In this document: piece after piece, positions 1 through 64,000 of the stretch
Numbering within the stretch: the stretch's first letter is position 1
How the letters are laid out: the number at the start of each line of letters is the position of its first letter
From: Candidatus Poseidoniaceae archaeon
GTDB taxonomy: Archaea; Thermoplasmatota; Poseidoniia; Poseidoniales; Poseidoniaceae
DNA length: 64,000 nt
NCBI GenBank assembly: GCA_938075675.1
Contig: CALJHE010000014.1
Location: 62,001 to 126,000, forward strand
Direction: 5' to 3'
Made by a program: the position numbers and the translations under genes
The notes under the pieces: generated by a model
Seen by the model: only the letters and a program-made list of their open reading frames with translations
What the model was told of the DNA's origin: nothing
The model's database searches: none

Positions 1-69
1 GCCAGTGAACTGCTTGATTCAAAGTGGCTCGCCCGGATTGAGGCGGAAGTAGGAAGGCTCAACCGTTAA
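1..69 (+). CDS. 3' end of a protein cut by the window edge
   Basis: Frame 1 is open from the first base and gives 22 codons ending in ...EAEVGRLNR before a TAA. The fragment is charged and helical-looking, and its stop overlaps the stop of the convergent DUF835 gene by 4 bases, as is common in this compact genome. Too little is present to name a family. Confidence 0.5.
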   Translation, partial: ASELLDSKWLARIEAEVGRLNR

Positions 70-986
70 TCTGCAAAGTAGATTTTTGCAAGTTCTTCAA
101 GCCCGGTCAATTGTCGAATCCTGAACCTCGCCGATGTTTCTTCGCTTGCAGTAAGCATTCCACTGTTTGCTGTAATGTAACGGTCAAGTTCGACTGCTTG
201 ACGTACTTTTTCTTCCACTCTAGCATACAACGCGTACGATTGTTCAATGTCCGTAGCATTGAGTGCAGGCTCAACTTCCGATACATCAAGACCCATTCTC
301 CTCCATTGAAGTATGCGCTTACGAAGCAGTGAATTGGTAAATCCATTGTAAGGAAGCCGTGTCAACTGTACCAGTTGGGGTGAACCATCGTCAAGAAGAG
401 TCACTGGTATCGAACCTATAACTTCGTTTTTCATTTCATGGGAGTCATGCTGTTCAATAATTTCAGTAGATGCCTCAGATGGTGAGCTGAGTTCAATGCT
501 CGGTGCTTCACGACGAAGTCTGGCAAGCCATTGCGGGTTAAAGGCAAGTGTGCGGATGGGTATGAGAATAGTCCATTGTTTCCTGTGAACAGACTCCCTG
601 AGCACCCGGATGAAACCCAGAGTATTGTCTTCTCCATTTTGCGTAACAAGCCACTCGAGTCCTTCGAGAACCACGACTCCGTTATGGTTGGAGAGGTGCG
701 CTAAGATCATCCTTGAGATTTCATCGAGGTCGGGCCGTATCGCTCCATCTGTAATTCGTTCAGTCAACCAATACGCCTCAACGCTGTTAATGTCCAGATG
801 CTCGAGCAATCGCCGGTGAGGTAGCCGAGAAAACAACAGCACATGGCCATCCTTGGACTGACTTTTACGGTCAACCCAAGCCAGAGTTTCCTCGTCGGTC
901 ACAAATTCACACGTGTATATTTTTCCGATTTCCAATTCTTCACCCCCGCCGGATTTGACCGCTCGTATTACGAGTTCATCATTCAA
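66..986 (-). CDS. DUF835 domain protein
   Basis: This 306-residue soluble protein has no signal peptide or membrane segment. Residues about 46-160 follow the archaeal DUF835 pattern: a short strand ending in an SR-type turn (LLFSRLPH), a WLTE strand, then a buried VVLEGLEWL strand at 105-113 and a strand ending near FNP. DUF835 is often attached to signalling modules, but no kinase or receiver domain is visible. The C-terminal third is helical and charged. The start is a TTG at 986; no ATG or GTG gives a full-length domain, and a TATA-like element lies about 20 bases upstream, so the mRNA is probably leaderless. Family call fairly secure; function unknown. Confidence 0.7.
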   Translation of the reverse strand: MNDELVIRAVKSGGGEELEIGKIYTCEFVTDEETLAWVDRKSQSKDGHVLLFSRLPHRRLLEHLDINSVEAYWLTERITDGAIRPDLDEISRMILAHLSNHNGVVVLEGLEWLVTQNGEDNTLGFIRVLRESVHRKQWTILIPIRTLAFNPQWLARLRREAPSIELSSPSEASTEIIEQHDSHEMKNEVIGSIPVTLLDDGSPQLVQLTRLPYNGFTNSLLRKRILQWRRMGLDVSEVEPALNATDIEQSYALYARVEEKVRQAVELDRYITANSGMLTASEETSARFRIRQLTGLEELAKIYFAD

Positions 987-999
987 AGTCTATGAATCA

Positions 1000-1009
1000 T
1001 TATATCCGG
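1000..1009. promoter_or_regulatory. Shared TATA-like element between divergent genes
   Basis: The AT-rich TTATATCC core lies about 28 bases before the GTG at 1032 on the plus strand and about 20 bases before the TTG at 986 on the minus strand. Archaeal TATA boxes sit about 25 bases before transcription starts, so one element could serve both genes with leaderless messages. Position and composition only. Confidence 0.45.
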
Positions 1010-1031
1010 CGATGCACTCGGGAGAACAGGT

Positions 1032-2915
1032 GTGGAAATGTCCGACGAGACGAAAGATGAAGTCGCTATGGCTGAATGTGGAGCATGCAGGGCAATTGTC
1101 CCTCTAAATTCCGAGAACTGTCCTGAATGTAACATTTCTTTTTCAGGTGTGTCGGACGAAGCACTCGGTGAGTGTGGTGCCTGCCATGGATTGGTCGCCC
1201 TTGACTCAACTAAATGCAGCCACTGCGGGACAATTTTTGTTGCTGACGATGTTGTTGAAGTTTTACGTAAGTGGCTTGAAACAACCGGTATTACCATCCC
1301 AACACTCTTCAAAAAGTTCGACACAAATAACGATAACCTCATCGATTCCTCTGAATTGAAGACGGGTCTTCTGAGCTTGAACTTGGCAGACTTACCACCG
1401 TCACAAGTTGAACGACTGGTGAAAACCATCGACGAAGACGGTGATGGACAAATCGACCTCTCTGAACTCCATGAAACCATTACTGGTGAAAAATTAGAAC
1501 CTGAGGACACTGCTGCCGAGGAAACAGTTTCTACGGACGATGAAACGGTTTCAGATGAAGACGATGATGTGGTTGCTGAAGGGGCAGACTTGGAGAATGA
1601 CTCCTCTGAAGAGGAGGAGATAGATTCTGTAGAGGTAGACACTTCAGAGAATGAAGATGCGTCTGATGATGACCTTGAATTGGATGATGCTGAGGAAGTG
1701 GATGAACCTGAAAGTGAAGACGATTCTTTAGAGGATTCAACGGAAGTCGAAGATTATGAAGAAGACGAACTTGACGAAGATTATGTTGAGGAAATGGAGG
1801 ATGCCCTCGATGACATTGCCGACGAAATCCCATCACATCAATCGATTTTACAATTGATTTCTGATGCAATGGACGAGACAGGAGACTCTCCAAACAAATT
1901 TTTCAACGCCCTCGACAAGGATGGCAATGGTCATATTTCGGCAGCTGAATTTAGAAGTTCAATCTCTGATCTTATCGGCTCGGAAGTTTCATACAAAGAC
2001 ATTGAAACCTTCCTTGTTGATGTTGACGAAGATAATGACGGCTCCATCGACATCATTGAATTTGTCGAGGCTTTGGAATCACTCGATGACCTTGATGAAG
2101 CAATAGATGACGAAGCGCGCTTATCGGATAAGGTGGACAAACCATTCCCGACAGATCTTCAAAAGAAAATGATGGGTAAAAAATGGAATGATGTTGTTTG
2201 GCCTCTTATCCACATGGCATTTGGCCTGTTCATCGCAGCATGGCTTATCAACGGGATGGGCGGCATCGGTCCTCTCGGCGTAAGCGGCGAAGGTGGGCCA
2301 ATTGCTTTGGAAACGGACTATAAGATCGGATTCGAAGACTGGAATGAAGGCGACATATACCCCTGTGACCCCGATGTCCAGGTTGGTGAGTGCCGTAATT
2401 CCCTTACGCCATTCTCTGGTGAATCATCTTCTATGCCTGCCGGATTTTACATGGATGGAATCATCCTGATGGTTCTCGGCCTTGCCGGCCTTATTGGTTC
2501 TCTCGCCATGCATTTTGTTGTAGTCCCTGGATGGAGAGCACGTGCAAAAGCAATGAAAGAGGTCTCTGATGACACCGAAGATGCTCGTTCCGAAGATGCT
2601 GAAGAGGACGAGGCTGAAACAGATTCAGATGGGGATGAAGTAGAATCCGATGAGGACGAGGAATCAGAAGATGACGAAATGGAATACGAAGAAGATTCAG
2701 AATCCGATGATTCCGAAGAAGAATATGATGACGAAGTCGAGGAAGATGAAGACGACGAAATCGACATCGGTTCACATATCGGTCTTGCGTTTGAAGACGA
2801 AGATGTGTTCGGGACAATTATCGAATTCGATGATGAAGAGGAAACTGTGACCATCGAAGAAGACGATACTGGAGACATTGTCACTGGTTACCAAAAAGAC
2901 ATTTTCTTGGAGTGA
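1032..2915 (+). CDS. Acidic membrane protein with two zinc ribbons and four EF-hands
   Basis: The 627-residue protein begins with two CxxC...CxxC ribbons (Cys16/19/30/33 and Cys48/51/62/65). EF-hand loops follow at about 97-108 and 134-145, and a second pair at about 295-306 and 331-342 after a long Asp/Glu-rich linker. Two hydrophobic segments (about 388-412 and 475-500) flank a short loop with two Cys. After another very acidic stretch comes a compact C-terminal segment (about 578-627, from GSHIG) with strand-turn-strand character. The zinc ribbons and EF-hands should lie on the same side of the membrane. No enzymatic motif is visible. A calcium-responsive membrane scaffold is an inference. 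The GTG start fits a leaderless message from the TATA element near 1004; the ATG at 1038 is an alternative. Confidence 0.7.
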   Translation: MEMSDETKDEVAMAECGACRAIVPLNSENCPECNISFSGVSDEALGECGACHGLVALDSTKCSHCGTIFVADDVVEVLRKWLETTGITIPTLFKKFDTNNDNLIDSSELKTGLLSLNLADLPPSQVERLVKTIDEDGDGQIDLSELHETITGEKLEPEDTAAEETVSTDDETVSDEDDDVVAEGADLENDSSEEEEIDSVEVDTSENEDASDDDLELDDAEEVDEPESEDDSLEDSTEVEDYEEDELDEDYVEEMEDALDDIADEIPSHQSILQLISDAMDETGDSPNKFFNALDKDGNGHISAAEFRSSISDLIGSEVSYKDIETFLVDVDEDNDGSIDIIEFVEALESLDDLDEAIDDEARLSDKVDKPFPTDLQKKMMGKKWNDVVWPLIHMAFGLFIAAWLINGMGGIGPLGVSGEGGPIALETDYKIGFEDWNEGDIYPCDPDVQVGECRNSLTPFSGESSSMPAGFYMDGIILMVLGLAGLIGSLAMHFVVVPGWRARAKAMKEVSDDTEDARSEDAEEDEAETDSDGDEVESDEDEESEDDEMEYEEDSESDDSEEEYDDEVEEDEDDEIDIGSHIGLAFEDEDVFGTIIEFDDEEETVTIEEDDTGDIVTGYQKDIFLE

Positions 2916-2919
2916 AAGA

Positions 2920-3282
2920 ATGACTGCAGAAGACTCTCTGCGCGTATTCCAAGGCAAATCATCATGCCCGGTTTGCGGGTGTATTGAGCCGAAAGGTTCT
3001 GTCCGATGTGCCGAATGTGGAACATTTCATTCAGGAATACATCTCGAAGAACGTGAAGCCCCACCACCGGGCGAATTACCCGAGCGTGAAGTCATTGACC
3101 CAATGGTCTACTCACTGTCAGACAAGCACGCTATTCCTGACGAACAATTTCAAGAGATAGAAGAAATATCTTCATGGCAAGGCGGTTCAACAGATTTCAC
3201 AATGGAAGATGATGAGAAACCACTTGCTCGAATTGATCCGGAAGATCTCGATTTACCAGAGCCTGAAGTGCTCAGTGAATGA
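2920..3282 (+). CDS. Small zinc-ribbon protein
   Basis: A 120-residue protein starts 4 bases after the stop of the EF-hand protein and is probably co-transcribed with it. It has one N-terminal ribbon, CPVC...CAEC followed by GTFH (residues about 16-36), then an acidic, proline-containing tail with no predicted fold. The ATG at 2920 is preferred to an in-frame ATG at 2878, which lies inside the upstream gene. The ribbon resembles those of the neighbour, suggesting the two proteins act together. Function unknown. Confidence 0.65.
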   Translation: MTAEDSLRVFQGKSSCPVCGCIEPKGSVRCAECGTFHSGIHLEEREAPPPGELPEREVIDPMVYSLSDKHAIPDEQFQEIEEISSWQGGSTDFTMEDDEKPLARIDPEDLDLPEPEVLSE

Positions 3283-3329
3283 TTTTCTACTAATTACCTC
3301 CCTAATGAGCAAAATAATAATCGCCATTC

Positions 3330-3343
3330 AAAAAAGAGAAAAA
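3330..3343 (-). terminator. Oligo-T terminator after tRNA-Val
   Basis: On the minus strand, about 30 bases past the tRNA 3' end, two T-runs (T5 and T6) are separated by three bases. Archaeal RNA polymerase terminates at such oligo-T tracts without needing a hairpin. Confidence 0.5.
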
Positions 3344-3372
3344 CAATATTCATTGCACGGGCAAAGTTCGAA

Positions 3373-3448
3373 TGGTGGGCTCGGAGAGAATTGAACTCTC
3401 GATCTTCGCCATGTCAAGGCGACGTCATAACCCCTAGACCACGAGCCC
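3373..3448 (-). tRNA. tRNA-Val (GAC)
   Basis: Read on the minus strand it folds as a full cloverleaf: a 7-bp acceptor stem (GGGCTCG/CGAGCCC), a D arm with GTC/GAC stem, a 5-bp anticodon stem TCGCC/GGCGA around the loop TTGACAT, and a 5-bp T stem GAGAG/CTCTC with loop TTCAATT. The anticodon is GAC (valine). The discriminator A and the terminal CCA are encoded (3373-3376). No intron interrupts the anticodon loop. Confidence 0.95.
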
Positions 3449-3474
3449 TAGGTAACCTGCCCACTGAACCGGTG

Positions 3475-3481
3475 TATTAAA
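3475..3481 (-). promoter_or_regulatory. TATA box of tRNA-Val
   Basis: The minus-strand heptamer TTTAATA lies about 30 bases upstream of the mature tRNA 5' end, which would place transcription start a few bases before the tRNA. No other promoter-like sequence is close by. Confidence 0.5.
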
Positions 3482-3505
3482 CCACATCGGTAGGCAATGT
3501 AGACA

Positions 3506-3658
3506 TTAACTGACGATCTTGGATATTTTACCTGTACAACCGTTCTGGGAGCAACTTCCCGCCATACGCGTTCTACCGTTCTTCATTTTAATGAGCTGAC
3601 CGTCTTTGATAGGCCCATATGTTTTGCACTTCAGACAGAATCCTTCCACTACCGTCAT
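3506..3658 (-). CDS. Tiny zinc-finger protein, DUF5679-like
   Basis: This 50-codon gene translates to a small basic protein with C8-x2-C11 and C36-x4-C41 around a central KMKNGRTR segment. The arrangement (VEGFCLKCK..., then KNGR, then a second Cys pair) is that of the archaeal DUF5679 family of very small zinc-binding proteins. The second pair is spaced x4 (CSQNGC) rather than the usual x2. It ends in KISKIVS before a TAA. Role unknown; a nucleic-acid contact is plausible from its size and charge. Confidence 0.75.
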   Translation of the reverse strand: MTVVEGFCLKCKTYGPIKDGQLIKMKNGRTRMAGSCSQNGCTGKISKIVS

Positions 3659-3924
3659 GTCAATCGTTCTAAGGGCATGGCCCTTTGCCTTAGAATCTTC
3701 GATGGCAGGAGGGTGTAAATCAACATATGAAAAATTGTAAGAAATCTACCAAAACCCCCCTACTTGGGGTGGAAATCTTAGAAAATGTGCCTCTTCGCAA
3801 ATCACATCTTTTCCAAACGCCTCACTGCGCTGCATTGTAGGATATTCTGATTGACTGGAGCATGCCCAATCTCATGATTTGTCGTATAACATACATTATG
3901 CGACGCAACGGGGCACTCTGAAAT
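3659..3924. other. Gene-free stretch with a hairpin
   Basis: No coding frame or RNA gene was recognised. The main structure is an imperfect inverted repeat at 3667-3695, TTCTAAGGGCA against TGCCTTAGAA, about 10 base pairs with one bulged base and an 8-base loop. It lies just 5' of the small zinc-finger gene on that gene's strand. A C-run/G-run pair (CCCCCC...GGGG) sits near 3756-3771. The hairpin could be a 5' leader structure of the small gene; no known RNA family was matched. Confidence 0.4.
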
Positions 3925-4266
3925 TCATGAATTCGATGAATCCGGGATCTTAAGGGAGTCGAGTGGAATTTCGAACATGCCAACGAGCGGCGGACCGCCA
4001 AATACAGATTCGAGCCCACCGTCTTTCGTATCAAGAATTTCAGAAATAGCTTGTGAGATTTTCTTCCATGATTTCTTATCAGCGAAAACCGACTGGACAA
4101 TAAACAATCCTTGACCATCGATGGATTGACCAATCCATGCTGCGATACAACCCTCTTGTCGACGTTTGAATTCTTGACGAGCTTCGAGCATTCGCTTGAA
4201 TCTCGCACCTTTGCCTTCGGCTCCAGTACAGACCACAGTTTCAACCAGCACATTAATGAAATCCAT
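3925..4266 (-). CDS. ABM-like dimeric alpha/beta-barrel protein
   Basis: A 113-residue protein whose layout (N-terminal strand FINVLVETVV, helix, strand AAWIGQS, strand GLFIVQSVFADKKSW, amphipathic helix, last strand LVGMFEI) resembles antibiotic-biosynthesis-monooxygenase-like (ABM) ferredoxin-fold proteins. This is judged by eye and no catalytic residue can be assigned. The start at 4266 is chosen because the first strand follows at once and AAAGGGAT lies upstream; an in-frame ATG at 4293 adds nine residues. Transcribed in the same direction as hutI. Confidence 0.5.
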   Translation of the reverse strand: MDFINVLVETVVCTGAEGKGARFKRMLEARQEFKRRQEGCIAAWIGQSIDGQGLFIVQSVFADKKSWKKISQAISEILDTKDGGLESVFGGPPLVGMFEIPLDSLKIPDSSNS

Positions 4267-4326
4267 TTTTATCCCTTTTACTTTAGTAATCATTTAATTG
4301 TTAATTGGAAAGAAAGTATTGGCAAA

Positions 4327-5601
4327 TCAGTGATGGATGAATTCGCCGTTCAAACATGTTGAGACAATTGGAGACTCGGAAGGTTGGAGGCACCATGCTT
4401 CCCAATACTCGCTGTTGAGGACATTGAAATTGGCAGCAGCCCCTTCCTCGATTCGTCCATGCACCACCCCCGTCGGATGAGGTGTTGTCTCAGAGGGGTT
4501 ACGTGTGGCGGCGATGAGTGTGTTGAGTGGATGTACGCCGCAACGTTGAACCAACAGTGAACCGAGGAATGTCATGCTGTTGGTTTTGCAATTTGGATTG
4601 AAGTCTGTTGCGATACTCCAGGGTATTTCATCATCGAGAGTTTGTTGGAAACTCGGCCATTGAGCACCCATTGCATATGGAGTTCCTGGTAAATAGCCAG
4701 TCATAACTCCCGCATCTTTCATTCGATGCCTTGCATTGATGTTCGTGTAGTGCGCATGGTCTGCTGAATCTACGCGCAATTCAGCCGCTAAGTCCCCGCC
4801 TCCACCGTCTTTGAATTCGTCAATATGCATTCTTAGTTGCATGCCACCATTACGGGATGCTTTCAAAATCTCTTCTGATTGTTCAACATCAAACCAACCT
4901 GGTTCACAGAATACATCTGCCGAACGTGCCAGGCCTTGTTCGAGTACACGAGGTAATTGTTCTGAGAGTATTTGCTCAACATATTCCTTTGCATTCATAT
5001 TTGCAGGTATGTCGTGTGCCCCGAGCCATGTTAAGTCAAGGGTAGGCAAATGTTTCATTTTGCCTAATTTCGAACCAATTTGCAATAATCTCAACTCTGA
5101 TTCAGTCGTCAAACCATATCCACTTTTAGCCTCCATATGCGTAGTCCCACTGCGCAATGTGTTACGCATCCTTTCGTAACCAAGTTTGAGTAAATGTTCG
5201 TCCGTAGCAATTGATGTTGATCGAACAGTGTCTTGAATGCCTCCACCGAGTTGTGCAATTTCGCGATATGATTTACCTTCATGCCTCCATGATAATTCCC
5301 GTGAACGGTCACCCGACCAGAGTAAATGAGTATGTCCATCAACGAATCCTGGAATGACCGCCATGCCGTTCAATGAAACTACGCGGTAATCTGAAATTTC
5401 AGTCTCGTGGTTTGTCGGCAACCCGTACTCCTCAGTGAGTTCTTCAGTTTGGGCAATTCTTTCGATTTTACCAGCGTTGACTACCAATCCACTACCTGCG
5501 GGATAAACAAATTCTTCCACTTTGTCAGAAATATCTCCTGCTACTGAACCTTTTCCCGACAGATGTGCCAATGGGCCAGCATCGACGAAAACGGTTCGCA
5601 T
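4327..5601 (-). CDS. hutI: Imidazolonepropionase
   Basis: HutI hydrolyses 4-imidazolone-5-propanoate to N-formimino-L-glutamate, the third step of histidine degradation. The amidohydrolase barrel signature is clear: metal ligands in GFVDGHTHLLWSGDR (His near 90 and 92), the EAKSGYGL motif, HIDEF, DHAHY and a late ATDFNPN containing the metal-binding Asp. Length (424 residues) is normal for the family. The ATG at 5601 matches the usual N-terminus; an extension to 5634 is possible. It is transcribed away from kae1. No other hut gene is in the window, so the rest of the pathway is either elsewhere or absent. Confidence 0.93.
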   Translation of the reverse strand: MRTVFVDAGPLAHLSGKGSVAGDISDKVEEFVYPAGSGLVVNAGKIERIAQTEELTEEYGLPTNHETEISDYRVVSLNGMAVIPGFVDGHTHLLWSGDRSRELSWRHEGKSYREIAQLGGGIQDTVRSTSIATDEHLLKLGYERMRNTLRSGTTHMEAKSGYGLTTESELRLLQIGSKLGKMKHLPTLDLTWLGAHDIPANMNAKEYVEQILSEQLPRVLEQGLARSADVFCEPGWFDVEQSEEILKASRNGGMQLRMHIDEFKDGGGGDLAAELRVDSADHAHYTNINARHRMKDAGVMTGYLPGTPYAMGAQWPSFQQTLDDEIPWSIATDFNPNCKTNSMTFLGSLLVQRCGVHPLNTLIAATRNPSETTPHPTGVVHGRIEEGAAANFNVLNSEYWEAWCLQPSESPIVSTCLNGEFIHH

Positions 5602-5659
5602 GTTACAGTCGAAGTGGTGAGGGTTGAAGAACAATGGCTCTGTGCGTTAAACGGTTGCG

Positions 5660-6673
5660 ATGAACGGTTGGACGCTTGGAATTGAATCTACAGCACATAC
5701 GCTGTCGTTTGGATTGGTTGACTCGGAGGGCATCCCTCACCCAGCTGTCTCGGATACAGTTCGCCCCGACAAGGGTGGTATTCATCCTCGAGAAGCAGCA
5801 GATCATCACAAAGAAATTGCTCATTCACTTTTCCAAACACTACTAGCGAATTACAATTTATCACCATCTGAAATTCATGCTGTGGCTTATTCCCAAGGAC
5901 CGGGACTTGGGCCATGCTTGCGTGTAGGAGCCGCTATTGCAAGGGGCATTTCCAGTCGGTTGGATGTCCCGCTTGTCGGTGTCAATCATTGCGTAGCACA
6001 CATCGAAATTGGAAGGCAGCAATGCGGTTGTAGCGACCCGGTTTTGCTGTATGTTTCCGGGGGTAACACGCAAGTCATTGCACATCTCGATGGCCGTTAT
6101 CGAGTCCTTGGCGAAACGCTTGATATCGGCATCGGAAACATGCTCGACAAGTTTGCTAGGGCACAAGGAATACCTTTTCCAGGTGGGCCCGTAATTGAAA
6201 AACTTGCCAAGGAATGGTTGGCGAATAATCCTGAACCACGCTTGACAGATCTTGAACTTCCATTTGCAGTACGCGGAATGGACCTTGCCTTCTCCGGGGT
6301 GATGACCGCAGCTCAACGTCTCTTGGACAACGGTGCGGAACTCGGAGCAGTATGTTGGTCTCTACAAGAGCATGCTTTTGCAGCATGCGTAGAAGTTGCT
6401 GAACGAGCCCTGTCGCATACTGGTAAGACCGAACTGCTTCTTGGCGGTGGTGTTGCATGCAACACACGCTTGCGAGAAATGTGTAGCCTCATGGCAGGTG
6501 AACGTGAATCAACATCACATGCGCCTCCGAGAATGTATTGCATCGATAACGGCACAATGATTGGTTTGCTCGGCTATATTGAACTTCAAAATGGACGTGT
6601 CACTCCCTATGAGGAGAGTGCTGTTGATCAGTATCTGCGTACCGACCAAACTCAGGTTACTTGGGCTGTGTAG
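5660..6673 (+). CDS. kae1: Kae1, KEOPS complex tRNA threonylcarbamoyltransferase
   Basis: Kae1 transfers the threonylcarbamoyl group to A37 of ANN-decoding tRNAs (t6A) as part of KEOPS. The ASKHA fold is evident: N-terminal GIESTAHT, the metal-binding HCVAH at 110-114, the VSGGNTQ phosphate loop at 132-138, and DNGTMIG near the C-terminus. At 337 residues it is the stand-alone form. It is not fused to the Bud32 kinase as in several other Euryarchaeota, and no Bud32 gene lies beside it. It diverges from hutI with a 58-base intergenic gap. Confidence 0.95.
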   Translation: MNGWTLGIESTAHTLSFGLVDSEGIPHPAVSDTVRPDKGGIHPREAADHHKEIAHSLFQTLLANYNLSPSEIHAVAYSQGPGLGPCLRVGAAIARGISSRLDVPLVGVNHCVAHIEIGRQQCGCSDPVLLYVSGGNTQVIAHLDGRYRVLGETLDIGIGNMLDKFARAQGIPFPGGPVIEKLAKEWLANNPEPRLTDLELPFAVRGMDLAFSGVMTAAQRLLDNGAELGAVCWSLQEHAFAACVEVAERALSHTGKTELLLGGGVACNTRLREMCSLMAGERESTSHAPPRMYCIDNGTMIGLLGYIELQNGRVTPYEESAVDQYLRTDQTQVTWAV

Positions 6674-6692
6674 TGATTGCTTCGACGCTAAT

Positions 6693-6701
6693 TGTTTTTA
6701 A
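6693..6701 (+). promoter_or_regulatory. TATA-like box before the basic disordered protein
   Basis: The TGTTTTTAA tract is centred about 26 bases before the ATG at 6723, the spacing expected for a leaderless transcript. This suggests the gene is not only read through from kae1. Confidence 0.4.
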
Positions 6702-6722
6702 GGAGTCATCAACGACCATGTC

Positions 6723-7619
6723 ATGGGGGAATCACTCATTAGCGGCGAACGTAGGAAAAAAGATGAGCCATTCAACCCCTTTGCTCGCGATGCTAGCGCT
6801 CAAAGAAACAAGAGAATGAATGAGCGATCTCAGACCCAACGCCGCAATGCACCCGCTGCCCGACCTACTCCTCGCCCGCAACAAAATAAACAAAATGCTC
6901 ATGACGATTTAGCTAAGCGACGCGAGCAGGCACTCAAGCGATTAGGCACGCAAGAATCGCCGAAATCACCTGCTCCAACAGCCTCCCCGGCGGTCAAGGA
7001 AACTTCAGCCCCAACCATTACCAATTCTGTCGAGAAACATGCACCTGCGCCACAGAAAGTTTCGAAAGAAGATAGACTTGCTGAGTTGAGGAGAAAATCT
7101 CAAGCTTCTCGTGAAAATGCAAAGGCCCAGAGAGTTGTTACTTCTGATATCAAGCCAGAAACACAACTGGCTTCCGCTCCTACCACCGTTGAGTTTGTTT
7201 CTGCAGCGCCAGCCTCAACAACCGCTGAAGCAACAGTTCCGGCACAAACAAAAACCTCAACAGGCTCCCGTAACGACGTGTTCAAGACCATTCAAACCCC
7301 AGTGGCTAAGCCATCAAAGGACCGTCGTCGTCGACGCCGTGGCGATAAGAAAGGTGGCGGCCGACAAAAACAAGAAAAGAAGTTGAACCGCCAAAAGTAC
7401 CTCGAATACAAATATGCAGCCAAGGACATCTTGGACTCAGATCAAGTTTCTGAGGAGCATCGTTCGAATGTTCTAGGCCAAATATGGGCAAAGGGTGAAC
7501 GAATCGGAATTGCAGATTCCCTCTTGTTCATTGAATCCAAAGTGGAAGAAGAAATTCTCCCTCGCGAAGTCGCAGACAAACTAAGAGATTTAGTTTCCCG
7601 AATGACGACAAGAAGGTGA
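6723..7619 (+). CDS. Basic, mostly disordered protein of unknown function
   Basis: The 298-residue protein divides into three parts. Residues about 1-195 are low-complexity, rich in Ala, Pro, Thr, Gln and Lys with two charged helical patches. Residues about 196-222 form an extremely basic tract (RRRRRRGDKKGGG and more Lys/Arg). The last 75 residues look like a folded all-helical domain (LEYKYAAKDILDS through LRDLVSRMTTRR). The composition suits RNA or ribosome binding, but no family was recognised. It is followed after 4 bases by an FKBP chaperone gene, with which it is probably co-transcribed. Confidence 0.6.
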   Translation: MGESLISGERRKKDEPFNPFARDASAQRNKRMNERSQTQRRNAPAARPTPRPQQNKQNAHDDLAKRREQALKRLGTQESPKSPAPTASPAVKETSAPTITNSVEKHAPAPQKVSKEDRLAELRRKSQASRENAKAQRVVTSDIKPETQLASAPTTVEFVSAAPASTTAEATVPAQTKTSTGSRNDVFKTIQTPVAKPSKDRRRRRRGDKKGGGRQKQEKKLNRQKYLEYKYAAKDILDSDQVSEEHRSNVLGQIWAKGERIGIADSLLFIESKVEEEILPREVADKLRDLVSRMTTRR

Positions 7620-7623
7620 TATG

Positions 7624-8130
7624 ATGACTGACTTAACAGTAAGCGAAAACATGGTAGCAAGCGTACATTACAAAGGAACATTGCCTGATAGTGGCGATGT
7701 TTTTGACAGCAGTGAAGGGCGTGAACCCTTGACATTTCTCGTTGGACACAAGCAAATGATTCCGGGATTCGAGGAAGAGATTATGGGTGCTAAAGCTGGC
7801 GAATCTCGTGAATTCACCCTTAGTTCGGAACGCGCATACGGCGATCGTGACGACGAAGCAGTTCTCGAAATTCCAAGAGCACAATTTGAACAACTTGAAA
7901 ATGAAGCTTCGCTCGAAATCGGAATGCAATTGGTTGCACAGATGCCCCATGGCCCATCACCGTTCACAATTACTGCGTTAACAGATGAAACAGTAACTGC
8001 AGATTTCAATCACACGTTGGCTGGACAATCTCTAAAATTTTCGGTCGAGATTGTGGAATTGCGTGAGGCAACAGAAGAAGAAATTTCACACGGACACGTC
8101 CACGGACCCGGCGGCCACCACCACGATTGA
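7624..8130 (+). CDS. FKBP-type peptidyl-prolyl isomerase, SlyD-like
   Basis: A 168-residue folding helper. The N-terminal FKBP half contains VHYKGTLPDSGDVFDSS and FLVGHKQMIPGFEEEIMG; an insert-in-flap region (about 70-130) and the sequence AYGDRDD follow the SlyD layout. The C-terminus is His-rich (HGHVHGPGGHHHD), as in metal-binding SlyD proteins, suggesting nickel or zinc binding. Cytoplasmic, with no signal peptide. The ATG at 7624 sits 4 bases after GGTGA; an ATG directly upstream at 7621 is too close to it. Confidence 0.9.
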   Translation: MTDLTVSENMVASVHYKGTLPDSGDVFDSSEGREPLTFLVGHKQMIPGFEEEIMGAKAGESREFTLSSERAYGDRDDEAVLEIPRAQFEQLENEASLEIGMQLVAQMPHGPSPFTITALTDETVTADFNHTLAGQSLKFSVEIVELREATEEEISHGHVHGPGGHHHD

Positions 8131-8168
8131 GTGGGAGTGTTGATGAAGCCCCTCTTCATGGAGGGTAC

Positions 8169-9770
8169 ATGGTCAGTCAGCGCAGAGAGGACTGGAAGAC
8201 ACTGAGTGGTCTCGATCTCGAATTACAGAGTACTGCTAAAACGCTGGCCGAACTACAGATAAGCGAAGATCAACTAGGTGATGCGGGTTCACCTCCGTAC
8301 ACACGCGGAATTCACTCGACCATGTACCGTTCTCGGTTGTGGACCATGAGGCAATATGCAGGTTTCTCGAGTGCCAAAGCAACCAATGAACGGTTCAAAC
8401 TCTTGCTCGAACGCGGACAGAAGGGTTTGTCAGTTGCTTTTGATCTCCCAACGCAATTAGGCCTTGATGCTGATGATGAAATGTCACTTGGCGAAGTAGG
8501 TAAAGTCGGTGTTTCGATTTCTTCACTCTCAGATATGCGCCAACTCATGGACGGAATACCGCTCGACAAGGTCAGCACTTCCATGACAATTAATGCGCCA
8601 GCAATGGTTCTTCTCGCCATGTATATCGCTGTCGCAGAAGAACAAGGTGTACCTCCAAACCAAGTATTAGGTACCATACAAAACGACATACTCAAGGAAT
8701 ACATAGCCCGTGGGACATATGTGTTCCCTCCTGCACAAAGCATGAGGCTCATAACCGATATCTTCGAATATTGCTCAACGAATGTTCCGCGCTGGAACAC
8801 GATTTCAATTTCCGGATATCATATCCGCGAAGCAGGTTCAACAGCCGTTCAAGAAGTGGCGTTCACTTTAGCCAACGCACTTGCTTATGTCGAGGCTGCA
8901 GTCGAAAAGGGCCTTGATGTCGACAGCTTTGCACCTCGCCTGTCGTTCTTCTTCAACTGCCATAACGATTTCTTCGAAGAAGCAGCTAAGTTCAGAGCCG
9001 CACGTACACTTTGGTATGAGTTGATGTCAGAGCGATATTCGCCCAACAATCCGAAGTCATCCATGCTGAGATTCCATACGCAGGTTGCTGGTGTGAGCCT
9101 CACTGCTCAGCAACCTCTCAACAACATCGCACGGGTGACGATCCAGGCGTTGGCTGCAGTTTGCGGTGGGACTCAAAGCCTCCACACGAATTCATACGAT
9201 GAAGCATTGGGGTTGCCAACGGAGAAGTCTGCCACCGTAGCCCTCCGGACACAGCAAATCATTGCCGAGGAAAGCGGTGCTGCTGATGTGGTGGATCCAC
9301 TCGGCGGCTCATACCACGTCGAAGCCCTAACAAAGCAAATACATGATTTGGCACTTGAGCAAATACTGAAAATTGAATCTTTAGGCGGTGCTTTGAAGGC
9401 TATTGAGCAAGGATGGCAGCAAAGGGAAATACACAATGCGGCATACCAGCATCTCAACGATGTTGAATCTGAGTCGAGACTCATTGTTGGCGTAAACCAT
9501 GGCCTCATGGAAGATGACACTGTAACTGAAGTTTTGAAACTGGACCCGACAGTCGGCGAGGAACAATGCCGGCGACTGGCAGAACTTCGCAGTACTCGAG
9601 ACGCAGATTTGGTTTCAGATTGCTTAGATAATGTTCGTAATGCTGCGCAATCGGGTGATAATTTATTCCCGCATGTCCTTCATGCAGTGAAGAATGACTG
9701 TACATTGGGTGAAATTATTCAAGCCATGAAGGACGTCTTCGGAACATGGATGGCTCCCAGCGGATTTTGA
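8169..9770 (+). CDS. Methylmalonyl-CoA mutase, catalytic subunit
   Basis: This B12-dependent enzyme interconverts (R)-methylmalonyl-CoA and succinyl-CoA. The TIM-barrel subunit is recognised by YTRGIHSTMYRSRLWTMRQYAGF with the active-site Tyr, the GLSVAFDLPTQLG segment, and the substrate-binding HTQVAGVSLTAQQP and GGTQSLHTNSYDEAL motifs. It ends before a cobalamin-binding domain, so a separate small B12 subunit must exist; none is in the window. The ATG at 8169 follows GGAGGG; a TTG at 8127 overlapping the FKBP stop is less likely. The epimerase gene follows directly, so the pair handles propionate or branched-chain carbon entering the TCA cycle. Confidence 0.95.
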   Translation: MVSQRREDWKTLSGLDLELQSTAKTLAELQISEDQLGDAGSPPYTRGIHSTMYRSRLWTMRQYAGFSSAKATNERFKLLLERGQKGLSVAFDLPTQLGLDADDEMSLGEVGKVGVSISSLSDMRQLMDGIPLDKVSTSMTINAPAMVLLAMYIAVAEEQGVPPNQVLGTIQNDILKEYIARGTYVFPPAQSMRLITDIFEYCSTNVPRWNTISISGYHIREAGSTAVQEVAFTLANALAYVEAAVEKGLDVDSFAPRLSFFFNCHNDFFEEAAKFRAARTLWYELMSERYSPNNPKSSMLRFHTQVAGVSLTAQQPLNNIARVTIQALAAVCGGTQSLHTNSYDEALGLPTEKSATVALRTQQIIAEESGAADVVDPLGGSYHVEALTKQIHDLALEQILKIESLGGALKAIEQGWQQREIHNAAYQHLNDVESESRLIVGVNHGLMEDDTVTEVLKLDPTVGEEQCRRLAELRSTRDADLVSDCLDNVRNAAQSGDNLFPHVLHAVKNDCTLGEIIQAMKDVFGTWMAPSGF

Positions 9771-9779
9771 GGTGATGGA

Positions 9780-10211
9780 ATGGATTTTGGACCTATACGA
9801 ATCGATCACATCGGCATCGCTACCCACCAATTAGAATCGGGGAGTACTTTCTGGAGATTGTTGGGGCTTAATGAAGGACCTGAAGATGAACTCGTATCCG
9901 ACCAAGGCGTTACTACTCGGTTCTTTGCCACAGCACCCGTAAAAGAAGGCGAACACCCGGCAGAAATCGAATTATTAGAGCCCACTGACGAGGATACGCC
10001 AATTGGCCGTTTCCTCTCAAAGCGTGGCCCCGGTGTTCAGCAGATTTGCTTCAGAGTTGGTGATTTGACGGGCCTTATCGAACATTTGATGTCGAACGGA
10101 ATCACGATGATTGATGAAACTCCACGAACTGGTGCAGGTGGCAAGTCAATCGCTTTCGTCCACCCCAAATCAACAGGTGGAGTCCTTGTTGAACTAACGC
10201 AAGCATCATAA
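9780..10211 (+). CDS. mce: Methylmalonyl-CoA epimerase
   Basis: It interconverts (S)- and (R)-methylmalonyl-CoA for the mutase encoded 9 bases upstream. The 143-residue glyoxalase/VOC fold shows the family metal ligands: IDHIGIA near the start, an internal AEIELLEP, and QQICFRVGDL plus FVHPKSTGGVLVELTQ at the end. Operon partner of the mutase. Confidence 0.93.
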   Translation: MDFGPIRIDHIGIATHQLESGSTFWRLLGLNEGPEDELVSDQGVTTRFFATAPVKEGEHPAEIELLEPTDEDTPIGRFLSKRGPGVQQICFRVGDLTGLIEHLMSNGITMIDETPRTGAGGKSIAFVHPKSTGGVLVELTQAS

Positions 10212-10234
10212 TATTCCTCCGAGTCATTTGTTTG

Positions 10235-10540
10235 ATGCGAACCTGTGTTGACAACCTTATCGCTCTCCCACATATTGACGGACCTCGTATACGAAACGAG
10301 GTCGAATTCTTGGCAAGTCGTTTGGACATGCTCCGTCAAAAACGGCAAATCTCAAACGAAGCATATCTCGACGCTGGCGCAATACAAGGAGCATTTTCCA
10401 TGATTGGTAACCTTGTGGAAATGGGCGTTCCACAACGCGAAATATTCGCCGAACTCAAACAACAACTTTCCCGTGCTTGCAAACTGGAGACAAAACATCC
10501 TGGCCTTAACACAGCCATTGAAGACGGACGTGTCTCTTGA
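10235..10540 (+). CDS. Small helical protein of unknown function
   Basis: A 101-residue, probably all-helical cytosolic protein with no Cys pair or known motif. It lies 23 bases after the epimerase and just before the ABC transporter ATPase gene, so it likely belongs to the same transcript. The ATG at 10235 is preferred to the overlapping TTG at 10232. No family recognised. Confidence 0.55.
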   Translation: MRTCVDNLIALPHIDGPRIRNEVEFLASRLDMLRQKRQISNEAYLDAGAIQGAFSMIGNLVEMGVPQREIFAELKQQLSRACKLETKHPGLNTAIEDGRVS

Positions 10541-10548
10541 GTGATATT

Positions 10549-11382
10549 ATGCCGACTACACTGCTGAGCATCCGTGGAGTGACAAAGAATTTTGCTGAAG
10601 TGGAAGCGCTCAAAAAAATCGACCTCGATATTCACTCCGGTGAAATTGTAGGTCTTGTAGGGAGCAACGGCGCGGGTAAAACTACACTCTTGAGGCTCAT
10701 GGCTGGAGTTTACAAACCATCCAATGGGCGGGTCGAGCTGAGTAACGGAAAACCCGTTGAAGAAATGCGGCAGGAACTCGGCGTTGTGCCCGAATCCACT
10801 GGACTGTATTCTCGCCTAACTGCATGGGAGAACATTCGTTACCACAGCCGGATGCATGGAGTTAATGACGCGGTAGCATGGGCGCGAACTGAAAAGTTCG
10901 CTGAACACCTTGGCATGAAGGAAAATCTCAGCCGGCATACCAAGGGGTTTTCACGGGGTATGAAACAAAAGACGGCTTTACTCAGAGCATTGGCCCACGG
11001 CCCTAACATTCTGTTGTTGGATGAGCCAACTGCTGGCCTTGACATAACCAGTGCTCGTACCGTTCGGGCGTTGGTGCGGCAATTACGTGACGAGGGCGGC
11101 ACCGTCATTTATTCAACTCATCAACTTGCAGAGGCCCAACAAGTATGCGACCGAATCGTCATTATCCACAACGGCGAAATCCGCGCCGATGGTTCGCCTT
11201 CCGAACTACTCTCTTCGACTGGAACCTCTAGTCTAGAAGATGCTTATGTTTCACTAACCCTCGATCAAGCACGACCGAGGCAAGAAGAAGCAGACAAAGA
11301 AAGTGCTTTGAGCAGTTGGTGGCGACGACTCTTCACTCCTCGTACGCCTGCGACAACCATGGAGGTTTTTGAAAATGAGTGA
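10549..11382 (+). CDS. ABC-2 type exporter, ATP-binding subunit (NatA-like)
   Basis: A single ATPase domain with Walker A GSNGAGKTT (38-46), signature FSRGMKQK (134-141), Walker B ILLLDEP (154-160) and switch His191. The first signature position is FSRG rather than LSGG, as in many ABC-2 exporters. A 60-residue tail follows the ATPase fold. The start at 10549 begins the fold directly. The gene overlaps its permease by 8 bases. The nearest functional analogue is the Na+ efflux pair NatAB, but the substrate cannot be read from sequence. Confidence 0.9.
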   Translation: MPTTLLSIRGVTKNFAEVEALKKIDLDIHSGEIVGLVGSNGAGKTTLLRLMAGVYKPSNGRVELSNGKPVEEMRQELGVVPESTGLYSRLTAWENIRYHSRMHGVNDAVAWARTEKFAEHLGMKENLSRHTKGFSRGMKQKTALLRALAHGPNILLLDEPTAGLDITSARTVRALVRQLRDEGGTVIYSTHQLAEAQQVCDRIVIIHNGEIRADGSPSELLSSTGTSSLEDAYVSLTLDQARPRQEEADKESALSSWWRRLFTPRTPATTMEVFENE

Positions 11383-12595
11383 TGGCGGAGGCAGGCGAAT
11401 TCGAGCCATTGCCAAGAAGGAAGTGGTTGAATTTGCTCGAGATTGGCGGACAATCATCGCAATCATCGTGATTCCGCTTCTTATGTTCCCATTGCTGTTC
11501 ATTCTCTTCCCAGTGTTACTTGAATCTGAAGCTGCCGAACTGGACGCGCTCGAACTTAGCGTGGTTGTGCAAAGTGATGATTTCCCTAGTGTATTACTTG
11601 AAAATTTAACTTCAGTCAGTTTGACCGTTTCACTTGAGCCATTGCCTAATGTGACCAGCCTTTCAGAACCGAACGATGATTTGGAGCGCGTGAGAAACAG
11701 TTCCACAGATGCAGTATTGAGATTTGACTCTCGTAACGAGACTTGGTCGTATGCCATTCTGCATCTTTCCACTTCTGAACGTTCAAACGAAGCAAGATTC
11801 CGACTCCTTTCCACATTATCGGAGTGGGAAGATTCCGAGGTGCGCGAGCGCATTTCAGACGGAGGTCTTGATGTGAATGCTACTCTTGACCCGTTGCGTT
11901 GGGACGGAGACATTGCACAAGGCGATGTGGCAACATCTGGTGAACAAGCCGGAATGGTCCTCTCATTGTTCATTCCGTTGGTATTGGCCATCTGGACGTA
12001 TTCCAGTGCTATTCAGCCATCAATTGACATGACTGCAGGTGAACGCGAACGCGGTACACTTGAAGCGCTACTGTGTCTACCTTGCACACGGATTGAGTTA
12101 CTCATGGGGAAGTGGCTTGCTGTAGCGACTATTACTGGAATTGGGGTGGTTTTGCAAATCTGTGGACTCTTGTTTGCAATTGGATATCTTGCATCGTCCA
12201 GCTTCATCGGATTGCCAAAACTTTCAATCGCCTCAGTAGGCCTCATTGTGTTGTCAATTCTCCTGTTCGCCGTTATGGTTGTTGCATTTGAATTGGCACT
12301 CGCTATGCGTTCTCACAGCGTAAAGGAGGCAGGAAGCATACTTGCACCCGCACTGATGCTCATTTTGTTCCCTGCATTGTTCACACAAGTCATAAATCTC
12401 GATGGAATCGAAGGATTTTGGTTCGCAATTCCTGTCGTAAATATTTTACTGGCACTAAGGGAACTTTTGATGAATCGCGTCATCACAGAACATGTTGTCA
12501 TTTGGGTGGCATCATCATTGGTTTATGCAACTCTGGCAGCATACTATGCTTCACGACAATTCAGCCGTGAAGATATCGTAACTTCACTTTCATGA
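11375..12595 (+). CDS. ABC-2 type exporter, permease subunit (NatB-like)
   Basis: This 406-residue permease has TM1 at about 28-48, a large extracytoplasmic domain (about 50-195), then five further membrane segments, the NatB/ABC-2 layout. The coupling-helix sequence TAGERERGTLEALLCLP after TM2 is characteristic. The ATG at 11375 follows GGAGG with 9-base spacing. It is paired with the overlapping upstream ATPase. It ends 6 bases past the stop of the convergent aminotransferase. Confidence 0.88.
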   Translation: MSDGGGRRIRAIAKKEVVEFARDWRTIIAIIVIPLLMFPLLFILFPVLLESEAAELDALELSVVVQSDDFPSVLLENLTSVSLTVSLEPLPNVTSLSEPNDDLERVRNSSTDAVLRFDSRNETWSYAILHLSTSERSNEARFRLLSTLSEWEDSEVRERISDGGLDVNATLDPLRWDGDIAQGDVATSGEQAGMVLSLFIPLVLAIWTYSSAIQPSIDMTAGERERGTLEALLCLPCTRIELLMGKWLAVATITGIGVVLQICGLLFAIGYLASSSFIGLPKLSIASVGLIVLSILLFAVMVVAFELALAMRSHSVKEAGSILAPALMLILFPALFTQVINLDGIEGFWFAIPVVNILLALRELLMNRVITEHVVIWVASSLVYATLAAYYASRQFSREDIVTSLS

Positions 12596-14110
12596 ATGTT
12601 GTTGGAAGTGCGTGAGGGCATTTCGAACAATCTCAATAATCGCATCAATTTCTGCTGATGTAATGTTGAAATGGGGTGTGAATCTGAGGGCATTCGTACC
12701 CCCGTGAATGACGCCTAAGCCATGCTTTCGACACCATGTTTCGACGGCGTCAAATCCGACGACTGGGAATCGGCTGGGCTCCAGTTCAGCACTGAGCAAT
12801 AGGCCTGTCCCTTGGACTTGTGTGATGATGCCGGGCATTTCTTCAGAGAGTGATTTGAGTTTGTCGACGAACTCTTCACCGCGATCTCGAATGTTGGAAC
12901 GCAATTCTGGAGTTATGAGGTCAAGTACAGCACAAGCAGTTTCCAGTGCCCTCGGATTGGTCGTCATCGTATTGCCATAGATGCCGACAACATAATTTTC
13001 AGAGGCTCGTTCGTTGAGGCCAAGAACAGAAAGTGGATATTGTCCGGCGTTAAGAGCCTTCGACCATGTTTCCAAGTCGGGACATTCTGCGTCTTGGAAT
13101 CCTTCGTAATCTATGATGGAGAGGCATCCCTGACCCCTAATTCCTGCTTGGATGGAATCAACGAGTAGCATTGAGCCGTGCTCAAGAGTGAGGCGTCGAG
13201 CAGCATCGTAGAATGTGCGCTCAACACATGAGCCAGGATTACCTTCACCCTGGACCGGTTCAATCGCCATGAGTTCAATGAATACTCCTTCTTTCTCAGC
13301 ATCATCGAAAGCTTTCTCCAATGCATCCACATCATTTGCTGGAACAAGAATAAGATTGTCACGATCTCTAAACGTTGCGAGATTTTTGTCATAGGAAGAT
13401 TTGCATGAATGAGAAATCTGTGCTGGACGGTCGGTACGCCCGTGGAATGCCTTTTCGACAGCCATGAGTTTGATTTCTTTACCTTCATGACGGCCGCCAG
13501 GGCCAGTCATTTTACGTGCGTTTACGTCAGCGATACGTAGGCTAACTGTCACCGATTCAGAACCACTGTTCATGCATATGAAACGTGTAAAAGGACAAGA
13601 ACCGCGCGTATAACCTAATTCCTTTTGCAATCGGGTTGCAAGGCGCTTGTGGCTGTAGGAAGGCGTCATGATATTCGCCATAACCCAATTTTGAGACATA
13701 GCGTTGATGACTTTGTCAGGGCCATGTCCGCTTCCGAGCATGCCGTAGCCCCCGTTATCGTGGAGGACTGCTCCGTGTGCGGTGACGATCCATGGTCCGC
13801 ATGCTCCAAGTGCAACGTATGGATTGACGGTCGCAGGCGCATAGAAATTAATGAAATCAGCTTGTAATATTGGGACAATTTCAGATTCGGGAAGAGACAT
13901 CATGTCCTCGCCGAACTCGTCACAGAGAACTTTTTGTCGCTCAATTGCTTCTTCAATGGCCCTTCCTAGATGTGCATCAATAGACAAAAAGTGTTTGATC
14001 ATTTGATCGGACATGCCAACAGTATCTCTGTCTGGTGCAAGACTGCGTAGATTTAAGAGTTGGGAAAACGCCTGTACTGTCGACTGTGTCATCATTCTCT
14101 TCTCAACCAT
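12590..14110 (-). CDS. Class III PLP-dependent aminotransferase
   Basis: About 506 residues with the fold-type I class III pattern: MNSGSESVTVSLRIA (phosphate-binding region), FHGRTDRPAQISHS, AIEPVQGEGNPG, the cofactor Asp in LLVDSIQAGIRGQG, and the Schiff-base Lys in ETWSKALNAGQYP. The C-terminal domain ends with RFTPHFNIT, the usual substrate Arg strand. The family includes ornithine, GABA and lysine transaminases. The substrate is undetermined, and the IQAGIRGQG variant (canonical VQTGxGRTG) suggests a non-acetylornithine specificity. The start at 14110 is a choice; GTG 14149 or ATG 14095 are also open. Confidence 0.88.
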   Translation of the reverse strand: MVEKRMMTQSTVQAFSQLLNLRSLAPDRDTVGMSDQMIKHFLSIDAHLGRAIEEAIERQKVLCDEFGEDMMSLPESEIVPILQADFINFYAPATVNPYVALGACGPWIVTAHGAVLHDNGGYGMLGSGHGPDKVINAMSQNWVMANIMTPSYSHKRLATRLQKELGYTRGSCPFTRFICMNSGSESVTVSLRIADVNARKMTGPGGRHEGKEIKLMAVEKAFHGRTDRPAQISHSCKSSYDKNLATFRDRDNLILVPANDVDALEKAFDDAEKEGVFIELMAIEPVQGEGNPGSCVERTFYDAARRLTLEHGSMLLVDSIQAGIRGQGCLSIIDYEGFQDAECPDLETWSKALNAGQYPLSVLGLNERASENYVVGIYGNTMTTNPRALETACAVLDLITPELRSNIRDRGEEFVDKLKSLSEEMPGIITQVQGTGLLLSAELEPSRFPVVGFDAVETWCRKHGLGVIHGGTNALRFTPHFNITSAEIDAIIEIVRNALTHFQQHS

Positions 14111-14197
14111 GGGGCTCTTTGAACATTCGCCAGATAAATCTCGAAACACTTCAAATTACCACACCAATAATATTACCTGAGTATTACTATACGAATA

Positions 14198-14204
14198 TTT
14201 ATAT
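14198..14204 (+). promoter_or_regulatory. TATA box of the archaeosine-precursor operon
   Basis: TTTATAT is centred 26 bases before the GTG of the ribbon-helix-helix gene, the right distance for transcription to start at the first codon. An in-frame stop at 14206-14208 rules out a longer protein, supporting the leaderless start. Confidence 0.6.
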
Positions 14205-14226
14205 GTAGTTCGCTCAAGCAAAGTAT

Positions 14227-14388
14227 GTGCCTAAGATATCTCTTGACATGCCGGCAGAGTTGGTAGAAGACTTGCGTAAGCATGTTGGAGACGACCACAA
14301 GTTTGTCAGTCTAGCAGATGCTGTTCGGACTGCTTGTAGAAAACTACTCGATCAGTTGGATGAAATTGATGCTCGGCACGGAAGGTAA
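14227..14388 (+). CDS. Ribbon-helix-helix (CopG-like) regulator
   Basis: A 53-residue protein: a short strand KISLDMP, helix AELVEDLRKHVG, a turn DDHKFVSLADAVR and a second helix RTACRKLLDQLDEIDARHG. This is the compact RHH fold, in which the N-terminal strands of a dimer enter the DNA major groove. It ends 5 bases before folE and is the first gene of the folE-queE-queC-queD operon, suggesting autoregulation or control of the pathway (inference). The GTG start is leaderless. The gene is easily missed because of its size. Confidence 0.8.
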   Translation: MPKISLDMPAELVEDLRKHVGDDHKFVSLADAVRTACRKLLDQLDEIDARHGR

Positions 14389-14393
14389 TTGCA

Positions 14394-14963
14394 ATGGTGA
14401 CAAAGGAAGAAGCAGAACAGGCAGTCAAAACGTTACTAGGGTATTTGGAAAACGATGCAGAGCGCGAGGGTTTATTGAAAACTCCTCAACGAGTCATTGA
14501 TTCATGGGATGAAATATTCTCGGGTTATTCCACCGATACAGAGGAACTTCTCCAATCGACATTCAATGGCGAAGGATATGACGGAATTGTTCTGCTCCGG
14601 GATATTGAATTTCATTCGACATGCGAACACCATCTCCAACCTTTCAGCGGTCGCGCTCATATTGCATATATCCCTGTGGACCGGATTGTAGGGATTAGCA
14701 AACTTGCACGGATCGTTGATGCACATGCGCACAGGCTACAAAATCAAGAACGGATTACCAAAGGTGTCGCAGATGACCTAGAGCAACACCTGCAACCTCT
14801 TGGTGCTGCAGTTATCCTCGAAGCATCCCACGGGTGCATGCGGTGCAGAGGCGTACGAAAACAAAATTCCATCATGACCACTTCCGCAATGCGAGGTGTA
14901 TTTTTCGACAAGCCTGAGGCTCGTCAAGAATTGATGCAACTTATCCACTCCCGCCCGCTGTGA
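14394..14963 (+). CDS. folE: GTP cyclohydrolase I (FolE type)
   Basis: FolE converts GTP to dihydroneopterin triphosphate, the first step to preQ0 and archaeosine here. The 189-residue protein has the bacterial/eukaryotic type IA zinc and active-site motifs: STCEHHLQPFSG, RLQNQERIT and SHGCMRCRGV, giving the Cys, His, Cys zinc site. Most Euryarchaeota use the unrelated MptA/FolE2, so this looks like an acquired enzyme. queE, queC and queD follow it, which supports a deazaguanine rather than a folate role. Confidence 0.95.
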   Translation: MVTKEEAEQAVKTLLGYLENDAEREGLLKTPQRVIDSWDEIFSGYSTDTEELLQSTFNGEGYDGIVLLRDIEFHSTCEHHLQPFSGRAHIAYIPVDRIVGISKLARIVDAHAHRLQNQERITKGVADDLEQHLQPLGAAVILEASHGCMRCRGVRKQNSIMTTSAMRGVFFDKPEARQELMQLIHSRPL

Positions 14964-14972
14964 GTGATTTGT

Positions 14973-15632
14973 ATGTCTGAGAACCAATCCGGCACATCCA
15001 ACGTTGATCCGGTGGACCAAGCATCTGATTTGTCAAAGATCTACAAGATTGTCGAAATTTTTCATTCTGTCCAGGGTGAAGGCGTTCATGCCGGAATACC
15101 TCATGTATTCATTCGATTTGGTAAGTGCAACCTTCAATGTGAGTGGTGCGACACTGATTTCGAAACGTTTGAGGAAATGACCGCAGAACAAATATTGTCT
15201 CAAGTGTCTCAATATCCGAGCAAGCGCCTCATTTTAACCGGTGGGGAGCCAATGCTTAACGATTTATGGCCGCTGCAACGATTGTTCAAGCCGAGAGGGT
15301 ACACGCTCGCGTGCGAATCAAACGGCACAATCGAAATCCCTGAGGGGCTGTTGGATTGGATATGCATATCGCCAAAAGACCAAATGTACCCGCAAGTGAA
15401 AATCCGACAACGTCATGGCGATGAGCTCAAGTGCGTCTATGTCGGTCAAGATCTATCAATGTACGATGATCTCAAACTGGGTTTCACACATCATTTTCTT
15501 CAGCCATGCTACATGGAGAATGAATCAGTAGAATGGAACGGTAAAAATTTCGCATTGACAGAAACAGTCGTTAAAGAGAACCCAACTTGGCGACTCAGTT
15601 TACAGACGCATAAGTGGATGGGAGTTGATTAG
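14973..15632 (+). CDS. queE: 7-carboxy-7-deazaguanine synthase (radical SAM)
   Basis: QueE rearranges 6-carboxy-tetrahydropterin to 7-carboxy-7-deazaguanine with SAM and a 4Fe-4S cluster. Cluster ligands Cys52, Cys56 and Cys59 form the CxxxCxxC motif in GKCNLQCEWCDTDF. The preceding FHSVQGEGVHAG and later LTGGEPML and CESNGT segments are family hallmarks. Length (219 residues) is normal. The ATG at 14973 is chosen over the GTG at 14964. It lies directly between folE and queC. Confidence 0.94.
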   Translation: MSENQSGTSNVDPVDQASDLSKIYKIVEIFHSVQGEGVHAGIPHVFIRFGKCNLQCEWCDTDFETFEEMTAEQILSQVSQYPSKRLILTGGEPMLNDLWPLQRLFKPRGYTLACESNGTIEIPEGLLDWICISPKDQMYPQVKIRQRHGDELKCVYVGQDLSMYDDLKLGFTHHFLQPCYMENESVEWNGKNFALTETVVKENPTWRLSLQTHKWMGVD

Positions 15633-16784
15633 ATGAAAAGGGCAGTAATATCTCTATCAGGTGGCATGGATTCGACTGGATTATTGATGCGGCTGTTGGC
15701 AGACGGATATACAGTGGATTGCATTTCCTACGAATACGGGCAAAAGCACAGTATTGAACTTGAGCGCGCTATGAAGAATATTGCTTACTTGTCAGAAAAC
15801 GGAATCAACGTCACTCATACGCTGATTGATTTGTCGAGTGCGATGGGTGCTTTTGACAGTTCCTTGTTGAAAGGCGGTAGCGAAATTCCTGAGGGCCATT
15901 ATGAAGAGATTCAGATGAAATCAACAGTCGTCCCTAATCGCAACGCAATATTCGCGTCCATCGTCTACGGTTACGCTCTTTCCCTCTCAAATAGAGAACA
16001 ATGCAATGTTGAAATTGCCCTCGGAGTCCACTCCGGTGACCATGAAATCTATCCAGATTGTCGACCCGAGTTCTATTCTGCGTTGGAGCATGCATTTGCA
16101 ACAGGGAATTGGGGGAGCGAACGCGTTTCATTCACACTACCGTACATCAACGGTGACAAAACAACCATTCTGACCGACGCAAGAGATGCGATTCAAGATT
16201 TGGGTCTCGATTTTAACACGGTATTTGCCAACACGAACACATCATACAATCCAGACAAAGATGGTCGAAGTTCAGGAGTCAGTGGGGCTGACATCGAACG
16301 AATACTGGCATTCCATGCGATTGGGGAAATCGACCCAGTGGAATACCAAGACTCTTGGAGTGTGGTTCTGCAAAATGCACTTCTGGTTGAGAAGGAGCAT
16401 AAGGATAAAGAGTACAAAGAGCGCTTGACAGATGAACAGTACCATGTTACTCGTGAAAGTGGTACAGAGAGGGCTTTTTCTGGAATTTACTGGGATGAGA
16501 AGCGCAACGGTGATTATTTTTGCATATGTTGCGGGCATCTGTTGTTCACGTCGGATATGAAATTTGATTCTGGCTGCGGTTGGCCATCCTTCCACACCGA
16601 ACACCCCGATGCAGGAATTCGGCACATTGACGATTTCACACATGGAATGCATCGGATTGAAGTCCAATGTGATCGGTGCGATGCGCACCTTGGGCACATC
16701 TTCAATGACGGGCCACGAAATCTAGGCGGCCTACGCTATTGTATCAATTCCGCATCACTGAACTTTGAGGAGATGGACGAATGA
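15633..16784 (+). CDS. queC: QueC-like preQ0 synthase fused to MsrB
   Basis: Residues 1-250 are a QueC-type ATP-pyrophosphatase with P-loop SGGMDS (9-14) and VVPNRNAIF and [17 protein letters not shown] motifs; QueC turns carboxy-deazaguanine into preQ0 using ATP and ammonia. The four zinc cysteines of canonical QueC are replaced by Ser204, Ser214, Ser217 and Asp220 (SGVSGAD in place of CGxCxxC). Residues about 262-383 are a complete methionine-R-sulfoxide reductase B: zinc pairs Cys297/300 and Cys346/349, GCGWPSF, and catalytic Cys370 in RYCINSASL. There is no stop or frameshift between the domains. Whether the MsrB part repairs proteins or serves the QueC part is unknown. Confidence 0.92.
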
Positions 16785-17230
16785 CCACACGGATTAGAAG
16801 ATATGTAGAGACAGATACTGGACACCGAGTTCCGAACCACAAAAGCAAATGCAGGCACATGCATGGACACAGATACAGATTCGAAGCAGAAATTGAAGGT
16901 GAAACTGTCCAAGAATCAGGCGTCAGTGAAGAAGGAATGCTGATGGATTTCTCAGATGTCAGTTCAATTTTAATGGAATACGTGCATGATGTCATCGACC
17001 ACGCCTTTGTGGTCTATGAGGGCGATACCGACGTACTCAAGGCATTCGAGAGCATGGGTCCTGAGCACCGTACCGTAATTGTACCGTTCATTCCGACTGC
17101 AGAAAATTTGGCGAAATGGGCATTTGAACAGGTAGAGCCTCACATCACTTCCACATACGGTAATGCGTTGAAGTTGGTAGCAATGCATGTTCGAGAAACA
17201 CCGAAGAGTATCGCATCGTGGATACCGTAG
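16781..17230 (+). CDS. queD: 6-carboxy-tetrahydropterin synthase / PTPS family
   Basis: QueD makes 6-carboxy-5,6,7,8-tetrahydropterin from dihydroneopterin triphosphate, the substrate of QueE. Zinc ligands His15, His28 and His30 and the catalytic Cys24 are visible in TGHR and [21 protein letters not shown] and PTAENLA complete the pattern. TGHR replaces the usual SAHR. The start codon overlaps the queC-msrB stop (ATGA), so the operon is translationally coupled. Confidence 0.93.
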
Positions 17231-18070
17231 TTATTCTTCTTCTGGAGGAGTTATTTTTCGACGTCGTTGGCTCTTCCAACCGTCGTTTCCTTCAACATAT
17301 TGCAAAGCCGTTGTTGCATCTAATATTCCGCCGATTAGCCGTGTAGCTTCGTCTTCAGTTGGCATAGAACGCATAATGCCCCTTCGAAGATTCTGGGCAA
17401 AACTTTCCCGCCGCTCATCGTTCCCAGGTAATGCTGCACCGAATTCATTGATACCTTTGTTCAATATGCCCCTCAATGTTGGATTCAAACTTCGTTCAAG
17501 AGGTACAATGTCCGGAACTCCGGAATCCGTCCCCTGTGATGTGAGCACAGTTCTTCTGTGCAACTCGTAAACACATGCGTTCACTGCATGAGATAAGTTT
17601 GCTATTGGATAACCCTCCCAAGTAGGAAGCGTGACAAGAAAGTCACACATGCCTAACGATTTGGTAGAGAGCCCTTTCCCTTCTTCACCAAAAATAAGAG
17701 CAATAGCGCCATCAAATGTTTCCAAACGTTCTGCCATCTCCCAAGGATAGGTGAAATGACGGAAGTTGGTCTTAGTTCCGATCTCTCGCTTGCCCGATGT
17801 GCCCACCAGCATAGAACAATCTGCAGTAGCGTGCTCTATCGAGGCATGAACTGTGCATGAATCCAGTATACGCCCAGCGTGTTTAGCCCTGTTACGAGCC
17901 TCGACATCATCAGGAGTGCACTGTGGATCGACAAGACGCAGTGATGTGAACCCATAGTTGAGCATCGTACGACATACAGCGCCGAGGTTTCCCGGATGCG
18001 TGGCACCTACCAGCACGATATGAAGAGAGTATGTTCGGCTTGGGAGAGGAATGCGTTGGCGGTCGCCCAT
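17231..18070 (-). CDS. TrmJ-like SpoU-family RNA 2'-O-methyltransferase
   Basis: A 279-residue SPOUT methyltransferase. Motif 1 is HPGNLGAVCRTMLNYGF, motif 2 IALIFGEEGKGLS, and motif 3 YPIANLSHAVNACVYEL, which together form the SAM-binding knot. The C-terminal extension MRSMPTEDEATRLIGGIL matches the TrmJ dimer region, so methylation of tRNA position 32 is the most likely role. It is last in a leftward gene cluster that begins with ribosomal protein S19e. The ATG at 18070 has GAGGAGG upstream inside the preceding gene's end. Confidence 0.85.
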   Translation of the reverse strand: MGDRQRIPLPSRTYSLHIVLVGATHPGNLGAVCRTMLNYGFTSLRLVDPQCTPDDVEARNRAKHAGRILDSCTVHASIEHATADCSMLVGTSGKREIGTKTNFRHFTYPWEMAERLETFDGAIALIFGEEGKGLSTKSLGMCDFLVTLPTWEGYPIANLSHAVNACVYELHRRTVLTSQGTDSGVPDIVPLERSLNPTLRGILNKGINEFGAALPGNDERRESFAQNLRRGIMRSMPTEDEATRLIGGILDATTALQYVEGNDGWKSQRRRKITPPEEE

Positions 18071-18072
18071 TT

Positions 18073-18306
18073 TCACTCCTCCTCGTTCGAATTATGAAGT
18101 TTAGATGTGAACTCGATAATCCATCGTGGATTGCATGGTTGATAGAGAAAGAAAAGATATCCGCTGTCTTCTCTATCTTCCATGACCAATGAGCGTTTAC
18201 GAACACCGAATTTATTTCGAAGGTGCAAAATCAATGCCTCTAAAACATCCTTATCGTGATGATGGACGGATACGGGAGTGCGGTCCCAATCGACGCGCAC
18301 GGCCAC
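18073..18306 (-). CDS. Small conserved-looking protein of unknown function
   Basis: A 77-residue protein between rps17e and the methyltransferase gene. It has an alpha/beta look: strand AVRVDWD, a helix DVLEALILHLRNKFG, strands RSLVMED and GYLFFLYQ, and an acidic end NSNEEE. There is no zinc motif or membrane segment. Its position in a ribosomal-protein cluster suggests a translation-related role, but no family was recognised. Confidence 0.6.
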   Translation of the reverse strand: MAVRVDWDRTPVSVHHHDKDVLEALILHLRNKFGVRKRSLVMEDREDSGYLFFLYQPCNPRWIIEFTSKLHNSNEEE

Positions 18307-18319
18307 TTCATCGCCTCAT

Positions 18320-18511
18320 TCAGTCGACTCTGCGCTGGCGGTATCGGGTGACATACCCGGCAATCCAGTTGCGCAGTTTCTTTGACTCAACATCAGTAAG
18401 TTGTTGCACCATTTTCTTGTTGTGTTCAAAGTCTTCGGTGAATTTTTCACCGTGGTCTTCAACAAGATGGATAGCACGAATTTTGATAAAACTTGGTCGA
18501 ATATTTCCCAT
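18320..18511 (-). CDS. rps17e: Ribosomal protein S17e
   Basis: A 63-residue small-subunit protein of the archaeal/eukaryotic set. [22 protein letters not shown] and [15 protein letters not shown] (spanning DVESKKLRN) match the family closely. The ATG at 18511 follows GAGGAG with about 9-base spacing; a GTG three codons earlier is rejected. It sits 5 bases after rpl31e in the same cluster. Confidence 0.93.
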
Positions 18512-18516
18512 ATGTA

Positions 18517-18792
18517 TCACTCCTCAAACAATTTGACTTCGATCGGAATATCTGGTTCATCGTGGCGAGTCACCTGAAGACGAATCTTTCGAGGTGGATT
18601 TTCGATCCCACGGGACCAAATCTTTTCATTGACGCTTGGGTCAATCCAAACTTCTTCGTCTTCTCCAACTTTGAGATGGTGGATGACGTGTTCGCGAATG
18701 ATTTGGATTGCACGTGGTGCACGCTTGTAGCGGGTAATTCCCCATGCTTTTCGGAGAGGAACGGTTAGTTCTGATTCGTTTGCTCGTACCAT
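18517..18792 (-). CDS. rpl31e: Ribosomal protein L31e
   Basis: A 91-residue large-subunit protein. The core [45 protein letters not shown] and PPRKIRLQV are diagnostic. The ATG at 18792 follows a perfect GGTGA. An upstream ATG at 18807 overlapping the rpl39e stop would add five residues. Directly downstream of rpl39e, the normal archaeal pairing. Confidence 0.94.
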
Positions 18793-18803
18793 ATTCTTCA
18801 CCC

Positions 18804-18959
18804 TCATCGTTGGAGCTTACTACGGCGCCAGTGGTGTCGCTTAGGGTGCGACACAGTGTTTCGGTCGGTCTTTAGCATGACCCAAACAGGGACACGCCGA
18901 TTCTGCTTCCCCACTTTCATGAGGCGTATTTTTTTTGCTGCTGGTTTATTTCTTGACAT
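18804..18959 (-). CDS. rpl39e: Ribosomal protein L39e
   Basis: A 51-residue, strongly basic protein: [15 protein letters not shown], then [13 protein letters not shown] and a C-terminal [14 protein letters not shown], the invariant L39e layout around PxWxxxKT and RRxWRRxxL. Being so short, it is easily missed by length-filtered gene finders. It precedes rpl31e. Confidence 0.95.
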
Positions 18960-18973
18960 GTTCGAGCACCTTC

Positions 18974-19333
18974 TCAGATTCTTCGGATGGACGCACTACG
19001 GCGGCTCTTGGATTGGGATTGGAGCAATTGCTTCAATTGCTCATCGGTCATGAGAGAGGTAATTTTCCCTTGACCGTGGAGTTGGACGATTGATTGTTTA
19101 ATCATTTCAGCACGTTCAGGCGTGGCCATGGAAATGGCAGAGAGTCGAGAGCGTGCTTCTGGAGAAAGCAACTTTTTCATTGCCGCATCAAGTCCTTGAG
19201 AAATTCGTTGAGCCTCATGGGCCTTGACTTCAGCATCAGCTTGTTTTGCTGCTTGGGATTCAAGTTGCTTTTGTAGGGCGAGGCGGCGCTGTTCGCGAAT
19301 AAGATTCAACTCGTCATCTTGAGTTGATACCAT
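18974..19333 (-). CDS. PDCD5/TFAR19-family DNA-binding protein
   Basis: A 119-residue helical protein of the archaeal PDCD5 family, commonly encoded beside S19e and L39e. It has an N-terminal charged helix ([16 protein letters not shown]), a central [31 protein letters not shown] core typical of the family, and a basic end ([10 protein letters not shown]). It probably binds nucleic acid or chaperone partners. The ATG at 19333 follows GAGGTGA with 5-base spacing. Confidence 0.9.
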
Positions 19334-19356
19334 ACTTGTCACCTCGTTCACGCCCT

Positions 19357-19851
19357 TCAGTACTTGGAAAGTCCCGGGTATTGTTCATCTGCAGCTGGTC
19401 GGCACTCGTGAGCGACGCCATCAATCATTTTGTGACCGGCAGCGGTAATTTGGCGTCCTTTGTAGAGTTGAAGGGAATCGCCGTTCTCGTCTTCAACAAC
19501 TCGTCCTGGTACTTTTTCGACAAGACCTGATGCTTCGAGTTGTTGAAGTGATGTGCGAATAATGTGGCGGGATGCAACGCCAGGTGTGTTCGGACCTGCA
19601 CCGTTGTCTTTGCGGCCGCCAAATGCTTGAGCAAGGTGTGTTACGCCGACTGGACCTTCACGAGCAACCTTGCGCATGATAGCCGCTGAGCGTAGGAACC
19701 ACCAGTTCGTTTGAGATGGAGGGCGTTCACGATCAGCACCAGTCTTGACAAATTCTGCCCATTCTGGCGTTGAAACGCTCTTTGTTTCTTCGAGTCGCGC
19801 TGCAAGAGCTGGGTTAAGGATTTCAGCGGGTATATCGTAAAGAGTCGTCAT
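19357..19851 (-). CDS. rps19e: Ribosomal protein S19e
   Basis: A 164-residue archaeal/eukaryotic small-subunit protein with the winged-helix core: TLYDIPAEILNPALAARL, the family signature WWFLRSAAIMRKVA, RKDNGAGPNTPGVASRHIIRTSLQQLE and a C-terminal GRQITAAGHKMID. It is the first gene of the leftward ribosomal cluster (S19e, PDCD5, L39e, L31e, S17e, unknown, TrmJ-like). Confidence 0.95.
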   Translation of the reverse strand: MTTLYDIPAEILNPALAARLEETKSVSTPEWAEFVKTGADRERPPSQTNWWFLRSAAIMRKVAREGPVGVTHLAQAFGGRKDNGAGPNTPGVASRHIIRTSLQQLEASGLVEKVPGRVVEDENGDSLQLYKGRQITAAGHKMIDGVAHECRPAADEQYPGLSKY

Positions 19852-19886
19852 GATAAGACACCGAGCAATTTGCCGACCGAACTCCC

Positions 19887-19894
19887 CTATATGA
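19887..19894 (-). promoter_or_regulatory. TATA box of the ribosomal-protein cluster
   Basis: On the minus strand TCATATAG lies about 40 bases before the rps19e ATG, predicting a short leader of about 14 bases. The 148-base gap (19852-19999) holds no other feature apart from the start region of the divergent membrane protein gene. Confidence 0.4.
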
Positions 19895-19999
19895 AGAGAA
19901 CGGGTGGAGTACGCTACCTCAACCGGTACATTTCTACGCCGTCAAACGAAAAATGCGTCGAACAAGGGTTCAAGTTGGAGTGCCAATTAGGGGTAACTG

Positions 20000-20815
20000 A
20001 TGAAGAAGGCTTTGGCACAGAACCCTAACCTTTTACGTACACTAATGGGTCTCTCCATTACGCTAATTTTGCTTCTTTCATACGCCGTTTATGGCGCAAC
20101 TGTGTCACCATCTTACTACCTCTACACAACAGATGCTGAAGAAACTGACCACATCATTGACGAGCCGACGCGTATCTACCAGGAGGCTTCGAACACAACC
20201 ACTTGGGCGTGGGACATTCCAGCCAACGGTTCAAACTTGACGTGGGTATACCTCACTGCCACGGACCTATCCGACAACTCAAAGGTTCGGCTCATCAATG
20301 CGGCCGGGCTATACAGCCATCGACTCCTTGGCGTTGAATCGGACCAAGCGTTCAGTTGTGCCGAACAGTGCCAGAAAAACTCGACCCATGAAGTCAACTC
20401 AGACGGCGACTCTGTCAGCATTAATGCACTAACATCCTATGACCCAGCACGTAGGAACAACGGCACTGTGTATGGTGCGAACATCGAAGAAGCCACCTTG
20501 AAAGCACGTGAATTGGTTGAATACAACCACATTCCATCGACGATTCGTATTGAGATCATTGAAGTTGGTGAACGACTTACATCACCTGATATTTCCCTAA
20601 TCACTGTCAACGAAGAGTTTGACTCAATTGCTGTATTTTCAGTCGACGCGGCTACCGAATTTTTGTGGGCACTCGCAGCGGTAATCGGCTGTTTCTCCAT
20701 GGTACTCATCCCTTCATTCACAGTCTATTTTGCTGCTAAGGCGAAGGAAAAGAAAGACCGAGTTAAACTCGAAAACTCTGAACAACAAGTAGTCGAATCG
20801 CTCGAAAAGTCTTAG
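20000..20815 (+). CDS. Membrane protein with one extracytoplasmic domain
   Basis: A 271-residue protein: a first membrane helix at about 15-35, an outside domain of about 180 residues with several N-x-S/T sequons and one nearby Cys pair (CAEQC), a second helix at about 222-246, and a charged cytoplasmic tail. It is not a known receptor or enzyme by eye. It precedes the large surface protein on the same strand but has its own promoter region. Confidence 0.6.
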   Translation: MKKALAQNPNLLRTLMGLSITLILLLSYAVYGATVSPSYYLYTTDAEETDHIIDEPTRIYQEASNTTTWAWDIPANGSNLTWVYLTATDLSDNSKVRLINAAGLYSHRLLGVESDQAFSCAEQCQKNSTHEVNSDGDSVSINALTSYDPARRNNGTVYGANIEEATLKARELVEYNHIPSTIRIEIIEVGERLTSPDISLITVNEEFDSIAVFSVDAATEFLWALAAVIGCFSMVLIPSFTVYFAAKAKEKKDRVKLENSEQQVVESLEKS

Positions 20816-20835
20816 TTAAACACCCAATTCCCTCA

Positions 20836-20842
20836 TATATAT
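20836..20842 (+). promoter_or_regulatory. TATA box of the large surface protein
   Basis: TATATAT sits about 30 bases before the ATG at 20869. This predicts a start of transcription at or just before that codon and supports it over the TTG at 20842, which overlaps the TATA box itself. Confidence 0.55.
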
Positions 20843-20868
20843 TGAAGGAATATTTGTCTTTGGGTCCG

Positions 20869-23800
20869 ATGAAGAGAATGCTCGCATGTTTGATTTTGCT
20901 ACTTTTTCTCGGTGGCAATATTCCAACAGAGGGTGCCATTGAGTTTAGCCATTCGACACCATTTGAATCATCAACAAAAGCGACCGGCGTCGATTTGACT
21001 GTATCGGATATTTCCTTTTCGTACACCACATCAGGCGACGAGGAACAGTATCGAATGTTTTCATCGAACTACCCCATTATCGGATTCAATCGACCCCAAT
21101 CACTGTATGTCGTTGATGCTATCGTCAATGTACCCATTCTGCTTGAAGCACTTGTAGAGAATAAAGGAACAGCCAATTCCGGAACTATTGATGTGAACAT
21201 TAAGGTTCTTCACAATGAGTATGCTCAATTTGAAACCATCAATTACACATTACAGTTATCTTCCTTGTCCGGGGGCAATTCGAACTCAATTACCAAAACA
21301 TTCACACCCACATATTCTGGAAACCATACACTCATCGTTCGGGCTACATCAACAGTTGTAGACGACGAACCGATGAATGACGCATTTACCTCGACACTAA
21401 CTGTTGCACGTTCTTACTTCAACTGTGACACATTGACTGGCTGGACTGTAGGTACGGAATGGGGCATTAGTACAGACACTGGGCTCTCTTTGGGCAGCAG
21501 TTGCCATGTAGGCAACGGACAAGCATCATCGTATTCGAACAATTTAGCGACATCTCTTACAACTCCTGTAATGGATATGTCCGATGCTGTATCCAGTCCG
21601 ACACGCACTAATGGTCTGAGTTTTTTCTACACTGGCAGTGCCGCCACCAATGATCGACTCAAAGTGCAGGTCAAAACCGCATTTGGCGGATGGTTTGATC
21701 TAACTACGGTTCAAGGAACAGTTGACCAAAGTTTCGTTGACGGGCAAGATTATCGAACCTTTACAGTGAATGACGGGGGTTTTATCTCGCCATTGATTCC
21801 GGTCCCTCAGGAGCACTTTCATTCTCAAACACAATTCCGATTTTTGTTCGAATCCGATGCCTCTGTTTCCGATATTGGATATTATTTGGATGAGGTGGTA
21901 ATGGTATACGACCAGAAAGTACGCCCCGAGGAATATTCGCTCGCATCAAACGGCATCTCAACTGTAGGTTCAACACCCGGGCAGTGGGGGGCCGTACGCG
22001 TTGAAGTAACCAACGATGGAAACATTTCAGATTCGGTCCTACCACAAATCATAGGCTTGCCAGTGGACTGGGAGGTGTATTTTGCAAATACAAATGGCGT
22101 GTCAATAAATGAAGAATCGGGTGTACTTCTGTCGCCGGGGCAATCGAAACAGATTGACATCAAAATTAAGCCTGATGCGAATGCAACAACCGGATTTACA
22201 CAAATGACGTTCCGTGGAGTGTCGAGCCAATACTCGGCAGTCAATACGTCCCTCCCCCTGCAATTTCAAGTAATGCCGGATCGTGAACCATATGTTGTTC
22301 AGCCCGAGTTTGCCCCCTCATGCCCACCAGGTAGTTCGTGCCCATTTTCTGTAGAAGTACAAAACATAGGTGATGCAACAGATGTATTTGAGTTAGAAAT
22401 TGGGGATTCCAACTTAGGGGACGGATGGAGTGTTAACTTTGGGTGGACACAAACCGAGGATGTTCTCGTTCGACCAGACACGCCTGTTCAGGTTGATTTC
22501 CTCCTTACAGTCCCACAAAATGCCATACCAGATTCAATGTTTGAGTTCACACTTATGGCAACATCACAGAACAGTTCGATGCGTACCCATTCGCAGAGTA
22601 TTGATGTTTCAGCATCGATGGTAAGCGATGCAGAGGTCGGGATGACGTACGATCAATTGAATCGTGATTGGGAAGTCGATGCCGGTGGCACCGTTACTCT
22701 TGAGTTTACAATATGGAACAATGCGAGTCGGCAAGATATATTTTCAATCGACCTCTTGTACGCGGAGCAAGGAAACTGGATCATCGAATCACCACCTGCT
22801 CAGGCAGCTGTAGTAAACGGTGAGTCTTTGACTACATTTCGAATTGATATCACTTCTCCTGGCACTGCTCAAGCAGGGGACAGTGCGCCATCTATTACTC
22901 CTTCAATCACATCTCAACGGAGCGGAATGTACTTTGAAGGTTCTGAATTCAATGAGATTTCTGTGCGAACGGTGAGTGATTTGATTTTATCGCTTATTGA
23001 GTCACCAATGAAGCTAAAGCCAGGGGTTCCAGTGAAAATGACACTGAATGTAGAGAATAATGGCAATGGGCCGGTTAATGCAGTCATATCGACCAATTCA
23101 ATTCCCAACTCTTGGACATGGTGGATGCGCATTGGAGACATGAACCATACGGGGCCAATCGCACTTTCTGCACCGTATGATAACGAAGATAAAATCGATG
23201 TAGATATTATGATATTTTTGCCGAGCGAAGAACGCGCCGGAGAGATACATACGATTTCATTCCGTGTCGATAGCAGCGACGGACTTACTGATTCAATGGG
23301 AGAGGATAATTCAGTCGAATTTGATGCGATTACAGCATCTGTAAGAATTCCAGAAATTGTTTCCAACCTCATGGAAACAACTGCCTCTGTGGGAGGGACT
23401 GCTTCAGTCAACATCTCTGTGATGAACATCGGTAATGCCGTTGACGATTCGTTCAAAATTATGGCAAGTGTGTCATCATCTCCACCAAATAACGAACTGT
23501 TGAGCTTTCTAAGTATAGGTGAATCCGGAGCATCGAGGCCACTTAACGAATTGAACACATTTACGATGACACCCGGGCAAGAAATGAAAATCACTGTCGA
23601 TTTATTGATTCCGGATTCAATGAAACTTAACAGCAGAATCGTGGTTAGTTTCGATGTTATTGCCGGTGACACGGGTGATGGCAGTCCCTTTGAATTGGTC
23701 CATGAAGTGTTAATCGTCGTTGATTCACAACGTGAACTTGATGTAGAATTGAGCCAAAAATCAAACGAAACCAAAATGTCTGGCATTCCTGTATCATTTT

Positions 23801-24405
23801 GGGTGAATCTTTCATCAGCATCCAGCCAAAGTGAATCGTTCCACCTCGATATTTCCAAGCCGCAGGGATGGCAAATTGTATGCCTCGGGCTATTATTGAA
23901 CGAAACAGGGCGCACATTTCTCTTTGAGCCAGGTCACATGACTCTGCAAACAACCGATGTTCGTTGTGAACTCCATCGGTTGAACGGACCAACTGAAGGA
24001 ACGATCAGCCTCTCTGTGGCATCAGATGATGAAGTACTGCTTTGGAACGACGAGCAATCCTTTGTATTCCAAGTCGCACAAGCAGATCAGTTTGAGATTG
24101 ATGCAGAAGTCTTGGCGACTTCAATTGCTGGAATCCTGTTTGTTGCCATACTTTTGACACTCTTGCTGCGTAAACGAACACACAACAATGGTTCTGAAGA
24201 ATCTGAACTTACTGTGAAGGAATTACCTGAAATGCTCCATGAAGATGTTTCCCGCGGACCCCCAATCTCAACGACCACACAAGTTGAAACACCGATCTCA
24301 GTTTCCAATACAGGCCCCGAATTGCCGCCCGAAGGTTTGCCACCAAACTGGACAATGGAACAATGGCAGTATTATGGCCAGCAGTACCTCGATGCGAAAC
24401 AGTAA
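20869..24405 (+). CDS. Large type I membrane surface protein with Ig-like/CARDB-type repeats
   Basis: A 1178-residue exported protein. A signal peptide (about 1-23, MKRMLACLILLLFLGG) is followed by repeated beta-sandwich domains of the cell-adhesion/CARDB kind: phrases such as VENKGTANSG, VQNIGDATDVFELEI, VENNGNGPVNAVI and VMNIGNAVDDSFKIM recur roughly every 120-150 residues. A laminin-G/MAM-like segment lies between the first repeats. A single membrane helix (ATSIAGILFVAILLTLLL) near 1100 is followed by a cytoplasmic tail ending in WTMEQWQYYGQQYL. Probably a cell-surface adhesion or structural protein; the ligand is unknown. Two small genes follow on the same strand. Confidence 0.75.
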   Translation: MKRMLACLILLLFLGGNIPTEGAIEFSHSTPFESSTKATGVDLTVSDISFSYTTSGDEEQYRMFSSNYPIIGFNRPQSLYVVDAIVNVPILLEALVENKGTANSGTIDVNIKVLHNEYAQFETINYTLQLSSLSGGNSNSITKTFTPTYSGNHTLIVRATSTVVDDEPMNDAFTSTLTVARSYFNCDTLTGWTVGTEWGISTDTGLSLGSSCHVGNGQASSYSNNLATSLTTPVMDMSDAVSSPTRTNGLSFFYTGSAATNDRLKVQVKTAFGGWFDLTTVQGTVDQSFVDGQDYRTFTVNDGGFISPLIPVPQEHFHSQTQFRFLFESDASVSDIGYYLDEVVMVYDQKVRPEEYSLASNGISTVGSTPGQWGAVRVEVTNDGNISDSVLPQIIGLPVDWEVYFANTNGVSINEESGVLLSPGQSKQIDIKIKPDANATTGFTQMTFRGVSSQYSAVNTSLPLQFQVMPDREPYVVQPEFAPSCPPGSSCPFSVEVQNIGDATDVFELEIGDSNLGDGWSVNFGWTQTEDVLVRPDTPVQVDFLLTVPQNAIPDSMFEFTLMATSQNSSMRTHSQSIDVSASMVSDAEVGMTYDQLNRDWEVDAGGTVTLEFTIWNNASRQDIFSIDLLYAEQGNWIIESPPAQAAVVNGESLTTFRIDITSPGTAQAGDSAPSITPSITSQRSGMYFEGSEFNEISVRTVSDLILSLIESPMKLKPGVPVKMTLNVENNGNGPVNAVISTNSIPNSWTWWMRIGDMNHTGPIALSAPYDNEDKIDVDIMIFLPSEERAGEIHTISFRVDSSDGLTDSMGEDNSVEFDAITASVRIPEIVSNLMETTASVGGTASVNISVMNIGNAVDDSFKIMASVSSSPPNNELLSFLSIGESGASRPLNELNTFTMTPGQEMKITVDLLIPDSMKLNSRIVVSFDVIAGDTGDGSPFELVHEVLIVVDSQRELDVELSQKSNETKMSGIPVSFWVNLSSASSQSESFHLDISKPQGWQIVCLGLLLNETGRTFLFEPGHMTLQTTDVRCELHRLNGPTEGTISLSVASDDEVLLWNDEQSFVFQVAQADQFEIDAEVLATSIAGILFVAILLTLLLRKRTHNNGSEESELTVKELPEMLHEDVSRGPPISTTTQVETPISVSNTGPELPPEGLPPNWTMEQWQYYGQQYLDAKQ

Positions 24406-24431
24406 CAACCACGGGACATGAGGATTGTAAT

Positions 24432-24611
24432 ATGGAGTCTGCAGTATATCCTGCCGCATGGTATCTTCTGTGGGCAGTAATTGCTGCGTGTGGTGTCGGC
24501 ACATGGTTTCTAAGAAACTTTACCGAACGTCTTGAAGAAACTCGACTGGTCGCTTTTACCGGTGTTGCTGCAATGGTTGTTATGGTCGTTTGGACGTTTA
24601 CCGAATTTTGA
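24432..24611 (+). CDS. 59-residue two-helix membrane protein
   Basis: The small protein has two hydrophobic segments (PAAWYLLWAVIAACGVGTWFL and VAFTGVAAMVVMVVWTF) joined by a charged loop NFTERLEETR. It lies 26 bases after the large surface protein and 9 bases before the PqqD-like gene, so all three are likely co-transcribed. No family recognised. Confidence 0.6.
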   Translation: MESAVYPAAWYLLWAVIAACGVGTWFLRNFTERLEETRLVAFTGVAAMVVMVVWTFTEF

Positions 24612-24620
24612 GGGAATGGC

Positions 24621-25175
24621 ATGGAGATAGCAGACAGTGACAGCCACCGATATGCTGACGCATATCCGTGCAGGTTGCCGGTGTGGTGGGCACGGACAGG
24701 TGAGCCAGGCCCACATACCGAACAGGAAGGAGTTACTGGAATGCTGATCACCCTCCGCATCGAAAAGCGATTCAATCGTTTTGAACGAATATTGGCGAAG
24801 GTTATGCGTGCTCCACGAGAAGTCCGGCGGCCATTGGATCGAATGAACAGCATGTTATGGGAACTCTGTGATGGCTCACGTAGTTTTCAGGAGGTGTGTT
24901 CAGCAATGGACGCTACGTTTAACGAGGATATTGCACCTCCCGTTGACCGTACTGCTTCAGGAATTGATGCGCTCAAATCCCGTAATCTGATGACATTTCT
25001 TAGCGAACCGTTTACCGGAAAATGGTCGATATCTCCTGGAAAGACTCCAATCCATCAAACTTTGGTCGAGGTAGATGAACGACGCGGATATGATATCGAA
25101 CCAAGGTCAGAAAGTGAACGTAACGGAATTACAGCAGACGGTTTAGACGTTCCACAGGACGACCAATCACAGTAA
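24621..25175 (+). CDS. PqqD-like protein
   Basis: A 184-residue protein. The central region (about 65-125) matches the PqqD/RRE winged-helix fold: RPLDRMNSMLWELCDGSRSFQEV, then a helix and IDALKSRNLMTFL. PqqD-type domains present peptides to radical SAM maturases, but no maturase or precursor peptide is nearby. The N-terminal 60 residues contain a short aromatic/Pro stretch and a basic helix. The C-terminal 50 residues are charged and probably disordered. Its last 47 bases overlap the convergent ArsC-like gene. Confidence 0.65.
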   Translation: MEIADSDSHRYADAYPCRLPVWWARTGEPGPHTEQEGVTGMLITLRIEKRFNRFERILAKVMRAPREVRRPLDRMNSMLWELCDGSRSFQEVCSAMDATFNEDIAPPVDRTASGIDALKSRNLMTFLSEPFTGKWSISPGKTPIHQTLVEVDERRGYDIEPRSESERNGITADGLDVPQDDQSQ

Positions 25176-25476
25176 CTGTGCCGTCATCAAACCATGGACG
25201 TTCCATGAATTGCCCGTGTTCCGCCAAAAACAGGGCAAGTGACTCCACATCTCCACGGTCTACGTTCGATGTATCGATGAGTTTGAGGCCAGTATCCTTC
25301 CACCTGACGGCTTCAGCAATATCGCCATCAAGGCGGGTTAGCAACGAGTGCAGCGTATCGAAATTCAGTGGTTTCGAGAGGTAGAGGTGGATGTCAACTT
25401 CCAAAGACGAGTCTGCGCACAGTTGTGCGGCTTGTCGGGATTTTGAACAACGTGGGTTGTGATACAAGACGGGCAT
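25129..25476 (-). CDS. ArsC/Spx-family arsenate reductase-like protein
   Basis: A 115-residue thioredoxin-fold protein. The active-site loop is YHNPRCSKSRQA with nucleophile Cys10, matching glutaredoxin-dependent ArsC; the distal arginine region FDDGTVTVIGRPVERL fits YfgD/ArsC proteins. The start at 25476 begins the first strand MPVLYHNP; the longer frame upstream is not homologous. It is transcribed with the SUMF1-like gene 22 bases upstream. Arsenate is the usual substrate, but a general redox role is equally possible. Confidence 0.85.
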   Translation of the reverse strand: MPVLYHNPRCSKSRQAAQLCADSSLEVDIHLYLSKPLNFDTLHSLLTRLDGDIAEAVRWKDTGLKLIDTSNVDRGDVESLALFLAEHGQFMERPWFDDGTVTVIGRPVERLNRLL

Positions 25477-25498
25477 ATTTCTCCCTCCCGACTCGGCA

Positions 25499-26233
25499 TT
25501 AAAGTGGTTGCCAAACGAGTCGTAATCCAATTCCGTCCGATTTTTGATGGTGCAAAGCCGAACCTCGAGAAGAACACCGGGTTGAGTCGGATTCAGTGAA
25601 CCATGAGCCGCCTCTGTGAACACGACGTAGTGATTCGCCAGTGAAGGCATCTTGCTGAGAGGTATGTAGTGAATAATCGGGGGAGAAATGGTCTTGGCAC
25701 CATTCGCTCACTTGACCGTGCAAATCAAGGAAACCCCAAGGATTGGCTTTCTTTTGCCCAACTTCTCGAGTTGAAGCACCAGAATTACCTGCATGCCATC
25801 CATAATCGTTCAAATCGCTATCACGGTTTCCAAACGACCATCTCGATGATGTACCTGCTCTTGAAATGTATTCCCACTCTGACTCTGTTGGCAATCGCCA
25901 AACACCAGTAAATCCGAGGCGTTCAGTACCGTTGTCAATTTCATTAAGTCGAGTTGTAAATTCTTGCGCATCGTCCCAAGATATTTGTTCGACGGGACGA
26001 AGCCCTGCTGCCCATCCTTCCGTAAAGCAAGATGGATTTACCTCCATAATTGCCTGCCAATGTGCCTGAGTAACAGGCCGTTCACCACAAAAAAAGGGCT
26101 CAGTAATTGATACTGGATGGGGTGGTTGTTCTGAACGAGTCCCCTTTGCATCACCCATCACAAATTCTCCCGGTTCAACAAGAAGATAGCGGCCTCCGTA
26201 CTCGTCGTCAAAGAACGGGCGTGTGTCTGACAT
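25499..26233 (-). CDS. SUMF1/formylglycine-generating-enzyme-like protein
   Basis: A 244-residue C-type-lectin-like fold of the SUMF1 family. Seen are FVMGDAKG, VTQAHWQAIM, PVEQISWDDAQEFTTRLN, WRLPTESEWEYISRAG, NPWGFLDLHGQVSEWCQDHF and RVHRGGSWF, the complete family pattern. The two copper-binding cysteines of true formylglycine-generating enzymes are not both evident (RCSSRG is present where one is expected), so sulfatase activation is uncertain. No signal peptide and no sulfatase gene nearby. Confidence 0.82.
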   Translation of the reverse strand: MSDTRPFFDDEYGGRYLLVEPGEFVMGDAKGTRSEQPPHPVSITEPFFCGERPVTQAHWQAIMEVNPSCFTEGWAAGLRPVEQISWDDAQEFTTRLNEIDNGTERLGFTGVWRLPTESEWEYISRAGTSSRWSFGNRDSDLNDYGWHAGNSGASTREVGQKKANPWGFLDLHGQVSEWCQDHFSPDYSLHTSQQDAFTGESLRRVHRGGSWFTESDSTRCSSRGSALHHQKSDGIGLRLVWQPL

Positions 26234-26237
26234 GGAA

Positions 26238-26795
26238 TCACTCTTCACGAGAGTTCAGCATCTCTGCAGTCTGGAGCACAGAGTCAACAAGATCATGCAG
26301 GCGTTCAACTGTTTTTGAGTCCGTAAATTGCCCATCATCATCGAACGCTTCCTTGACATGACCGACAGACAGTTGCTCAGGGACAGGCCATGCATGGAGC
26401 CACCGCAACATGATACGCATATGATTGAGGGTGTTGGCGTTTTGGATGCCACCCAGGGTACTCATTAGGCCGAAAGCTTTCCCGCCGACGTGTTTGTCGT
26501 AAAGCCAATCGAAGGTGTTTTTCATGACACCTGACATCGTGCCATGGTATTCTGGCGAGCATACAAGAAACGCATCCGAATCAGATGCGAGTGCTTGGAA
26601 TTCTTTGACATTGTCGTTCTCCCAACAGCCATCCTCGCCGACGAATGGCAATGGTTTTTCATTGCAATCCCAAAACGTCACTACTGCACCTTTGGAACGA
26701 GCATAATCAAGAGCATGATTTACCATCATTCCACTTTTCGATGTCGATCTATATTCGCCAGATAGGCCAAGGATTCGTATTTTCGTATCACTCAT
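26238..26795 (-). CDS. NADPH-dependent FMN reductase family flavoprotein
   Basis: A 185-residue flavodoxin-like protein. The first strand and phosphate loop are ILGLSGEYRSTSKS, and the family signature SPEYHGTMSGVMKNTFDWL binds the flavin ring. It probably reduces FMN, quinones or related electron acceptors. It is the first gene of a leftward group with the SUMF1-like and ArsC-like genes. Confidence 0.88.
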   Translation of the reverse strand: MSDTKIRILGLSGEYRSTSKSGMMVNHALDYARSKGAVVTFWDCNEKPLPFVGEDGCWENDNVKEFQALASDSDAFLVCSPEYHGTMSGVMKNTFDWLYDKHVGGKAFGLMSTLGGIQNANTLNHMRIMLRWLHAWPVPEQLSVGHVKEAFDDDGQFTDSKTVERLHDLVDSVLQTAEMLNSREE

Positions 26796-26828
26796 GTCTA
26801 TGACTCATGAAGGAGGTTTTTGAATATA

Positions 26829-29528
26829 GTGTCAAAATACGAAGGACAACAAGAAGCAATGCTTATGCCGGTCGGTTATCCGCTTCGGTATGGTGACACC
26901 ATGGAAGAGATAGGCAGTTCTCCCAGCGACACGAATGCCGTATCGGATGCCGTTGCTGAGTCTATGGCCGCAGCACTGCGTTCAGCAGGTCTTGGCGACA
27001 TGGTCGAACATGTTGATGTGAAGCAAATGGGATATTCGGAAAATGTTCTTGAGCGGGTCATTAAACAACACGCAATACAGGACCGGGAAGGATTTCTGGC
27101 TTTCGCACACACCATGGACGAAAACGACAATAATTACCTCAGCGAAAATGAACTCCAAAATGCTGCATTGAAATGGCTTGAGCAGGAAGCGGAAGTACCA
27201 GACGCACCTGAAATTGATGAAGAAAACACGGTTGAATACCTTCTACAACTCGGCGAAGAATGTTCCCGTAAACACGATTCGAAAGGGGCCTTGGCCGCAT
27301 TCAACAAGGCCATTGCACTTGACCCTTCATGTGACATGGCTTGGTTCAACAGGGGTGTTCTCCTCGAAGCAGAGCAAGATGCGCGAGGTGCACGTCAGGC
27401 CTTTCAGATATGTCTAGACATCAACCCGGACAATGCTCCAGCAACTGCAAATATTGCCACATTACTCGAGCGAATTGGCGATGATGCTGCTGCGTACGAA
27501 ATGGCTGTTAAGGCACTCAAATTCTTCCCTGGTCACCCCATGCTCCTCGATGTAAAGAATCGATGTGCTGAAAGTGGTATTAAAATGCCAATGGAGGCGA
27601 TGCCGATTCAAGAACCCACACAAACATTCAACGAGGTAGAAGTTGAAAAAGTGATGAAAGAAACCGGTGTTACGGACAAAGAAGCCGTACTCGCAGAAGC
27701 ACTTCACCACGATGACGATTCAAACCAACATCTCGAGTATCAAGAACTCAAATCCGCTGCTACAGTAGTAGCAGCCACGCAAGAAATTCAGCAAGTCATT
27801 GAACAAGCGGAAGTTCATGCGCCGGTTGCACCCGAACCAATAATCGAAGCGGTGAAGGAAGAACCATTCGACCTCGATACTCTGGTCGAACAAGCAACTG
27901 GTTTGATTCGCTCTGGGGATGCTAAGGGTGCGCTTGAATTGCTCAGTCCTCACCTGAAAACGATAGGTGCTGAACATGCTGGTGCTTGGCGTATTGCTGG
28001 TGGAGCAATGGCTCGTTTAGATCTCGACGAACATGCAATATCTGCCCTACAGCACGCACAAAATCTCGACCCAGACCAAGGTTCCGGTTGGTTCAATCTT
28101 GGATCCATACACCAACGTCGTGGTGAGACGAACGAAGCTGTTGATTGTTACATGAAGGCAATGAATGTGCAATCTGATTATCTCAAGGCAGCGACCAAGT
28201 GCAGCCAATTATGTCATGAGATTGGTGATGTTGAAAATTTCCTGAAAGCGACACGTACGGTTCTTCGAATTGAACCGAAGAACCCTGTCCGCCAAGAGTT
28301 CATTCGTATTCTCGTCGAACTTGCTGAAGGTGAAGCAAACGTTTTGGAGAGCGTACATGGGATTCCGCCGACACTTCCCGAAGGCCCGCATCTCGCATCT
28401 GAAGCCATTGAATACTTGGGTCCGGGGCAAACTGCAATGCATGCAAGAGCATATACTGCGGCCAAAAAAGATGTCCAAGCAGTTACAATTTGGAAATCAA
28501 TGATTAAGCAAGACGGTGAAAATCCTGACATTTGGCGAGGATTAGCACGTTCGCTTGAATCAGCTGGTGATTTGGCAACTGCCGAAAAGTGCCATCGAAA
28601 AGCAGATTCTTTGAGCGGAGTAACGGCTGGTCAGGAACATGCCTCTACTCAAGTTTTGGAAAATGCACCTGCGGCTCTAAATGCACCAAGTCCATCACCA
28701 GCCTTTGAAACAACGCCTTCCCCGGCACCTGCTCCAGAAATTGTAGCGGATCCTACCCCCGCACCTGCCCCTGCATTTGAGCAAACTCTAACCCCGGCTC
28801 CATCAATTGAACCAACTCCTGCGCTCGATACGACGCCAGTCCAATCGAGTCAAGACCCTCGCGAACAGGAAGCGGACTACTACATGAACGCTCTCGGCTT
28901 ACAGACACCAGCACCGGATGTTCAGCAACAAACACCAAATGCTTCATCTTCATTGCTCACAGATTCAGCAATTCTACTCGAACAAAGAGAAACTGCACCG
29001 AGTGATATTGTACAGGAGTCTCAGTCATCTTTTGACCTTACACAAGCAGCTGCAGATGCTCAACGATTGGTCTCGAACTCAGCCAACGCAGAAGTCGACT
29101 CGAGTTCGGTAGCAAACCAAGACATCGCTTGGTACAATCAGGGCGTAGGTCTTATCTCGGACGGAAAGTTTAGAGAGGCACTTTCATGCTTTGACAGGGC
29201 ATTGCCTTCATTCACTGGCAACGAAGAAATGCTTATCAGAATCCTCAACGGCAGGGGTAACGCATTTTACTTCATGGAAGAATACCCTAAATGTGTCGAG
29301 TCCTATCACCAAGCAATGCTGATCCGTCCAGCAGAAGTTCAAGGGAAAACCCTCTACAACATGGGAAGTGCATATGCCGAAATGGAGCGTTATCCGGATG
29401 CAATCAAATGCTTTGAGCAGTCGATTCCCCGTGGCCTCAGCCCAGAAGAAGTCAAGCGAGCCAAGGAGCAAATACGACGGTGTGGAATACTCCAAAAGGA
29501 AGCTGTTCGCAAAAACAAACGCCGATAA
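26829..29528 (+). CDS. Cytoplasmic TPR protein with EF-hand-like loops
   Basis: About 900 residues without a signal peptide. An N-terminal region contains an EF-hand loop at about 97-108 (DENDNNYLSENE) and a related loop near 293 (DDDSNQHLEYQE). Three blocks of tetratricopeptide repeats (about 135-235, 350-470, 755-895) show the W-x-N-x-G and A-x-x-x-x-x-x-A-L pattern, e.g. AWFNRGVLLEAEQDARGARQ. A Pro/Ala/Thr-rich linker of about 150 residues separates the last block. It is likely an assembly scaffold; calcium dependence is an inference. The GTG at 26829 is chosen after AGGAGG at 26811; a TTG at 26820 is possible. Confidence 0.75.
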   Translation: MSKYEGQQEAMLMPVGYPLRYGDTMEEIGSSPSDTNAVSDAVAESMAAALRSAGLGDMVEHVDVKQMGYSENVLERVIKQHAIQDREGFLAFAHTMDENDNNYLSENELQNAALKWLEQEAEVPDAPEIDEENTVEYLLQLGEECSRKHDSKGALAAFNKAIALDPSCDMAWFNRGVLLEAEQDARGARQAFQICLDINPDNAPATANIATLLERIGDDAAAYEMAVKALKFFPGHPMLLDVKNRCAESGIKMPMEAMPIQEPTQTFNEVEVEKVMKETGVTDKEAVLAEALHHDDDSNQHLEYQELKSAATVVAATQEIQQVIEQAEVHAPVAPEPIIEAVKEEPFDLDTLVEQATGLIRSGDAKGALELLSPHLKTIGAEHAGAWRIAGGAMARLDLDEHAISALQHAQNLDPDQGSGWFNLGSIHQRRGETNEAVDCYMKAMNVQSDYLKAATKCSQLCHEIGDVENFLKATRTVLRIEPKNPVRQEFIRILVELAEGEANVLESVHGIPPTLPEGPHLASEAIEYLGPGQTAMHARAYTAAKKDVQAVTIWKSMIKQDGENPDIWRGLARSLESAGDLATAEKCHRKADSLSGVTAGQEHASTQVLENAPAALNAPSPSPAFETTPSPAPAPEIVADPTPAPAPAFEQTLTPAPSIEPTPALDTTPVQSSQDPREQEADYYMNALGLQTPAPDVQQQTPNASSSLLTDSAILLEQRETAPSDIVQESQSSFDLTQAAADAQRLVSNSANAEVDSSSVANQDIAWYNQGVGLISDGKFREALSCFDRALPSFTGNEEMLIRILNGRGNAFYFMEEYPKCVESYHQAMLIRPAEVQGKTLYNMGSAYAEMERYPDAIKCFEQSIPRGLSPEEVKRAKEQIRRCGILQKEAVRKNKRR
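28670..28860 (+). repeat. Low-complexity Pro/Ala/Thr coding tract
   Basis: Repeated APAP, PSPAP and EPTPA-type units encode a flexible linker within the TPR protein. The base pattern is imperfect and continuous with the reading frame, so it is a protein spacer rather than a mobile or regulatory repeat. Confidence 0.6.
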
Positions 29529-29590
29529 ATTACATTGTTTGGCTGAAAAAAAAGAAACAGGTTCATAGAGAAGTGTTGCTTGGGCAGAGC

Positions 29591-29971
29591 ATGGACTGCG
29601 GTACATGCGAAACTTCGAGCCCCGTGCAACTGATGACCCCAGAAGTCGTCGATGTTAATTTGAGCATTTCAAATAAGGCACAAGAAATGCTCTCCGATGC
29701 GTTTGGGGATGACCGATCTATGGCACTGCTCGTAGGAGTTTTGTCCGGTGGTTGCTCAGGTTACATGTACGACTTGCAAATAGTCGAGGATACTGACCAA
29801 AATTGTCAAGAAATCAACATTGATGGATTTAGAGTTCTTGTCCCGAACGCATCCAGTCACCTTCTTGATGGCATTGAAATCGACTATGTTGATCGACTCA
29901 TGGGCGGTGGATTCAAAATTAACAATCCAAACGCTGAATCCTCTTGCGGATGCGGCGAATCCTTTGCATGA
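29591..29971 (+). CDS. A-type iron-sulfur carrier (IscA/SufA/ErpA family)
   Basis: A 126-residue protein whose three cluster-binding cysteines are all present: Cys55 in SGGCSGYMY, and Cys119 and Cys121 in SSCGCGESF. A short N-terminal extension contains another CxxC (MDCGTC). It delivers Fe-S clusters to target enzymes. The ATG at 29591 is chosen as it begins just before the extension; the longer open frame overlaps the TPR gene. A ygfZ-like gene follows 10 bases later, a functional pairing known from bacteria. Confidence 0.9.
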   Translation: MDCGTCETSSPVQLMTPEVVDVNLSISNKAQEMLSDAFGDDRSMALLVGVLSGGCSGYMYDLQIVEDTDQNCQEINIDGFRVLVPNASSHLLDGIEIDYVDRLMGGGFKINNPNAESSCGCGESFA

Positions 29972-29981
29972 GGTCCTCCTC

Positions 29982-30632
29982 ATGAGAGTGTTTCAACTCG
30001 ACTCATACGTTTTACTTCTTTCTGGTAAAGATTGCCTTCAGTTTATTGATGGGTTATCAACCAATAAAGTCGATGGAACATGCACTACAGTATTCACAAA
30101 ACCAAATGCCAAGATCATCGACATGGTCGATGTGATTTGCGTTGGTGAAAATGTGGCGATTGTCGGCCACAATGAATTCAAAATCAATCTTGTCAACCAT
30201 CTTAACCCGCGTATTCTGCAACAGGATGTTCAAATACGGGATATTTCCGATTTCAATAATGTATTCATTTCAATGGAGAAGTATCCTGAAACTGACAATG
30301 TGACCTGTGTGGAAACATTCCGTGGGTGGATTCTTGTTGCCCCAAAATCGGTGCCAATTGCTGCCACGATGGGGGAAGAAGAGTTCCATGAATACCGCAT
30401 TGAGAATGTAATCCCGCACCCTGGCCGTGAGATAACTTCTTCTTCTCACCCATTTAACTGTGGATTGCAACACCTCGTTCATGAAGCAAAAGGGTGTTAC
30501 GTCGGTCAAGAAATTCTTACCCGAATGCGTAGTCGGAACAACACGGGGAAATCGCTGATTCGGGTGAAAGGAAATCCAAACGATGCGACGACGAGTGGCA
30601 AAACACATTCCCTTGTCATACGCAGGGATTGA
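29982..30632 (+). CDS. YgfZ/GcvT-like folate-binding protein, short form
   Basis: A 216-residue relative of YgfZ (COG0354), which acts with A-type carriers in Fe-S enzyme maturation. The N-terminal LLSGKDCLQFIDGLSTNKV and the signature KGCYVGQEILTRM are clear. Family members usually continue for about 100 residues as a beta-barrel; this one stops about 25 residues after the signature region. The +2 frame stays open for 28 codons past this point (to about 30673), so a frameshift or natural shortening should be considered. The tail RVKGNPNDATTSGKTHSLVI is poorly family-like. Confidence 0.78.
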   Translation: MRVFQLDSYVLLLSGKDCLQFIDGLSTNKVDGTCTTVFTKPNAKIIDMVDVICVGENVAIVGHNEFKINLVNHLNPRILQQDVQIRDISDFNNVFISMEKYPETDNVTCVETFRGWILVAPKSVPIAATMGEEEFHEYRIENVIPHPGREITSSSHPFNCGLQHLVHEAKGCYVGQEILTRMRSRNNTGKSLIRVKGNPNDATTSGKTHSLVIRRD

Positions 30633-30706
30633 TTGTGAAGTCATAAGAGCAGCAATCGCATGGTTGCAGTGAATAAACGCAATGATTCAGGAATACTGCG
30701 ATTCCA

Positions 30707-31645
30707 TCAATATCCAAGAAGTTCTTTCAACTGAGATTTATAGAAATTACCGGAGCCCTGAAGAGATTCCAGTTCACTGTCGGACAATTCAAGTTCAAGG
30801 ATACGCTCAATACCACCTGCACCAAGAATGACTGGTACACCTATGTAGACATCATCGAGACCGTACTGACCTGTCAAATGCGCCGAGGCAGGAATGAGGC
30901 GCTTTCGATCGTTGAGAACTGCCTCTGCCATTACTGCTGCTGCCGAACCGGGTGCGTAGAATGCTGAACCACGTTCAAGCAATTTGACAATTTCTCCACC
31001 TCCAGAGGCGGTTCTCTTGCAAATAGCATCAATAGTATCTTCGTCAAGAAGATGAGTGATTGCAATGCCACCAACGGTTGTAAACCGTGGAAGTGGAACC
31101 ATCGTGTCGCCGTGACCTCCGAGTACCATTGCTTGAACATCTTCTTCGGAACAACCGACTGCTTGAGCAACAAAGTGAGTCATGCGTGCACTGTCAAGAA
31201 CTCCAGCCTGTCCGCATACGCGGTTTGCAGGGAATCCTGTCACCTTTTGCATATGATAGGTCATCAAATCGAGTGGATTGGTGACCATGACAATTGTTGA
31301 ATCAGGTGCATGGTCGCGAATTCCTTCACCAACTTGCTTGACGATACCTGCATTCTTAGCAATTAAGTCTTCGCGAGTCATGCCAGGTTGTCTTGGGAAA
31401 CCAGATGTAACGACAACAACACTTGCACCTGCAATGTCATTGTAGTCTGAAGTGCCCGTAATCGAACCGTCATAGTTCAACACTTGGCCGTTTTGTGACA
31501 TATCAAGGGCCTTACCCTTGGCGAATCCTTCGTATATATCGAGTAAAACGATATCTGCAATTTTCATTTGTGCGAGTACAAAAGCGCATGTTGCTCCCAC
31601 GTTTCCGGCTCCAATAACTGCAATTTTTCTTCGGTGATTTGCCAT
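30707..31645 (-). CDS. mdh: Malate dehydrogenase
   Basis: A 312-residue NAD-dependent enzyme of the LDH-like MDH family. GAGNVGATCAFVL binds NAD, an Asp in LLDIYEG selects NAD over NADP, GFPRQPGMTR is the malate-type substrate loop, NPLDLMTYHM follows, and catalytic His lies in GGHGDTMVP. The start ANHRRKIAVIG (31645) is normal. It diverges from the transhydrogenase operon across about 200 bases, which could coordinate NADH and NADPH supply. Confidence 0.95.
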   Translation of the reverse strand: MANHRRKIAVIGAGNVGATCAFVLAQMKIADIVLLDIYEGFAKGKALDMSQNGQVLNYDGSITGTSDYNDIAGASVVVVTSGFPRQPGMTREDLIAKNAGIVKQVGEGIRDHAPDSTIVMVTNPLDLMTYHMQKVTGFPANRVCGQAGVLDSARMTHFVAQAVGCSEEDVQAMVLGGHGDTMVPLPRFTTVGGIAITHLLDEDTIDAICKRTASGGGEIVKLLERGSAFYAPGSAAAVMAEAVLNDRKRLIPASAHLTGQYGLDDVYIGVPVILGAGGIERILELELSDSELESLQGSGNFYKSQLKELLGY

Positions 31646-31852
31646 AATGTATCCCACTATGTCCCGTCCAACACTCGACCATCAATAAGCAACATGGTTC
31701 GACATGTCAAATGGTAAATCGTGAACGACTCAATATTCTCTCATTCTAGACAGGAACATCACCCGAATGGAGCGTGTTCTCTAAGAACCCCCTCTATGTG
31801 GCAAGAACATCCCCCGTCACTTCTAGCGACAAATCGGGGTTGAGGCAATTGT

Positions 31853-33013
31853 ATGAAAATTGGAGTACCAATGGAACCTGAAGGCGAAACGAGAGTTGCA
31901 ATCACTCCAATGAGCATGAAGAAGTTGCTAAAATCTGGATTTGAAGTACTTGTACAGAAAGGAGCTGGCGTTTCATCGAACTATTCCGACTCGGCATATG
32001 AGGCTGCAGGAGCAAAAGTTGTTTCGCGAAAAGAAGCGCTCTCGTGCGACACTGTCATCTCAATTCGTTACCCGGGGTTAGATGGAATCTCCAAGGGAAC
32101 GCAGATTGCCTGCGTAGCAGACCCATTCCGAAACCCAGAACATGTCAAAGAATGCATTGATGCTGGTGTCACACTACTCTCGATGGACATGATTCCTCGG
32201 CGTCTTTCTCGAGCCCAATCAATGGATGTAAACTCAAGCCAAGATAATCTAGCTGGTTACAAGGCAGTTCTACTCGGCGCTGCACATGTCCCAAAGGGAA
32301 TTCCAATGATGACCACATCTGCTGGAACAGTTCGACCTGCCAAAGTTGTGATTATGGGCAGCGGTGTTGCTGGGCTACAAGCAATAGCAACTGCAAAGCG
32401 GCTTGGTGCAGTTGTATACGCATCAGATGTTCGAAAGTCCGCTGCTGAGCAAATCGAATCGGTTGGTGGCAGATTTATCGAAGTCGATGGAATGGATGAC
32501 TTCGAAGACGAATCAGGATATGCAAAACCACTCACTCCAGAGTTTATCCAAAAAGTCAACGATACAGTATGTGGCGTTGCATCGGATGCTGATATCATCG
32601 TTACCACTGCACGAATTTTTGGACGCCCAGCACCAATTACTGTTCCATCGAGCGCAATTGCGAATTTCAAAGCCGGTGCAGTCGTCGTGGACATGAATGC
32701 AGATGTTGGCGGCAACTGTGAAGACACGAAAGCCGGTGAAATTATTACCACCAAAAACGGAGTAATTATAATCGGTACATCGAACCTTCCCGGAACATTA
32801 GCAACAACAGCAAGCATGTTGTATTCAAACAACTTGACGACATTCATCACATCGTTGGTCAAAGACGGTGAACTCATCATTAGCGATGAAGATGATATTT
32901 TAGTTGGTGCGCCAGAAGGCTCCGACTTCTATGTCAACGGCATGGGCGGTGTTCTGCTCTGCCATGAGGGTGCTTTGCATCCAAAACAAACACGTCTTGG
33001 GGGTGCTCTTTGA
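31853..33013 (+). CDS. pntA: NAD(P) transhydrogenase subunit alpha, part 1
   Basis: The 386-residue NAD(H)-binding domain I of proton-translocating transhydrogenase. KIGVPMEPEGETRVAITP, GGxxGRG-like GSGVAGLQAIATAKRLGA and the RQD-loop counterpart SQDNLAGYKAVLLGA are present. It ends before the membrane part, so alpha is split into two genes as in many split-type systems. It overlaps pntAB by one base. The enzyme uses the proton gradient to make NADPH from NADH. Confidence 0.94.
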   Translation: MKIGVPMEPEGETRVAITPMSMKKLLKSGFEVLVQKGAGVSSNYSDSAYEAAGAKVVSRKEALSCDTVISIRYPGLDGISKGTQIACVADPFRNPEHVKECIDAGVTLLSMDMIPRRLSRAQSMDVNSSQDNLAGYKAVLLGAAHVPKGIPMMTTSAGTVRPAKVVIMGSGVAGLQAIATAKRLGAVVYASDVRKSAAEQIESVGGRFIEVDGMDDFEDESGYAKPLTPEFIQKVNDTVCGVASDADIIVTTARIFGRPAPITVPSSAIANFKAGAVVVDMNADVGGNCEDTKAGEIITTKNGVIIIGTSNLPGTLATTASMLYSNNLTTFITSLVKDGELIISDEDDILVGAPEGSDFYVNGMGGVLLCHEGALHPKQTRLGGAL

Positions 33014-33324
33014 TGACTCCGGAATTTTTAATTGGAAACGTAACATTATTCATACTCGCAATTTTCCTCGGATTCGAGTTGATTACAAAGGTACCAGCAA
33101 CCTTGCACACACCACTTATGAGTGGGGCAAATGCAATTTCTGGCATCAGCATCATCGGTGCGTTGATTGGTTCAAACGTGGCGTTCGATGGCGGAGCAAC
33201 TGCTCTTTCGGGGCTACTTGCATTCGTTGCTGTCGTTCTCGCAATGATCAACGTGGTAGGCGGTTTTGCCGTCACCAACAGGATGCTCAACATGATCGCT
33301 GGAAAGAAGCGCGGAGGTGCTTGA
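33013..33324 (+). CDS. pntA: NAD(P) transhydrogenase subunit alpha, part 2
   Basis: A 103-residue membrane subunit with three or four helices: FLIGNVTLFILAIFLGFELI, then TPLMSGANAISGISIIGAL and LAFVAVVLAMINVVGGFAVTNRML. Matches PntAB. The TGA of the previous gene and this ATG share one base. pntB begins one base after its stop. Confidence 0.93.
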   Translation: MTPEFLIGNVTLFILAIFLGFELITKVPATLHTPLMSGANAISGISIIGALIGSNVAFDGGATALSGLLAFVAVVLAMINVVGGFAVTNRMLNMIAGKKRGGA

Positions 33325-33325
33325 A

Positions 33326-34750
33326 ATGGAAGATTGGATATCAATTGGATATTTGATTTCCGCAGCTCTGTTTATTTTTGGGTTGAAAAAACTTGGCCAC
33401 CCCAAGACTGCACCGTTTGGAAATCAACTCGGGGCCATGGGTATGCTCGTGGCTGTAATCACGACCGTGGCACAAATGCAACTCACGGGCGAGGGAGTTG
33501 TTGATTGGACCTTAATCGCTGGTGGTATTGTTCTTGGTTCTCTAATCGGTTATTGGATGGCTGTCAAGGTCGAGATGACCGGTATGCCGGAACTGGTAGC
33601 TTTGTTCAATGGTTTTGGCGGTGCTGCATCTGCGCTTGTTGCCCTTTCTGAAATTCAAAAATACATCGCTGAACCATCCGGGATTCCCACAGGGCTCGAA
33701 ATAACCGTGACTATGGTAGCCGCTGGTCTTTCTGCCCTCGTCGGTTGGATGACGCTAACTGGCTCACTTTTGGCAATGTACAAACTCAAAGGTGGTGTCG
33801 AAGTATTCGGAAAGTGGATACGAACACCAACATGGGGTCCTGCATGGCTTAATCCTGTCAAGGTGCTCTTGTTCCTAGGCGTCATTGCCCTCATCATCGC
33901 AAGCATTGATGACCCGACAAATGAACAGTACCTTTGGGGAATCATCGGAATTTCATGTATTCTCGGAATCATACTGGTTCTTCCAATTGGTGGGGCAGAT
34001 ATGCCTGTTGTCGTATCTTTGCTCAATTCCCTCTCAGGAATAGCCGCAGCATTCACGGGATTCATTATCGGTAATTCAGTCCTCATCATCGCAGGTTCTT
34101 TGGTAGGGGCTTCAGGTCTCATTTTGACCTTCATCATGTGCAAGGCAATGAACCGTAAACTCATCGACGTACTGTTCAAGTCCTTTGGTGGAGATGGTGA
34201 AAAGCAATCATTGACACGCACAAAGGTCGGCTCAGACGCAGACGAAGTTGCCATGATGCTCGATGGAGCACAGAAAGTCATCATCGTACCAGGATACGGT
34301 ATGGCGGTCTCTCAATGCCAACATGCTGTCAAGGAATTTGCAAACATTATGGAAGAGAAATTCGATACTGAAATCAAGTACGCTATCCATCCAGTAGCCG
34401 GCCGAATGCCAGGTCATATGAATGTCCTGCTTGCAGAAGCAAATGTACCGTATGAACAACTCATTGAAATGGATGAAATTAATGGTGAATTCCCTGAATG
34501 TGATGTTGCACTCGTGATTGGTGCAAACGATACCACAAACCCTGCAGCCCGCAGCGGTGAAGGGCCATTGGCGGGAATGCCTATCATCGATGCTGACAAA
34601 GCACGAACAGTTGTGATCATCAAGCGTTCACTCTCAGTAGGCTATGCTGGCGTCGATAACGACCTCTTCTACATGGACAAAACCATGATGCTCTTTGGCG
34701 ACGGTAAGGCCATGATGGGCGATTTGAACACGGCTGTCAAAGAAATTTGA
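33326..34750 (+). CDS. pntB: NAD(P) transhydrogenase subunit beta
   Basis: The 474-residue beta subunit: about eight membrane helices (1-280), containing GFGGAASALVAL, then the NADP-binding domain III with IVPGYGMAVSQCQHAV, HPVAGRMPGHMNVLLAEA, GANDTTNPAA and KRSLSVGYAGVDN. All are diagnostic. The ATG at 33326 follows GGAGG with 8-base spacing. Last gene of the pnt operon, with a hairpin about 22 bases after its stop. Confidence 0.95.
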   Translation: MEDWISIGYLISAALFIFGLKKLGHPKTAPFGNQLGAMGMLVAVITTVAQMQLTGEGVVDWTLIAGGIVLGSLIGYWMAVKVEMTGMPELVALFNGFGGAASALVALSEIQKYIAEPSGIPTGLEITVTMVAAGLSALVGWMTLTGSLLAMYKLKGGVEVFGKWIRTPTWGPAWLNPVKVLLFLGVIALIIASIDDPTNEQYLWGIIGISCILGIILVLPIGGADMPVVVSLLNSLSGIAAAFTGFIIGNSVLIIAGSLVGASGLILTFIMCKAMNRKLIDVLFKSFGGDGEKQSLTRTKVGSDADEVAMMLDGAQKVIIVPGYGMAVSQCQHAVKEFANIMEEKFDTEIKYAIHPVAGRMPGHMNVLLAEANVPYEQLIEMDEINGEFPECDVALVIGANDTTNPAARSGEGPLAGMPIIDADKARTVVIIKRSLSVGYAGVDNDLFYMDKTMMLFGDGKAMMGDLNTAVKEI

Positions 34751-34772
34751 AGCGTTTGGGAACGATACGATT

Positions 34773-34791
34773 CATGCCCCTAAGGGGCATG
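34773..34791. other. Perfect hairpin after pntB
   Basis: CATGCCCC and GGGGCATG form an 8-bp GC-rich stem around a 3-base loop TAA. No T-run follows, so it is not a classical terminator. It could stabilise the pnt message 3' end or be a binding site ahead of the next gene. Confidence 0.45.
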
Positions 34792-34844
34792 GGGAAAAGG
34801 AACGTTCAAAGGGCGGCGGTGTGTCGAAAGAGACAGGTGGGACC

Positions 34845-35801
34845 ATGCTATCACGCAACTCTCGATTCTTGATACTTGGATTGATTGCACTGCTCTTGAT
34901 TGCACCGGCTCTTGCCATGCCTGGTGGACCTCCATGGAAGAGTGGAGACAATCTTACTGTAGAGGTCGGATGTACCTGTCACGGAGACGGTGCAGCATCG
35001 AATGACGTGGTAGTATCAATATCAGGCGTCCCACGTGCATACACGCTCGATCAGTCGTATGAGTTCACCATTTCTTTACAGCACGCCTCAAACGCTGAAG
35101 GTGGATTTATGCTATGGGATTACAACAATGGCGCACTCACCCCCGGTGAAGGCTCTCAGTCCGTTGCAGATGAACCAGGAGCGCTCTCACAGTCCGCAGC
35201 AGGTAACGACTGGGTAGTCACATGGACTGCACCAAGTTCCGATGTAGGAATCATTCCGTTCCAACTTGTTGGTAATGCGGTCAACGGTAACGGAAACTTT
35301 GATGCTGGAGACACTTGGAACATTGTTTCGTTCTCGATTAGCCCTCCAGATACCGCTACCAATGACGATGAGGAAAATCTTGCCCTACGTACAATCAGCG
35401 TAGGAGACTATGAATCACTCTTCGTCGCCGTCGAAGACCCTGAAGCAATTGAAGCAGAGCGACAAGAGAAATTAGCACACCAATTCTTCGATGAAGGAAA
35501 CATATACTACTTCTTCACGCTCTCAATCATTATCATTGCTGCCGTCATTCAAGGCGAGTTTTATGAACGAAAGTTTGGCGGTGGTCCAGAGCACCTCGAC
35601 AAGAGCCTCGCCATACCTCAAGGCGTTCGACGCGGAGCCCTTTCGGCATTACTCCTCGTTGGATTTGCTTGGACTGTGGACAATGAACAGTCTTGGGAAG
35701 TACTTCTTTCCGTCGGAATGCTCACACTCTGGGCTATTTTTGGCGTCTACAGAACCATCGTTCAAGCACGTGCACCTGCACAGGCAAAAGACCTCGTTTG
35801 A
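34845..35801 (+). CDS. Membrane-anchored Reeler/choice-of-anchor-V-like protein
   Basis: A 318-residue exported protein: a signal peptide (about 1-24), then a beta-sandwich domain of about 160 residues with VEVGCTCHGDGAASNDVVVSI, a YTLDQSYEFTISLQHA strand and an NGNFDAGDTWNI stretch, resembling the Reeler or choice-of-anchor-V family. Three membrane helices follow (about 220-300). CTCHG is Cys-x-Cys-His, not the CxxCH of c-type haem. The start at 34845 is chosen for the signal peptide. tatC follows 35 bases later. Function unknown; a redox or metal role in the envelope is possible. Confidence 0.6.
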   Translation: MLSRNSRFLILGLIALLLIAPALAMPGGPPWKSGDNLTVEVGCTCHGDGAASNDVVVSISGVPRAYTLDQSYEFTISLQHASNAEGGFMLWDYNNGALTPGEGSQSVADEPGALSQSAAGNDWVVTWTAPSSDVGIIPFQLVGNAVNGNGNFDAGDTWNIVSFSISPPDTATNDDEENLALRTISVGDYESLFVAVEDPEAIEAERQEKLAHQFFDEGNIYYFFTLSIIIIAAVIQGEFYERKFGGGPEHLDKSLAIPQGVRRGALSALLLVGFAWTVDNEQSWEVLLSVGMLTLWAIFGVYRTIVQARAPAQAKDLV

Positions 35802-35836
35802 ATCTCCGACTCCTCCAAGGGAACTGAGGGAATCCT

Positions 35837-37153
35837 ATGTCTCTACAACTTGAATTGGACCATGATAGACATGTTCAAGATCACTTGAATGAGCTCACAT
35901 CGAGGACAACTTTGGTCTTCTTTTTGGCTACTGTATTCACCATTGGCTGGCTGACTCAGATTGATCAGATATTGAATCTCGTTCTGAATCGACTGAACCC
36001 ATGTGACGAAGGTTGTCTTAATCTGTATGACCCGGCACGTTGGAGCGCAGTTCGTTGGATGAGCGCGGCCATCCTAGGTATTGGTACTGCCACGCCCGTC
36101 GCTTTTTATCACGGATGGAAATTTGCAAGACCAGGACTTCTACCAAATGAACAACGCTGGATTGCATCATGGTTCATTGGGGGCGGGTTGATGTTGGGGC
36201 TCACAGTAATCACAACAGTAGGTATTGTTTTTCCATTCCTCTTCCAAACCGGACACCAAACGCATGAATCGATGATGTTAGACGCTCGGTACGACGCGGT
36301 GCACATGCTCTCCATGGCAGTCGCTGTCGTTTGGACCCAAGTGATAGTCGCATGTGCACTGAGTGCGATGGTATTAGCAGGTGCATATGGAATGCTACAT
36401 CGAGAAACGGCAGATTGGTGGCGATTCAGGGTATATGGCATAGTCCTGTTGTTGCTGTTGGCATCCTTACCTGAGTACGGTGGATTTGCACTCATACTCT
36501 CGGTATCTGCGATAAGCGTTATCGAACGTGGTAGTCGAAGGTGGCTGCAAGCCGAACCACCACTTTTCAATGGGAAAAAACCGATAATGGATTCAGAAGG
36601 TGGTGTCCGGAACATGCTGTTAGTAGACTGTTCATGCGACGGTGCTGCGAACAGTATTCCACAGAACGCTGAGTCACCAATCGCCGTAATGCCTGTGAAA
36701 ACTCTCTGTCATTCGACCAAGGAACAGGAAATGGTTCTCGAAGCCGCCCTAAGGCACAGACTTACCGATGTAATCGTTAGTGGTTGCACAACAGATCCGC
36801 TACCGGATGGGTTTAAGCAGAATTGCCGAACAATTGGTTGCAAATTGCGTGGCCTTAACATGCTGGAACAACAGTCCTATCGAACGCTACCATCACCGTT
36901 CCGAATTTTAGAATTTGAATTGAAGATGATGAGCTTAGAAGACCCCTGGACGAAACAAAGCATACCCGGAAGAATATATGATGCAGTAAAGGACAAAGTC
37001 GAAATCGAACTACTTCTTGACACACGAAGCAAAGAACATACTTGGGGGATACAATTGAAACCGGAACAAATACTCATTCACTTGGACAAGCAAACTGCCA
37101 ACCGTGTCGAACAACGACTGAACACTTTACCAATTACAATTCAGCAGTTGTAA
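35837..37153 (+). CDS. tatC: TatC fused to an HdrA N-terminal-like domain
   Basis: Residues 1-235 are TatC, the receptor of the twin-arginine export system: VQDHLNELTSRTTLVFF before TM1, PGLLPNEQRW between TM2 and TM3, and six membrane helices. After residue 258 there is a cytoplasmic domain with LLVDCSCDGA (Cys265, Cys267), KTLCHS (Cys291) and LTDVIVSGCTTDPLPDGF (Cys317), whose order resembles the first domain of heterodisulfide reductase HdrA (CHCG..., YxCS, VVVAACSPxxHEPxF). About 90 further residues match nothing by eye. TatC normally ends soon after TM6, so the addition is unusual. Link to Fe-S or redox sensing is an inference. Confidence 0.85.
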   Translation: MSLQLELDHDRHVQDHLNELTSRTTLVFFLATVFTIGWLTQIDQILNLVLNRLNPCDEGCLNLYDPARWSAVRWMSAAILGIGTATPVAFYHGWKFARPGLLPNEQRWIASWFIGGGLMLGLTVITTVGIVFPFLFQTGHQTHESMMLDARYDAVHMLSMAVAVVWTQVIVACALSAMVLAGAYGMLHRETADWWRFRVYGIVLLLLLASLPEYGGFALILSVSAISVIERGSRRWLQAEPPLFNGKKPIMDSEGGVRNMLLVDCSCDGAANSIPQNAESPIAVMPVKTLCHSTKEQEMVLEAALRHRLTDVIVSGCTTDPLPDGFKQNCRTIGCKLRGLNMLEQQSYRTLPSPFRILEFELKMMSLEDPWTKQSIPGRIYDAVKDKVEIELLLDTRSKEHTWGIQLKPEQILIHLDKQTANRVEQRLNTLPITIQQL

Positions 37154-37201
37154 CATCAGTAAGTCCAAGCATTGAAACACTTCACCATTTTGCACTCAAG
37201 C

Positions 37202-39307
37202 ATGAGTCCGAGGTTTGGAGTACCAATCCTCGTTGCATTGCTCCTTGCAAGTTCTTGGGCTTTCACAAACAACGATACTGTCGAGCAGTGGGTAAGTGAA
37301 AACACGATTGACGTTCAAGAGCAAGAAGTTCCTCTCTTGCAATTGCAAGAACAAGAACGGTGGCTCGTCCTCGTCATTGACTTTGAGAGTTCTCCTGCCA
37401 CAGAATCTTCTGGACCAACTCAAGCAGAACTCCTGCTCAATGATGTCGCACGTGAGTATTTATCGCAACTGTCCGGATCAAATACGCAGGTACACATCGA
37501 TGTAAGTCCACGAGTTACGCGAGCATCGGGGTCTTTGTCCGACTACGGCAGTGATTTCAATGGAAACAGAGATATGGATGCCAACGGAGAATTCTTACCT
37601 ATGAAATTGGCAGAAGAGGCAGTTCTTGACCACATAAACTATGCAGATTGGGATGAATATGATCTTAACGGCGATGGCATGGTAGACCGTTTGCTCATAC
37701 TTCACACATCAAACGGGCAAGAGGAAAGTCCCGGGCAAACGAGTAATATTTGGAGCCACTTTACACGGTTTGACACATCAATCGAAGTAGAAAACGGTGT
37801 GGATGTGGGGCACTATACAATGGCGAGTATACGCACTGGCTCAAGTGGAATGGGGACAATCTTGCATGAGATGATGCACCAAATGGGAGCGATGGATCTC
37901 TATCCAGTACACGAGGCTGGACACTTGAACGATTGGCAAGGCATCGGCGACTGGGACATTATGGCCAGTGGAAACTGGAACGGTGGAGGTGTATGGCCAG
38001 CACTCCCTACGTCGGCGAGTCTCGAATTGCTCGGTGCTAACCGCACACAAACCATGGACCTTACATGGCCATCAAGTGCACAAGCACCTTGCATCGGACC
38101 AACAATACTCATGAAGGGCATGAGTGAAAACGGCTCATCACTCAAAGTTCCTCTCACAGGTGAAGAATCTGTTTGGATTGAATACAGATCGAATTATGGC
38201 TTTGACCAACACCTCCCCGGTTATGGCATTTTGGTGACGTACCAAGACCGAAGTGTTGGAGACGAAGAACAAAATGAACTGAACCGCGACCCCGACCAAC
38301 CGTGGCTAACGGTCATTGAGGCAGATGGTCGCACCGATTTGCGTAACGGTGTGAATTCAGGTGAAGCGTCCGATGTTTTTCAAAACGGAAGTTCCTTTGG
38401 TGCTGAAGGTGTTCTCATCTATGACCATGATGGCTTTTTGGTACCCTGGGTGGCAACGGTGGAAATCAACATTACCGTTGAAATTCGCTTCACTGCACCG
38501 AATTGCAGTTCAGGATTGTCCATTGATGCTCCCGATTTTGGAGGGGTTCTCCTTCCCGATGAAAGTTTCCCACTGTCCGTCAGCGTCGAACAACCTTGCA
38601 TGTTCACACACAATCTGACAGTATCCGATGGTAGAACCTTCATCGAGCAGGAAACACAATTGACTCAAGGCACCACAAATCTTCAACTGCAATTCTCATC
38701 GACCGGCACGGCGAATGCTGAGGCAGTTGTTGAAGGTGAAATGAGTTGTGGTAATGATAGAATGCACATTAAGACCAAAACCTTGACACTCGGGAGAATA
38801 CCAATTGAAGCAGCCGAATCGGGGACACTACAGGCGTTTAGTCCATCTACACTTGTCATTCCTATCGAATCTCTCGGAAGTTCTGAGCAAACATTCACCG
38901 TCGAACTTGACGGTCCTATGTCACGCATTGGAGAAGCCGACAACAGAGTGGATCTCTCTGGAAACGATTCAATTGAGATTCAAATAGAACCGAACGGTTT
39001 GTTGCAAGACAGAATGTCAGTTAACGGTGAAATTGTTCTCATTTCACAGAGTGGACACCGCTGGACGATTCACCTTGAGTATTCTGCTATCGATGGTGAG
39101 CGCAGCACATTTGACGAATGGAGGACTCCCGGGCGATTGCTCGGATGCGCAGGACTTATCAGCGCAATATGGGTCATGTTTGCAATGATGGAAACACGGC
39201 CAAAAAGTGAACCTAAACAATCTCAATCAAATGTCGTGTCAGCACCATTCGATAGCACCTTTGAGCAGAATGAAACCGACGCATGGGGACGGGAAATCGA
39301 CCTGTAG
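37202..39307 (+). CDS. Secreted M6-family metalloprotease
   Basis: A 701-residue protease with an N-terminal signal (SPRFGVPILVALLLASSWAF). The M6 (immune inhibitor A-like) zinc site HEMMH is at 222-226, followed by the downstream MGAMDLY and the Met-turn WDIMASGNWNGGG. A calcium-binding NGDGMVDRLLILH strand precedes it. After the catalytic domain come beta-sandwich domains of about 250 residues, then one membrane helix near the C-terminus (LLGCAGLISAIWVMFAM) and a short tail. It is probably a surface-anchored peptidase exported for protein degradation. The ATG at 37202 is chosen over TTG 37172. Confidence 0.9.
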   Translation: MSPRFGVPILVALLLASSWAFTNNDTVEQWVSENTIDVQEQEVPLLQLQEQERWLVLVIDFESSPATESSGPTQAELLLNDVAREYLSQLSGSNTQVHIDVSPRVTRASGSLSDYGSDFNGNRDMDANGEFLPMKLAEEAVLDHINYADWDEYDLNGDGMVDRLLILHTSNGQEESPGQTSNIWSHFTRFDTSIEVENGVDVGHYTMASIRTGSSGMGTILHEMMHQMGAMDLYPVHEAGHLNDWQGIGDWDIMASGNWNGGGVWPALPTSASLELLGANRTQTMDLTWPSSAQAPCIGPTILMKGMSENGSSLKVPLTGEESVWIEYRSNYGFDQHLPGYGILVTYQDRSVGDEEQNELNRDPDQPWLTVIEADGRTDLRNGVNSGEASDVFQNGSSFGAEGVLIYDHDGFLVPWVATVEINITVEIRFTAPNCSSGLSIDAPDFGGVLLPDESFPLSVSVEQPCMFTHNLTVSDGRTFIEQETQLTQGTTNLQLQFSSTGTANAEAVVEGEMSCGNDRMHIKTKTLTLGRIPIEAAESGTLQAFSPSTLVIPIESLGSSEQTFTVELDGPMSRIGEADNRVDLSGNDSIEIQIEPNGLLQDRMSVNGEIVLISQSGHRWTIHLEYSAIDGERSTFDEWRTPGRLLGCAGLISAIWVMFAMMETRPKSEPKQSQSNVVSAPFDSTFEQNETDAWGREIDL

Positions 39308-40420
39308 TCAATTTCGACCCGGTAGCCATCGTTGCATGTGCAGGTAGAACCATGACCCATTGAAGGGTAAAGCGCAGAGCCACATTTTGTGAACACCTTC
39401 AGAGAGTCGAACTGCCAAACATGCAGCCTCCCATGTTTGAGGGGCATCTTCGTGGGGCTGAATCAGCCATGGAGCGTGCGCATCACCGACAGGCGTGTCA
39501 TACACTCTCCAGCGACTCCCATACTTGAAACCAGGTCGCAAGAGCACGCCACGTTCGACTAAGTCCACATACAGATTGTGTTCAGGACTCGGACGAAGAT
39601 CATCGATTGAGGATTGGACGAGTTGGCCTTCCTCGTGCCGTAAATGTCGACCTGAAAGATGCTCAACACCTATCGAATCCCAATGCCAATTGTATGCATC
39701 TGGGACATACCAGCCATCGCCACGTGCAATTCTTTTTCGCCATAGTTCGGAAATTTGGTTCTTTTTTTCGGTGGAAAAAGAATCCCAGAGAGGTTGTTTA
39801 CCCGAAGGTTGTCTCTGAGATAACAGATACATTGTGACATCCATTTCTTCATCAATAACCAAAAATTCAGCCAGCATACCTTGACCGTGCACCCATGAGG
39901 TCCATTCGACCATTTCCATCCAATCAATTACATCTGTTGTCCATGCCCAGCGAACATGTGCAACTGGCATTTCTTTCGAGAAAATCTGCTCACGATTCCA
40001 ACGCAAAGCCCAAGTGGGTTTTGGAACTTCAATACCCCACTTTTCTGGGATGTTTTGTGCTGGTATGAGCAGTTCTCCGCCGCTTCGGGCTGTATCAAAA
40101 AGGATGCTTCGGGCAATGACATCTGGGTCAGAATTCACTGCATCATCAAACCAAGATTCCGATGGCAATGGTAGATGGCGATGCCAGTGACAAAACAAAA
40201 TCTCTTCCGTTGATACGCGAATACTCTCATCGGATTGCATCAAACCGATGGCGCTCTTTTGATACAACCGTGATGAGAGAGGTGGGGCGATGTACCATTC
40301 TCCGTCCTTCATCAGCGGCGGGTCCAGCGGCTGTACAGGAGGAAGGTTCGATGTAAGTGGAGTGCCAAGTGGGCGAGTCGTCCTTTGGCGCGGTGTAAAC
40401 TTACGGTTCTGCCTCGCCAT
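39308..40420 (-). CDS. endA: tRNA-splicing endonuclease
   Basis: EndA cuts introns at bulge-helix-bulge motifs in pre-tRNA. The catalytic C-terminal fold is clear: YVDLVERGVLLRPGFKYGSRWRVY (seen as two motifs, with catalytic Tyr307), His315 in GDAHAPWL and Lys345 in VHKMWLCAL. The N-terminal part, about 270 residues, is a poorly conserved region that probably includes a degenerate copy of the fold, as in fused alpha2/epsilon2 forms. Its stop abuts the M6 protease stop. The archease gene is 2 kb away. Confidence 0.88.
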   Translation of the reverse strand: MARQNRKFTPRQRTTRPLGTPLTSNLPPVQPLDPPLMKDGEWYIAPPLSSRLYQKSAIGLMQSDESIRVSTEEILFCHWHRHLPLPSESWFDDAVNSDPDVIARSILFDTARSGGELLIPAQNIPEKWGIEVPKPTWALRWNREQIFSKEMPVAHVRWAWTTDVIDWMEMVEWTSWVHGQGMLAEFLVIDEEMDVTMYLLSQRQPSGKQPLWDSFSTEKKNQISELWRKRIARGDGWYVPDAYNWHWDSIGVEHLSGRHLRHEEGQLVQSSIDDLRPSPEHNLYVDLVERGVLLRPGFKYGSRWRVYDTPVGDAHAPWLIQPHEDAPQTWEAACLAVRLSEGVHKMWLCALPFNGSWFYLHMQRWLPGRN

Positions 40421-40506
40421 GTATCTGCGTCATGTTCACGGCATTTGAGTTTAGGGTTACCGATGGGCATATGTGCCCCCGCTTCTTCGACGAATTGGGG
40501 AGTCCA

Positions 40507-41466
40507 ATGGTCGACGGTTATCTCGGGTCGTTAACGACGGAGGAACGGATGCTTTTACACCTCTTTGACCATAATTTACCTGAGGGGGCATGGGAAGCAC
40601 CCGCGGCACTAACACAGGCAGGAATCTCAGCAGCTGTGCATGTTCAACGTAAACACGTCCCACGTACTCTGAAGCGGCTCGAGCAGCGTGGGGACTTGAC
40701 GACCGATAAACGGCATGTCCCTGGGGCCAAGCAAAGGCGTCAAGTCTACGGTTTAACGGCGAATGGAAGGGGTATTGCTCGTGAACTTCGAGAAAAAATT
40801 CTAAGTCAATATGTCATTAAAAATGGCGAAAAGACCCTCTTATCAGAACTGCGCAAAGGTGGACAAGCAACGCTCGAACTCTTGTCCTTTATTGACGAAG
40901 GCATGACTTTCCATGAGAATCCTGTTGTATCTCCAGTTTCAAATCCAGAAGGTGTAGCATCTTTAGATGCGCAGGCCGGTGAAAATCTCATACGAAGATT
41001 ATTTGCAAGGGCATGGGAAGATGGCAAGATTACAAAGGATGAACAATACCTACTTTCAGAGGTGGTAGAATTTCTTGGTATGCATCCAGAACGTGTTCGC
41101 CGGCTCTCCGATGAGGCGAGAAAGGAACAAAATGCTCCACCACCCGAGGAGATATACTTGGATATGCTTCGACAAGCCATGGTCGATGGGGAACTTGTTG
41201 ATGATGAAATTGCGTTGCTTGAAACAGTTCGTATAGCCTATGGGTTCGACAGATTAACGCATGACAAGTTGCTTGAAGATGCTAAAAAATCACCAATTGT
41301 TTCTGAAAAATACCTCACCTACCGGTCTACACTCATCACTGCACTCCAAGATGGTGTCATCACTAAAGATGAAGGAGCAATGCTCTCTACATTACGTGAA
41401 ACACTTGGCATTACCGATGTCCAGCATGCGAGTCTTCTTGCAGAATTACGCGATACAATCAAATGA
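40507..41466 (+). CDS. Winged-helix protein with three TerB-like repeats
   Basis: About 319 residues. The N-terminus (about 5-95) is a winged helix with TEERMLLHLF, HVQRKHVPRTLKRLEQRGDLTT and QVYGLTANGRGIARELRE, a MarR-like reading. Three copies of a 50-residue helical unit follow, each with A-x-x-D-G-x-I/L-x-x-D-E (EDGKITKDE, VDGELVDDE, QDGVITKDE). The units resemble TerB-type repeats. The start at 40507 follows GGGGAG with 5-base spacing; earlier ATGs (40471, 40432) crowd the divergent endA start. Probably a DNA-binding regulator; the target is unknown. Confidence 0.7.
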   Translation: MVDGYLGSLTTEERMLLHLFDHNLPEGAWEAPAALTQAGISAAVHVQRKHVPRTLKRLEQRGDLTTDKRHVPGAKQRRQVYGLTANGRGIARELREKILSQYVIKNGEKTLLSELRKGGQATLELLSFIDEGMTFHENPVVSPVSNPEGVASLDAQAGENLIRRLFARAWEDGKITKDEQYLLSEVVEFLGMHPERVRRLSDEARKEQNAPPPEEIYLDMLRQAMVDGELVDDEIALLETVRIAYGFDRLTHDKLLEDAKKSPIVSEKYLTYRSTLITALQDGVITKDEGAMLSTLRETLGITDVQHASLLAELRDTIK

Positions 41467-41497
41467 GGAACAATCAACGAACAACCGAGGGTCAACT

Positions 41498-42559
41498 ATG
41501 GGAATGTCAGATGAAGAAGAGGCAGTGTATGAGGACTTGAAAAACCTCAAGAGTTTACTCAAACAAACTGGAGAATCCAAAGTCGTTCTCATCGGTGACA
41601 TCATGATGGATTGCTACATACACGGATACGCCAATAATCTCAATTCTCGTGCACCAGTTCCTGTTCTTCGTGAAACAATGCGAGAGGAAGATGTGGGTGC
41701 TGCTGCACACGTCGGTAGGGGTTTGAATTCTATGGGATTGCAGAGTTACCTCTTCGGAGTTGTTGGTGACGACCGGGCTGGCCTCAATATTCTGCAATCA
41801 TTAGACGACGAAGGCGTATCAACTGCCGGGATTTCAATTATTGACGGCAGAACCACAACCGTCAAAACCCGAATGCTTGCTACACGGGAGAGTCTTGTCA
41901 GTGACGAGCAACTGTTGCTTCGCTGGGATGTTGAGGATGACAACCCGGTCCCATTGGATGCTTCCCAATCACTCTACGACAGCGCTATTCGCGAAGTCGA
42001 AAAAGCAGATGTTGTTATTCTTTCAGATTACGGGCAAGGGGTAGTCAACGATGTGGGTGCTGACCGGATTATCAAGGCCGCACGTTCAAAAAACGTTCCA
42101 ATCATTGCCGATCCGAAGTTGACAGGATTGCATAGAACTCACGGTGTGAACTGGATTTTATTTCAATCTCAAGGTTTAGAGTTAATGCGACGCCGCCTTG
42201 GTGTGTCGACCGGAAGTGAGGCTGCAATGCAACTTATCGAAACACATGATTGGAATCATCTGGTTGTGCTTTCAGGCGAGGCAGGAGTTACAATCTACTC
42301 AAGAGATGAAGAAGTTGTTCACGCACCGTGTACGCTCGATGATTTACGTCAAATGATTGGTCTCATTGATGCTGCAGCTGTCGCTATTGCAGTGGCTATT
42401 TCAAAGAAAATGTCGGTCAGAAACACTGCATTACTAGCAAATGCTGCATGCGAGTGCATTTTAGGCGCAGACAAAACTGAATCATTTGTTCTAAGCCGTG
42501 AAGACCTTATCGACCGTATCGGTGAAATGTCTTGGAACTTGCAGGTTTCCAAACGTTGA
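41498..42559 (+). CDS. PfkB/HldE-like sugar-kinase-fold protein, degenerate
   Basis: A 353-residue ribokinase fold closest to the heptose-7-phosphate kinase (RfaE/HldE N-terminal) group: VVLIGDIMMDCYIHGY, RAPVPVL, GAAAHVGRGLNSMG and LSDYGQGVV are recognisable. The conserved GAGD anion hole near the C-terminus is replaced by MIGLID, losing the second glycine while the Asp may remain; the ISPEAP substrate loop reads LNSRAP. Catalysis is therefore doubtful. It lies between the winged-helix gene and archease, 31 and 9 bases apart, so probably in one operon. Confidence 0.8.
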   Translation: MGMSDEEEAVYEDLKNLKSLLKQTGESKVVLIGDIMMDCYIHGYANNLNSRAPVPVLRETMREEDVGAAAHVGRGLNSMGLQSYLFGVVGDDRAGLNILQSLDDEGVSTAGISIIDGRTTTVKTRMLATRESLVSDEQLLLRWDVEDDNPVPLDASQSLYDSAIREVEKADVVILSDYGQGVVNDVGADRIIKAARSKNVPIIADPKLTGLHRTHGVNWILFQSQGLELMRRRLGVSTGSEAAMQLIETHDWNHLVVLSGEAGVTIYSRDEEVVHAPCTLDDLRQMIGLIDAAAVAIAVAISKKMSVRNTALLANAACECILGADKTESFVLSREDLIDRIGEMSWNLQVSKR

Positions 42560-42568
42560 GGTGCACCT

Positions 42569-43069
42569 ATGAGTTCATGGCCGCGGCCTACAACAGCCGA
42601 TATTGCACTGAGGGCATTTGCTTCAAGCCCGTCGAGACTATTCACCGAAGCCTCGATTGGCATGCAAGAGATTCTGCTTTCCGACGAAGCACAAAAAACA
42701 CTGAACACACACATTCGCCACTCTTCGCAATGGCAAATTGAAGCACCTCATGATAGCGAGAGCGAATCATGGGATTTATTACTCGTTCAATGGCTTGAGG
42801 AAGTTCTGTACCGTGGAGAAATACATAATCAGTGGCTTGTTGATTGCCAACTCGCTTTCACATGGTCAGAAAAAAAAGTAATCGCTTCTGGTCATGTGTC
42901 GTGGGTAAAAAGCGAGCACATTGAACGTGAAGTGGAAATCAAAGCAGTGACGAGCCATGAATTGCAGTTCAAGGAATTACGAACAGGAGAAAATGCGTAC
43001 TCTCCATGGGAGCAGGTCCCGGACTTTCAGGGACCAGGCTGGTTTTGCGATGTTGTGTTTGATATTTGA
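42569..43069 (+). CDS. Archease
   Basis: A 166-residue member of the MTH1598/archease family, which activates the RtcB tRNA ligase. N-terminal TTADIALRAFASSPSRLFTEAS, LLLVQWLEEVLYRGE, EREVEIKAVTSHELQFKEL and the terminal CDVVFDI match the family order. The terminal acidic metal ligand is D165 in FDI. Together with endA nearby, it points to tRNA splicing. The last 43 bases overlap the convergent small membrane protein gene. Confidence 0.88.
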   Translation: MSSWPRPTTADIALRAFASSPSRLFTEASIGMQEILLSDEAQKTLNTHIRHSSQWQIEAPHDSESESWDLLLVQWLEEVLYRGEIHNQWLVDCQLAFTWSEKKVIASGHVSWVKSEHIEREVEIKAVTSHELQFKELRTGENAYSPWEQVPDFQGPGWFCDVVFDI

Positions 43070-43305
43070 GTAGTCAAACCATCGTATCGCAACCGAGTGC
43101 CAATATAGAAACCAACAGTGTTAAACACAACATCCATGATTTTGTTACCGAGTTCTTCAACTGCAAATTCAAACGGGAGATACAATTCCAATATTTCCCA
43201 ACCGATACTTAGGATAAAGAATAATTTCCACTGGTGAAAGAGATAACGACCTGATGTCGACCAGATAAAAAAGTGGATGACAGAATAAAAGTTCACGAAA
43301 GCCAT
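43027..43305 (-). CDS. Small VanZ-like membrane protein
   Basis: A 92-residue protein with about three hydrophobic segments: NFYSVIHFFIW, LFFILSIGWEILELYLP and IMDVVFNTVGFYIG. The WEILE...N...D..FN..G pattern is seen in VanZ-like and related small membrane proteins. The ATG at 43305 is chosen over TTG 43308. It lies downstream of the SRP RNA on the same strand. Function unknown. Confidence 0.65.
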   Translation of the reverse strand: MAFVNFYSVIHFFIWSTSGRYLFHQWKLFFILSIGWEILELYLPFEFAVEELGNKIMDVVFNTVGFYIGTRLRYDGLTTQISNTTSQNQPGP

Positions 43306-43322
43306 CAAGATGCCTCAGGAGT

Positions 43323-43642
43323 GGGAGTTCCAATGGTGGACGTGCGCTCTCCTCGGCCTAACCCACACACTTCCTCCATCCCGATACCCCACAGCACCCA
43401 TGGCTCCGAGTAGGGCTGCTCCGTTCCCGGCCTGACCTATTCCCCCGGTTATCCATTTCCTGTTTCCCTCCGGAAACAGTTCACAGCACCCGAGTCATGT
43501 GGGGGCGAGACATCAACGTCCGCATGTAGAAACCAAAGAGCCGCTTTCGCCGCCCAAAGGCGTTCAGTCCACCGTGAAGACGATTTGTGGTACAGGGTAC
43601 GCCTAGCTCCCCACCTATCCCGACAAGCCCTAAGGCCAACTC
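43323..43642 (-). ncRNA. Signal recognition particle RNA (7S RNA)
   Basis: This 320-base stretch is unusually GC-rich and lacks an ORF. On the minus strand, helix 6 is CTGTTTCC-GGAG-GGAAACAG, an 8-bp stem with the GNAR tetraloop bound by SRP19. Helix 8 carries the Ffh/SRP54 site GGTCAGGCCGGGAACGGAG with its GGAA tetraloop followed by CAGCC. The 5' Alu domain has GGGCTTGTCGGG and CCCTGTACC. The 5' and 3' ends pair (GAGTT/AACTC), forming archaeal helix 1. Ends are approximate to a few bases. Confidence 0.95.
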
Positions 43643-43675
43643 TATTTGAACGAAACCCATGTTCGGTTTAGAAAA

Positions 43676-44068
43676 TTAGTCCAGTGGAGTTTCTTCTTCA
43701 TATTTTGAGGGGCATGAGGTTTTGATGATTTGGGCTTCGAATACGTAGTCACCATCGATGTACCGAAGAACACCTTGAGCATATACGGTACGGTTATCAC
43801 CAAGACCATTGGAGACAGAGGCATCGATATAGTCGACCAAAACCGTATGATCAAGCCCATGCAACATGAATACACTCTCATTTGAGTCTATGCTTCCATC
43901 GACTACTTCACCTCGCAAGGCAATTTCTTTGTCCATGTATTCAGCTGGAGCCTCCATAACTTCATCAACCGAACGAGTTGGTTCTGGTGCTTGAATCAAA
44001 AGAACTCCAAGTAAGCCGAGGGTCAATGCACCACCCAACAACAGCATCCGGACACGGCGAGAAAACAT
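43676..44068 (-). CDS. ccmE: Cytochrome c maturation protein CcmE, Cys-type
   Basis: A 130-residue haem chaperone: one N-terminal membrane anchor (LLLGGALTLGLLGVLLI), then an OB-fold with MDKEIALRGEVVDGS and DNRTVYAQGVLRYIDGDYVFEA. The haem-attachment motif is C119-P-S-K-Y123, the CxxxY form known from some archaea and sulfate reducers, in place of HxxxY. System I (Ccm) cytochrome c assembly is implied; no other ccm gene is in the window. The gene follows pyrD on the same strand by 13 bases. The ATG at 44068 fits. Confidence 0.85.
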   Translation of the reverse strand: MFSRRVRMLLLGGALTLGLLGVLLIQAPEPTRSVDEVMEAPAEYMDKEIALRGEVVDGSIDSNESVFMLHGLDHTVLVDYIDASVSNGLGDNRTVYAQGVLRYIDGDYVFEAQIIKTSCPSKYEEETPLD

Positions 44069-44081
44069 ATCTACAACCTCA

Positions 44082-45209
44082 TCACTCTGCACGGTGTGAA
44101 AAACCCACCGCCTCATCGAGCGATGAAAAACCATGCTTGCGCATCTTCTTCTCTAGACCATGAACAACTGATTTCGTTAAAGATGCACCTTCAAACACGA
44201 ACCCACTGTAGGCTTGTATTAATGTTGCACCAGCGCCAATCTTGGCCCAAGCATCTTCTGCATTAGAGATACCACCAACCCCAACAATGGGCCATTCACC
44301 GTTTGTCATCGAATAGATTTGATGAATCATCGCTGTCGAACGATTTGTGAGTGGAGAGCCACTCATGCCACCTGTTTGGGAAAACACAGATTCTTCATTT
44401 GGAGGATAGTGCTCTGGACGCTCGACAGTGGTATTTGTTGCTACAATTCCATCGCAACCAGCAGCACGTGCAGTATGGACTACTGCCTTCAATTGAATAT
44501 CGGTAAGGTCCGGAGCAATTTTGACCAAAAGAGGTTTTTCTTTCGCACCGGACAGTTGAGCGTGCTGTTGGTTGACGAGTTGACAGGCTTTGACAATCGA
44601 TTCGAGTGCATTATCATGCTGTAATTCACGGAGATTCGGGGTATTGGGGGAAGACACATTGATGACGAAAACATCGCAGTAATCCCACAAGCGGCCCATT
44701 GATGCCGCATAGTCCGACGGAGCATCCTCCAACTCGGTTCGCTTTGATTTGCCAAGATTCGCCCATAACGGAACACTGGGAGGGCCGAACTTCGAGTAAT
44801 GCTGGGCGAGGGTTGACGCCACTTTCTTAGAGCCTGGGTTGTTGAAGCCCATTCGGTTTACGAGTGCTCTTGAAGAAGTGGCCCGAAACATTCGAGGTTT
44901 CGGATTACCACCTTGCTCATGCTCTGTCACACCGCCTATTTCGATGAAAGATAAGCCGATTGCATCCCATCCTCTAAGGGCTTCTGCACGTTTGTCAAGG
45001 CCAGCAGCATTGCCAAACGGGTGTTTGTAGAACGAACCGAAGCATTCGACAGGGATTTCTTTACGAGGACGATAAAGAAGAGACAGGAATGGTCTTATGA
45101 TGAAACTTGAGGACATGAGACGGAGCATTTTCAAGGCGCGGGAATGCGATTTCTCTGAATCTTGGAAACGCAACAACGGTCGGACAAAGATACGATACCC
45201 GATGCCCAT
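44082..45209 (-). CDS. pyrD: Dihydroorotate dehydrogenase, class 2
   Basis: PyrD oxidises dihydroorotate to orotate, passing electrons to membrane quinone. The 375-residue enzyme has the class 2 N-terminal extension (about 1-50), GNAAGLDKRAEALRGW, NRMGFNNPG, the catalytic-Ser motif NVSSPNTPNLR, KIAPDLTD and GVGGISNAEDAW. Class 2 is typical of bacteria and mitochondria and rarer in archaea, which usually have class 1B. It pairs with the menaquinone gene mqnC later in the window as evidence for a quinone pool. Confidence 0.94.
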   Translation of the reverse strand: MGIGYRIFVRPLLRFQDSEKSHSRALKMLRLMSSSFIIRPFLSLLYRPRKEIPVECFGSFYKHPFGNAAGLDKRAEALRGWDAIGLSFIEIGGVTEHEQGGNPKPRMFRATSSRALVNRMGFNNPGSKKVASTLAQHYSKFGPPSVPLWANLGKSKRTELEDAPSDYAASMGRLWDYCDVFVINVSSPNTPNLRELQHDNALESIVKACQLVNQQHAQLSGAKEKPLLVKIAPDLTDIQLKAVVHTARAAGCDGIVATNTTVERPEHYPPNEESVFSQTGGMSGSPLTNRSTAMIHQIYSMTNGEWPIVGVGGISNAEDAWAKIGAGATLIQAYSGFVFEGASLTKSVVHGLEKKMRKHGFSSLDEAVGFSHRAE

Positions 45210-45256
45210 GATGTGCTGGTTGAATCGGTATCCTTCAAGACTTCCGCCTCTTCGGG

Positions 45257-45694
45257 TTGCATGTGCGGATAGACAACCCCCTGTGGCCCGTGGTCAGGGA
45301 GACCTCGAGAATCATCCTGAGGGGTGAGCGACTCATGATCCATTTACCTGAACGTCACATTGGAGATATGAAAAAATTGATACTGGAAATGAGTGACTAC
45401 CAGCCTGCCAAAATCGATTACCCTCAATACACTGCTTCGGAATTGGATGCAATCAATGTTTACCAAATGAACAGTGATTCAAATGGTTTCGAGCATTTGG
45501 CTCATGTCAGCCTCGATGAACCGAACTTAACGGTGCGTTGGGTGAAAATGGACGTTGACGAAGGATGGAAAAATATTATGGAATCTTGCAGAGAGTTGCA
45601 TGAAGCTGGTTATCCGGGTTGTATTGGATGCGGGGGGCCTAATTCAGAATTGCCATGGGATGAATCGAGAAATCGTCTCCGTTACACTCTCTAA
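45257..45694 (+). CDS. Protein of unknown function
   Basis: A 145-residue soluble protein that diverges from pyrD across 47 bases. It mixes strands and helices (NPLWPVVRETSRIILRGERLMI, LTVRWVKMDV, a helix DEGWKNIMESCRELHEAG) and ends with a Cys-rich turn GCIGCGGPNSELPW. An ATG at 45335 (MIHLPERH) would give a 119-residue version. No family recognised. A T7 run lies shortly after its stop. Confidence 0.55.
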   Translation: MHVRIDNPLWPVVRETSRIILRGERLMIHLPERHIGDMKKLILEMSDYQPAKIDYPQYTASELDAINVYQMNSDSNGFEHLAHVSLDEPNLTVRWVKMDVDEGWKNIMESCRELHEAGYPGCIGCGGPNSELPWDESRNRLRYTL

Positions 45695-45712
45695 AACTTG
45701 TCTATTCACATG

Positions 45713-45719
45713 TTTTTTT
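45713..45719 (+). terminator. T7 tract after the 145-residue protein
   Basis: Seven consecutive T residues follow the stop codon by 18 bases. Oligo-T is sufficient for archaeal termination, and it separates this gene from topB. Confidence 0.5.
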
Positions 45720-45723
45720 GATA

Positions 45724-45741
45724 CAGATACCAAAGTATCTG
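45724..45741. promoter_or_regulatory. Perfect 7-bp dyad upstream of the topoisomerase gene
   Basis: CAGATAC and GTATCTG around CAAA, extendable by an A-T pair, end 57 bases before the topB ATG. It could be part of the preceding terminator or an operator of topB; no regulator was identified. Confidence 0.4.
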
Positions 45742-45798
45742 TGCCCATGGTCTGCAAATGAGAGAGTTCAAGTATCCTCGTCCGTCGCATGTTAAACC

Positions 45799-48546
45799 AT
45801 GAGCGTTGTCATCATTGCCGAGAAACCGAGTGTTGCAAACGACATCGCCAAGGTTCTCGGAGCCTCTTCCAAAAAGGACACGCACTGGGAAGGTAATGAC
45901 ATCGTCGTCACTTGGGCAATCGGCCATTTACTGCAATTGAAGTATATGGATGACTACGATGAAGCATTCAAAGACTGGCGTAAAACCATCGACCGTCTAC
46001 CCTACATTCCAGAAAAATTTGAGTACAAGCCAATCGGCGGAAGAGGAAAAAAACAGTTGTCTGCAATTAACAAGCTCATCAAATCAAAAGAAGTTAAAGA
46101 GATTGTCAATGCTTGTGACGCTGCTCGTGAAGGTGAACTCATCTTCAGGACGATTGTTCAGCATTCGAAGTCCAAGACCAAAACCTCGAGAATGTGGTTG
46201 CAGTCAATGACTAAAGATTCGATACAACAGGCATGGGATGCAAGGGTTGACGGGGATGAATACAGTGACCTTCGTGATGCCGCATACTCTCGTTCCGAAG
46301 CGGACTGGATCATCGGCATGAACGGTTCACGAGTTGCCAATTCCTTCCTGCCTCGCAAGAAAAATGAACGCGTTGCCATATCATTGGGCCGTGTCCAAAC
46401 TGCCACTCTCGCGATGATTGTTGAACATGAATTGAATGTTCTTGGACACACTCCACTCCCGTATTGGCAACTCGAAGCAGTGTTCAAGTCTGGTGATGCA
46501 AAATGGACTGGGCGTTGGGAAAGGCAAAACCATGTTGACGACCCAGACCAGCCAGACTACAAACCTCACCGCATTGTTGAACAGGACGAACATGACAGAC
46601 TACTAAAGATCCTCAAATCTGGAAAACCAGCCTCTGTTCGGCAAACTCAAAGAGATGCTAAGGAAAAAGCACCGCTTAATTTTGATTTGACAACACTCCA
46701 AAGAGAAGCAAACAGTTCGTTTAGTTGGTCTGCAAAAAGGACGCTTGGTGTTGCTCAAGATTTGTATGACTCTCACAAGTTGACGACCTATCCTCGAACC
46801 GACTCTCGACATCTCCCCGAGGATATGCATGAAGAAATTGCAAAAACTGTACGGCAACTTGGAGCACAAGATGAATACAATGCGCATTCAAAGCGTATAG
46901 TGGATGAAGGTATGAAAAACGCTGGACGTAACTTTGACAACACCAAAGTGAGTGATCACTTCGCCATTATACCAACAGGAAAAATTCCTGACTCTAATTT
47001 GAGTGCTGACCACAAGAGGCTGTACGACCTCATCGTACGCACCTTCCTTGCCTCTTGGCACCCCGATGCCGTATGGGATGTTCAAAAGCGTACTGCGACA
47101 CTTGAGGGGGAACAATTCTCGAAAGAAGCACGCCAAATCAAAACACCAGGATGGCGTGCAGTCCGACCGAAGAAGCAAGCACTTCCCGAAGATTGGAATG
47201 TACTACCGTCTAATCCATGTGAAGGAGAAATAGAATCCTATGAATTCGCTGAAGAGAAATCAAAGCCAAAAGGTCGATTGAAGGAAGCAGGGTTGCTTCG
47301 TTTGATGGAGCATGCGGGAAAACAGGTCGATGATGAAGCACTTGCAGATGCGATGAAGGATAAAGGACTTGGAACACCCGCAACTCGGGCAGACACAATT
47401 GAAAAACTCGTAGACAGAGGGTATATTCAACGCTCCCGTGCAGGAAGCATCAGTGCAACTGCGCATGGTATTCGAATTATCGATGTCTTGCGTAAAATAC
47501 CAGTCGAATGGATAACATCGCCAGAAATGACCGGTGAAATGGAATCTTCGTTACTTCGCGTTCAGCGTGGAGATGAGCCTCGTGAAAACTACATGAACGC
47601 TGTCATCGAACAAACTCGCGTCATGGTCGAACGAATCAAAAATCACGACCGAACTGAATTGTATCAAAACGAACCATCGATTGGTGCATGTACCGTTTGT
47701 TCAGGGAAAATCATTGAAACTACGCTCAACTACCAGTGTGAAAAGAACGAAGGTCGAGACAAGGGGTGCTCTTTTGTTTTCTGGAAGGATACATCGGGGC
47801 GATGGTTTGACCAAACAACAGCCAAAAGATTGCTTGAAAACAGACAGATCGAAGACCTTCACGGATTCTTCAACCGTTCTGGAGAACCATACGTCGCCAC
47901 AGTCAAAATCAGTGATGAAGGAAAAGTTGAGTTCATCGGCGGTGGAGAGGGTTCATCCAATGCAACTGACGAGGAAGTCTGTGCTTGCCCACTGTGCGAC
48001 CATGGAACTGTTCGAATCGGACAGACAATGTATGCCTGTGACCATGATGAATGCAAATTCCGAGGCGTATCCAAAGAGATGTGTAAACGTCCAATCAGTC
48101 CAGAAGAAGCAAAATACATACTCCAAAACGGGAAGTCCGAATTGCTCGAAGATTTCATTTCAAAGCGTGGACGACCGTTCAAGGCCTTCTTGGTGTTGGA
48201 CAACACTCGAATTAAGTTTGAGTTCCCACCTAGAGAAGCTGCTGCTGATGCGAAACGTTTCCCAGTCGTCGAAGGAATCGTGGGTGTTTGCCCAACACAC
48301 AAGGTCAACATTGTGGAAACTGAGACACATTACCAACCGGAGGCTGGCTCAAGTGGATGCTCAATTCAAATTCTCCGAGAAGTTTCAAAGCGTGAAATAA
48401 CCCGTGAAGAAGCGAAACTCATGATTGAAAAGCGTGAAATTGGACCTTTTGACGATTTCTTGTCGAAGAAAACCGGTAAACCGTTTTCATCTAAACTGTA
48501 CTTGAAGAAAAACGAGAGTATCGGCTACAAATTTGCGAAACGTTAG
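45799..48546 (+). CDS. topB: Type IA DNA topoisomerase, TopB-like
   Basis: A 915-residue topoisomerase. The Toprim domain starts VIIAEKPSVANDIAKVLG, with acidic residues in CDAAREGELIF. The catalytic Tyr331 is in LTTYPRTDSRHLP, and the C-terminal core carries GLGTPATRADTIEKLV and TAHGIRIIDVL. After about residue 630 there is a zinc-binding module (CTVCSG, CEKNEG), then repeats of the TopB C-terminal type (GFFNRSGEPYVATV, DFISKRGRPFKAFLVL, DFLSKKTGKPFSSKLYL) with further Cys pairs. It most resembles bacterial TopB rather than the archaeal TopA/Topo III series. Confidence 0.93.
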   Translation: MSVVIIAEKPSVANDIAKVLGASSKKDTHWEGNDIVVTWAIGHLLQLKYMDDYDEAFKDWRKTIDRLPYIPEKFEYKPIGGRGKKQLSAINKLIKSKEVKEIVNACDAAREGELIFRTIVQHSKSKTKTSRMWLQSMTKDSIQQAWDARVDGDEYSDLRDAAYSRSEADWIIGMNGSRVANSFLPRKKNERVAISLGRVQTATLAMIVEHELNVLGHTPLPYWQLEAVFKSGDAKWTGRWERQNHVDDPDQPDYKPHRIVEQDEHDRLLKILKSGKPASVRQTQRDAKEKAPLNFDLTTLQREANSSFSWSAKRTLGVAQDLYDSHKLTTYPRTDSRHLPEDMHEEIAKTVRQLGAQDEYNAHSKRIVDEGMKNAGRNFDNTKVSDHFAIIPTGKIPDSNLSADHKRLYDLIVRTFLASWHPDAVWDVQKRTATLEGEQFSKEARQIKTPGWRAVRPKKQALPEDWNVLPSNPCEGEIESYEFAEEKSKPKGRLKEAGLLRLMEHAGKQVDDEALADAMKDKGLGTPATRADTIEKLVDRGYIQRSRAGSISATAHGIRIIDVLRKIPVEWITSPEMTGEMESSLLRVQRGDEPRENYMNAVIEQTRVMVERIKNHDRTELYQNEPSIGACTVCSGKIIETTLNYQCEKNEGRDKGCSFVFWKDTSGRWFDQTTAKRLLENRQIEDLHGFFNRSGEPYVATVKISDEGKVEFIGGGEGSSNATDEEVCACPLCDHGTVRIGQTMYACDHDECKFRGVSKEMCKRPISPEEAKYILQNGKSELLEDFISKRGRPFKAFLVLDNTRIKFEFPPREAAADAKRFPVVEGIVGVCPTHKVNIVETETHYQPEAGSSGCSIQILREVSKREITREEAKLMIEKREIGPFDDFLSKKTGKPFSSKLYLKKNESIGYKFAKR

Positions 48547-48581
48547 AACGCACTTTTACTCCTAAATGAGAGCGAAGGTTG

Positions 48582-49823
48582 ATGTTCGACCGACTACGCA
48601 CTACCACTATGAACCAGTCCGAATGGGATGTCATCATCGTTGGCGCAGGCCCAACAGGAGGGCGTACAGCAACTCATTTGGCATCACGCGGACACAGTGT
48701 CCTCATGCTTGAAGAGCACACTGAAATAGGGCGCCCATTCCAGTGTGCAGGACTCGTCACTCCGAAGGCACTTCGCGAGGTCGGATTATTTGACTCGGTT
48801 CTCGAAGAAGTCGATGGTGCAAGAATTCACGGTCCAAGTGGAACACTCGTTCCGGTCGGCACAGATGGCAAACTGAGAACTTATGTGGTCTGTCGGAAAA
48901 AATTCGACCAAGGCGTGGTACAGCAAGGAATGGAAGCAGGTGCGACACTGTGGCTTGATTCACGACCAGTTCATGCTGAAGTGAATGAAGAAAATGTTTC
49001 ACTTGAAGTGGAATCCAAGGGAGAAAACATCTCTCTCACCTGTAAACTTTTGATAGGGTGCGACGGGGCTCACAGTTGGACTCGTCGGCACTTTAAGATG
49101 GGAAGACCGAAAGAAATGATGATTGGCTTCCAAGCAGAAGTCCTTGGATACGACGGGAACAACAGATGGCTGGACATGTACAGTGGCTCAGAAATCGCTC
49201 CAGGTTTCTTTGCTTGGGTCATACCATCTGGGTTTGGAACCCATCGAATCGGAGTTTGGTCGACTCCAGACCGCCTCAATGGGAGGAGTGTCGAGCAATG
49301 CTATGACGACCTTCGAGCACACCCGCTCTGGAAGGACAGATTCACGAACATAAAGGAAGTCGCCCGATATTGTGGACCTATTCCGAGTGGAATGGTGAAA
49401 AATACTGTGAAAGACAGAGTCTTGCTGTTGGGTGATGCTGCCGGAATGGCCAAACCAACGACTGGTGGGGGTATCGGCCCTGGATTCCGTCAAATCAAAG
49501 GAATATTGAATCCGTTGAGCCAAGCAATTTCAGATGACAACTTGTCGGAAAAACACCTCTCCAAAATTACTTCAAAGCACTTCAAAGCAATGAAAAAAGA
49601 CCAAGATAAAGCGCGTGCTCTTCGTAATTTACTTGTAAGTGATGTGAGTGATGCAGAACTTGATGGACACTTTGCAAATTTTGCTCGACCAGATGTGTTA
49701 GAACTCATCAATGAAATCGGTGATATCGAAAAGCCGGTGCCCCTAGGATTAGCCCTCGTGAAAAAGGTGCCAGCATTCCGCAGACTCGCTCTTAGAGCAG
49801 GTTCGAAACTCTTGTTCAGGTGA
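48582..49823 (+). CDS. Geranylgeranyl reductase family flavoprotein
   Basis: A 413-residue FAD enzyme. The dinucleotide-binding GAGPTGGRTATHLASRG, the CAGLVTP motif, an inner GCDGAHSWTRR, and GDAAGMAKPTTGGGIG with the second FAD contact match digeranylgeranylglycerophospholipid reductases, which saturate archaeal lipid chains. Related enzymes reduce chlorophyll or menaquinone side chains, so menaquinone is an alternative substrate. It follows topB by 35 bases. An ATG at 48609 closer to the fold is equally possible. Confidence 0.9.
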   Translation: MFDRLRTTTMNQSEWDVIIVGAGPTGGRTATHLASRGHSVLMLEEHTEIGRPFQCAGLVTPKALREVGLFDSVLEEVDGARIHGPSGTLVPVGTDGKLRTYVVCRKKFDQGVVQQGMEAGATLWLDSRPVHAEVNEENVSLEVESKGENISLTCKLLIGCDGAHSWTRRHFKMGRPKEMMIGFQAEVLGYDGNNRWLDMYSGSEIAPGFFAWVIPSGFGTHRIGVWSTPDRLNGRSVEQCYDDLRAHPLWKDRFTNIKEVARYCGPIPSGMVKNTVKDRVLLLGDAAGMAKPTTGGGIGPGFRQIKGILNPLSQAISDDNLSEKHLSKITSKHFKAMKKDQDKARALRNLLVSDVSDAELDGHFANFARPDVLELINEIGDIEKPVPLGLALVKKVPAFRRLALRAGSKLLFR

Positions 49824-49832
49824 GGTTCTGGT

Positions 49833-50978
49833 ATGCTCGAATTACAAGTTGAACAACGTATCAGGTATCCGCCATTTGAACCTCATCGATTCATGCCAGC
49901 GAAACTGCCTATTGCGACCTCAACAAAGGTCATCGAAACCGGCACACGCGATGATCTCATTAGCACCGTTCAAAATCTCGCACCGAGTTTCAAACTTGGA
50001 AACGATGAATCTTGGATCGTCGAACAGAGATATTTGATTGATGGTGAGCCGTACCTTGATGAAGGGAATGAGCGGAGTGAACACGTCTTGGAATCAAACA
50101 AAAAACCATTGATTGTAAATGAACAAAGACAGGGTTGGTATCTTACTCCAAATCCAATCCATGCAGCAATTCGTAATTTCATATCGAAAACTGTTGTCCT
50201 TTTGCTCATTGCTTTGGGATACCTGTTCATTGAGCCCCTCCTCAGTTCATTGGGCATACAAGGAATCGGCACTGGCACCGTTCGAATCGGATTACTGGAT
50301 TATCCACTGCTTGCGATAATTATGCTTCCGTTGCTTTTGGGGCCTCTCGCAATGAGAGTTGGTGCAAACTTAGCAGATTTAGTTCAACAACAGAACTTTT
50401 TGAAATCAGAACCAATCGACCCTTCGATAACCCTTATTGAGCAACCGGTTGCAGGGCAACCTCTCAAGTTGAAAGTATCTATCGAAGAGTCTCGTGAAGA
50501 ATGGAAGGACATCGAAGTATTGTGGAGGGTAGGTGCTCTGCCTCCCGCTCGAGAAGAGATTTTTCGCTCTCTTGGAGTTGCTGAGTCGAAGCAACCACCT
50601 GCGGGTCTCACAACTGAATTACCGCATCACTGGCAAATAGGTCTCGATGATGGAACTGGGGGCGGCGAAGAAGCTCCAATGGAAGCTCGAGAAGTGAAAG
50701 GTGGACTGTTCTTGAGGCCTATGCGAAGCATGGAATCTGGTGGACGATGTTCGCTCAGTGAACAAGTCATGACTCTTGACCCACCAACTATGGAATGGCC
50801 GGGTACAGTGTCAAGTAAATTGATTCGGATTCACTGGGAAATTATTATTCGAATTCAACGAACCAAAGGCGGACCACTCTTGTGGGTGTTGCCTCTTCCA
50901 GTACAGCATCCTAAATCAAGTTCCCAAATTGCAACCCTCCCAACAAACGATGGTCGTGCTGAGTCAGTGCCGATTTGA
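49833..50978 (+). CDS. Two-helix membrane protein, unknown
   Basis: A 381-residue protein with a cytoplasmic N-terminus of about 115 residues, two membrane helices (about 120-142 and 155-175) and a large C-terminal soluble region with beta-sandwich character. The C-terminal part includes GQPLKLKVSIEES, LSEQVMTLDP and LIRIHWEIIIRIQR, like an arrestin-type or Ig-type sheet. No catalytic motif. It is 10 bases after the geranylgeranyl reductase gene. Function unknown. Confidence 0.6.
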   Translation: MLELQVEQRIRYPPFEPHRFMPAKLPIATSTKVIETGTRDDLISTVQNLAPSFKLGNDESWIVEQRYLIDGEPYLDEGNERSEHVLESNKKPLIVNEQRQGWYLTPNPIHAAIRNFISKTVVLLLIALGYLFIEPLLSSLGIQGIGTGTVRIGLLDYPLLAIIMLPLLLGPLAMRVGANLADLVQQQNFLKSEPIDPSITLIEQPVAGQPLKLKVSIEESREEWKDIEVLWRVGALPPAREEIFRSLGVAESKQPPAGLTTELPHHWQIGLDDGTGGGEEAPMEAREVKGGLFLRPMRSMESGGRCSLSEQVMTLDPPTMEWPGTVSSKLIRIHWEIIIRIQRTKGGPLLWVLPLPVQHPKSSSQIATLPTNDGRAESVPI

Positions 50979-51018
50979 ATGGCAAACATTCAAGTCTCTC
51001 ATGGAATGTATATAATCC

Positions 51019-54000
51019 ATGGAAGGGCGCGTATTCTATGCCATACTCCTTGTTGGTTTGCTTGTTGTTTCAGGTTGTCTCGGAAACGCCGACATTGAAT
51101 CCGAAATTCCTGAGGATGACAACCAATACATTGGGATTATTTCACTCAATGCTTCATGGGGAGCATTAATCCAATCAATTCCGATGGATGGAACTCCAAT
51201 TGTCCTTCAAGTCGTAATTGCAAGCGAAGGTGATGACTGGGGTGCACAGCCGACAATTCTTACGCCTGATTTCACATCTCTTTCGTTGTACGAGTGGGAG
51301 AAAAATCAACAAGGATATCAACTAACATTTGTTCCCGAAATTACGGGAGATTATTCGATTCAAATTGAATTTGCCACTACGAATAATGCTGAATTTAGTG
51401 ACCCACAGCCGGTACGACTCACTCATGTCATCTCAGTACAACCCGTAGAGGAAGATGCTCCAATCCTTACAGCACCAGTATTTATCGAAATTGAAGAACA
51501 ACGGCTCATATGGTATGAAGGAACTGTAAGCCATGCAAATATTGCTACCTGTACACTTGAGATACTGCTTGAAGAGGGTACAAGAAAATCACCTGCAGTC
51601 AAGGATGATGGGACATGGAAACTTTTACTCGACCTGTCTGAATCTGAATCGTCATTTGACATTCACGCAGACGTAGAATGTGGCACATATTCTCCAAAAA
51701 ATGACACTGTTGTTACACAAATCATCATCGCAAATATGGGTGAAGATTCCGATGGAGATGGAATACCTGATGAGAATGACCGATGCCCGAACGGCTACGG
51801 TGTCGCAGATGGATGGACATCATCGCTTGCAAGCGACCAAGACCAAGACGGATGTCATGACCTTCAGGAAGATACAGATGATGACAACGATGGTGTTGCG
51901 GACGACTACGACCTTTGCCCAACTTCCTTTGGGTGGGTTAGTTTCCCCAATGCAGACTATGATTCAGATGGTTGCCATGACGCAGATGAAGATGATGACG
52001 ATGATAACGATGGAATCCTCGATGTGGATGATTTATGCCCGTGGGGATTCATTGGCTGGAGTTCAAGCACCTTCAGTGATTGGGACAGCGATGGTTGCTC
52101 GGATCTTGATGAAGATATGGATGATGACAACGATGGATTGAATGATGAAATGGATTCATGTCCAAAGGGATTGACGAATTGGATTCGCAACCCATCAACT
52201 GATTTTGATGACGATGGTTGCTCAGATTCAACTGAAGACCTTGACGACGACAACGACTCCGTTGATGATGTGAACAGCACCGGCAGCCCCCTTGACTTGT
52301 GCCCGGAAACTCCACTCAATGCGACCCAAATCGACGAAAATGGATGCGCAGCAGTTCAACGTGACACCGATGTTGATGGTGTAAATGACTTGGACGATCA
52401 GTGCCCAGGTACCCCAGCACAACTGCCAGTCAATGCTGTCGGGTGCGCAGACATTGACGCTGATGGTGTGTTCGCTAATGTTGACCTCTGCCCAAACTCA
52501 CCGGGGCGCTGGACCATTGATTCTGATGGATGTGCAGTGATTCAATCTGCCATCCCATGGACGAGTTCATCTGCGCTTGATGCTCCAATGCAATCCGTTC
52601 CTGACTTTTCGATACCTACACTTGAAGGTACATTTTACTTCCAGCAAGAGTGGACCGGATACGACATTTACTTTTTCTTGTTCAAGTATACGGATTCCAG
52701 TGGCAACTCCAATTCTGCAACTTGGGGCCAAAGCCCTGGACAGTTTCTCCGGGCCATGCCCGACAATGTCCATGTGTTCTATGGCTCGTTTGATTCATCG
52801 TATCATACCGATGTCGTGAGTCGGAAAACGGCAGTTGAGAATGCCTTGAACCCGAATGAAGAGGCAGAATGGAATGGGCGGATACACTATATTGACCAAA
52901 GAGCTAACAGCATTTCTGGAGGTTTAGGCCAAATGATTTCAAACTTCAATTCCCCTTTGTATATGGGCATAGATCGATTCCAACTCGCAAGAGAAACTGG
53001 AAGTTTGTATGCGTGGACGTCATCCAACAATGACCCCATGCATTTGGTTCATGAACCTGCACAATGGAATGCCGAGTTCCCAGTTGAGATACGAAGGTCT
53101 GACCCTGGCGTCCAAGAAGTATCGATCATGGATTTTGACCGTCACACGGGCGGATGGGGGGGTGGCTTCACATCAACAATGAGCGCTGAGTTCCCAAACA
53201 ACCTCACAGAATACGACACAATGGAGGTCTACCATGAGCATGCGTGTATCGACCGTATGAATCGATACCAAACAAGCGATGGAACATACGCTGGTTGCCA
53301 CGAGTGGGATTATGAGGCAAATCTACGAATATGTGATCGTGGCAACACCTCTTCCTGCAGTACGGAGTTTATGAGATGGATAACCACATACGGTCGAGAA
53401 GGAAAATGGCTTACCGATATCTCCCCGTACCTTTTCATGTTGGAAAACGATGATAATCGGACATTCAAATATCGGGGTGCGAACAAAGGTGACCTCACAA
53501 TTTCAGTTTTGTTGAGTAATTGGGGCAGCGGTTTACGCAGCACTACGGCAGATTTTGCATTTACTGGCGGGCAATTCGACGGAACTTACAACGATGTAAC
53601 AAAATACACACGTGATCTTAATTTTACTGTACCTTCATGGGCAGAAAAAGTTCAAATTGTTGCAACAATAACAGGGCATGGGTTCGGTAAAGACAATGCA
53701 AATTGTGCTGAGTTCTGTGACCATGAACATCACTATTCGATGAATGGATTCACCACATACGAATGGCACCCTATTGTGTATTCAAACGAAGGTTGCGAAA
53801 ATGAAGTTGAGAACGGTGTCGTCGCTAATCAATTTGGTTCCTGGCCCTTTGGTCGAGCGGGCTGGTGTGCCGGTCAAGATGTCAAGCAATGGACCTACGA
53901 TATCACCGATTGGAGTGATATGAACGGCGGAGTGAATCATCTCACTTATCGAGGATTATACAACGGCCAAGAGTATGTACCATCGGACGGTGTAGGAAAC

Positions 54001-54063
54001 GGAGAGCGGAACATCCACGCAGAAATTTGGGTCGTCTACTACGATTCGACAACTTCACCCTGA
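51019..54063 (+). CDS. Lipoprotein with type-3 repeats and a PNGase F-like domain
   Basis: A 1014-residue lipoprotein. The signal ends in LVVSGC with lipid-attachment Cys20. Two beta domains (about 30-235) precede thrombospondin type-3 calcium repeats (about 240-505; DSDGDGIPDENDRCP, DDDNDGVADDYDLCP and others). A thioredoxin-like segment follows (about 530-690). The last 330 residues resemble both halves of peptide:N-glycosidase F: CHEWDYEANLRICD, EFMRWITTYGREGKWLTDIS, then ITGHGFGKDNANCAEFCDHEHHYS and RAGWCAGQDV. PNGase F cleaves N-glycans from asparagine. Substrate and activity here are inferred. TSP3 repeats should hold the catalytic part off the membrane. Confidence 0.88.
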   Translation: MEGRVFYAILLVGLLVVSGCLGNADIESEIPEDDNQYIGIISLNASWGALIQSIPMDGTPIVLQVVIASEGDDWGAQPTILTPDFTSLSLYEWEKNQQGYQLTFVPEITGDYSIQIEFATTNNAEFSDPQPVRLTHVISVQPVEEDAPILTAPVFIEIEEQRLIWYEGTVSHANIATCTLEILLEEGTRKSPAVKDDGTWKLLLDLSESESSFDIHADVECGTYSPKNDTVVTQIIIANMGEDSDGDGIPDENDRCPNGYGVADGWTSSLASDQDQDGCHDLQEDTDDDNDGVADDYDLCPTSFGWVSFPNADYDSDGCHDADEDDDDDNDGILDVDDLCPWGFIGWSSSTFSDWDSDGCSDLDEDMDDDNDGLNDEMDSCPKGLTNWIRNPSTDFDDDGCSDSTEDLDDDNDSVDDVNSTGSPLDLCPETPLNATQIDENGCAAVQRDTDVDGVNDLDDQCPGTPAQLPVNAVGCADIDADGVFANVDLCPNSPGRWTIDSDGCAVIQSAIPWTSSSALDAPMQSVPDFSIPTLEGTFYFQQEWTGYDIYFFLFKYTDSSGNSNSATWGQSPGQFLRAMPDNVHVFYGSFDSSYHTDVVSRKTAVENALNPNEEAEWNGRIHYIDQRANSISGGLGQMISNFNSPLYMGIDRFQLARETGSLYAWTSSNNDPMHLVHEPAQWNAEFPVEIRRSDPGVQEVSIMDFDRHTGGWGGGFTSTMSAEFPNNLTEYDTMEVYHEHACIDRMNRYQTSDGTYAGCHEWDYEANLRICDRGNTSSCSTEFMRWITTYGREGKWLTDISPYLFMLENDDNRTFKYRGANKGDLTISVLLSNWGSGLRSTTADFAFTGGQFDGTYNDVTKYTRDLNFTVPSWAEKVQIVATITGHGFGKDNANCAEFCDHEHHYSMNGFTTYEWHPIVYSNEGCENEVENGVVANQFGSWPFGRAGWCAGQDVKQWTYDITDWSDMNGGVNHLTYRGLYNGQEYVPSDGVGNGERNIHAEIWVVYYDSTTSP
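51743..52545 (+). repeat. Thrombospondin type-3 calcium repeats (coding)
   Basis: Within the lipoprotein, about seven units of D-x-D-x-D-G-x-x-D-x-x-D-x-C-P spaced 35-45 residues apart bind Ca2+. The repetition lies at protein level; the DNA units diverge. The Cys of each unit likely forms disulfides between neighbours. Confidence 0.75.
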
Positions 54064-54064
54064 T

Positions 54065-55249
54065 TCAAAACTGAGATGGTGGTGGGGATTGCAAATCTTT
54101 TCGATCCGTTCCACATTCAGGTGTATCCAAAAAAACATAATCACTGTCACGACGTTGAGGTGAGAAGCCTGCACGAAGAATGACATTTTGCAATTCGATT
54201 TCAGAAGCGTGGAATTTGGTGGTACCCGAAGCTGAAACTACATTTTCTTCCATCATGGTTGAGCCAACGTCGTTAGCACCACCGAAAAGCGCCATTTGGG
54301 CGGTTTTAATGCCCATGGTGGGCCATGATGATTGAATGTTCGGGATAGAATCGAGGAACAGGCGAGAAACTGCCACGTGACGAAGATATTCTGTTGAGCC
54401 AGCGCCAAGTTGTATCTTGTTTTGACCTCTGTTCCTTCGACCGAAACTGTTGACCTCAAGCTGAACTGGCCAAGCGATGAATGAGGTGAACCCGATTCCG
54501 TGCTGTTCCAGAGAACGGTCTTGCAGTTGCCGCAGACGGTACATGTGTTCGACACGCTGCTCCAATGTTTCACCAAATCCAATGACATTCGTTGCACTCG
54601 TAGTCAATCCAAGCGATTGCGCTTCTTCCATTACCCTGAGCCAGTTCGCAGGAAGCCCCTTTTTTGGAGATACATCTTTTCGAACATCATCAACCAACAT
54701 TTCTGCCCCCCCACCGGGGAGACCGTGCATACCTGCAGCCTTGAGTCGAGTCAATACTTCAAGCGTTGAAAGTTCACTTACTTCTGCAATTCCTTCGATC
54801 TCAATGGGGCTAAAGCAATCAATTGCAATCGATGGATGCCGAGTGCAAAGCTCCCGCAAGAGGTTTTCATACCATTCAAATGAGAGATCCGGGTTCACTC
54901 CACCCTGCATTAGAATACGAACTCCTTCGATGTTTTCGAGTTCTTGAATTCGTGCAGATATCTCATCGATGGACTGAGTGTATGTTTCTTCATGGCCGGG
55001 TGGGCGGTAAAAAGAACAGAATTGGCAATTGATAGTACAGATATTGGTGTAGTTGATGTTGCGGTCAATAAGATAGGTAACTTTACTCGCACCGTGCATT
55101 GCATTTCGTCGTAAAAGTGCAGCACTCATCAATTGGTGAAGCGGTGCATTTTGGTACAATTCAACTGCTTCCTCGGAACTCAGTCGATACTGCGAGGCTG
55201 AATCCTTATGCCACAAGGCCTGTCTCTCTAGAATTGCAGACCATGACAT
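54065..55249 (-). CDS. mqnC: Dehypoxanthine futalosine cyclase (radical SAM, MqnC)
   Basis: MqnC closes the ring in the futalosine route to menaquinone. The 394-residue protein has the cluster motif Cys71-x3-Cys75-x2-Cys78 in NYTNICTINCQFCSFYR. The following RPPGHEETY, ILMQGGVNPDL, the internal AGMHGLPGGGAEML and the C-terminal PTMGIKTAQMALFGGANDVGS (two motifs) and MMEENVVSASG separate MqnC from the related F420 enzyme CofH. No mqnA, mqnB or mqnD is in the window. It implies menaquinone, consistent with class 2 PyrD and CcmE. Confidence 0.9.
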   Translation of the reverse strand: MSWSAILERQALWHKDSASQYRLSSEEAVELYQNAPLHQLMSAALLRRNAMHGASKVTYLIDRNINYTNICTINCQFCSFYRPPGHEETYTQSIDEISARIQELENIEGVRILMQGGVNPDLSFEWYENLLRELCTRHPSIAIDCFSPIEIEGIAEVSELSTLEVLTRLKAAGMHGLPGGGAEMLVDDVRKDVSPKKGLPANWLRVMEEAQSLGLTTSATNVIGFGETLEQRVEHMYRLRQLQDRSLEQHGIGFTSFIAWPVQLEVNSFGRRNRGQNKIQLGAGSTEYLRHVAVSRLFLDSIPNIQSSWPTMGIKTAQMALFGGANDVGSTMMEENVVSASGTTKFHASEIELQNVILRAGFSPQRRDSDYVFLDTPECGTDRKDLQSPPPSQF

Positions 55250-55258
55250 CCTTACACC

Positions 55259-56629
55259 TCAAAATGGAGTACCGGTAATTGCCTCAATATCCTCAATGGA
55301 TTTCGGACATGCTGATGTCAATACATCGGGATCGCCGGATGTTACCAAAACGTCATCTTCAATGCGGATTCCGAGGTTTGCATAACGTTCTGGGCAATCG
55401 ACATCTGGCCGCCATGCTCCGAAATACAACCCTGGTTCGACGGTCAAACACATCCCAGCTTCCAATAGTCTTGGTTCGCCGTTCGGCTTGTAGATTCCGA
55501 CATCGTGAACATCAAGACCAATCCAGTGGCTTGTATTATGCATGTACCACTTTCGTAGATCTCCAGAATCCATGTCCAATGCCTCCTCGACGGATTGATT
55601 GCTGATACCTAAACGAATTATTCCTTCAGCGAGAACACGGCGAGCAGCGTCATGAGGGGCTGTGTAAGGTTGCCCCACACGGCAGCAATCTATTGCCGCT
55701 TTTTGGGCGTCCAAAACCAGTTGATAGATTTCTTTCTGCGCATCAGTGAACTTACCGTTAATTGGCCAAGAACGAGTGATATCTGCAGCATAACCGCGGT
55801 ATTCAGCACCTGCATCGATCAAGATAACCTCTCCATCTTCACACACATCGTTGTTTTCTTTGTAATGGAGAACTGTTGCGTTATCACCGCAGCCTACGAT
55901 TGATGGATAAGCCCATCCGGAGGTGCCAGCATACACAAAGAAGCCCTCGATAGTTGATTGGAATTGATATTCCATACGACCAGGTTTTGAATGCCGCATT
56001 GCTGCAACATGAGCATAGCTGCTCACATCAGAGGCGAACCTCATTTGTGCAATCTCAGCATCAGATTTCCTCAACCGAAGTTCAGCGATACGGGCACTTG
56101 GATCTTCGATGGAGACTGGACCAGTTCCGAAATGTTGACGGGCTCGGTCCCGTCGATCGACTGATTGACGAACGAGTGAATCAACAACGCTCTGCACGCC
56201 AGTCCGAAGCAAAATTCTATGAGACTTGGAGATGAATTCAGAAAGTGAGTTTTCTAGTTCATCAATCGAATGAGCCTCCTGAACTGGCCAGTTGGCTAAT
56301 GCACCTTCAACGCCAGGTCGACGTCCTTCCCAAATTTCTTTCAGAGTGTCTTTGGGTTGTACAAACAATGTTGAAACCCATTCACCGTCAACGCAACGTA
56401 AGGTGAAAACGGCCTCGGGTTCAGTCCAACCGACAAAATAGAGCATGTCACTCATCGTTCGAAATGGATAGTGGACATCGTTCGAGTGGGTTGATTCTTC
56501 AGCTGCGCAGAGAATAACCAAGTCATCAGGTCGAAGTTGAGAAGTTAAGCGCCCTTGACGTGCAATGTACTCCTGTTGGGAGATTACTGCAGGTTGAGGC
56601 CCAATGTGCGCCATAGCCGCTTCGTTCAT
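55259..56629 (-). CDS. Xaa-Pro aminopeptidase-like M24B peptidase
   Basis: A 456-residue metallopeptidase of the creatinase fold. The N-terminal domain (about 1-170) is the PepP type. In the C-terminal domain the five metal ligands are visible: Asp in LIDAGAEY and ADITRSWP, His in HWIGLDVHD, Glu in TVEPG and Glu in GIRIEDDVLV. It removes N-terminal residues before proline. No signal peptide, so it is cytoplasmic. The ATG at 56629 follows GGTGGAG; its start region overlaps nothing, but the next upstream gene ends 46 bases away. Confidence 0.92.
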   Translation of the reverse strand: MNEAAMAHIGPQPAVISQQEYIARQGRLTSQLRPDDLVILCAAEESTHSNDVHYPFRTMSDMLYFVGWTEPEAVFTLRCVDGEWVSTLFVQPKDTLKEIWEGRRPGVEGALANWPVQEAHSIDELENSLSEFISKSHRILLRTGVQSVVDSLVRQSVDRRDRARQHFGTGPVSIEDPSARIAELRLRKSDAEIAQMRFASDVSSYAHVAAMRHSKPGRMEYQFQSTIEGFFVYAGTSGWAYPSIVGCGDNATVLHYKENNDVCEDGEVILIDAGAEYRGYAADITRSWPINGKFTDAQKEIYQLVLDAQKAAIDCCRVGQPYTAPHDAARRVLAEGIIRLGISNQSVEEALDMDSGDLRKWYMHNTSHWIGLDVHDVGIYKPNGEPRLLEAGMCLTVEPGLYFGAWRPDVDCPERYANLGIRIEDDVLVTSGDPDVLTSACPKSIEDIEAITGTPF

Positions 56630-56675
56630 GCTCCACCCACACACCCGGTAGTATTCAACAATTGCATTCACAGAA

Positions 56676-58247
56676 TTACAATTGACCCGTTTCATCATCA
56701 GTATTAGGCTGAGATGAAACTGATTTGACGTTCCATTTAGGTAACTCCGAATCTGATGATTTGGAACGTAAGATTACAACGGTGATAGAGCCGCCAACGA
56801 GAAGTGAGACCAAGACCGAGGCAACGATAAACGCAGAGCGCGGTTGGTTTTGGACTGTCGGAGAAGAATTTTCAAGAATCAAGGAAAACTGAGTTTCGCT
56901 TGAGGCGCCGTTGTCATCTTCTACGACAAGTCGAATATCATAGTTTCCAGATTCAGAAAACTTTGCTGAATCAAGGACTGCTTTTCCCGCCAAAAACGTA
57001 TTGCCGTTGACATACCATGTGTACGATAACGATTGAGCATCGCTTGCAGTATCAGCGCTCATTGAACCGTTCAGTTCCCAAACTTCATCACTGCCAAGAG
57101 TAATTGTGTAATTTGGTTCGACGGCAAATGAATCGATTTCAACTCGGACCACCGGAGGGATATTCGTAACCAAAAATTGAGACTCAGAGACAGTTAGCCA
57201 GCCAGCAGTATCACGAACAAGCAATTCCACGGTCCAAGTTCCAGAGAAAGGTGGATGAATGGAAATAATCGACTGTGACACATACTCTGACTCGGCAACG
57301 GCACGACGCGAACCATCAGGCTCTACCAATGTCCATGTCAATCTGTTTTCACCGCCGATGTAACCGTCTTCTACTACTGCTGAAAATGAAATTTCTTCAT
57401 CTTCATGCACAACAGGAAGTTCAGAGACCAACTGTTCCACTGGGGTTGAATCCTCGACAGCCTGTGCATCGCTGGTGAGCAAGACTGTTGGCTGAGTCCT
57501 GTCAACGAGTAAACGGAAACTCGCAGTGTTTGAGGTGTGTAGAAGTGTATCAGTCACCGTCATGTCGAACAACCAGTATCCATCATCAAATTGAACTGAA
57601 TCAAGTTCGAAATCCAGCGTAAGTACGCCGTTGCTCGTGGTAGAAACAAAATCTGTGAAAGAAACCATTTCCTCAAGACAGTTTCCAGAGGGAGCCGAAC
57701 ATACAGACATGGTGACGAACGTCTCGTTGATACTGTATAATGGAAGAACTACAGGGACATTTATTGTCAAATCTTGTGCTGAAAGGAGATAGTATTGCCT
57801 GTCGTCACTTTGGTACTCATTACCAAACTCGTGAATGTAGGGGGAATGGTTTGATGTGCCAAGATACACAACTCGTGAGTTGAGTGAATCCGCATTCGAT
57901 AATTCACCAATGACCAAACGGCACGTGCAGTCGTATGTAGATACATTCAGTTCGAGATTCCACTCCCATATACCACTGCTGACTGCATTAACATTGGAGA
58001 GCTTTCCTGATTCAAGTGCAATGGTTGAATTGTCGAAAAGGTCGTAAAGGTGCCAGTCAATATCAGCGAGGGGAATCAAGGAGGTACCGTTGAGATACAG
58101 CGAGTCATGAAATTCAAGGCCCATAGTACCTTGATGTATCGTGATGGTTGCATCCTCGGTGCTTGGTGATGCGGCATTCGTGACAGGGATACATGATGTG
58201 AGAAGGCCTGCCACGGCCATGAAAAACAGTGCTTTCACGGGTCGCAT
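56676..58247 (-). CDS. Lipoprotein with PKD-type domain and C-terminal anchor
   Basis: A 523-residue exported protein. The signal peptide RPVKALFFMAVAGLLTSC ends at Cys19, a lipobox-like site. Beta-sandwich domains follow, including a PKD-like unit (about 380-460; SLSYTWYVNG, SGNYDIRLVVEDDNG). A membrane helix near 480-505 (AFIVASVLVSLLVGGSITVVIL) anchors it a second time, an unusual combination. Several N-glycosylation sequons are present. Ligand unknown. It lies between the large type-3-repeat protein and the peptidase gene, on their strand. Confidence 0.7.
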   Translation of the reverse strand: MRPVKALFFMAVAGLLTSCIPVTNAASPSTEDATITIHQGTMGLEFHDSLYLNGTSLIPLADIDWHLYDLFDNSTIALESGKLSNVNAVSSGIWEWNLELNVSTYDCTCRLVIGELSNADSLNSRVVYLGTSNHSPYIHEFGNEYQSDDRQYYLLSAQDLTINVPVVLPLYSINETFVTMSVCSAPSGNCLEEMVSFTDFVSTTSNGVLTLDFELDSVQFDDGYWLFDMTVTDTLLHTSNTASFRLLVDRTQPTVLLTSDAQAVEDSTPVEQLVSELPVVHEDEEISFSAVVEDGYIGGENRLTWTLVEPDGSRRAVAESEYVSQSIISIHPPFSGTWTVELLVRDTAGWLTVSESQFLVTNIPPVVRVEIDSFAVEPNYTITLGSDEVWELNGSMSADTASDAQSLSYTWYVNGNTFLAGKAVLDSAKFSESGNYDIRLVVEDDNGASSETQFSLILENSSPTVQNQPRSAFIVASVLVSLLVGGSITVVILRSKSSDSELPKWNVKSVSSQPNTDDETGQL

Positions 58248-58310
58248 GGAATTACTCCTCACGCCGACGGACATGAAGGTTCGTCCGGAATGACTGTAGA
58301 CTGAACGATA

Positions 58311-61300
58311 TCATTGAGCAAATGGGTCGCACAATTCACCTTGACCCGGGAAACTGGTTGGATTACGAGGGTTCGTGTCCCATTTGAATTCACAATAATT
58401 TACGTGGCCATCACCATCGGTATCGATCATGCGGTCCGCTGGGTCATCCGGATCAAACTGGAAGTGGTATTCCCAACCTGTGGCCATGCCATCATCATCG
58501 TGGTCCTGATAGTATACCTCAGGGCCATCGTTCCATTGATCGCCGTCAGAATCATTTGAAATTGGATTCGTTCCGTTCTGCTTCTCTTCGAAGTTCGTGT
58601 AATTCTCCAGATTATCGTAGAAACGCTTGCCGTCGGGTGAGTCAGGGTCAATGTTACAGTCAGAGTTTGTACTGTCGTTGTAACCTGAACAATATTTCTT
58701 GATAAGACCAGAGCGGTTGAGTCCATCGTTATCAGGATCTTCCGCACCATCCATGATTCCATCGAGGTCACTGTCCGGCATTGATGGGTCCATGACACCA
58801 CGAGCGCCATACGCATCGGTAGCGCCTTCTTCAACAAGTCCGCTCTCCAGAGCTAGTCGTGAGTAATACACTTCCCAGCCGTCAGGTAGGCTATCTGAGT
58901 CCGTATCATCATCGACTGGGTTGGTGTTCCACTTATCTGGAGCTTCTGCGCTGTTTGAAAGTGAGTCGTTGTCGACGTCAAAAGTGTCATCTTTCAATGA
59001 ATCGAGAGAAGGGTCAAGTGCCCAACGGCCGTTGCAATCACAGAAAGCATTGATTGGCATCGAGAATCCAGTTAAGTTCATCTCCGAAACTTCATACTTC
59101 TTTTCGATGATGAATCCGCCGAGATTGTTTTGCCAGACATAGCCACCTGCATCCATTGAACAGTCGTTGTTCTGCGATGGTACGCATCCAGGGCGCTGCC
59201 AGGAGGATGTGGCGACCCACAGGCTGTGTGAGTTGGTATTCTCCTCTGCTGATTTCACCTGCATCTCCCAACCATCGAGCATTCCATCAGAATCAGTATC
59301 GTTGAGGAGAGGATTTGTTGGGTTTTGGAAAGGTCGTGGGACGAAAAGAACTTCGTTACCATCAATCAAACTATCGTTATCTGTATCTGAATTGTTTGCG
59401 TGGGTAAGGAAATTATCCTTTCCTGCAATGACTTCCTCTCCGTCTTCCAATCCATCGTTATCAGTATCGAACATACACGGGCTCGTGAAGTAAGCAACGC
59501 CTTCCCATGAGTATCCAGTGAGTGCTTCTATCTGGTCAAGTTCACCGTCGCCGTCCGTATCAGGGTTGGAGGCATTGGATCCGCCGGCACACGTGTTGGC
59601 AAACTCGTCATAATCTGAAAGGCCATCAGAATCTGTATCGAAGAGTCCGGGGTCGGATGTGACCCAAGTCTTCACAACACCGTTATTGACAACAAGAATT
59701 TCCCAGCCCATGACCTCAATACCGTCGAGGAGGTTGTCACCATCGGTATCAGGGTTCAGCGGGTCAGTGGAACGGCCATCGATAATTCCATCACCGTTTC
59801 GATCACGGGCATTGTATTCCATGAGGTTCGTAAACTGCTCTTCAGGTTCGACAATTTCCATCCACTGGAACAGACGAGATTCGACAGCTTGTCCAACGGA
59901 GACATCAATTTGGTATACATATCCAGATACAGGGGCCTGCATAGCGATTGTTTGCTTCTGCCCACCAGCTAGAGTGATTTGACCACGGGCGACTGTTGAG
60001 TTTGCTTCGACCCACTGGTCTTTGACGACATCAATACCCACAACAATAGTCGTTGATTCAAGAGTTGTGTAGAACACGCCACCATCGCCGTCTACATCCC
60101 AGCCGTCATGGTCAGGATCGAGATTACCGTTCGCACCGTCTCGAGGGTGAAGGCCGTTGGTTGATTCCCATCCATCTGGCATACCATCAATATCGGTGTC
60201 GAGTCGCCATGGTGAAGTGAAATTTGTTGGGCCGAAAATCTCAGCCACTTCGTATTCTTCAAGATTGTTTAGGCCGTCTTCGTCCCAGTCTCCATAGCCA
60301 TCGGAAGCGTTGGCAGGATTGAGTGTCTTTGATGCATCATTTTGAGGATGGTCGTTTACATCGGAATAACAGAATTCGAATCCGTCTGGCATTCCATCTC
60401 CATCGGTATCCCAGTCAGATGGCCCGTTGAGGAGGCCATCGCCGTCCATATCCATCAAGAACCACGAGTTTTCAACACCTGCGAACGGTGATGCACGAGT
60501 AATTGGATCAAGGAGAGGGATGTTACAGTTTTCGCCAACACCAGTTGAAAGGGTGGAAGTCAAGTTACTTACCTCCACAATGTCATCGAGAAGGTCCATG
60601 TCAGAGTCTCGTGCGTTTGGATTCGTGCCGAACATCTCCTCTTGGAAATTAGGAAGACCGTCTTCGTCGGTGTCAAGGACCATGTCACAAGAGTGTGCTC
60701 CAGAAGGGTTAGCGAGTTGATCCCAAGATGGAAGGGCGTCGGAGGAATCGTAGAATACCGAGAGAGTTTCTTCCATTGCTTGGTCGAGTAAAAGACAATC
60801 CCAGTTTCCGTTGAGTGGATTGAACAACACGACGTCGCCACCAGGGGTTTGAACAGTTTGTGTGTACTTGGACTCCCAGAGGTCATTGAGTCCGTCGTTG
60901 TCAGTGTCGGACCGCTGAGGGTCTGTTTGGAGTTCTTGCTCTTGCTGGTTTGTTAGACCGTCATTGTCTGGGTCGCCGTTCGGTCCCTGCTGAGGGTCAG
61001 GCCACGAATCAGTTTCGTTTTCGATGTTTGCTTCGTCGGTATTGTCGTTGTTTGAACTGTCTTGGTCGAGATCTTCGGATTCCCCGTTGTCAAGGGGGTT
61101 AAGTCCATGATCAACTTCCCAACCGTCACTCATACCGTCAAAGTCAGTATCAGCGAGTTGAGGGTCTGTTCCGTATTGGGTCGATTCGAGAAGGTCTGAC
61201 AAACCATCGCCGTCGGTATCCAGTGCCGCACTGATAGAGGTACCTGAACCAATCAAATCCTCTTCTGCTGCGCTTTCAAAACCGCCGATACCTTCACTGG

Positions 61301-61394
61301 TTTGGAAGTAGCCGGAGAAACCGACGAAAAGAGAGCCAAAAATCAAGGTTGATATGATTGCGGCATAGGCCATTTGGTTGTGATTCAGAGACAT
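58311..61394 (-). CDS. Large exported protein with thrombospondin type-3 repeats
   Basis: A 1027-residue protein with an N-terminal membrane segment (MAYAAIISTLIFGSLFVGF) acting as a signal anchor or signal peptide. The remainder is made of many D-x-D-x-D-G-x-x-D units (DTDGDGLSDLLE, DTDFDGMSDGWEV, DTDNDGLEDGEE and so on), often followed by NPLLNDTD or GTDPQLAD, with one beta domain in the middle (about 440-540). It ends in a repeat with Cys and has no second membrane segment. Each unit should bind Ca2+. Extracellular structural or adhesive role inferred. Confidence 0.85.
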   Translation of the reverse strand: MSLNHNQMAYAAIISTLIFGSLFVGFSGYFQTSEGIGGFESAAEEDLIGSGTSISAALDTDGDGLSDLLESTQYGTDPQLADTDFDGMSDGWEVDHGLNPLDNGESEDLDQDSSNNDNTDEANIENETDSWPDPQQGPNGDPDNDGLTNQQEQELQTDPQRSDTDNDGLNDLWESKYTQTVQTPGGDVVLFNPLNGNWDCLLLDQAMEETLSVFYDSSDALPSWDQLANPSGAHSCDMVLDTDEDGLPNFQEEMFGTNPNARDSDMDLLDDIVEVSNLTSTLSTGVGENCNIPLLDPITRASPFAGVENSWFLMDMDGDGLLNGPSDWDTDGDGMPDGFEFCYSDVNDHPQNDASKTLNPANASDGYGDWDEDGLNNLEEYEVAEIFGPTNFTSPWRLDTDIDGMPDGWESTNGLHPRDGANGNLDPDHDGWDVDGDGGVFYTTLESTTIVVGIDVVKDQWVEANSTVARGQITLAGGQKQTIAMQAPVSGYVYQIDVSVGQAVESRLFQWMEIVEPEEQFTNLMEYNARDRNGDGIIDGRSTDPLNPDTDGDNLLDGIEVMGWEILVVNNGVVKTWVTSDPGLFDTDSDGLSDYDEFANTCAGGSNASNPDTDGDGELDQIEALTGYSWEGVAYFTSPCMFDTDNDGLEDGEEVIAGKDNFLTHANNSDTDNDSLIDGNEVLFVPRPFQNPTNPLLNDTDSDGMLDGWEMQVKSAEENTNSHSLWVATSSWQRPGCVPSQNNDCSMDAGGYVWQNNLGGFIIEKKYEVSEMNLTGFSMPINAFCDCNGRWALDPSLDSLKDDTFDVDNDSLSNSAEAPDKWNTNPVDDDTDSDSLPDGWEVYYSRLALESGLVEEGATDAYGARGVMDPSMPDSDLDGIMDGAEDPDNDGLNRSGLIKKYCSGYNDSTNSDCNIDPDSPDGKRFYDNLENYTNFEEKQNGTNPISNDSDGDQWNDGPEVYYQDHDDDGMATGWEYHFQFDPDDPADRMIDTDGDGHVNYCEFKWDTNPRNPTSFPGQGELCDPFAQ

Positions 61395-61509
61395 TTCATA
61401 CACCACGCACATCAGTGCAACTTTACCGACTTGGTGTATGGGTTATAGACCTTAACTCTCAATGTGCTGTTCTATCAGGAGAATGTGTGACCGTATAGAG
61501 TGATTGGCG

Positions 61510-62583
61510 TCATCCCACATACGACAAAAGTGACGAGATTTTGACAGACCAATTTCCGTCTTTTTGTTGAATTTCAACCTTTGCCCTACGACCAAATCCT
61601 CGCTGCCAAAACGAATACAAATATCCAACTAAAAGAGGCCATTGAGAACACGGACGCAATAAAAATTCGACTCCACCTTGTTCGTCCAAGGAAGTGATTT
61701 GAAATGGCTTTCCAAGTCCAAAAGGCACAAGGTAAGCATCACAAAGTTGATTCCAGCTCTGAATATCTTGGATGTAGATTGGTTGCTCGCTCTCGGAAAC
61801 CAACTGATTTACGGCTAATGTGCACAGAACAAGCGGGACTTGCGACCGTTTATCGATACTTTCAGGGAATATCCAGCACTCTAGCCAGTCGGGCCTGAGT
61901 TGTATTCCTTGCGTTGTTAATGTTTCAAAAAAGCGTGCAAAAATTCCATTCGCCAACATGGCGCTGCGTTCTCCAGCATGGGTCCATCCGTTGGAGACCG
62001 TTTGTAAGTCAAGGTCAAATGGAAAGGAAGAGATGTTTGGAGGGGATGAGGAATCCCAGCAAAGAACTGGACTGGCAGGGGCTGCTGAGAATCGACGCTC
62101 CATGGCATCGAAATCAAGACGAATCGTATTGTTGGAGAGTTGCTGCCATTGAATTCTGTATCGCAATTGAGAAACGTTTTCTTTGGCAGCAAGAGCAAAG
62201 CCGCTGCACATCGGAGCCATAAGATTCGATGTGAGGAGAGCCGTATCCATGTCAAAGGAGCCCCATCCCATCATATTCCAACGACTGGCAAGGGCAGTGT
62301 TTTGCCTATATTTCTTACGAAACCACGCAACATCCAGGATTGAATGAGTTGTAAGAAAATATTCCTCTTGGTCAGCTGCGGCATTGAGTAATTTACGGCC
62401 CAAGGGAACACCGGAGAATGTCTCCACGGCCAGCCACCACCGGTGGAAATCAACAAGATTCCACATCATCCACCTGTGGCCATCAGGATCACAGACCGAG
62501 CCATCATCGGCACATTGAAAATGCTCTTTCAAGTTTGAAAGAACCAATTCACCTGAATGCTTTGGCTCGTCATCAACTGACAT
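61510..62583 (-). CDS. Protein of unknown function
   Basis: A 357-residue soluble protein without signal peptide. It is rich in Trp, Phe and Leu (HRWMMWNLVDFHRWWLAVETF). A mixed alpha/beta pattern follows, ending in a strand AKVEIQQKDGNWSVKI. No motif or family recognised. It starts 9 bases after glyA on the same strand and is probably co-transcribed with it. Confidence 0.55.
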   Translation of the reverse strand: MSVDDEPKHSGELVLSNLKEHFQCADDGSVCDPDGHRWMMWNLVDFHRWWLAVETFSGVPLGRKLLNAAADQEEYFLTTHSILDVAWFRKKYRQNTALASRWNMMGWGSFDMDTALLTSNLMAPMCSGFALAAKENVSQLRYRIQWQQLSNNTIRLDFDAMERRFSAAPASPVLCWDSSSPPNISSFPFDLDLQTVSNGWTHAGERSAMLANGIFARFFETLTTQGIQLRPDWLECWIFPESIDKRSQVPLVLCTLAVNQLVSESEQPIYIQDIQSWNQLCDAYLVPFGLGKPFQITSLDEQGGVEFLLRPCSQWPLLVGYLYSFWQRGFGRRAKVEIQQKDGNWSVKISSLLSYVG

Positions 62584-62592
62584 AGAAGGACC

Positions 62593-63906
62593 TCAAAATG
62601 GATAGCCAGTGACTTGTTCATCGTTGAAGCAGTAACGGATGGTCTGGAAATTCGATTTCAAATTGGACACATCCTTCTTCACATTCGATGGCTCCTCAGA
62701 ATGCAACAGTACTCTTGCATAAAGTTGAGCGACTTCCTGCATTTCAAGAACACCCATGCCGACACGGGTCAATTCTTGAACGCCAAGACGTAAGCCTGAT
62801 GGAGTCATCGCTTTGGTATCGCCTGGAAGCATATTCATGTTGGTAATTATTCCTGCATCCTCCAACAATTGAGCTGCTTTTGCACCTGCACCTGAATCGG
62901 TAGTACCGTGACGTGTCAGTACTTGATGCGAAGCGGTGTATCCGCGAGATTCAGCGAGGACATCGAAACCTTCCGCAGCCAATGCAGAAGCAAATGCTTG
63001 TGAGTTTCGAACGATATCGGCTGCATACGCTCCTCCATATTCCTCAAACTCAGCCAAAGCAACAACTTTTCCCGCAACGTGGTGAAGGTGATACGACGAG
63101 CAGACGCCAGGGAATACTGCGGTGTTCAACTTCCGATGGAATTTTGGGTCTTCACTGGACGAGAGAAGGAATCCACCTTGGGGTCCAGGGAAGGTTTTGT
63201 GTGAAGAGCCGGTCATGACGTCAGCACCCTCTCTCAAGGGGTCTTGAAATACGCCACCTGCAATGAGGCCCAATACATGGGCGCCATCGTACATAACCGT
63301 TGATCCAACCTCATGGGCTGCATCGGCTATTTCGCGAAGCGGAGTCGGGAACAAAAAGACGGATTGTCCGATGAGCGAAACCTCTGGCTGAACTTCTCGA
63401 ATGAGGGCACATGCCCCGTCAATATCTGGCTCCATCCTCTCTTCATCCCATGGATATGTCGACAAATCAAGATCACGCAGTCCAACTGCGCCCATTCGAG
63501 CGTGAGAGATATGACCTCCATCGGCAGTTGAAACCGCTGTGATTTTATCGCCGGGCTTTGCAAGTGCTTTCAAAGCAGCAATATTCGAAACAGTTCCGGA
63601 AGTTGATTGAATGTTGGCAAAAGGAGCATTAAATACGCTTTGTGCCAACTCAATTCCCATGCTTTCAATCGTGTCAAAATCATTGCAACCCTGATAGTAT
63701 CGCTTACCCGGCAAACCTTCCGCATAGCGCCCATGAAGGTCACTTGCCACAATTTTCTGAACCATTGGAGATACGATGTTTTCCGATGCAATCATGCCCA
63801 AACCGTTTCGGTAGAGATCTCCACTCGCCGCAGTTGCTGCTAGAACTGCGTTTGCTTTTGACAATGTAGAGGTACTGGGTGACCAAGAACCACGTTCGCG
63901 CTGCAT
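62593..63906 (-). CDS. glyA: Serine hydroxymethyltransferase
   Basis: GlyA interconverts serine and glycine with transfer of a one-carbon unit to a tetrahydropterin. The PLP enzyme (437 residues) has ASENIVSPMVQKI, GLPGKRYYQGC, STADGGHISH, MYDGAHVLGL with the cofactor Asp, and the Schiff-base Lys in TGSSHKTFPGPQGG. Its N-terminus is in the usual place. It heads a leftward unit with the unknown gene downstream. Confidence 0.94.
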   Translation of the reverse strand: MQRERGSWSPSTSTLSKANAVLAATAASGDLYRNGLGMIASENIVSPMVQKIVASDLHGRYAEGLPGKRYYQGCNDFDTIESMGIELAQSVFNAPFANIQSTSGTVSNIAALKALAKPGDKITAVSTADGGHISHARMGAVGLRDLDLSTYPWDEERMEPDIDGACALIREVQPEVSLIGQSVFLFPTPLREIADAAHEVGSTVMYDGAHVLGLIAGGVFQDPLREGADVMTGSSHKTFPGPQGGFLLSSSEDPKFHRKLNTAVFPGVCSSYHLHHVAGKVVALAEFEEYGGAYAADIVRNSQAFASALAAEGFDVLAESRGYTASHQVLTRHGTTDSGAGAKAAQLLEDAGIITNMNMLPGDTKAMTPSGLRLGVQELTRVGMGVLEMQEVAQLYARVLLHSEEPSNVKKDVSNLKSNFQTIRYCFNDEQVTGYPF

Positions 63907-63957
63907 GATGTTTGCTTGAGCAGTCGGTCTTTGAACTCATTGATTCAAGATGATGGC

Positions 63958-64000
63958 CTAATCAAACGAGAGGAGGTCATCATCAGATTCTTTCGTAAGT
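63958..64000 (-). CDS. 3' end of a gene cut by the window edge
   Basis: The last 43 bases on the minus strand are open in one frame and end in ...KESDDDLLSFD before a TAG, an acidic tail typical of the proteins around it. The family cannot be told. The gap to glyA (63907-63957) shows no other feature. Confidence 0.45.
   Translation of the reverse strand, partial: LTKESDDDLLSFD

What the first reader, a model, noticed from the sequence alone, without database searches (positions are those of the whole stretch)
51019..54063. PNGase F-like enzyme on a calcium-repeat stalk in an archaeal lipoprotein
The C-terminal 330 residues show motif blocks of both halves of peptide:N-glycosidase F, and the protein is lipid-anchored through Cys20 with seven type-3 repeats between. 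PNGase F homologues are best known from bacteria and some eukaryotes. In a marine archaeon it could deglycosylate algal or host glycoproteins before proteolysis.
Basis: partly seen in the sequence, partly recalled or inferred. Interest (0 to 1): 0.6.

Follow-up and report, generated by a model that had tools for sequence, protein, structure and literature searches.

The report
Archaeal surface enzyme resembling PNGase F
A very common group of ocean archaea carries on its cell surface a protein that looks like a working PNGase, an enzyme that cuts sugar chains off proteins; PNGases of this type have been described from bacteria and aquatic animals, and I found no report of one in archaea.

Summary
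ORF 51019-54063 (+, 1014 aa) belongs to the PNGase F superfamily: Pfam N-glycanase_C, E=1.6e-20. The closest solved relative is zebrafish acid PNGase Ngly2 (9lwg; sequence E=7e-39, fold E=6e-23), ahead of PNGase F itself. The two catalytic acids align as Asp764 (PNGase F Asp60, Ngly2 Asp421) and Glu898 (Glu206, Glu555). Both are invariant in all 139 sequences compared.

The PA lid of Ngly2 and of the Deinococcus enzyme is absent.

The gene is core and syntenic in Ca. Poseidoniaceae (Marine Group II), patchy in a sister family, and present in one genus of another order, so it is not contamination. I found no paper describing an archaeal PNGase. The genome has 12 S8 peptidase hits but none of five N-glycan-catabolic families tested. 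I favour removal of N-glycans from foreign glycoproteins before proteolysis; action on the archaeon's own N-glycans remains open.

The parts
51019..54063 (+). Whole ORF, 1014 aa: predicted lipid-anchored PNGase F/Ngly2-type N-glycanase
51019..51078 (+). Signal peptide with lipobox (VSGC); lipid-anchor Cys20 at 51076-51078
   Evidence: sequence; lipobox seen in nearly all homologues with an intact 5' end
51079..51732 (+). N-terminal region, residues 21-238, no Pfam match
51733..52542 (+). Seven TSP3-like acidic Cys-Pro repeats (ten DxDxDG motifs; 29% Asp+Glu), likely calcium-binding spacer
   Evidence: weak TSP_3 match
52591..52947 (+). Thioredoxin-like domain, residues ~525-643, no cysteines
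   Evidence: profile match to Ngly2 Tx-like region; AF2 model; only significant Foldseek hit is 9lwg, E=3.5e-4; Cys list
53110..54048 (+). PNGase catalytic domain, residues ~698-1010 (two jelly-roll halves)
53587..53949 (+). Pfam N-glycanase_C (PF09113), residues 857-977
53305..53313 (+). W763-D764-Y765: aromatic-Asp-aromatic motif; D764 = catalytic Asp60 of PNGase F / Asp421 of Ngly2
53407..53409 (+). W797 = Ngly2 Trp480 (Ngly2 mutant almost inactive)
   Evidence: PMC12753239
53677..53679 (+). H887, aligned with Ngly2 His546 and PNGase F Trp191
53710..53712 (+). E898 = catalytic Glu206 of PNGase F / Glu555 of Ngly2

Best explanation
This is a membrane-anchored, outward-facing peptide:N-glycanase of the PNGase F superfamily. 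Lipidated Cys20 holds it to the membrane, a calcium-stiffened TSP3-like spacer lifts it off the surface, and a non-redox thioredoxin-like module (the dimerisation module in Ngly2) carries the catalytic two-jelly-roll domain. Asp764 and Glu898 hydrolyse the amide between Asn and the innermost GlcNAc of N-glycans. This turns Asn into Asp and frees the glycan. Most likely it strips N-glycans from foreign (algal or other eukaryotic) glycoproteins and glycopeptides at the cell surface, so that the archaeon's many peptidases can digest them and it can import the peptides. Shown here: gene, family, catalytic residues, lipobox, repeats, thioredoxin-like domain, conservation, purifying selection. Inferred: the activity itself, dimerisation, calcium binding, and the foreign substrate.
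For: Pfam E=1.6e-20. The nearest solved structure is an enzyme with demonstrated PNGase activity, zebrafish Ngly2, E=7e-39, E=3e-56 with a profile, also first by fold, E=6e-23, with PNGase F entries next. 36% identity over 291 aligned positions to the Deinococcus radiodurans protein WP_010889584.1, which was expressed and assayed as PNGaseDr (PMC12381499). Catalytic D764 and E898, plus W763 and H887, are invariant in 139/139 sequences and W797 is W in 135. Ngly2 loses all activity when the same Asp or Glu is replaced by Ala (PMC12753239). Cys pairs of the fold are kept (C743/C760, C896/C900, C926/C950). dN/dS about 0.03-0.04. G000 has 12 subtilisin-family (S8) hits but no GH20, GH92, GH38, GH18 or glycosylasparaginase hits, which fits a protein-eater that removes N-glycans rather than eating them. 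Published surveys describe Marine Group II as proteolytic, with oligopeptide transport (PMC6336850, PMC6461757).
Against: No activity data exist for any archaeal member. The AF2 model is weak around the active site (pLDDT<50 for residues 250-259 and 379-393 of the construct), so active-site geometry was not verified. The third PNGase F carboxylate, Glu118, is not conserved (Ser or Tyr depending on the alignment), although it also varies in active homologues (Gly in type II, PMC9522356). The gene has no glycan-degrading neighbours. The organism has its own N-glycosylation enzyme, so self-substrates are possible.
Confidence: 0.68

Rival explanations
1. Same chemistry, own substrate: the enzyme removes or edits N-glycans of the archaeon's own surface proteins (quality control, turnover, or detaching surface layers).
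For: All six genomes searched, including this one, carry an STT3/AglB oligosaccharyltransferase homologue, so own N-glycoproteins probably exist. The gene is a vertically kept core gene in fixed synteny in Poseidoniaceae. The protein is tethered to the cell's own membrane, and there is no machinery among the families tested to consume eukaryotic N-glycans.
Against: AglB-type glycosylation was found in all six genomes searched, and it is general in archaea (own knowledge), whereas this gene is missing from most archaea and patchy even in the sister family. Known archaeal N-glycans often lack the GlcNAc2 core that PNGase F enzymes recognise (own knowledge). The superfamily members studied in bacteria are scavenging enzymes (PMC12381499, PMC9522356).
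Confidence: 0.22
2. A non-catalytic, glycan-binding or adhesion protein built on a PNGase F fold, used with its calcium repeats to stick to particles.
For: TSP3-type proteins are discussed as adhesins in Ca. Poseidoniales (PMC6461757), another TSP3 protein lies close by (58311-61412), and the N-terminal 220 residues look like further surface modules.
Against: A pure binder would not need both catalytic acids, yet D764 and E898 never vary in 139 sequences spanning three families down to about 43% identity or less. They align with residues essential for catalysis in Ngly2 and PNGase F.
Confidence: 0.08
3. Contamination, mis-binning or a chance match.
For: Most carrier genomes are metagenome-assembled.
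Against: The same gene in the same gene order occurs in nearly all of 80 independent loci, including two whose record titles carry single-cell style isolate names and no MAG label (AH-273-O19, AH-287-P07), and in the closed MG-II chromosome CM001443. E-values are far beyond chance, and dN/dS is about 0.03-0.04.
Confidence: 0.01

Closest known systems
Zebrafish Ngly2 (Si:dkey-256h2.1, PDB 9lwg), acid PNGase
   Same: Catalytic Asp and Glu, Trp420, Trp480 and His546 equivalents, and a thioredoxin-like domain without a CxxC motif before the PNGase domain.
   Different: Ngly2 has a PA domain inserted in the thioredoxin-like domain, forming a lid over the cleft, and is lysosomal. The archaeal protein has no PA domain, is a predicted lipoprotein and has TSP3-like repeats.
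Deinococcus radiodurans PNGaseDr (WP_010889584.1)
   Same: 36% identity over 291 positions of the catalytic domain, same catalytic residues, also begins with a lipobox-like SGC.
   Different: Carries a PA domain (Pfam E=1.8e-12) and no TSP3 repeats.
PNGase F, Elizabethkingia meningoseptica (1pnf, 1pgs, 3pms)
   Same: Both jelly-roll halves, Asp60, Glu206 and Cys pairs.
   Different: Single-domain secreted enzyme; Trp191 where the archaeal protein has His; Glu118 not conserved in the archaeal protein; far more distant in sequence (profile E=4e-8).
PNGase F-II / Bacteroides group 2 PNGases (4r4z, 7zgn)
   Same: Same fold superfamily; no Glu at the Glu118 position.
   Different: N-terminal bowl-like domain instead of thioredoxin-like domain; much lower similarity.

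Membership tests
PNGase F superfamily (PF09112/PF09113) | Pfam N-glycanase_C above its curated cut-off | tested here: met
   73.7 bits, cut-off 25; all 77 archaeal hits above cut-off
PNGase F superfamily (PF09112/PF09113) | N-terminal jelly-roll half | tested here: met
   Profile alignment covers both halves of PNGase F and Ngly2. The Pfam N-half model PF09112 itself does not match, so this half is divergent.
PNGase F superfamily (PF09112/PF09113) | Catalytic Asp60 and Glu206 | tested here: met
   D764 and E898, 139/139, aligned with PNGase F and Ngly2
PNGase F superfamily (PF09112/PF09113) | Two-jelly-roll fold | tested here: met
   Foldseek best hits are all PNGases (E=6e-23 to 2e-6), but mean pLDDT is only 64 and loops are unreliable
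PNGase F superfamily (PF09112/PF09113) | Glu118 (not universal in the family) | tested here: inconclusive
   No Glu at either candidate position: Tyr818 (HMMER alignment) or Ser833 (MAFFT); also varies among active enzymes (PMC9522356)
PNGase F superfamily (PF09112/PF09113) | Release of N-glycans from glycopeptides | not testable with these tools
   needs a bench assay
Ngly2-type PNGase (Tx-like + PA + PNGase) | Thioredoxin-like domain without CxxC upstream of the PNGase domain | tested here: met
Ngly2-type PNGase (Tx-like + PA + PNGase) | PA domain inserted in the thioredoxin-like domain | tested here: not met
   No PA match at E<=10, while the Deinococcus homologue scores 1.8e-12; no room for ~130 residues between the domains
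Ngly2-type PNGase (Tx-like + PA + PNGase) | Active-site His546 and Trp480 | tested here: met
   H887 in 139/139, W797 in 135/139
Ngly2-type PNGase (Tx-like + PA + PNGase) | Homodimer, activity at acid pH | not testable with these tools
   needs purified protein
Sec-exported lipoprotein | Lipobox with Cys after a short hydrophobic segment | tested here: met
   VSGC at residues 17-20; lipobox visible in nearly all homologues with an intact 5' end

The most novel reading that the evidence does not exclude
Archaea of the class that holds Marine Group II have an enzymatic N-deglycosylation step that works on their own AglB-made N-glycans: a surface PNGase that edits or recycles the cell's own glycoproteins, the archaeal counterpart of eukaryotic N-glycan removal. 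If so, Poseidoniales N-glycans must be joined to Asn through a PNGase-cleavable GlcNAc.
Probability: 0.2. Interest if true: 0.68.

Novelty: new member of a known kind. Interest (0 to 1): 0.47.

Why it matters
Marine Group II archaea are among the most abundant archaea of the sunlit ocean and have published reputations as protein degraders, but the surveys I read (PMC6336850, PMC6461757, PMC6864105) name no enzyme for N-glycoproteins in their main text, and full-text searches found no described archaeal PNGase. A core-gene surface N-glycanase in Poseidoniaceae would add a way to attack algal glycoprotein and a ready explanation of how glycan-shielded protein is opened to peptidases. It also extends the PNGase F superfamily to archaea. 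It gives a version of the Ngly2 architecture without the PA lid, which allows a direct test of what that lid does.

Tried and rejected
Search of viral contigs and phages for relatives: none. Plasmids: only Deinococcus. Contamination or mis-binning: rejected. N-glycan utilisation locus as in Bacteroides: rejected, no GH20, GH92, GH38, GH18 or glycosylasparaginase in this genome and no such neighbours. Copper monooxygenase (PHM) reading: PHM entries appear lower in the fold list (E>=5e-6), which is expected from the shared jelly-roll fold; no sequence support. Position of Glu118: two alignments disagree, left open. Reading catalytic geometry from the model: not possible, low confidence there. 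Origin of the archaeal family (direction of transfer between bacteria, archaea and animals): not resolved, because the single genome-collection scan returned only the 80 best matches, and a search centred on the Deinococcus record was not accepted.

Full report
What was checked. The ORF 51019-54063 on the + strand is real, 1014 aa, ATG start. Pfam finds one family, N-glycanase_C PF09113, at residues 857-977 with E=1.6e-20. The best solved relative is chain 9lwg, zebrafish Ngly2, E=7e-39. With a profile built from 24 sequences (the window and relatives in related archaeal genomes) this becomes E=3e-56, and PNGase F itself (1pnf, 1pgs, 3pms) appears at 3e-8 to 5e-8, aligned over residues 5-258, that is over both halves.

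Catalytic residues. PNGase F Asp60 lies in CDEWDRYAN and Glu206 in GCAEWC. The archaeal protein has CHEWDYEAN (D764) and NCAEFC (E898). Ngly2 has CAHWDHTVQ and NCGEFC. In all 139 sequences compared (the window plus 138 open frames from loci of three families of the class; loci from different searches partly overlap) D764, E898, W763 and H887 never change; W797, which matches Ngly2 Trp480, is W in 135 and Y in 4. In Ngly2, alanine mutants of the two acids lose all activity and W480A keeps only feeble activity (PMC12753239). H887 aligns with Ngly2 His546 and with PNGase F Trp191; a histidine here is the usual state in the superfamily (PMC12381499). Three cysteine pairs matching cysteines of PNGase F are present (C743/C760, C896/C900, C926/C950). 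Glu118 of PNGase F is not conserved. The HMMER alignment puts Tyr818 there, MAFFT puts Ser833; I leave this open. The loss is not fatal, because active type II enzymes have glycine there (PMC9522356), and it might allow core alpha-1,3-fucose, as in plant and invertebrate glycans (inference).

Architecture. Cys20 follows a hydrophobic signal sequence in a VSGC lipobox, and a lipobox is visible in nearly all homologues with intact 5' ends. Residues 21-238 have no family. Residues ~522-643 align weakly with the thioredoxin-like domain of Ngly2 in the sequence profile (independent E=0.03, co-linear). The AF2 model of this piece alone is confident over that stretch. Its only significant match among all PDB chains is Ngly2, E=3.5e-4, with thioredoxin-like proteins and peroxiredoxins among the hits below significance. 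There are no cysteines in it, so it is not a redox enzyme; in Ngly2 the same kind of domain mediates dimerisation (PMC12753239). The PA domain that sits in Ngly2 and in the Deinococcus enzyme (Pfam E=1.8e-12 there) is absent here, and there is no room for it. In Ngly2 that domain roofs the cleft and seems to restrict the enzyme to flexible peptides (PMC12753239), so the archaeal enzyme may accept bulkier substrates (inference).

Model quality. The AF2 model of residues 508-1014 has mean pLDDT 64 and is poor in the active-site loops. The fold search still ranks Ngly2 first (E=6e-23), followed by PNGases down to rank 14. I use the model for fold only, not for active-site geometry.

Distribution. 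By titles of the matching records the window is from Ca. Poseidoniaceae (Marine Group IIa). A Pfam search of 390 genomes of the phylum found the domain in 77: 61 of 72 genomes of the same family, 12 in a second family of the same order, and 4 in one genus of another order in the same class; no listed hit lay outside the class, and none in 14 control genomes (family counts by my tally of its table). A scan of 84,980 species genomes confirmed 266 stretches encoding relatives; the 80 best were kept, nearly all titled Poseidoniales, Poseidonia or Euryarchaeota. Gene order around the gene (topoisomerase, FAD oxidoreductase, hypothetical, this gene, CofH/MqnC-like, M24 peptidase, PKD protein, TSP3 protein) is the same in nearly all of the 80 loci. 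dN/dS for the two closest pairs is 0.03-0.04. The gene is therefore an old, vertically inherited, constrained core gene of Poseidoniaceae. None was found in phages or viral contigs.

Genome context for function. The genome has one STT3/AglB homologue and 12 subtilisin-family peptidase hits. Five families of N-glycan catabolism were absent: GH20, GH92, GH38, GH18 and glycosylasparaginase. Published surveys describe the group as proteolytic, with extracellular peptidases and an oligopeptide transporter and few glycoside hydrolases (PMC6336850, PMC6461757, PMC6864105). The simplest reading is that the enzyme removes N-glycans so that peptidases can work, without the cell using the glycan. The main rival is action on the archaeon's own N-glycoproteins. 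I put the first at 0.68 and the second at 0.22. A non-catalytic role is unlikely given the invariance of both acids.

What is known. PNGase F-type enzymes are described from bacteria and from aquatic animals and algae (PMC12381499, PMC12753239). Neither paper mentions archaea, and full-text searches found no archaeal PNGase (subscription papers are not covered). The Deinococcus relative, 36% identical in the catalytic domain, was among six enzymes expressed and assayed in PMC12381499. Accessory modules vary widely in this superfamily, so I call this a new member of a known kind, with an unusual architecture and host.

Limits. No activity data exist for any archaeal member. The origin of the archaeal branch was not resolved. 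Calcium binding, lipidation and dimerisation are inferred from sequence.

Noticed in passing
L141:5623-15246 (G000 contig C3): The only STT3/AglB oligosaccharyltransferase homologue of this genome sits in a giant ORF of 3207 aa with carboxypeptidase-regulatory-like domains and a weak NOMO-like match. Open frames of 1603-3277 aa carry it in the five other genomes searched, and an S8 peptidase hit lies just downstream here.
   Followed up: partly
window 58311-61412 and 56676-58274 (-): A TSP3-repeat protein and a PKD-domain protein lie close by in conserved order; the first is highly conserved (up to 99% identity in loci), the second diverges quickly (down to 25%).
   Followed up: no
window 54065-55249 (-): Radical SAM protein of the CofH/MqnC type next to the gene, conserved in 78 of 80 loci.
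   Followed up: no
L101: Contig labelled as a Rhodobiaceae bacterium has the full Poseidoniaceae gene order, so the record title looks wrong.
   Followed up: partly
L007:1783-3021: The catalytic-domain frame of this homologue stops about 95 residues early, a possible frameshift or sequencing error.
   Followed up: no
L031, L033, L034, L036: Relatives from another order of the class have a long insertion (about 60 residues) just after the catalytic Asp motif.
   Followed up: no
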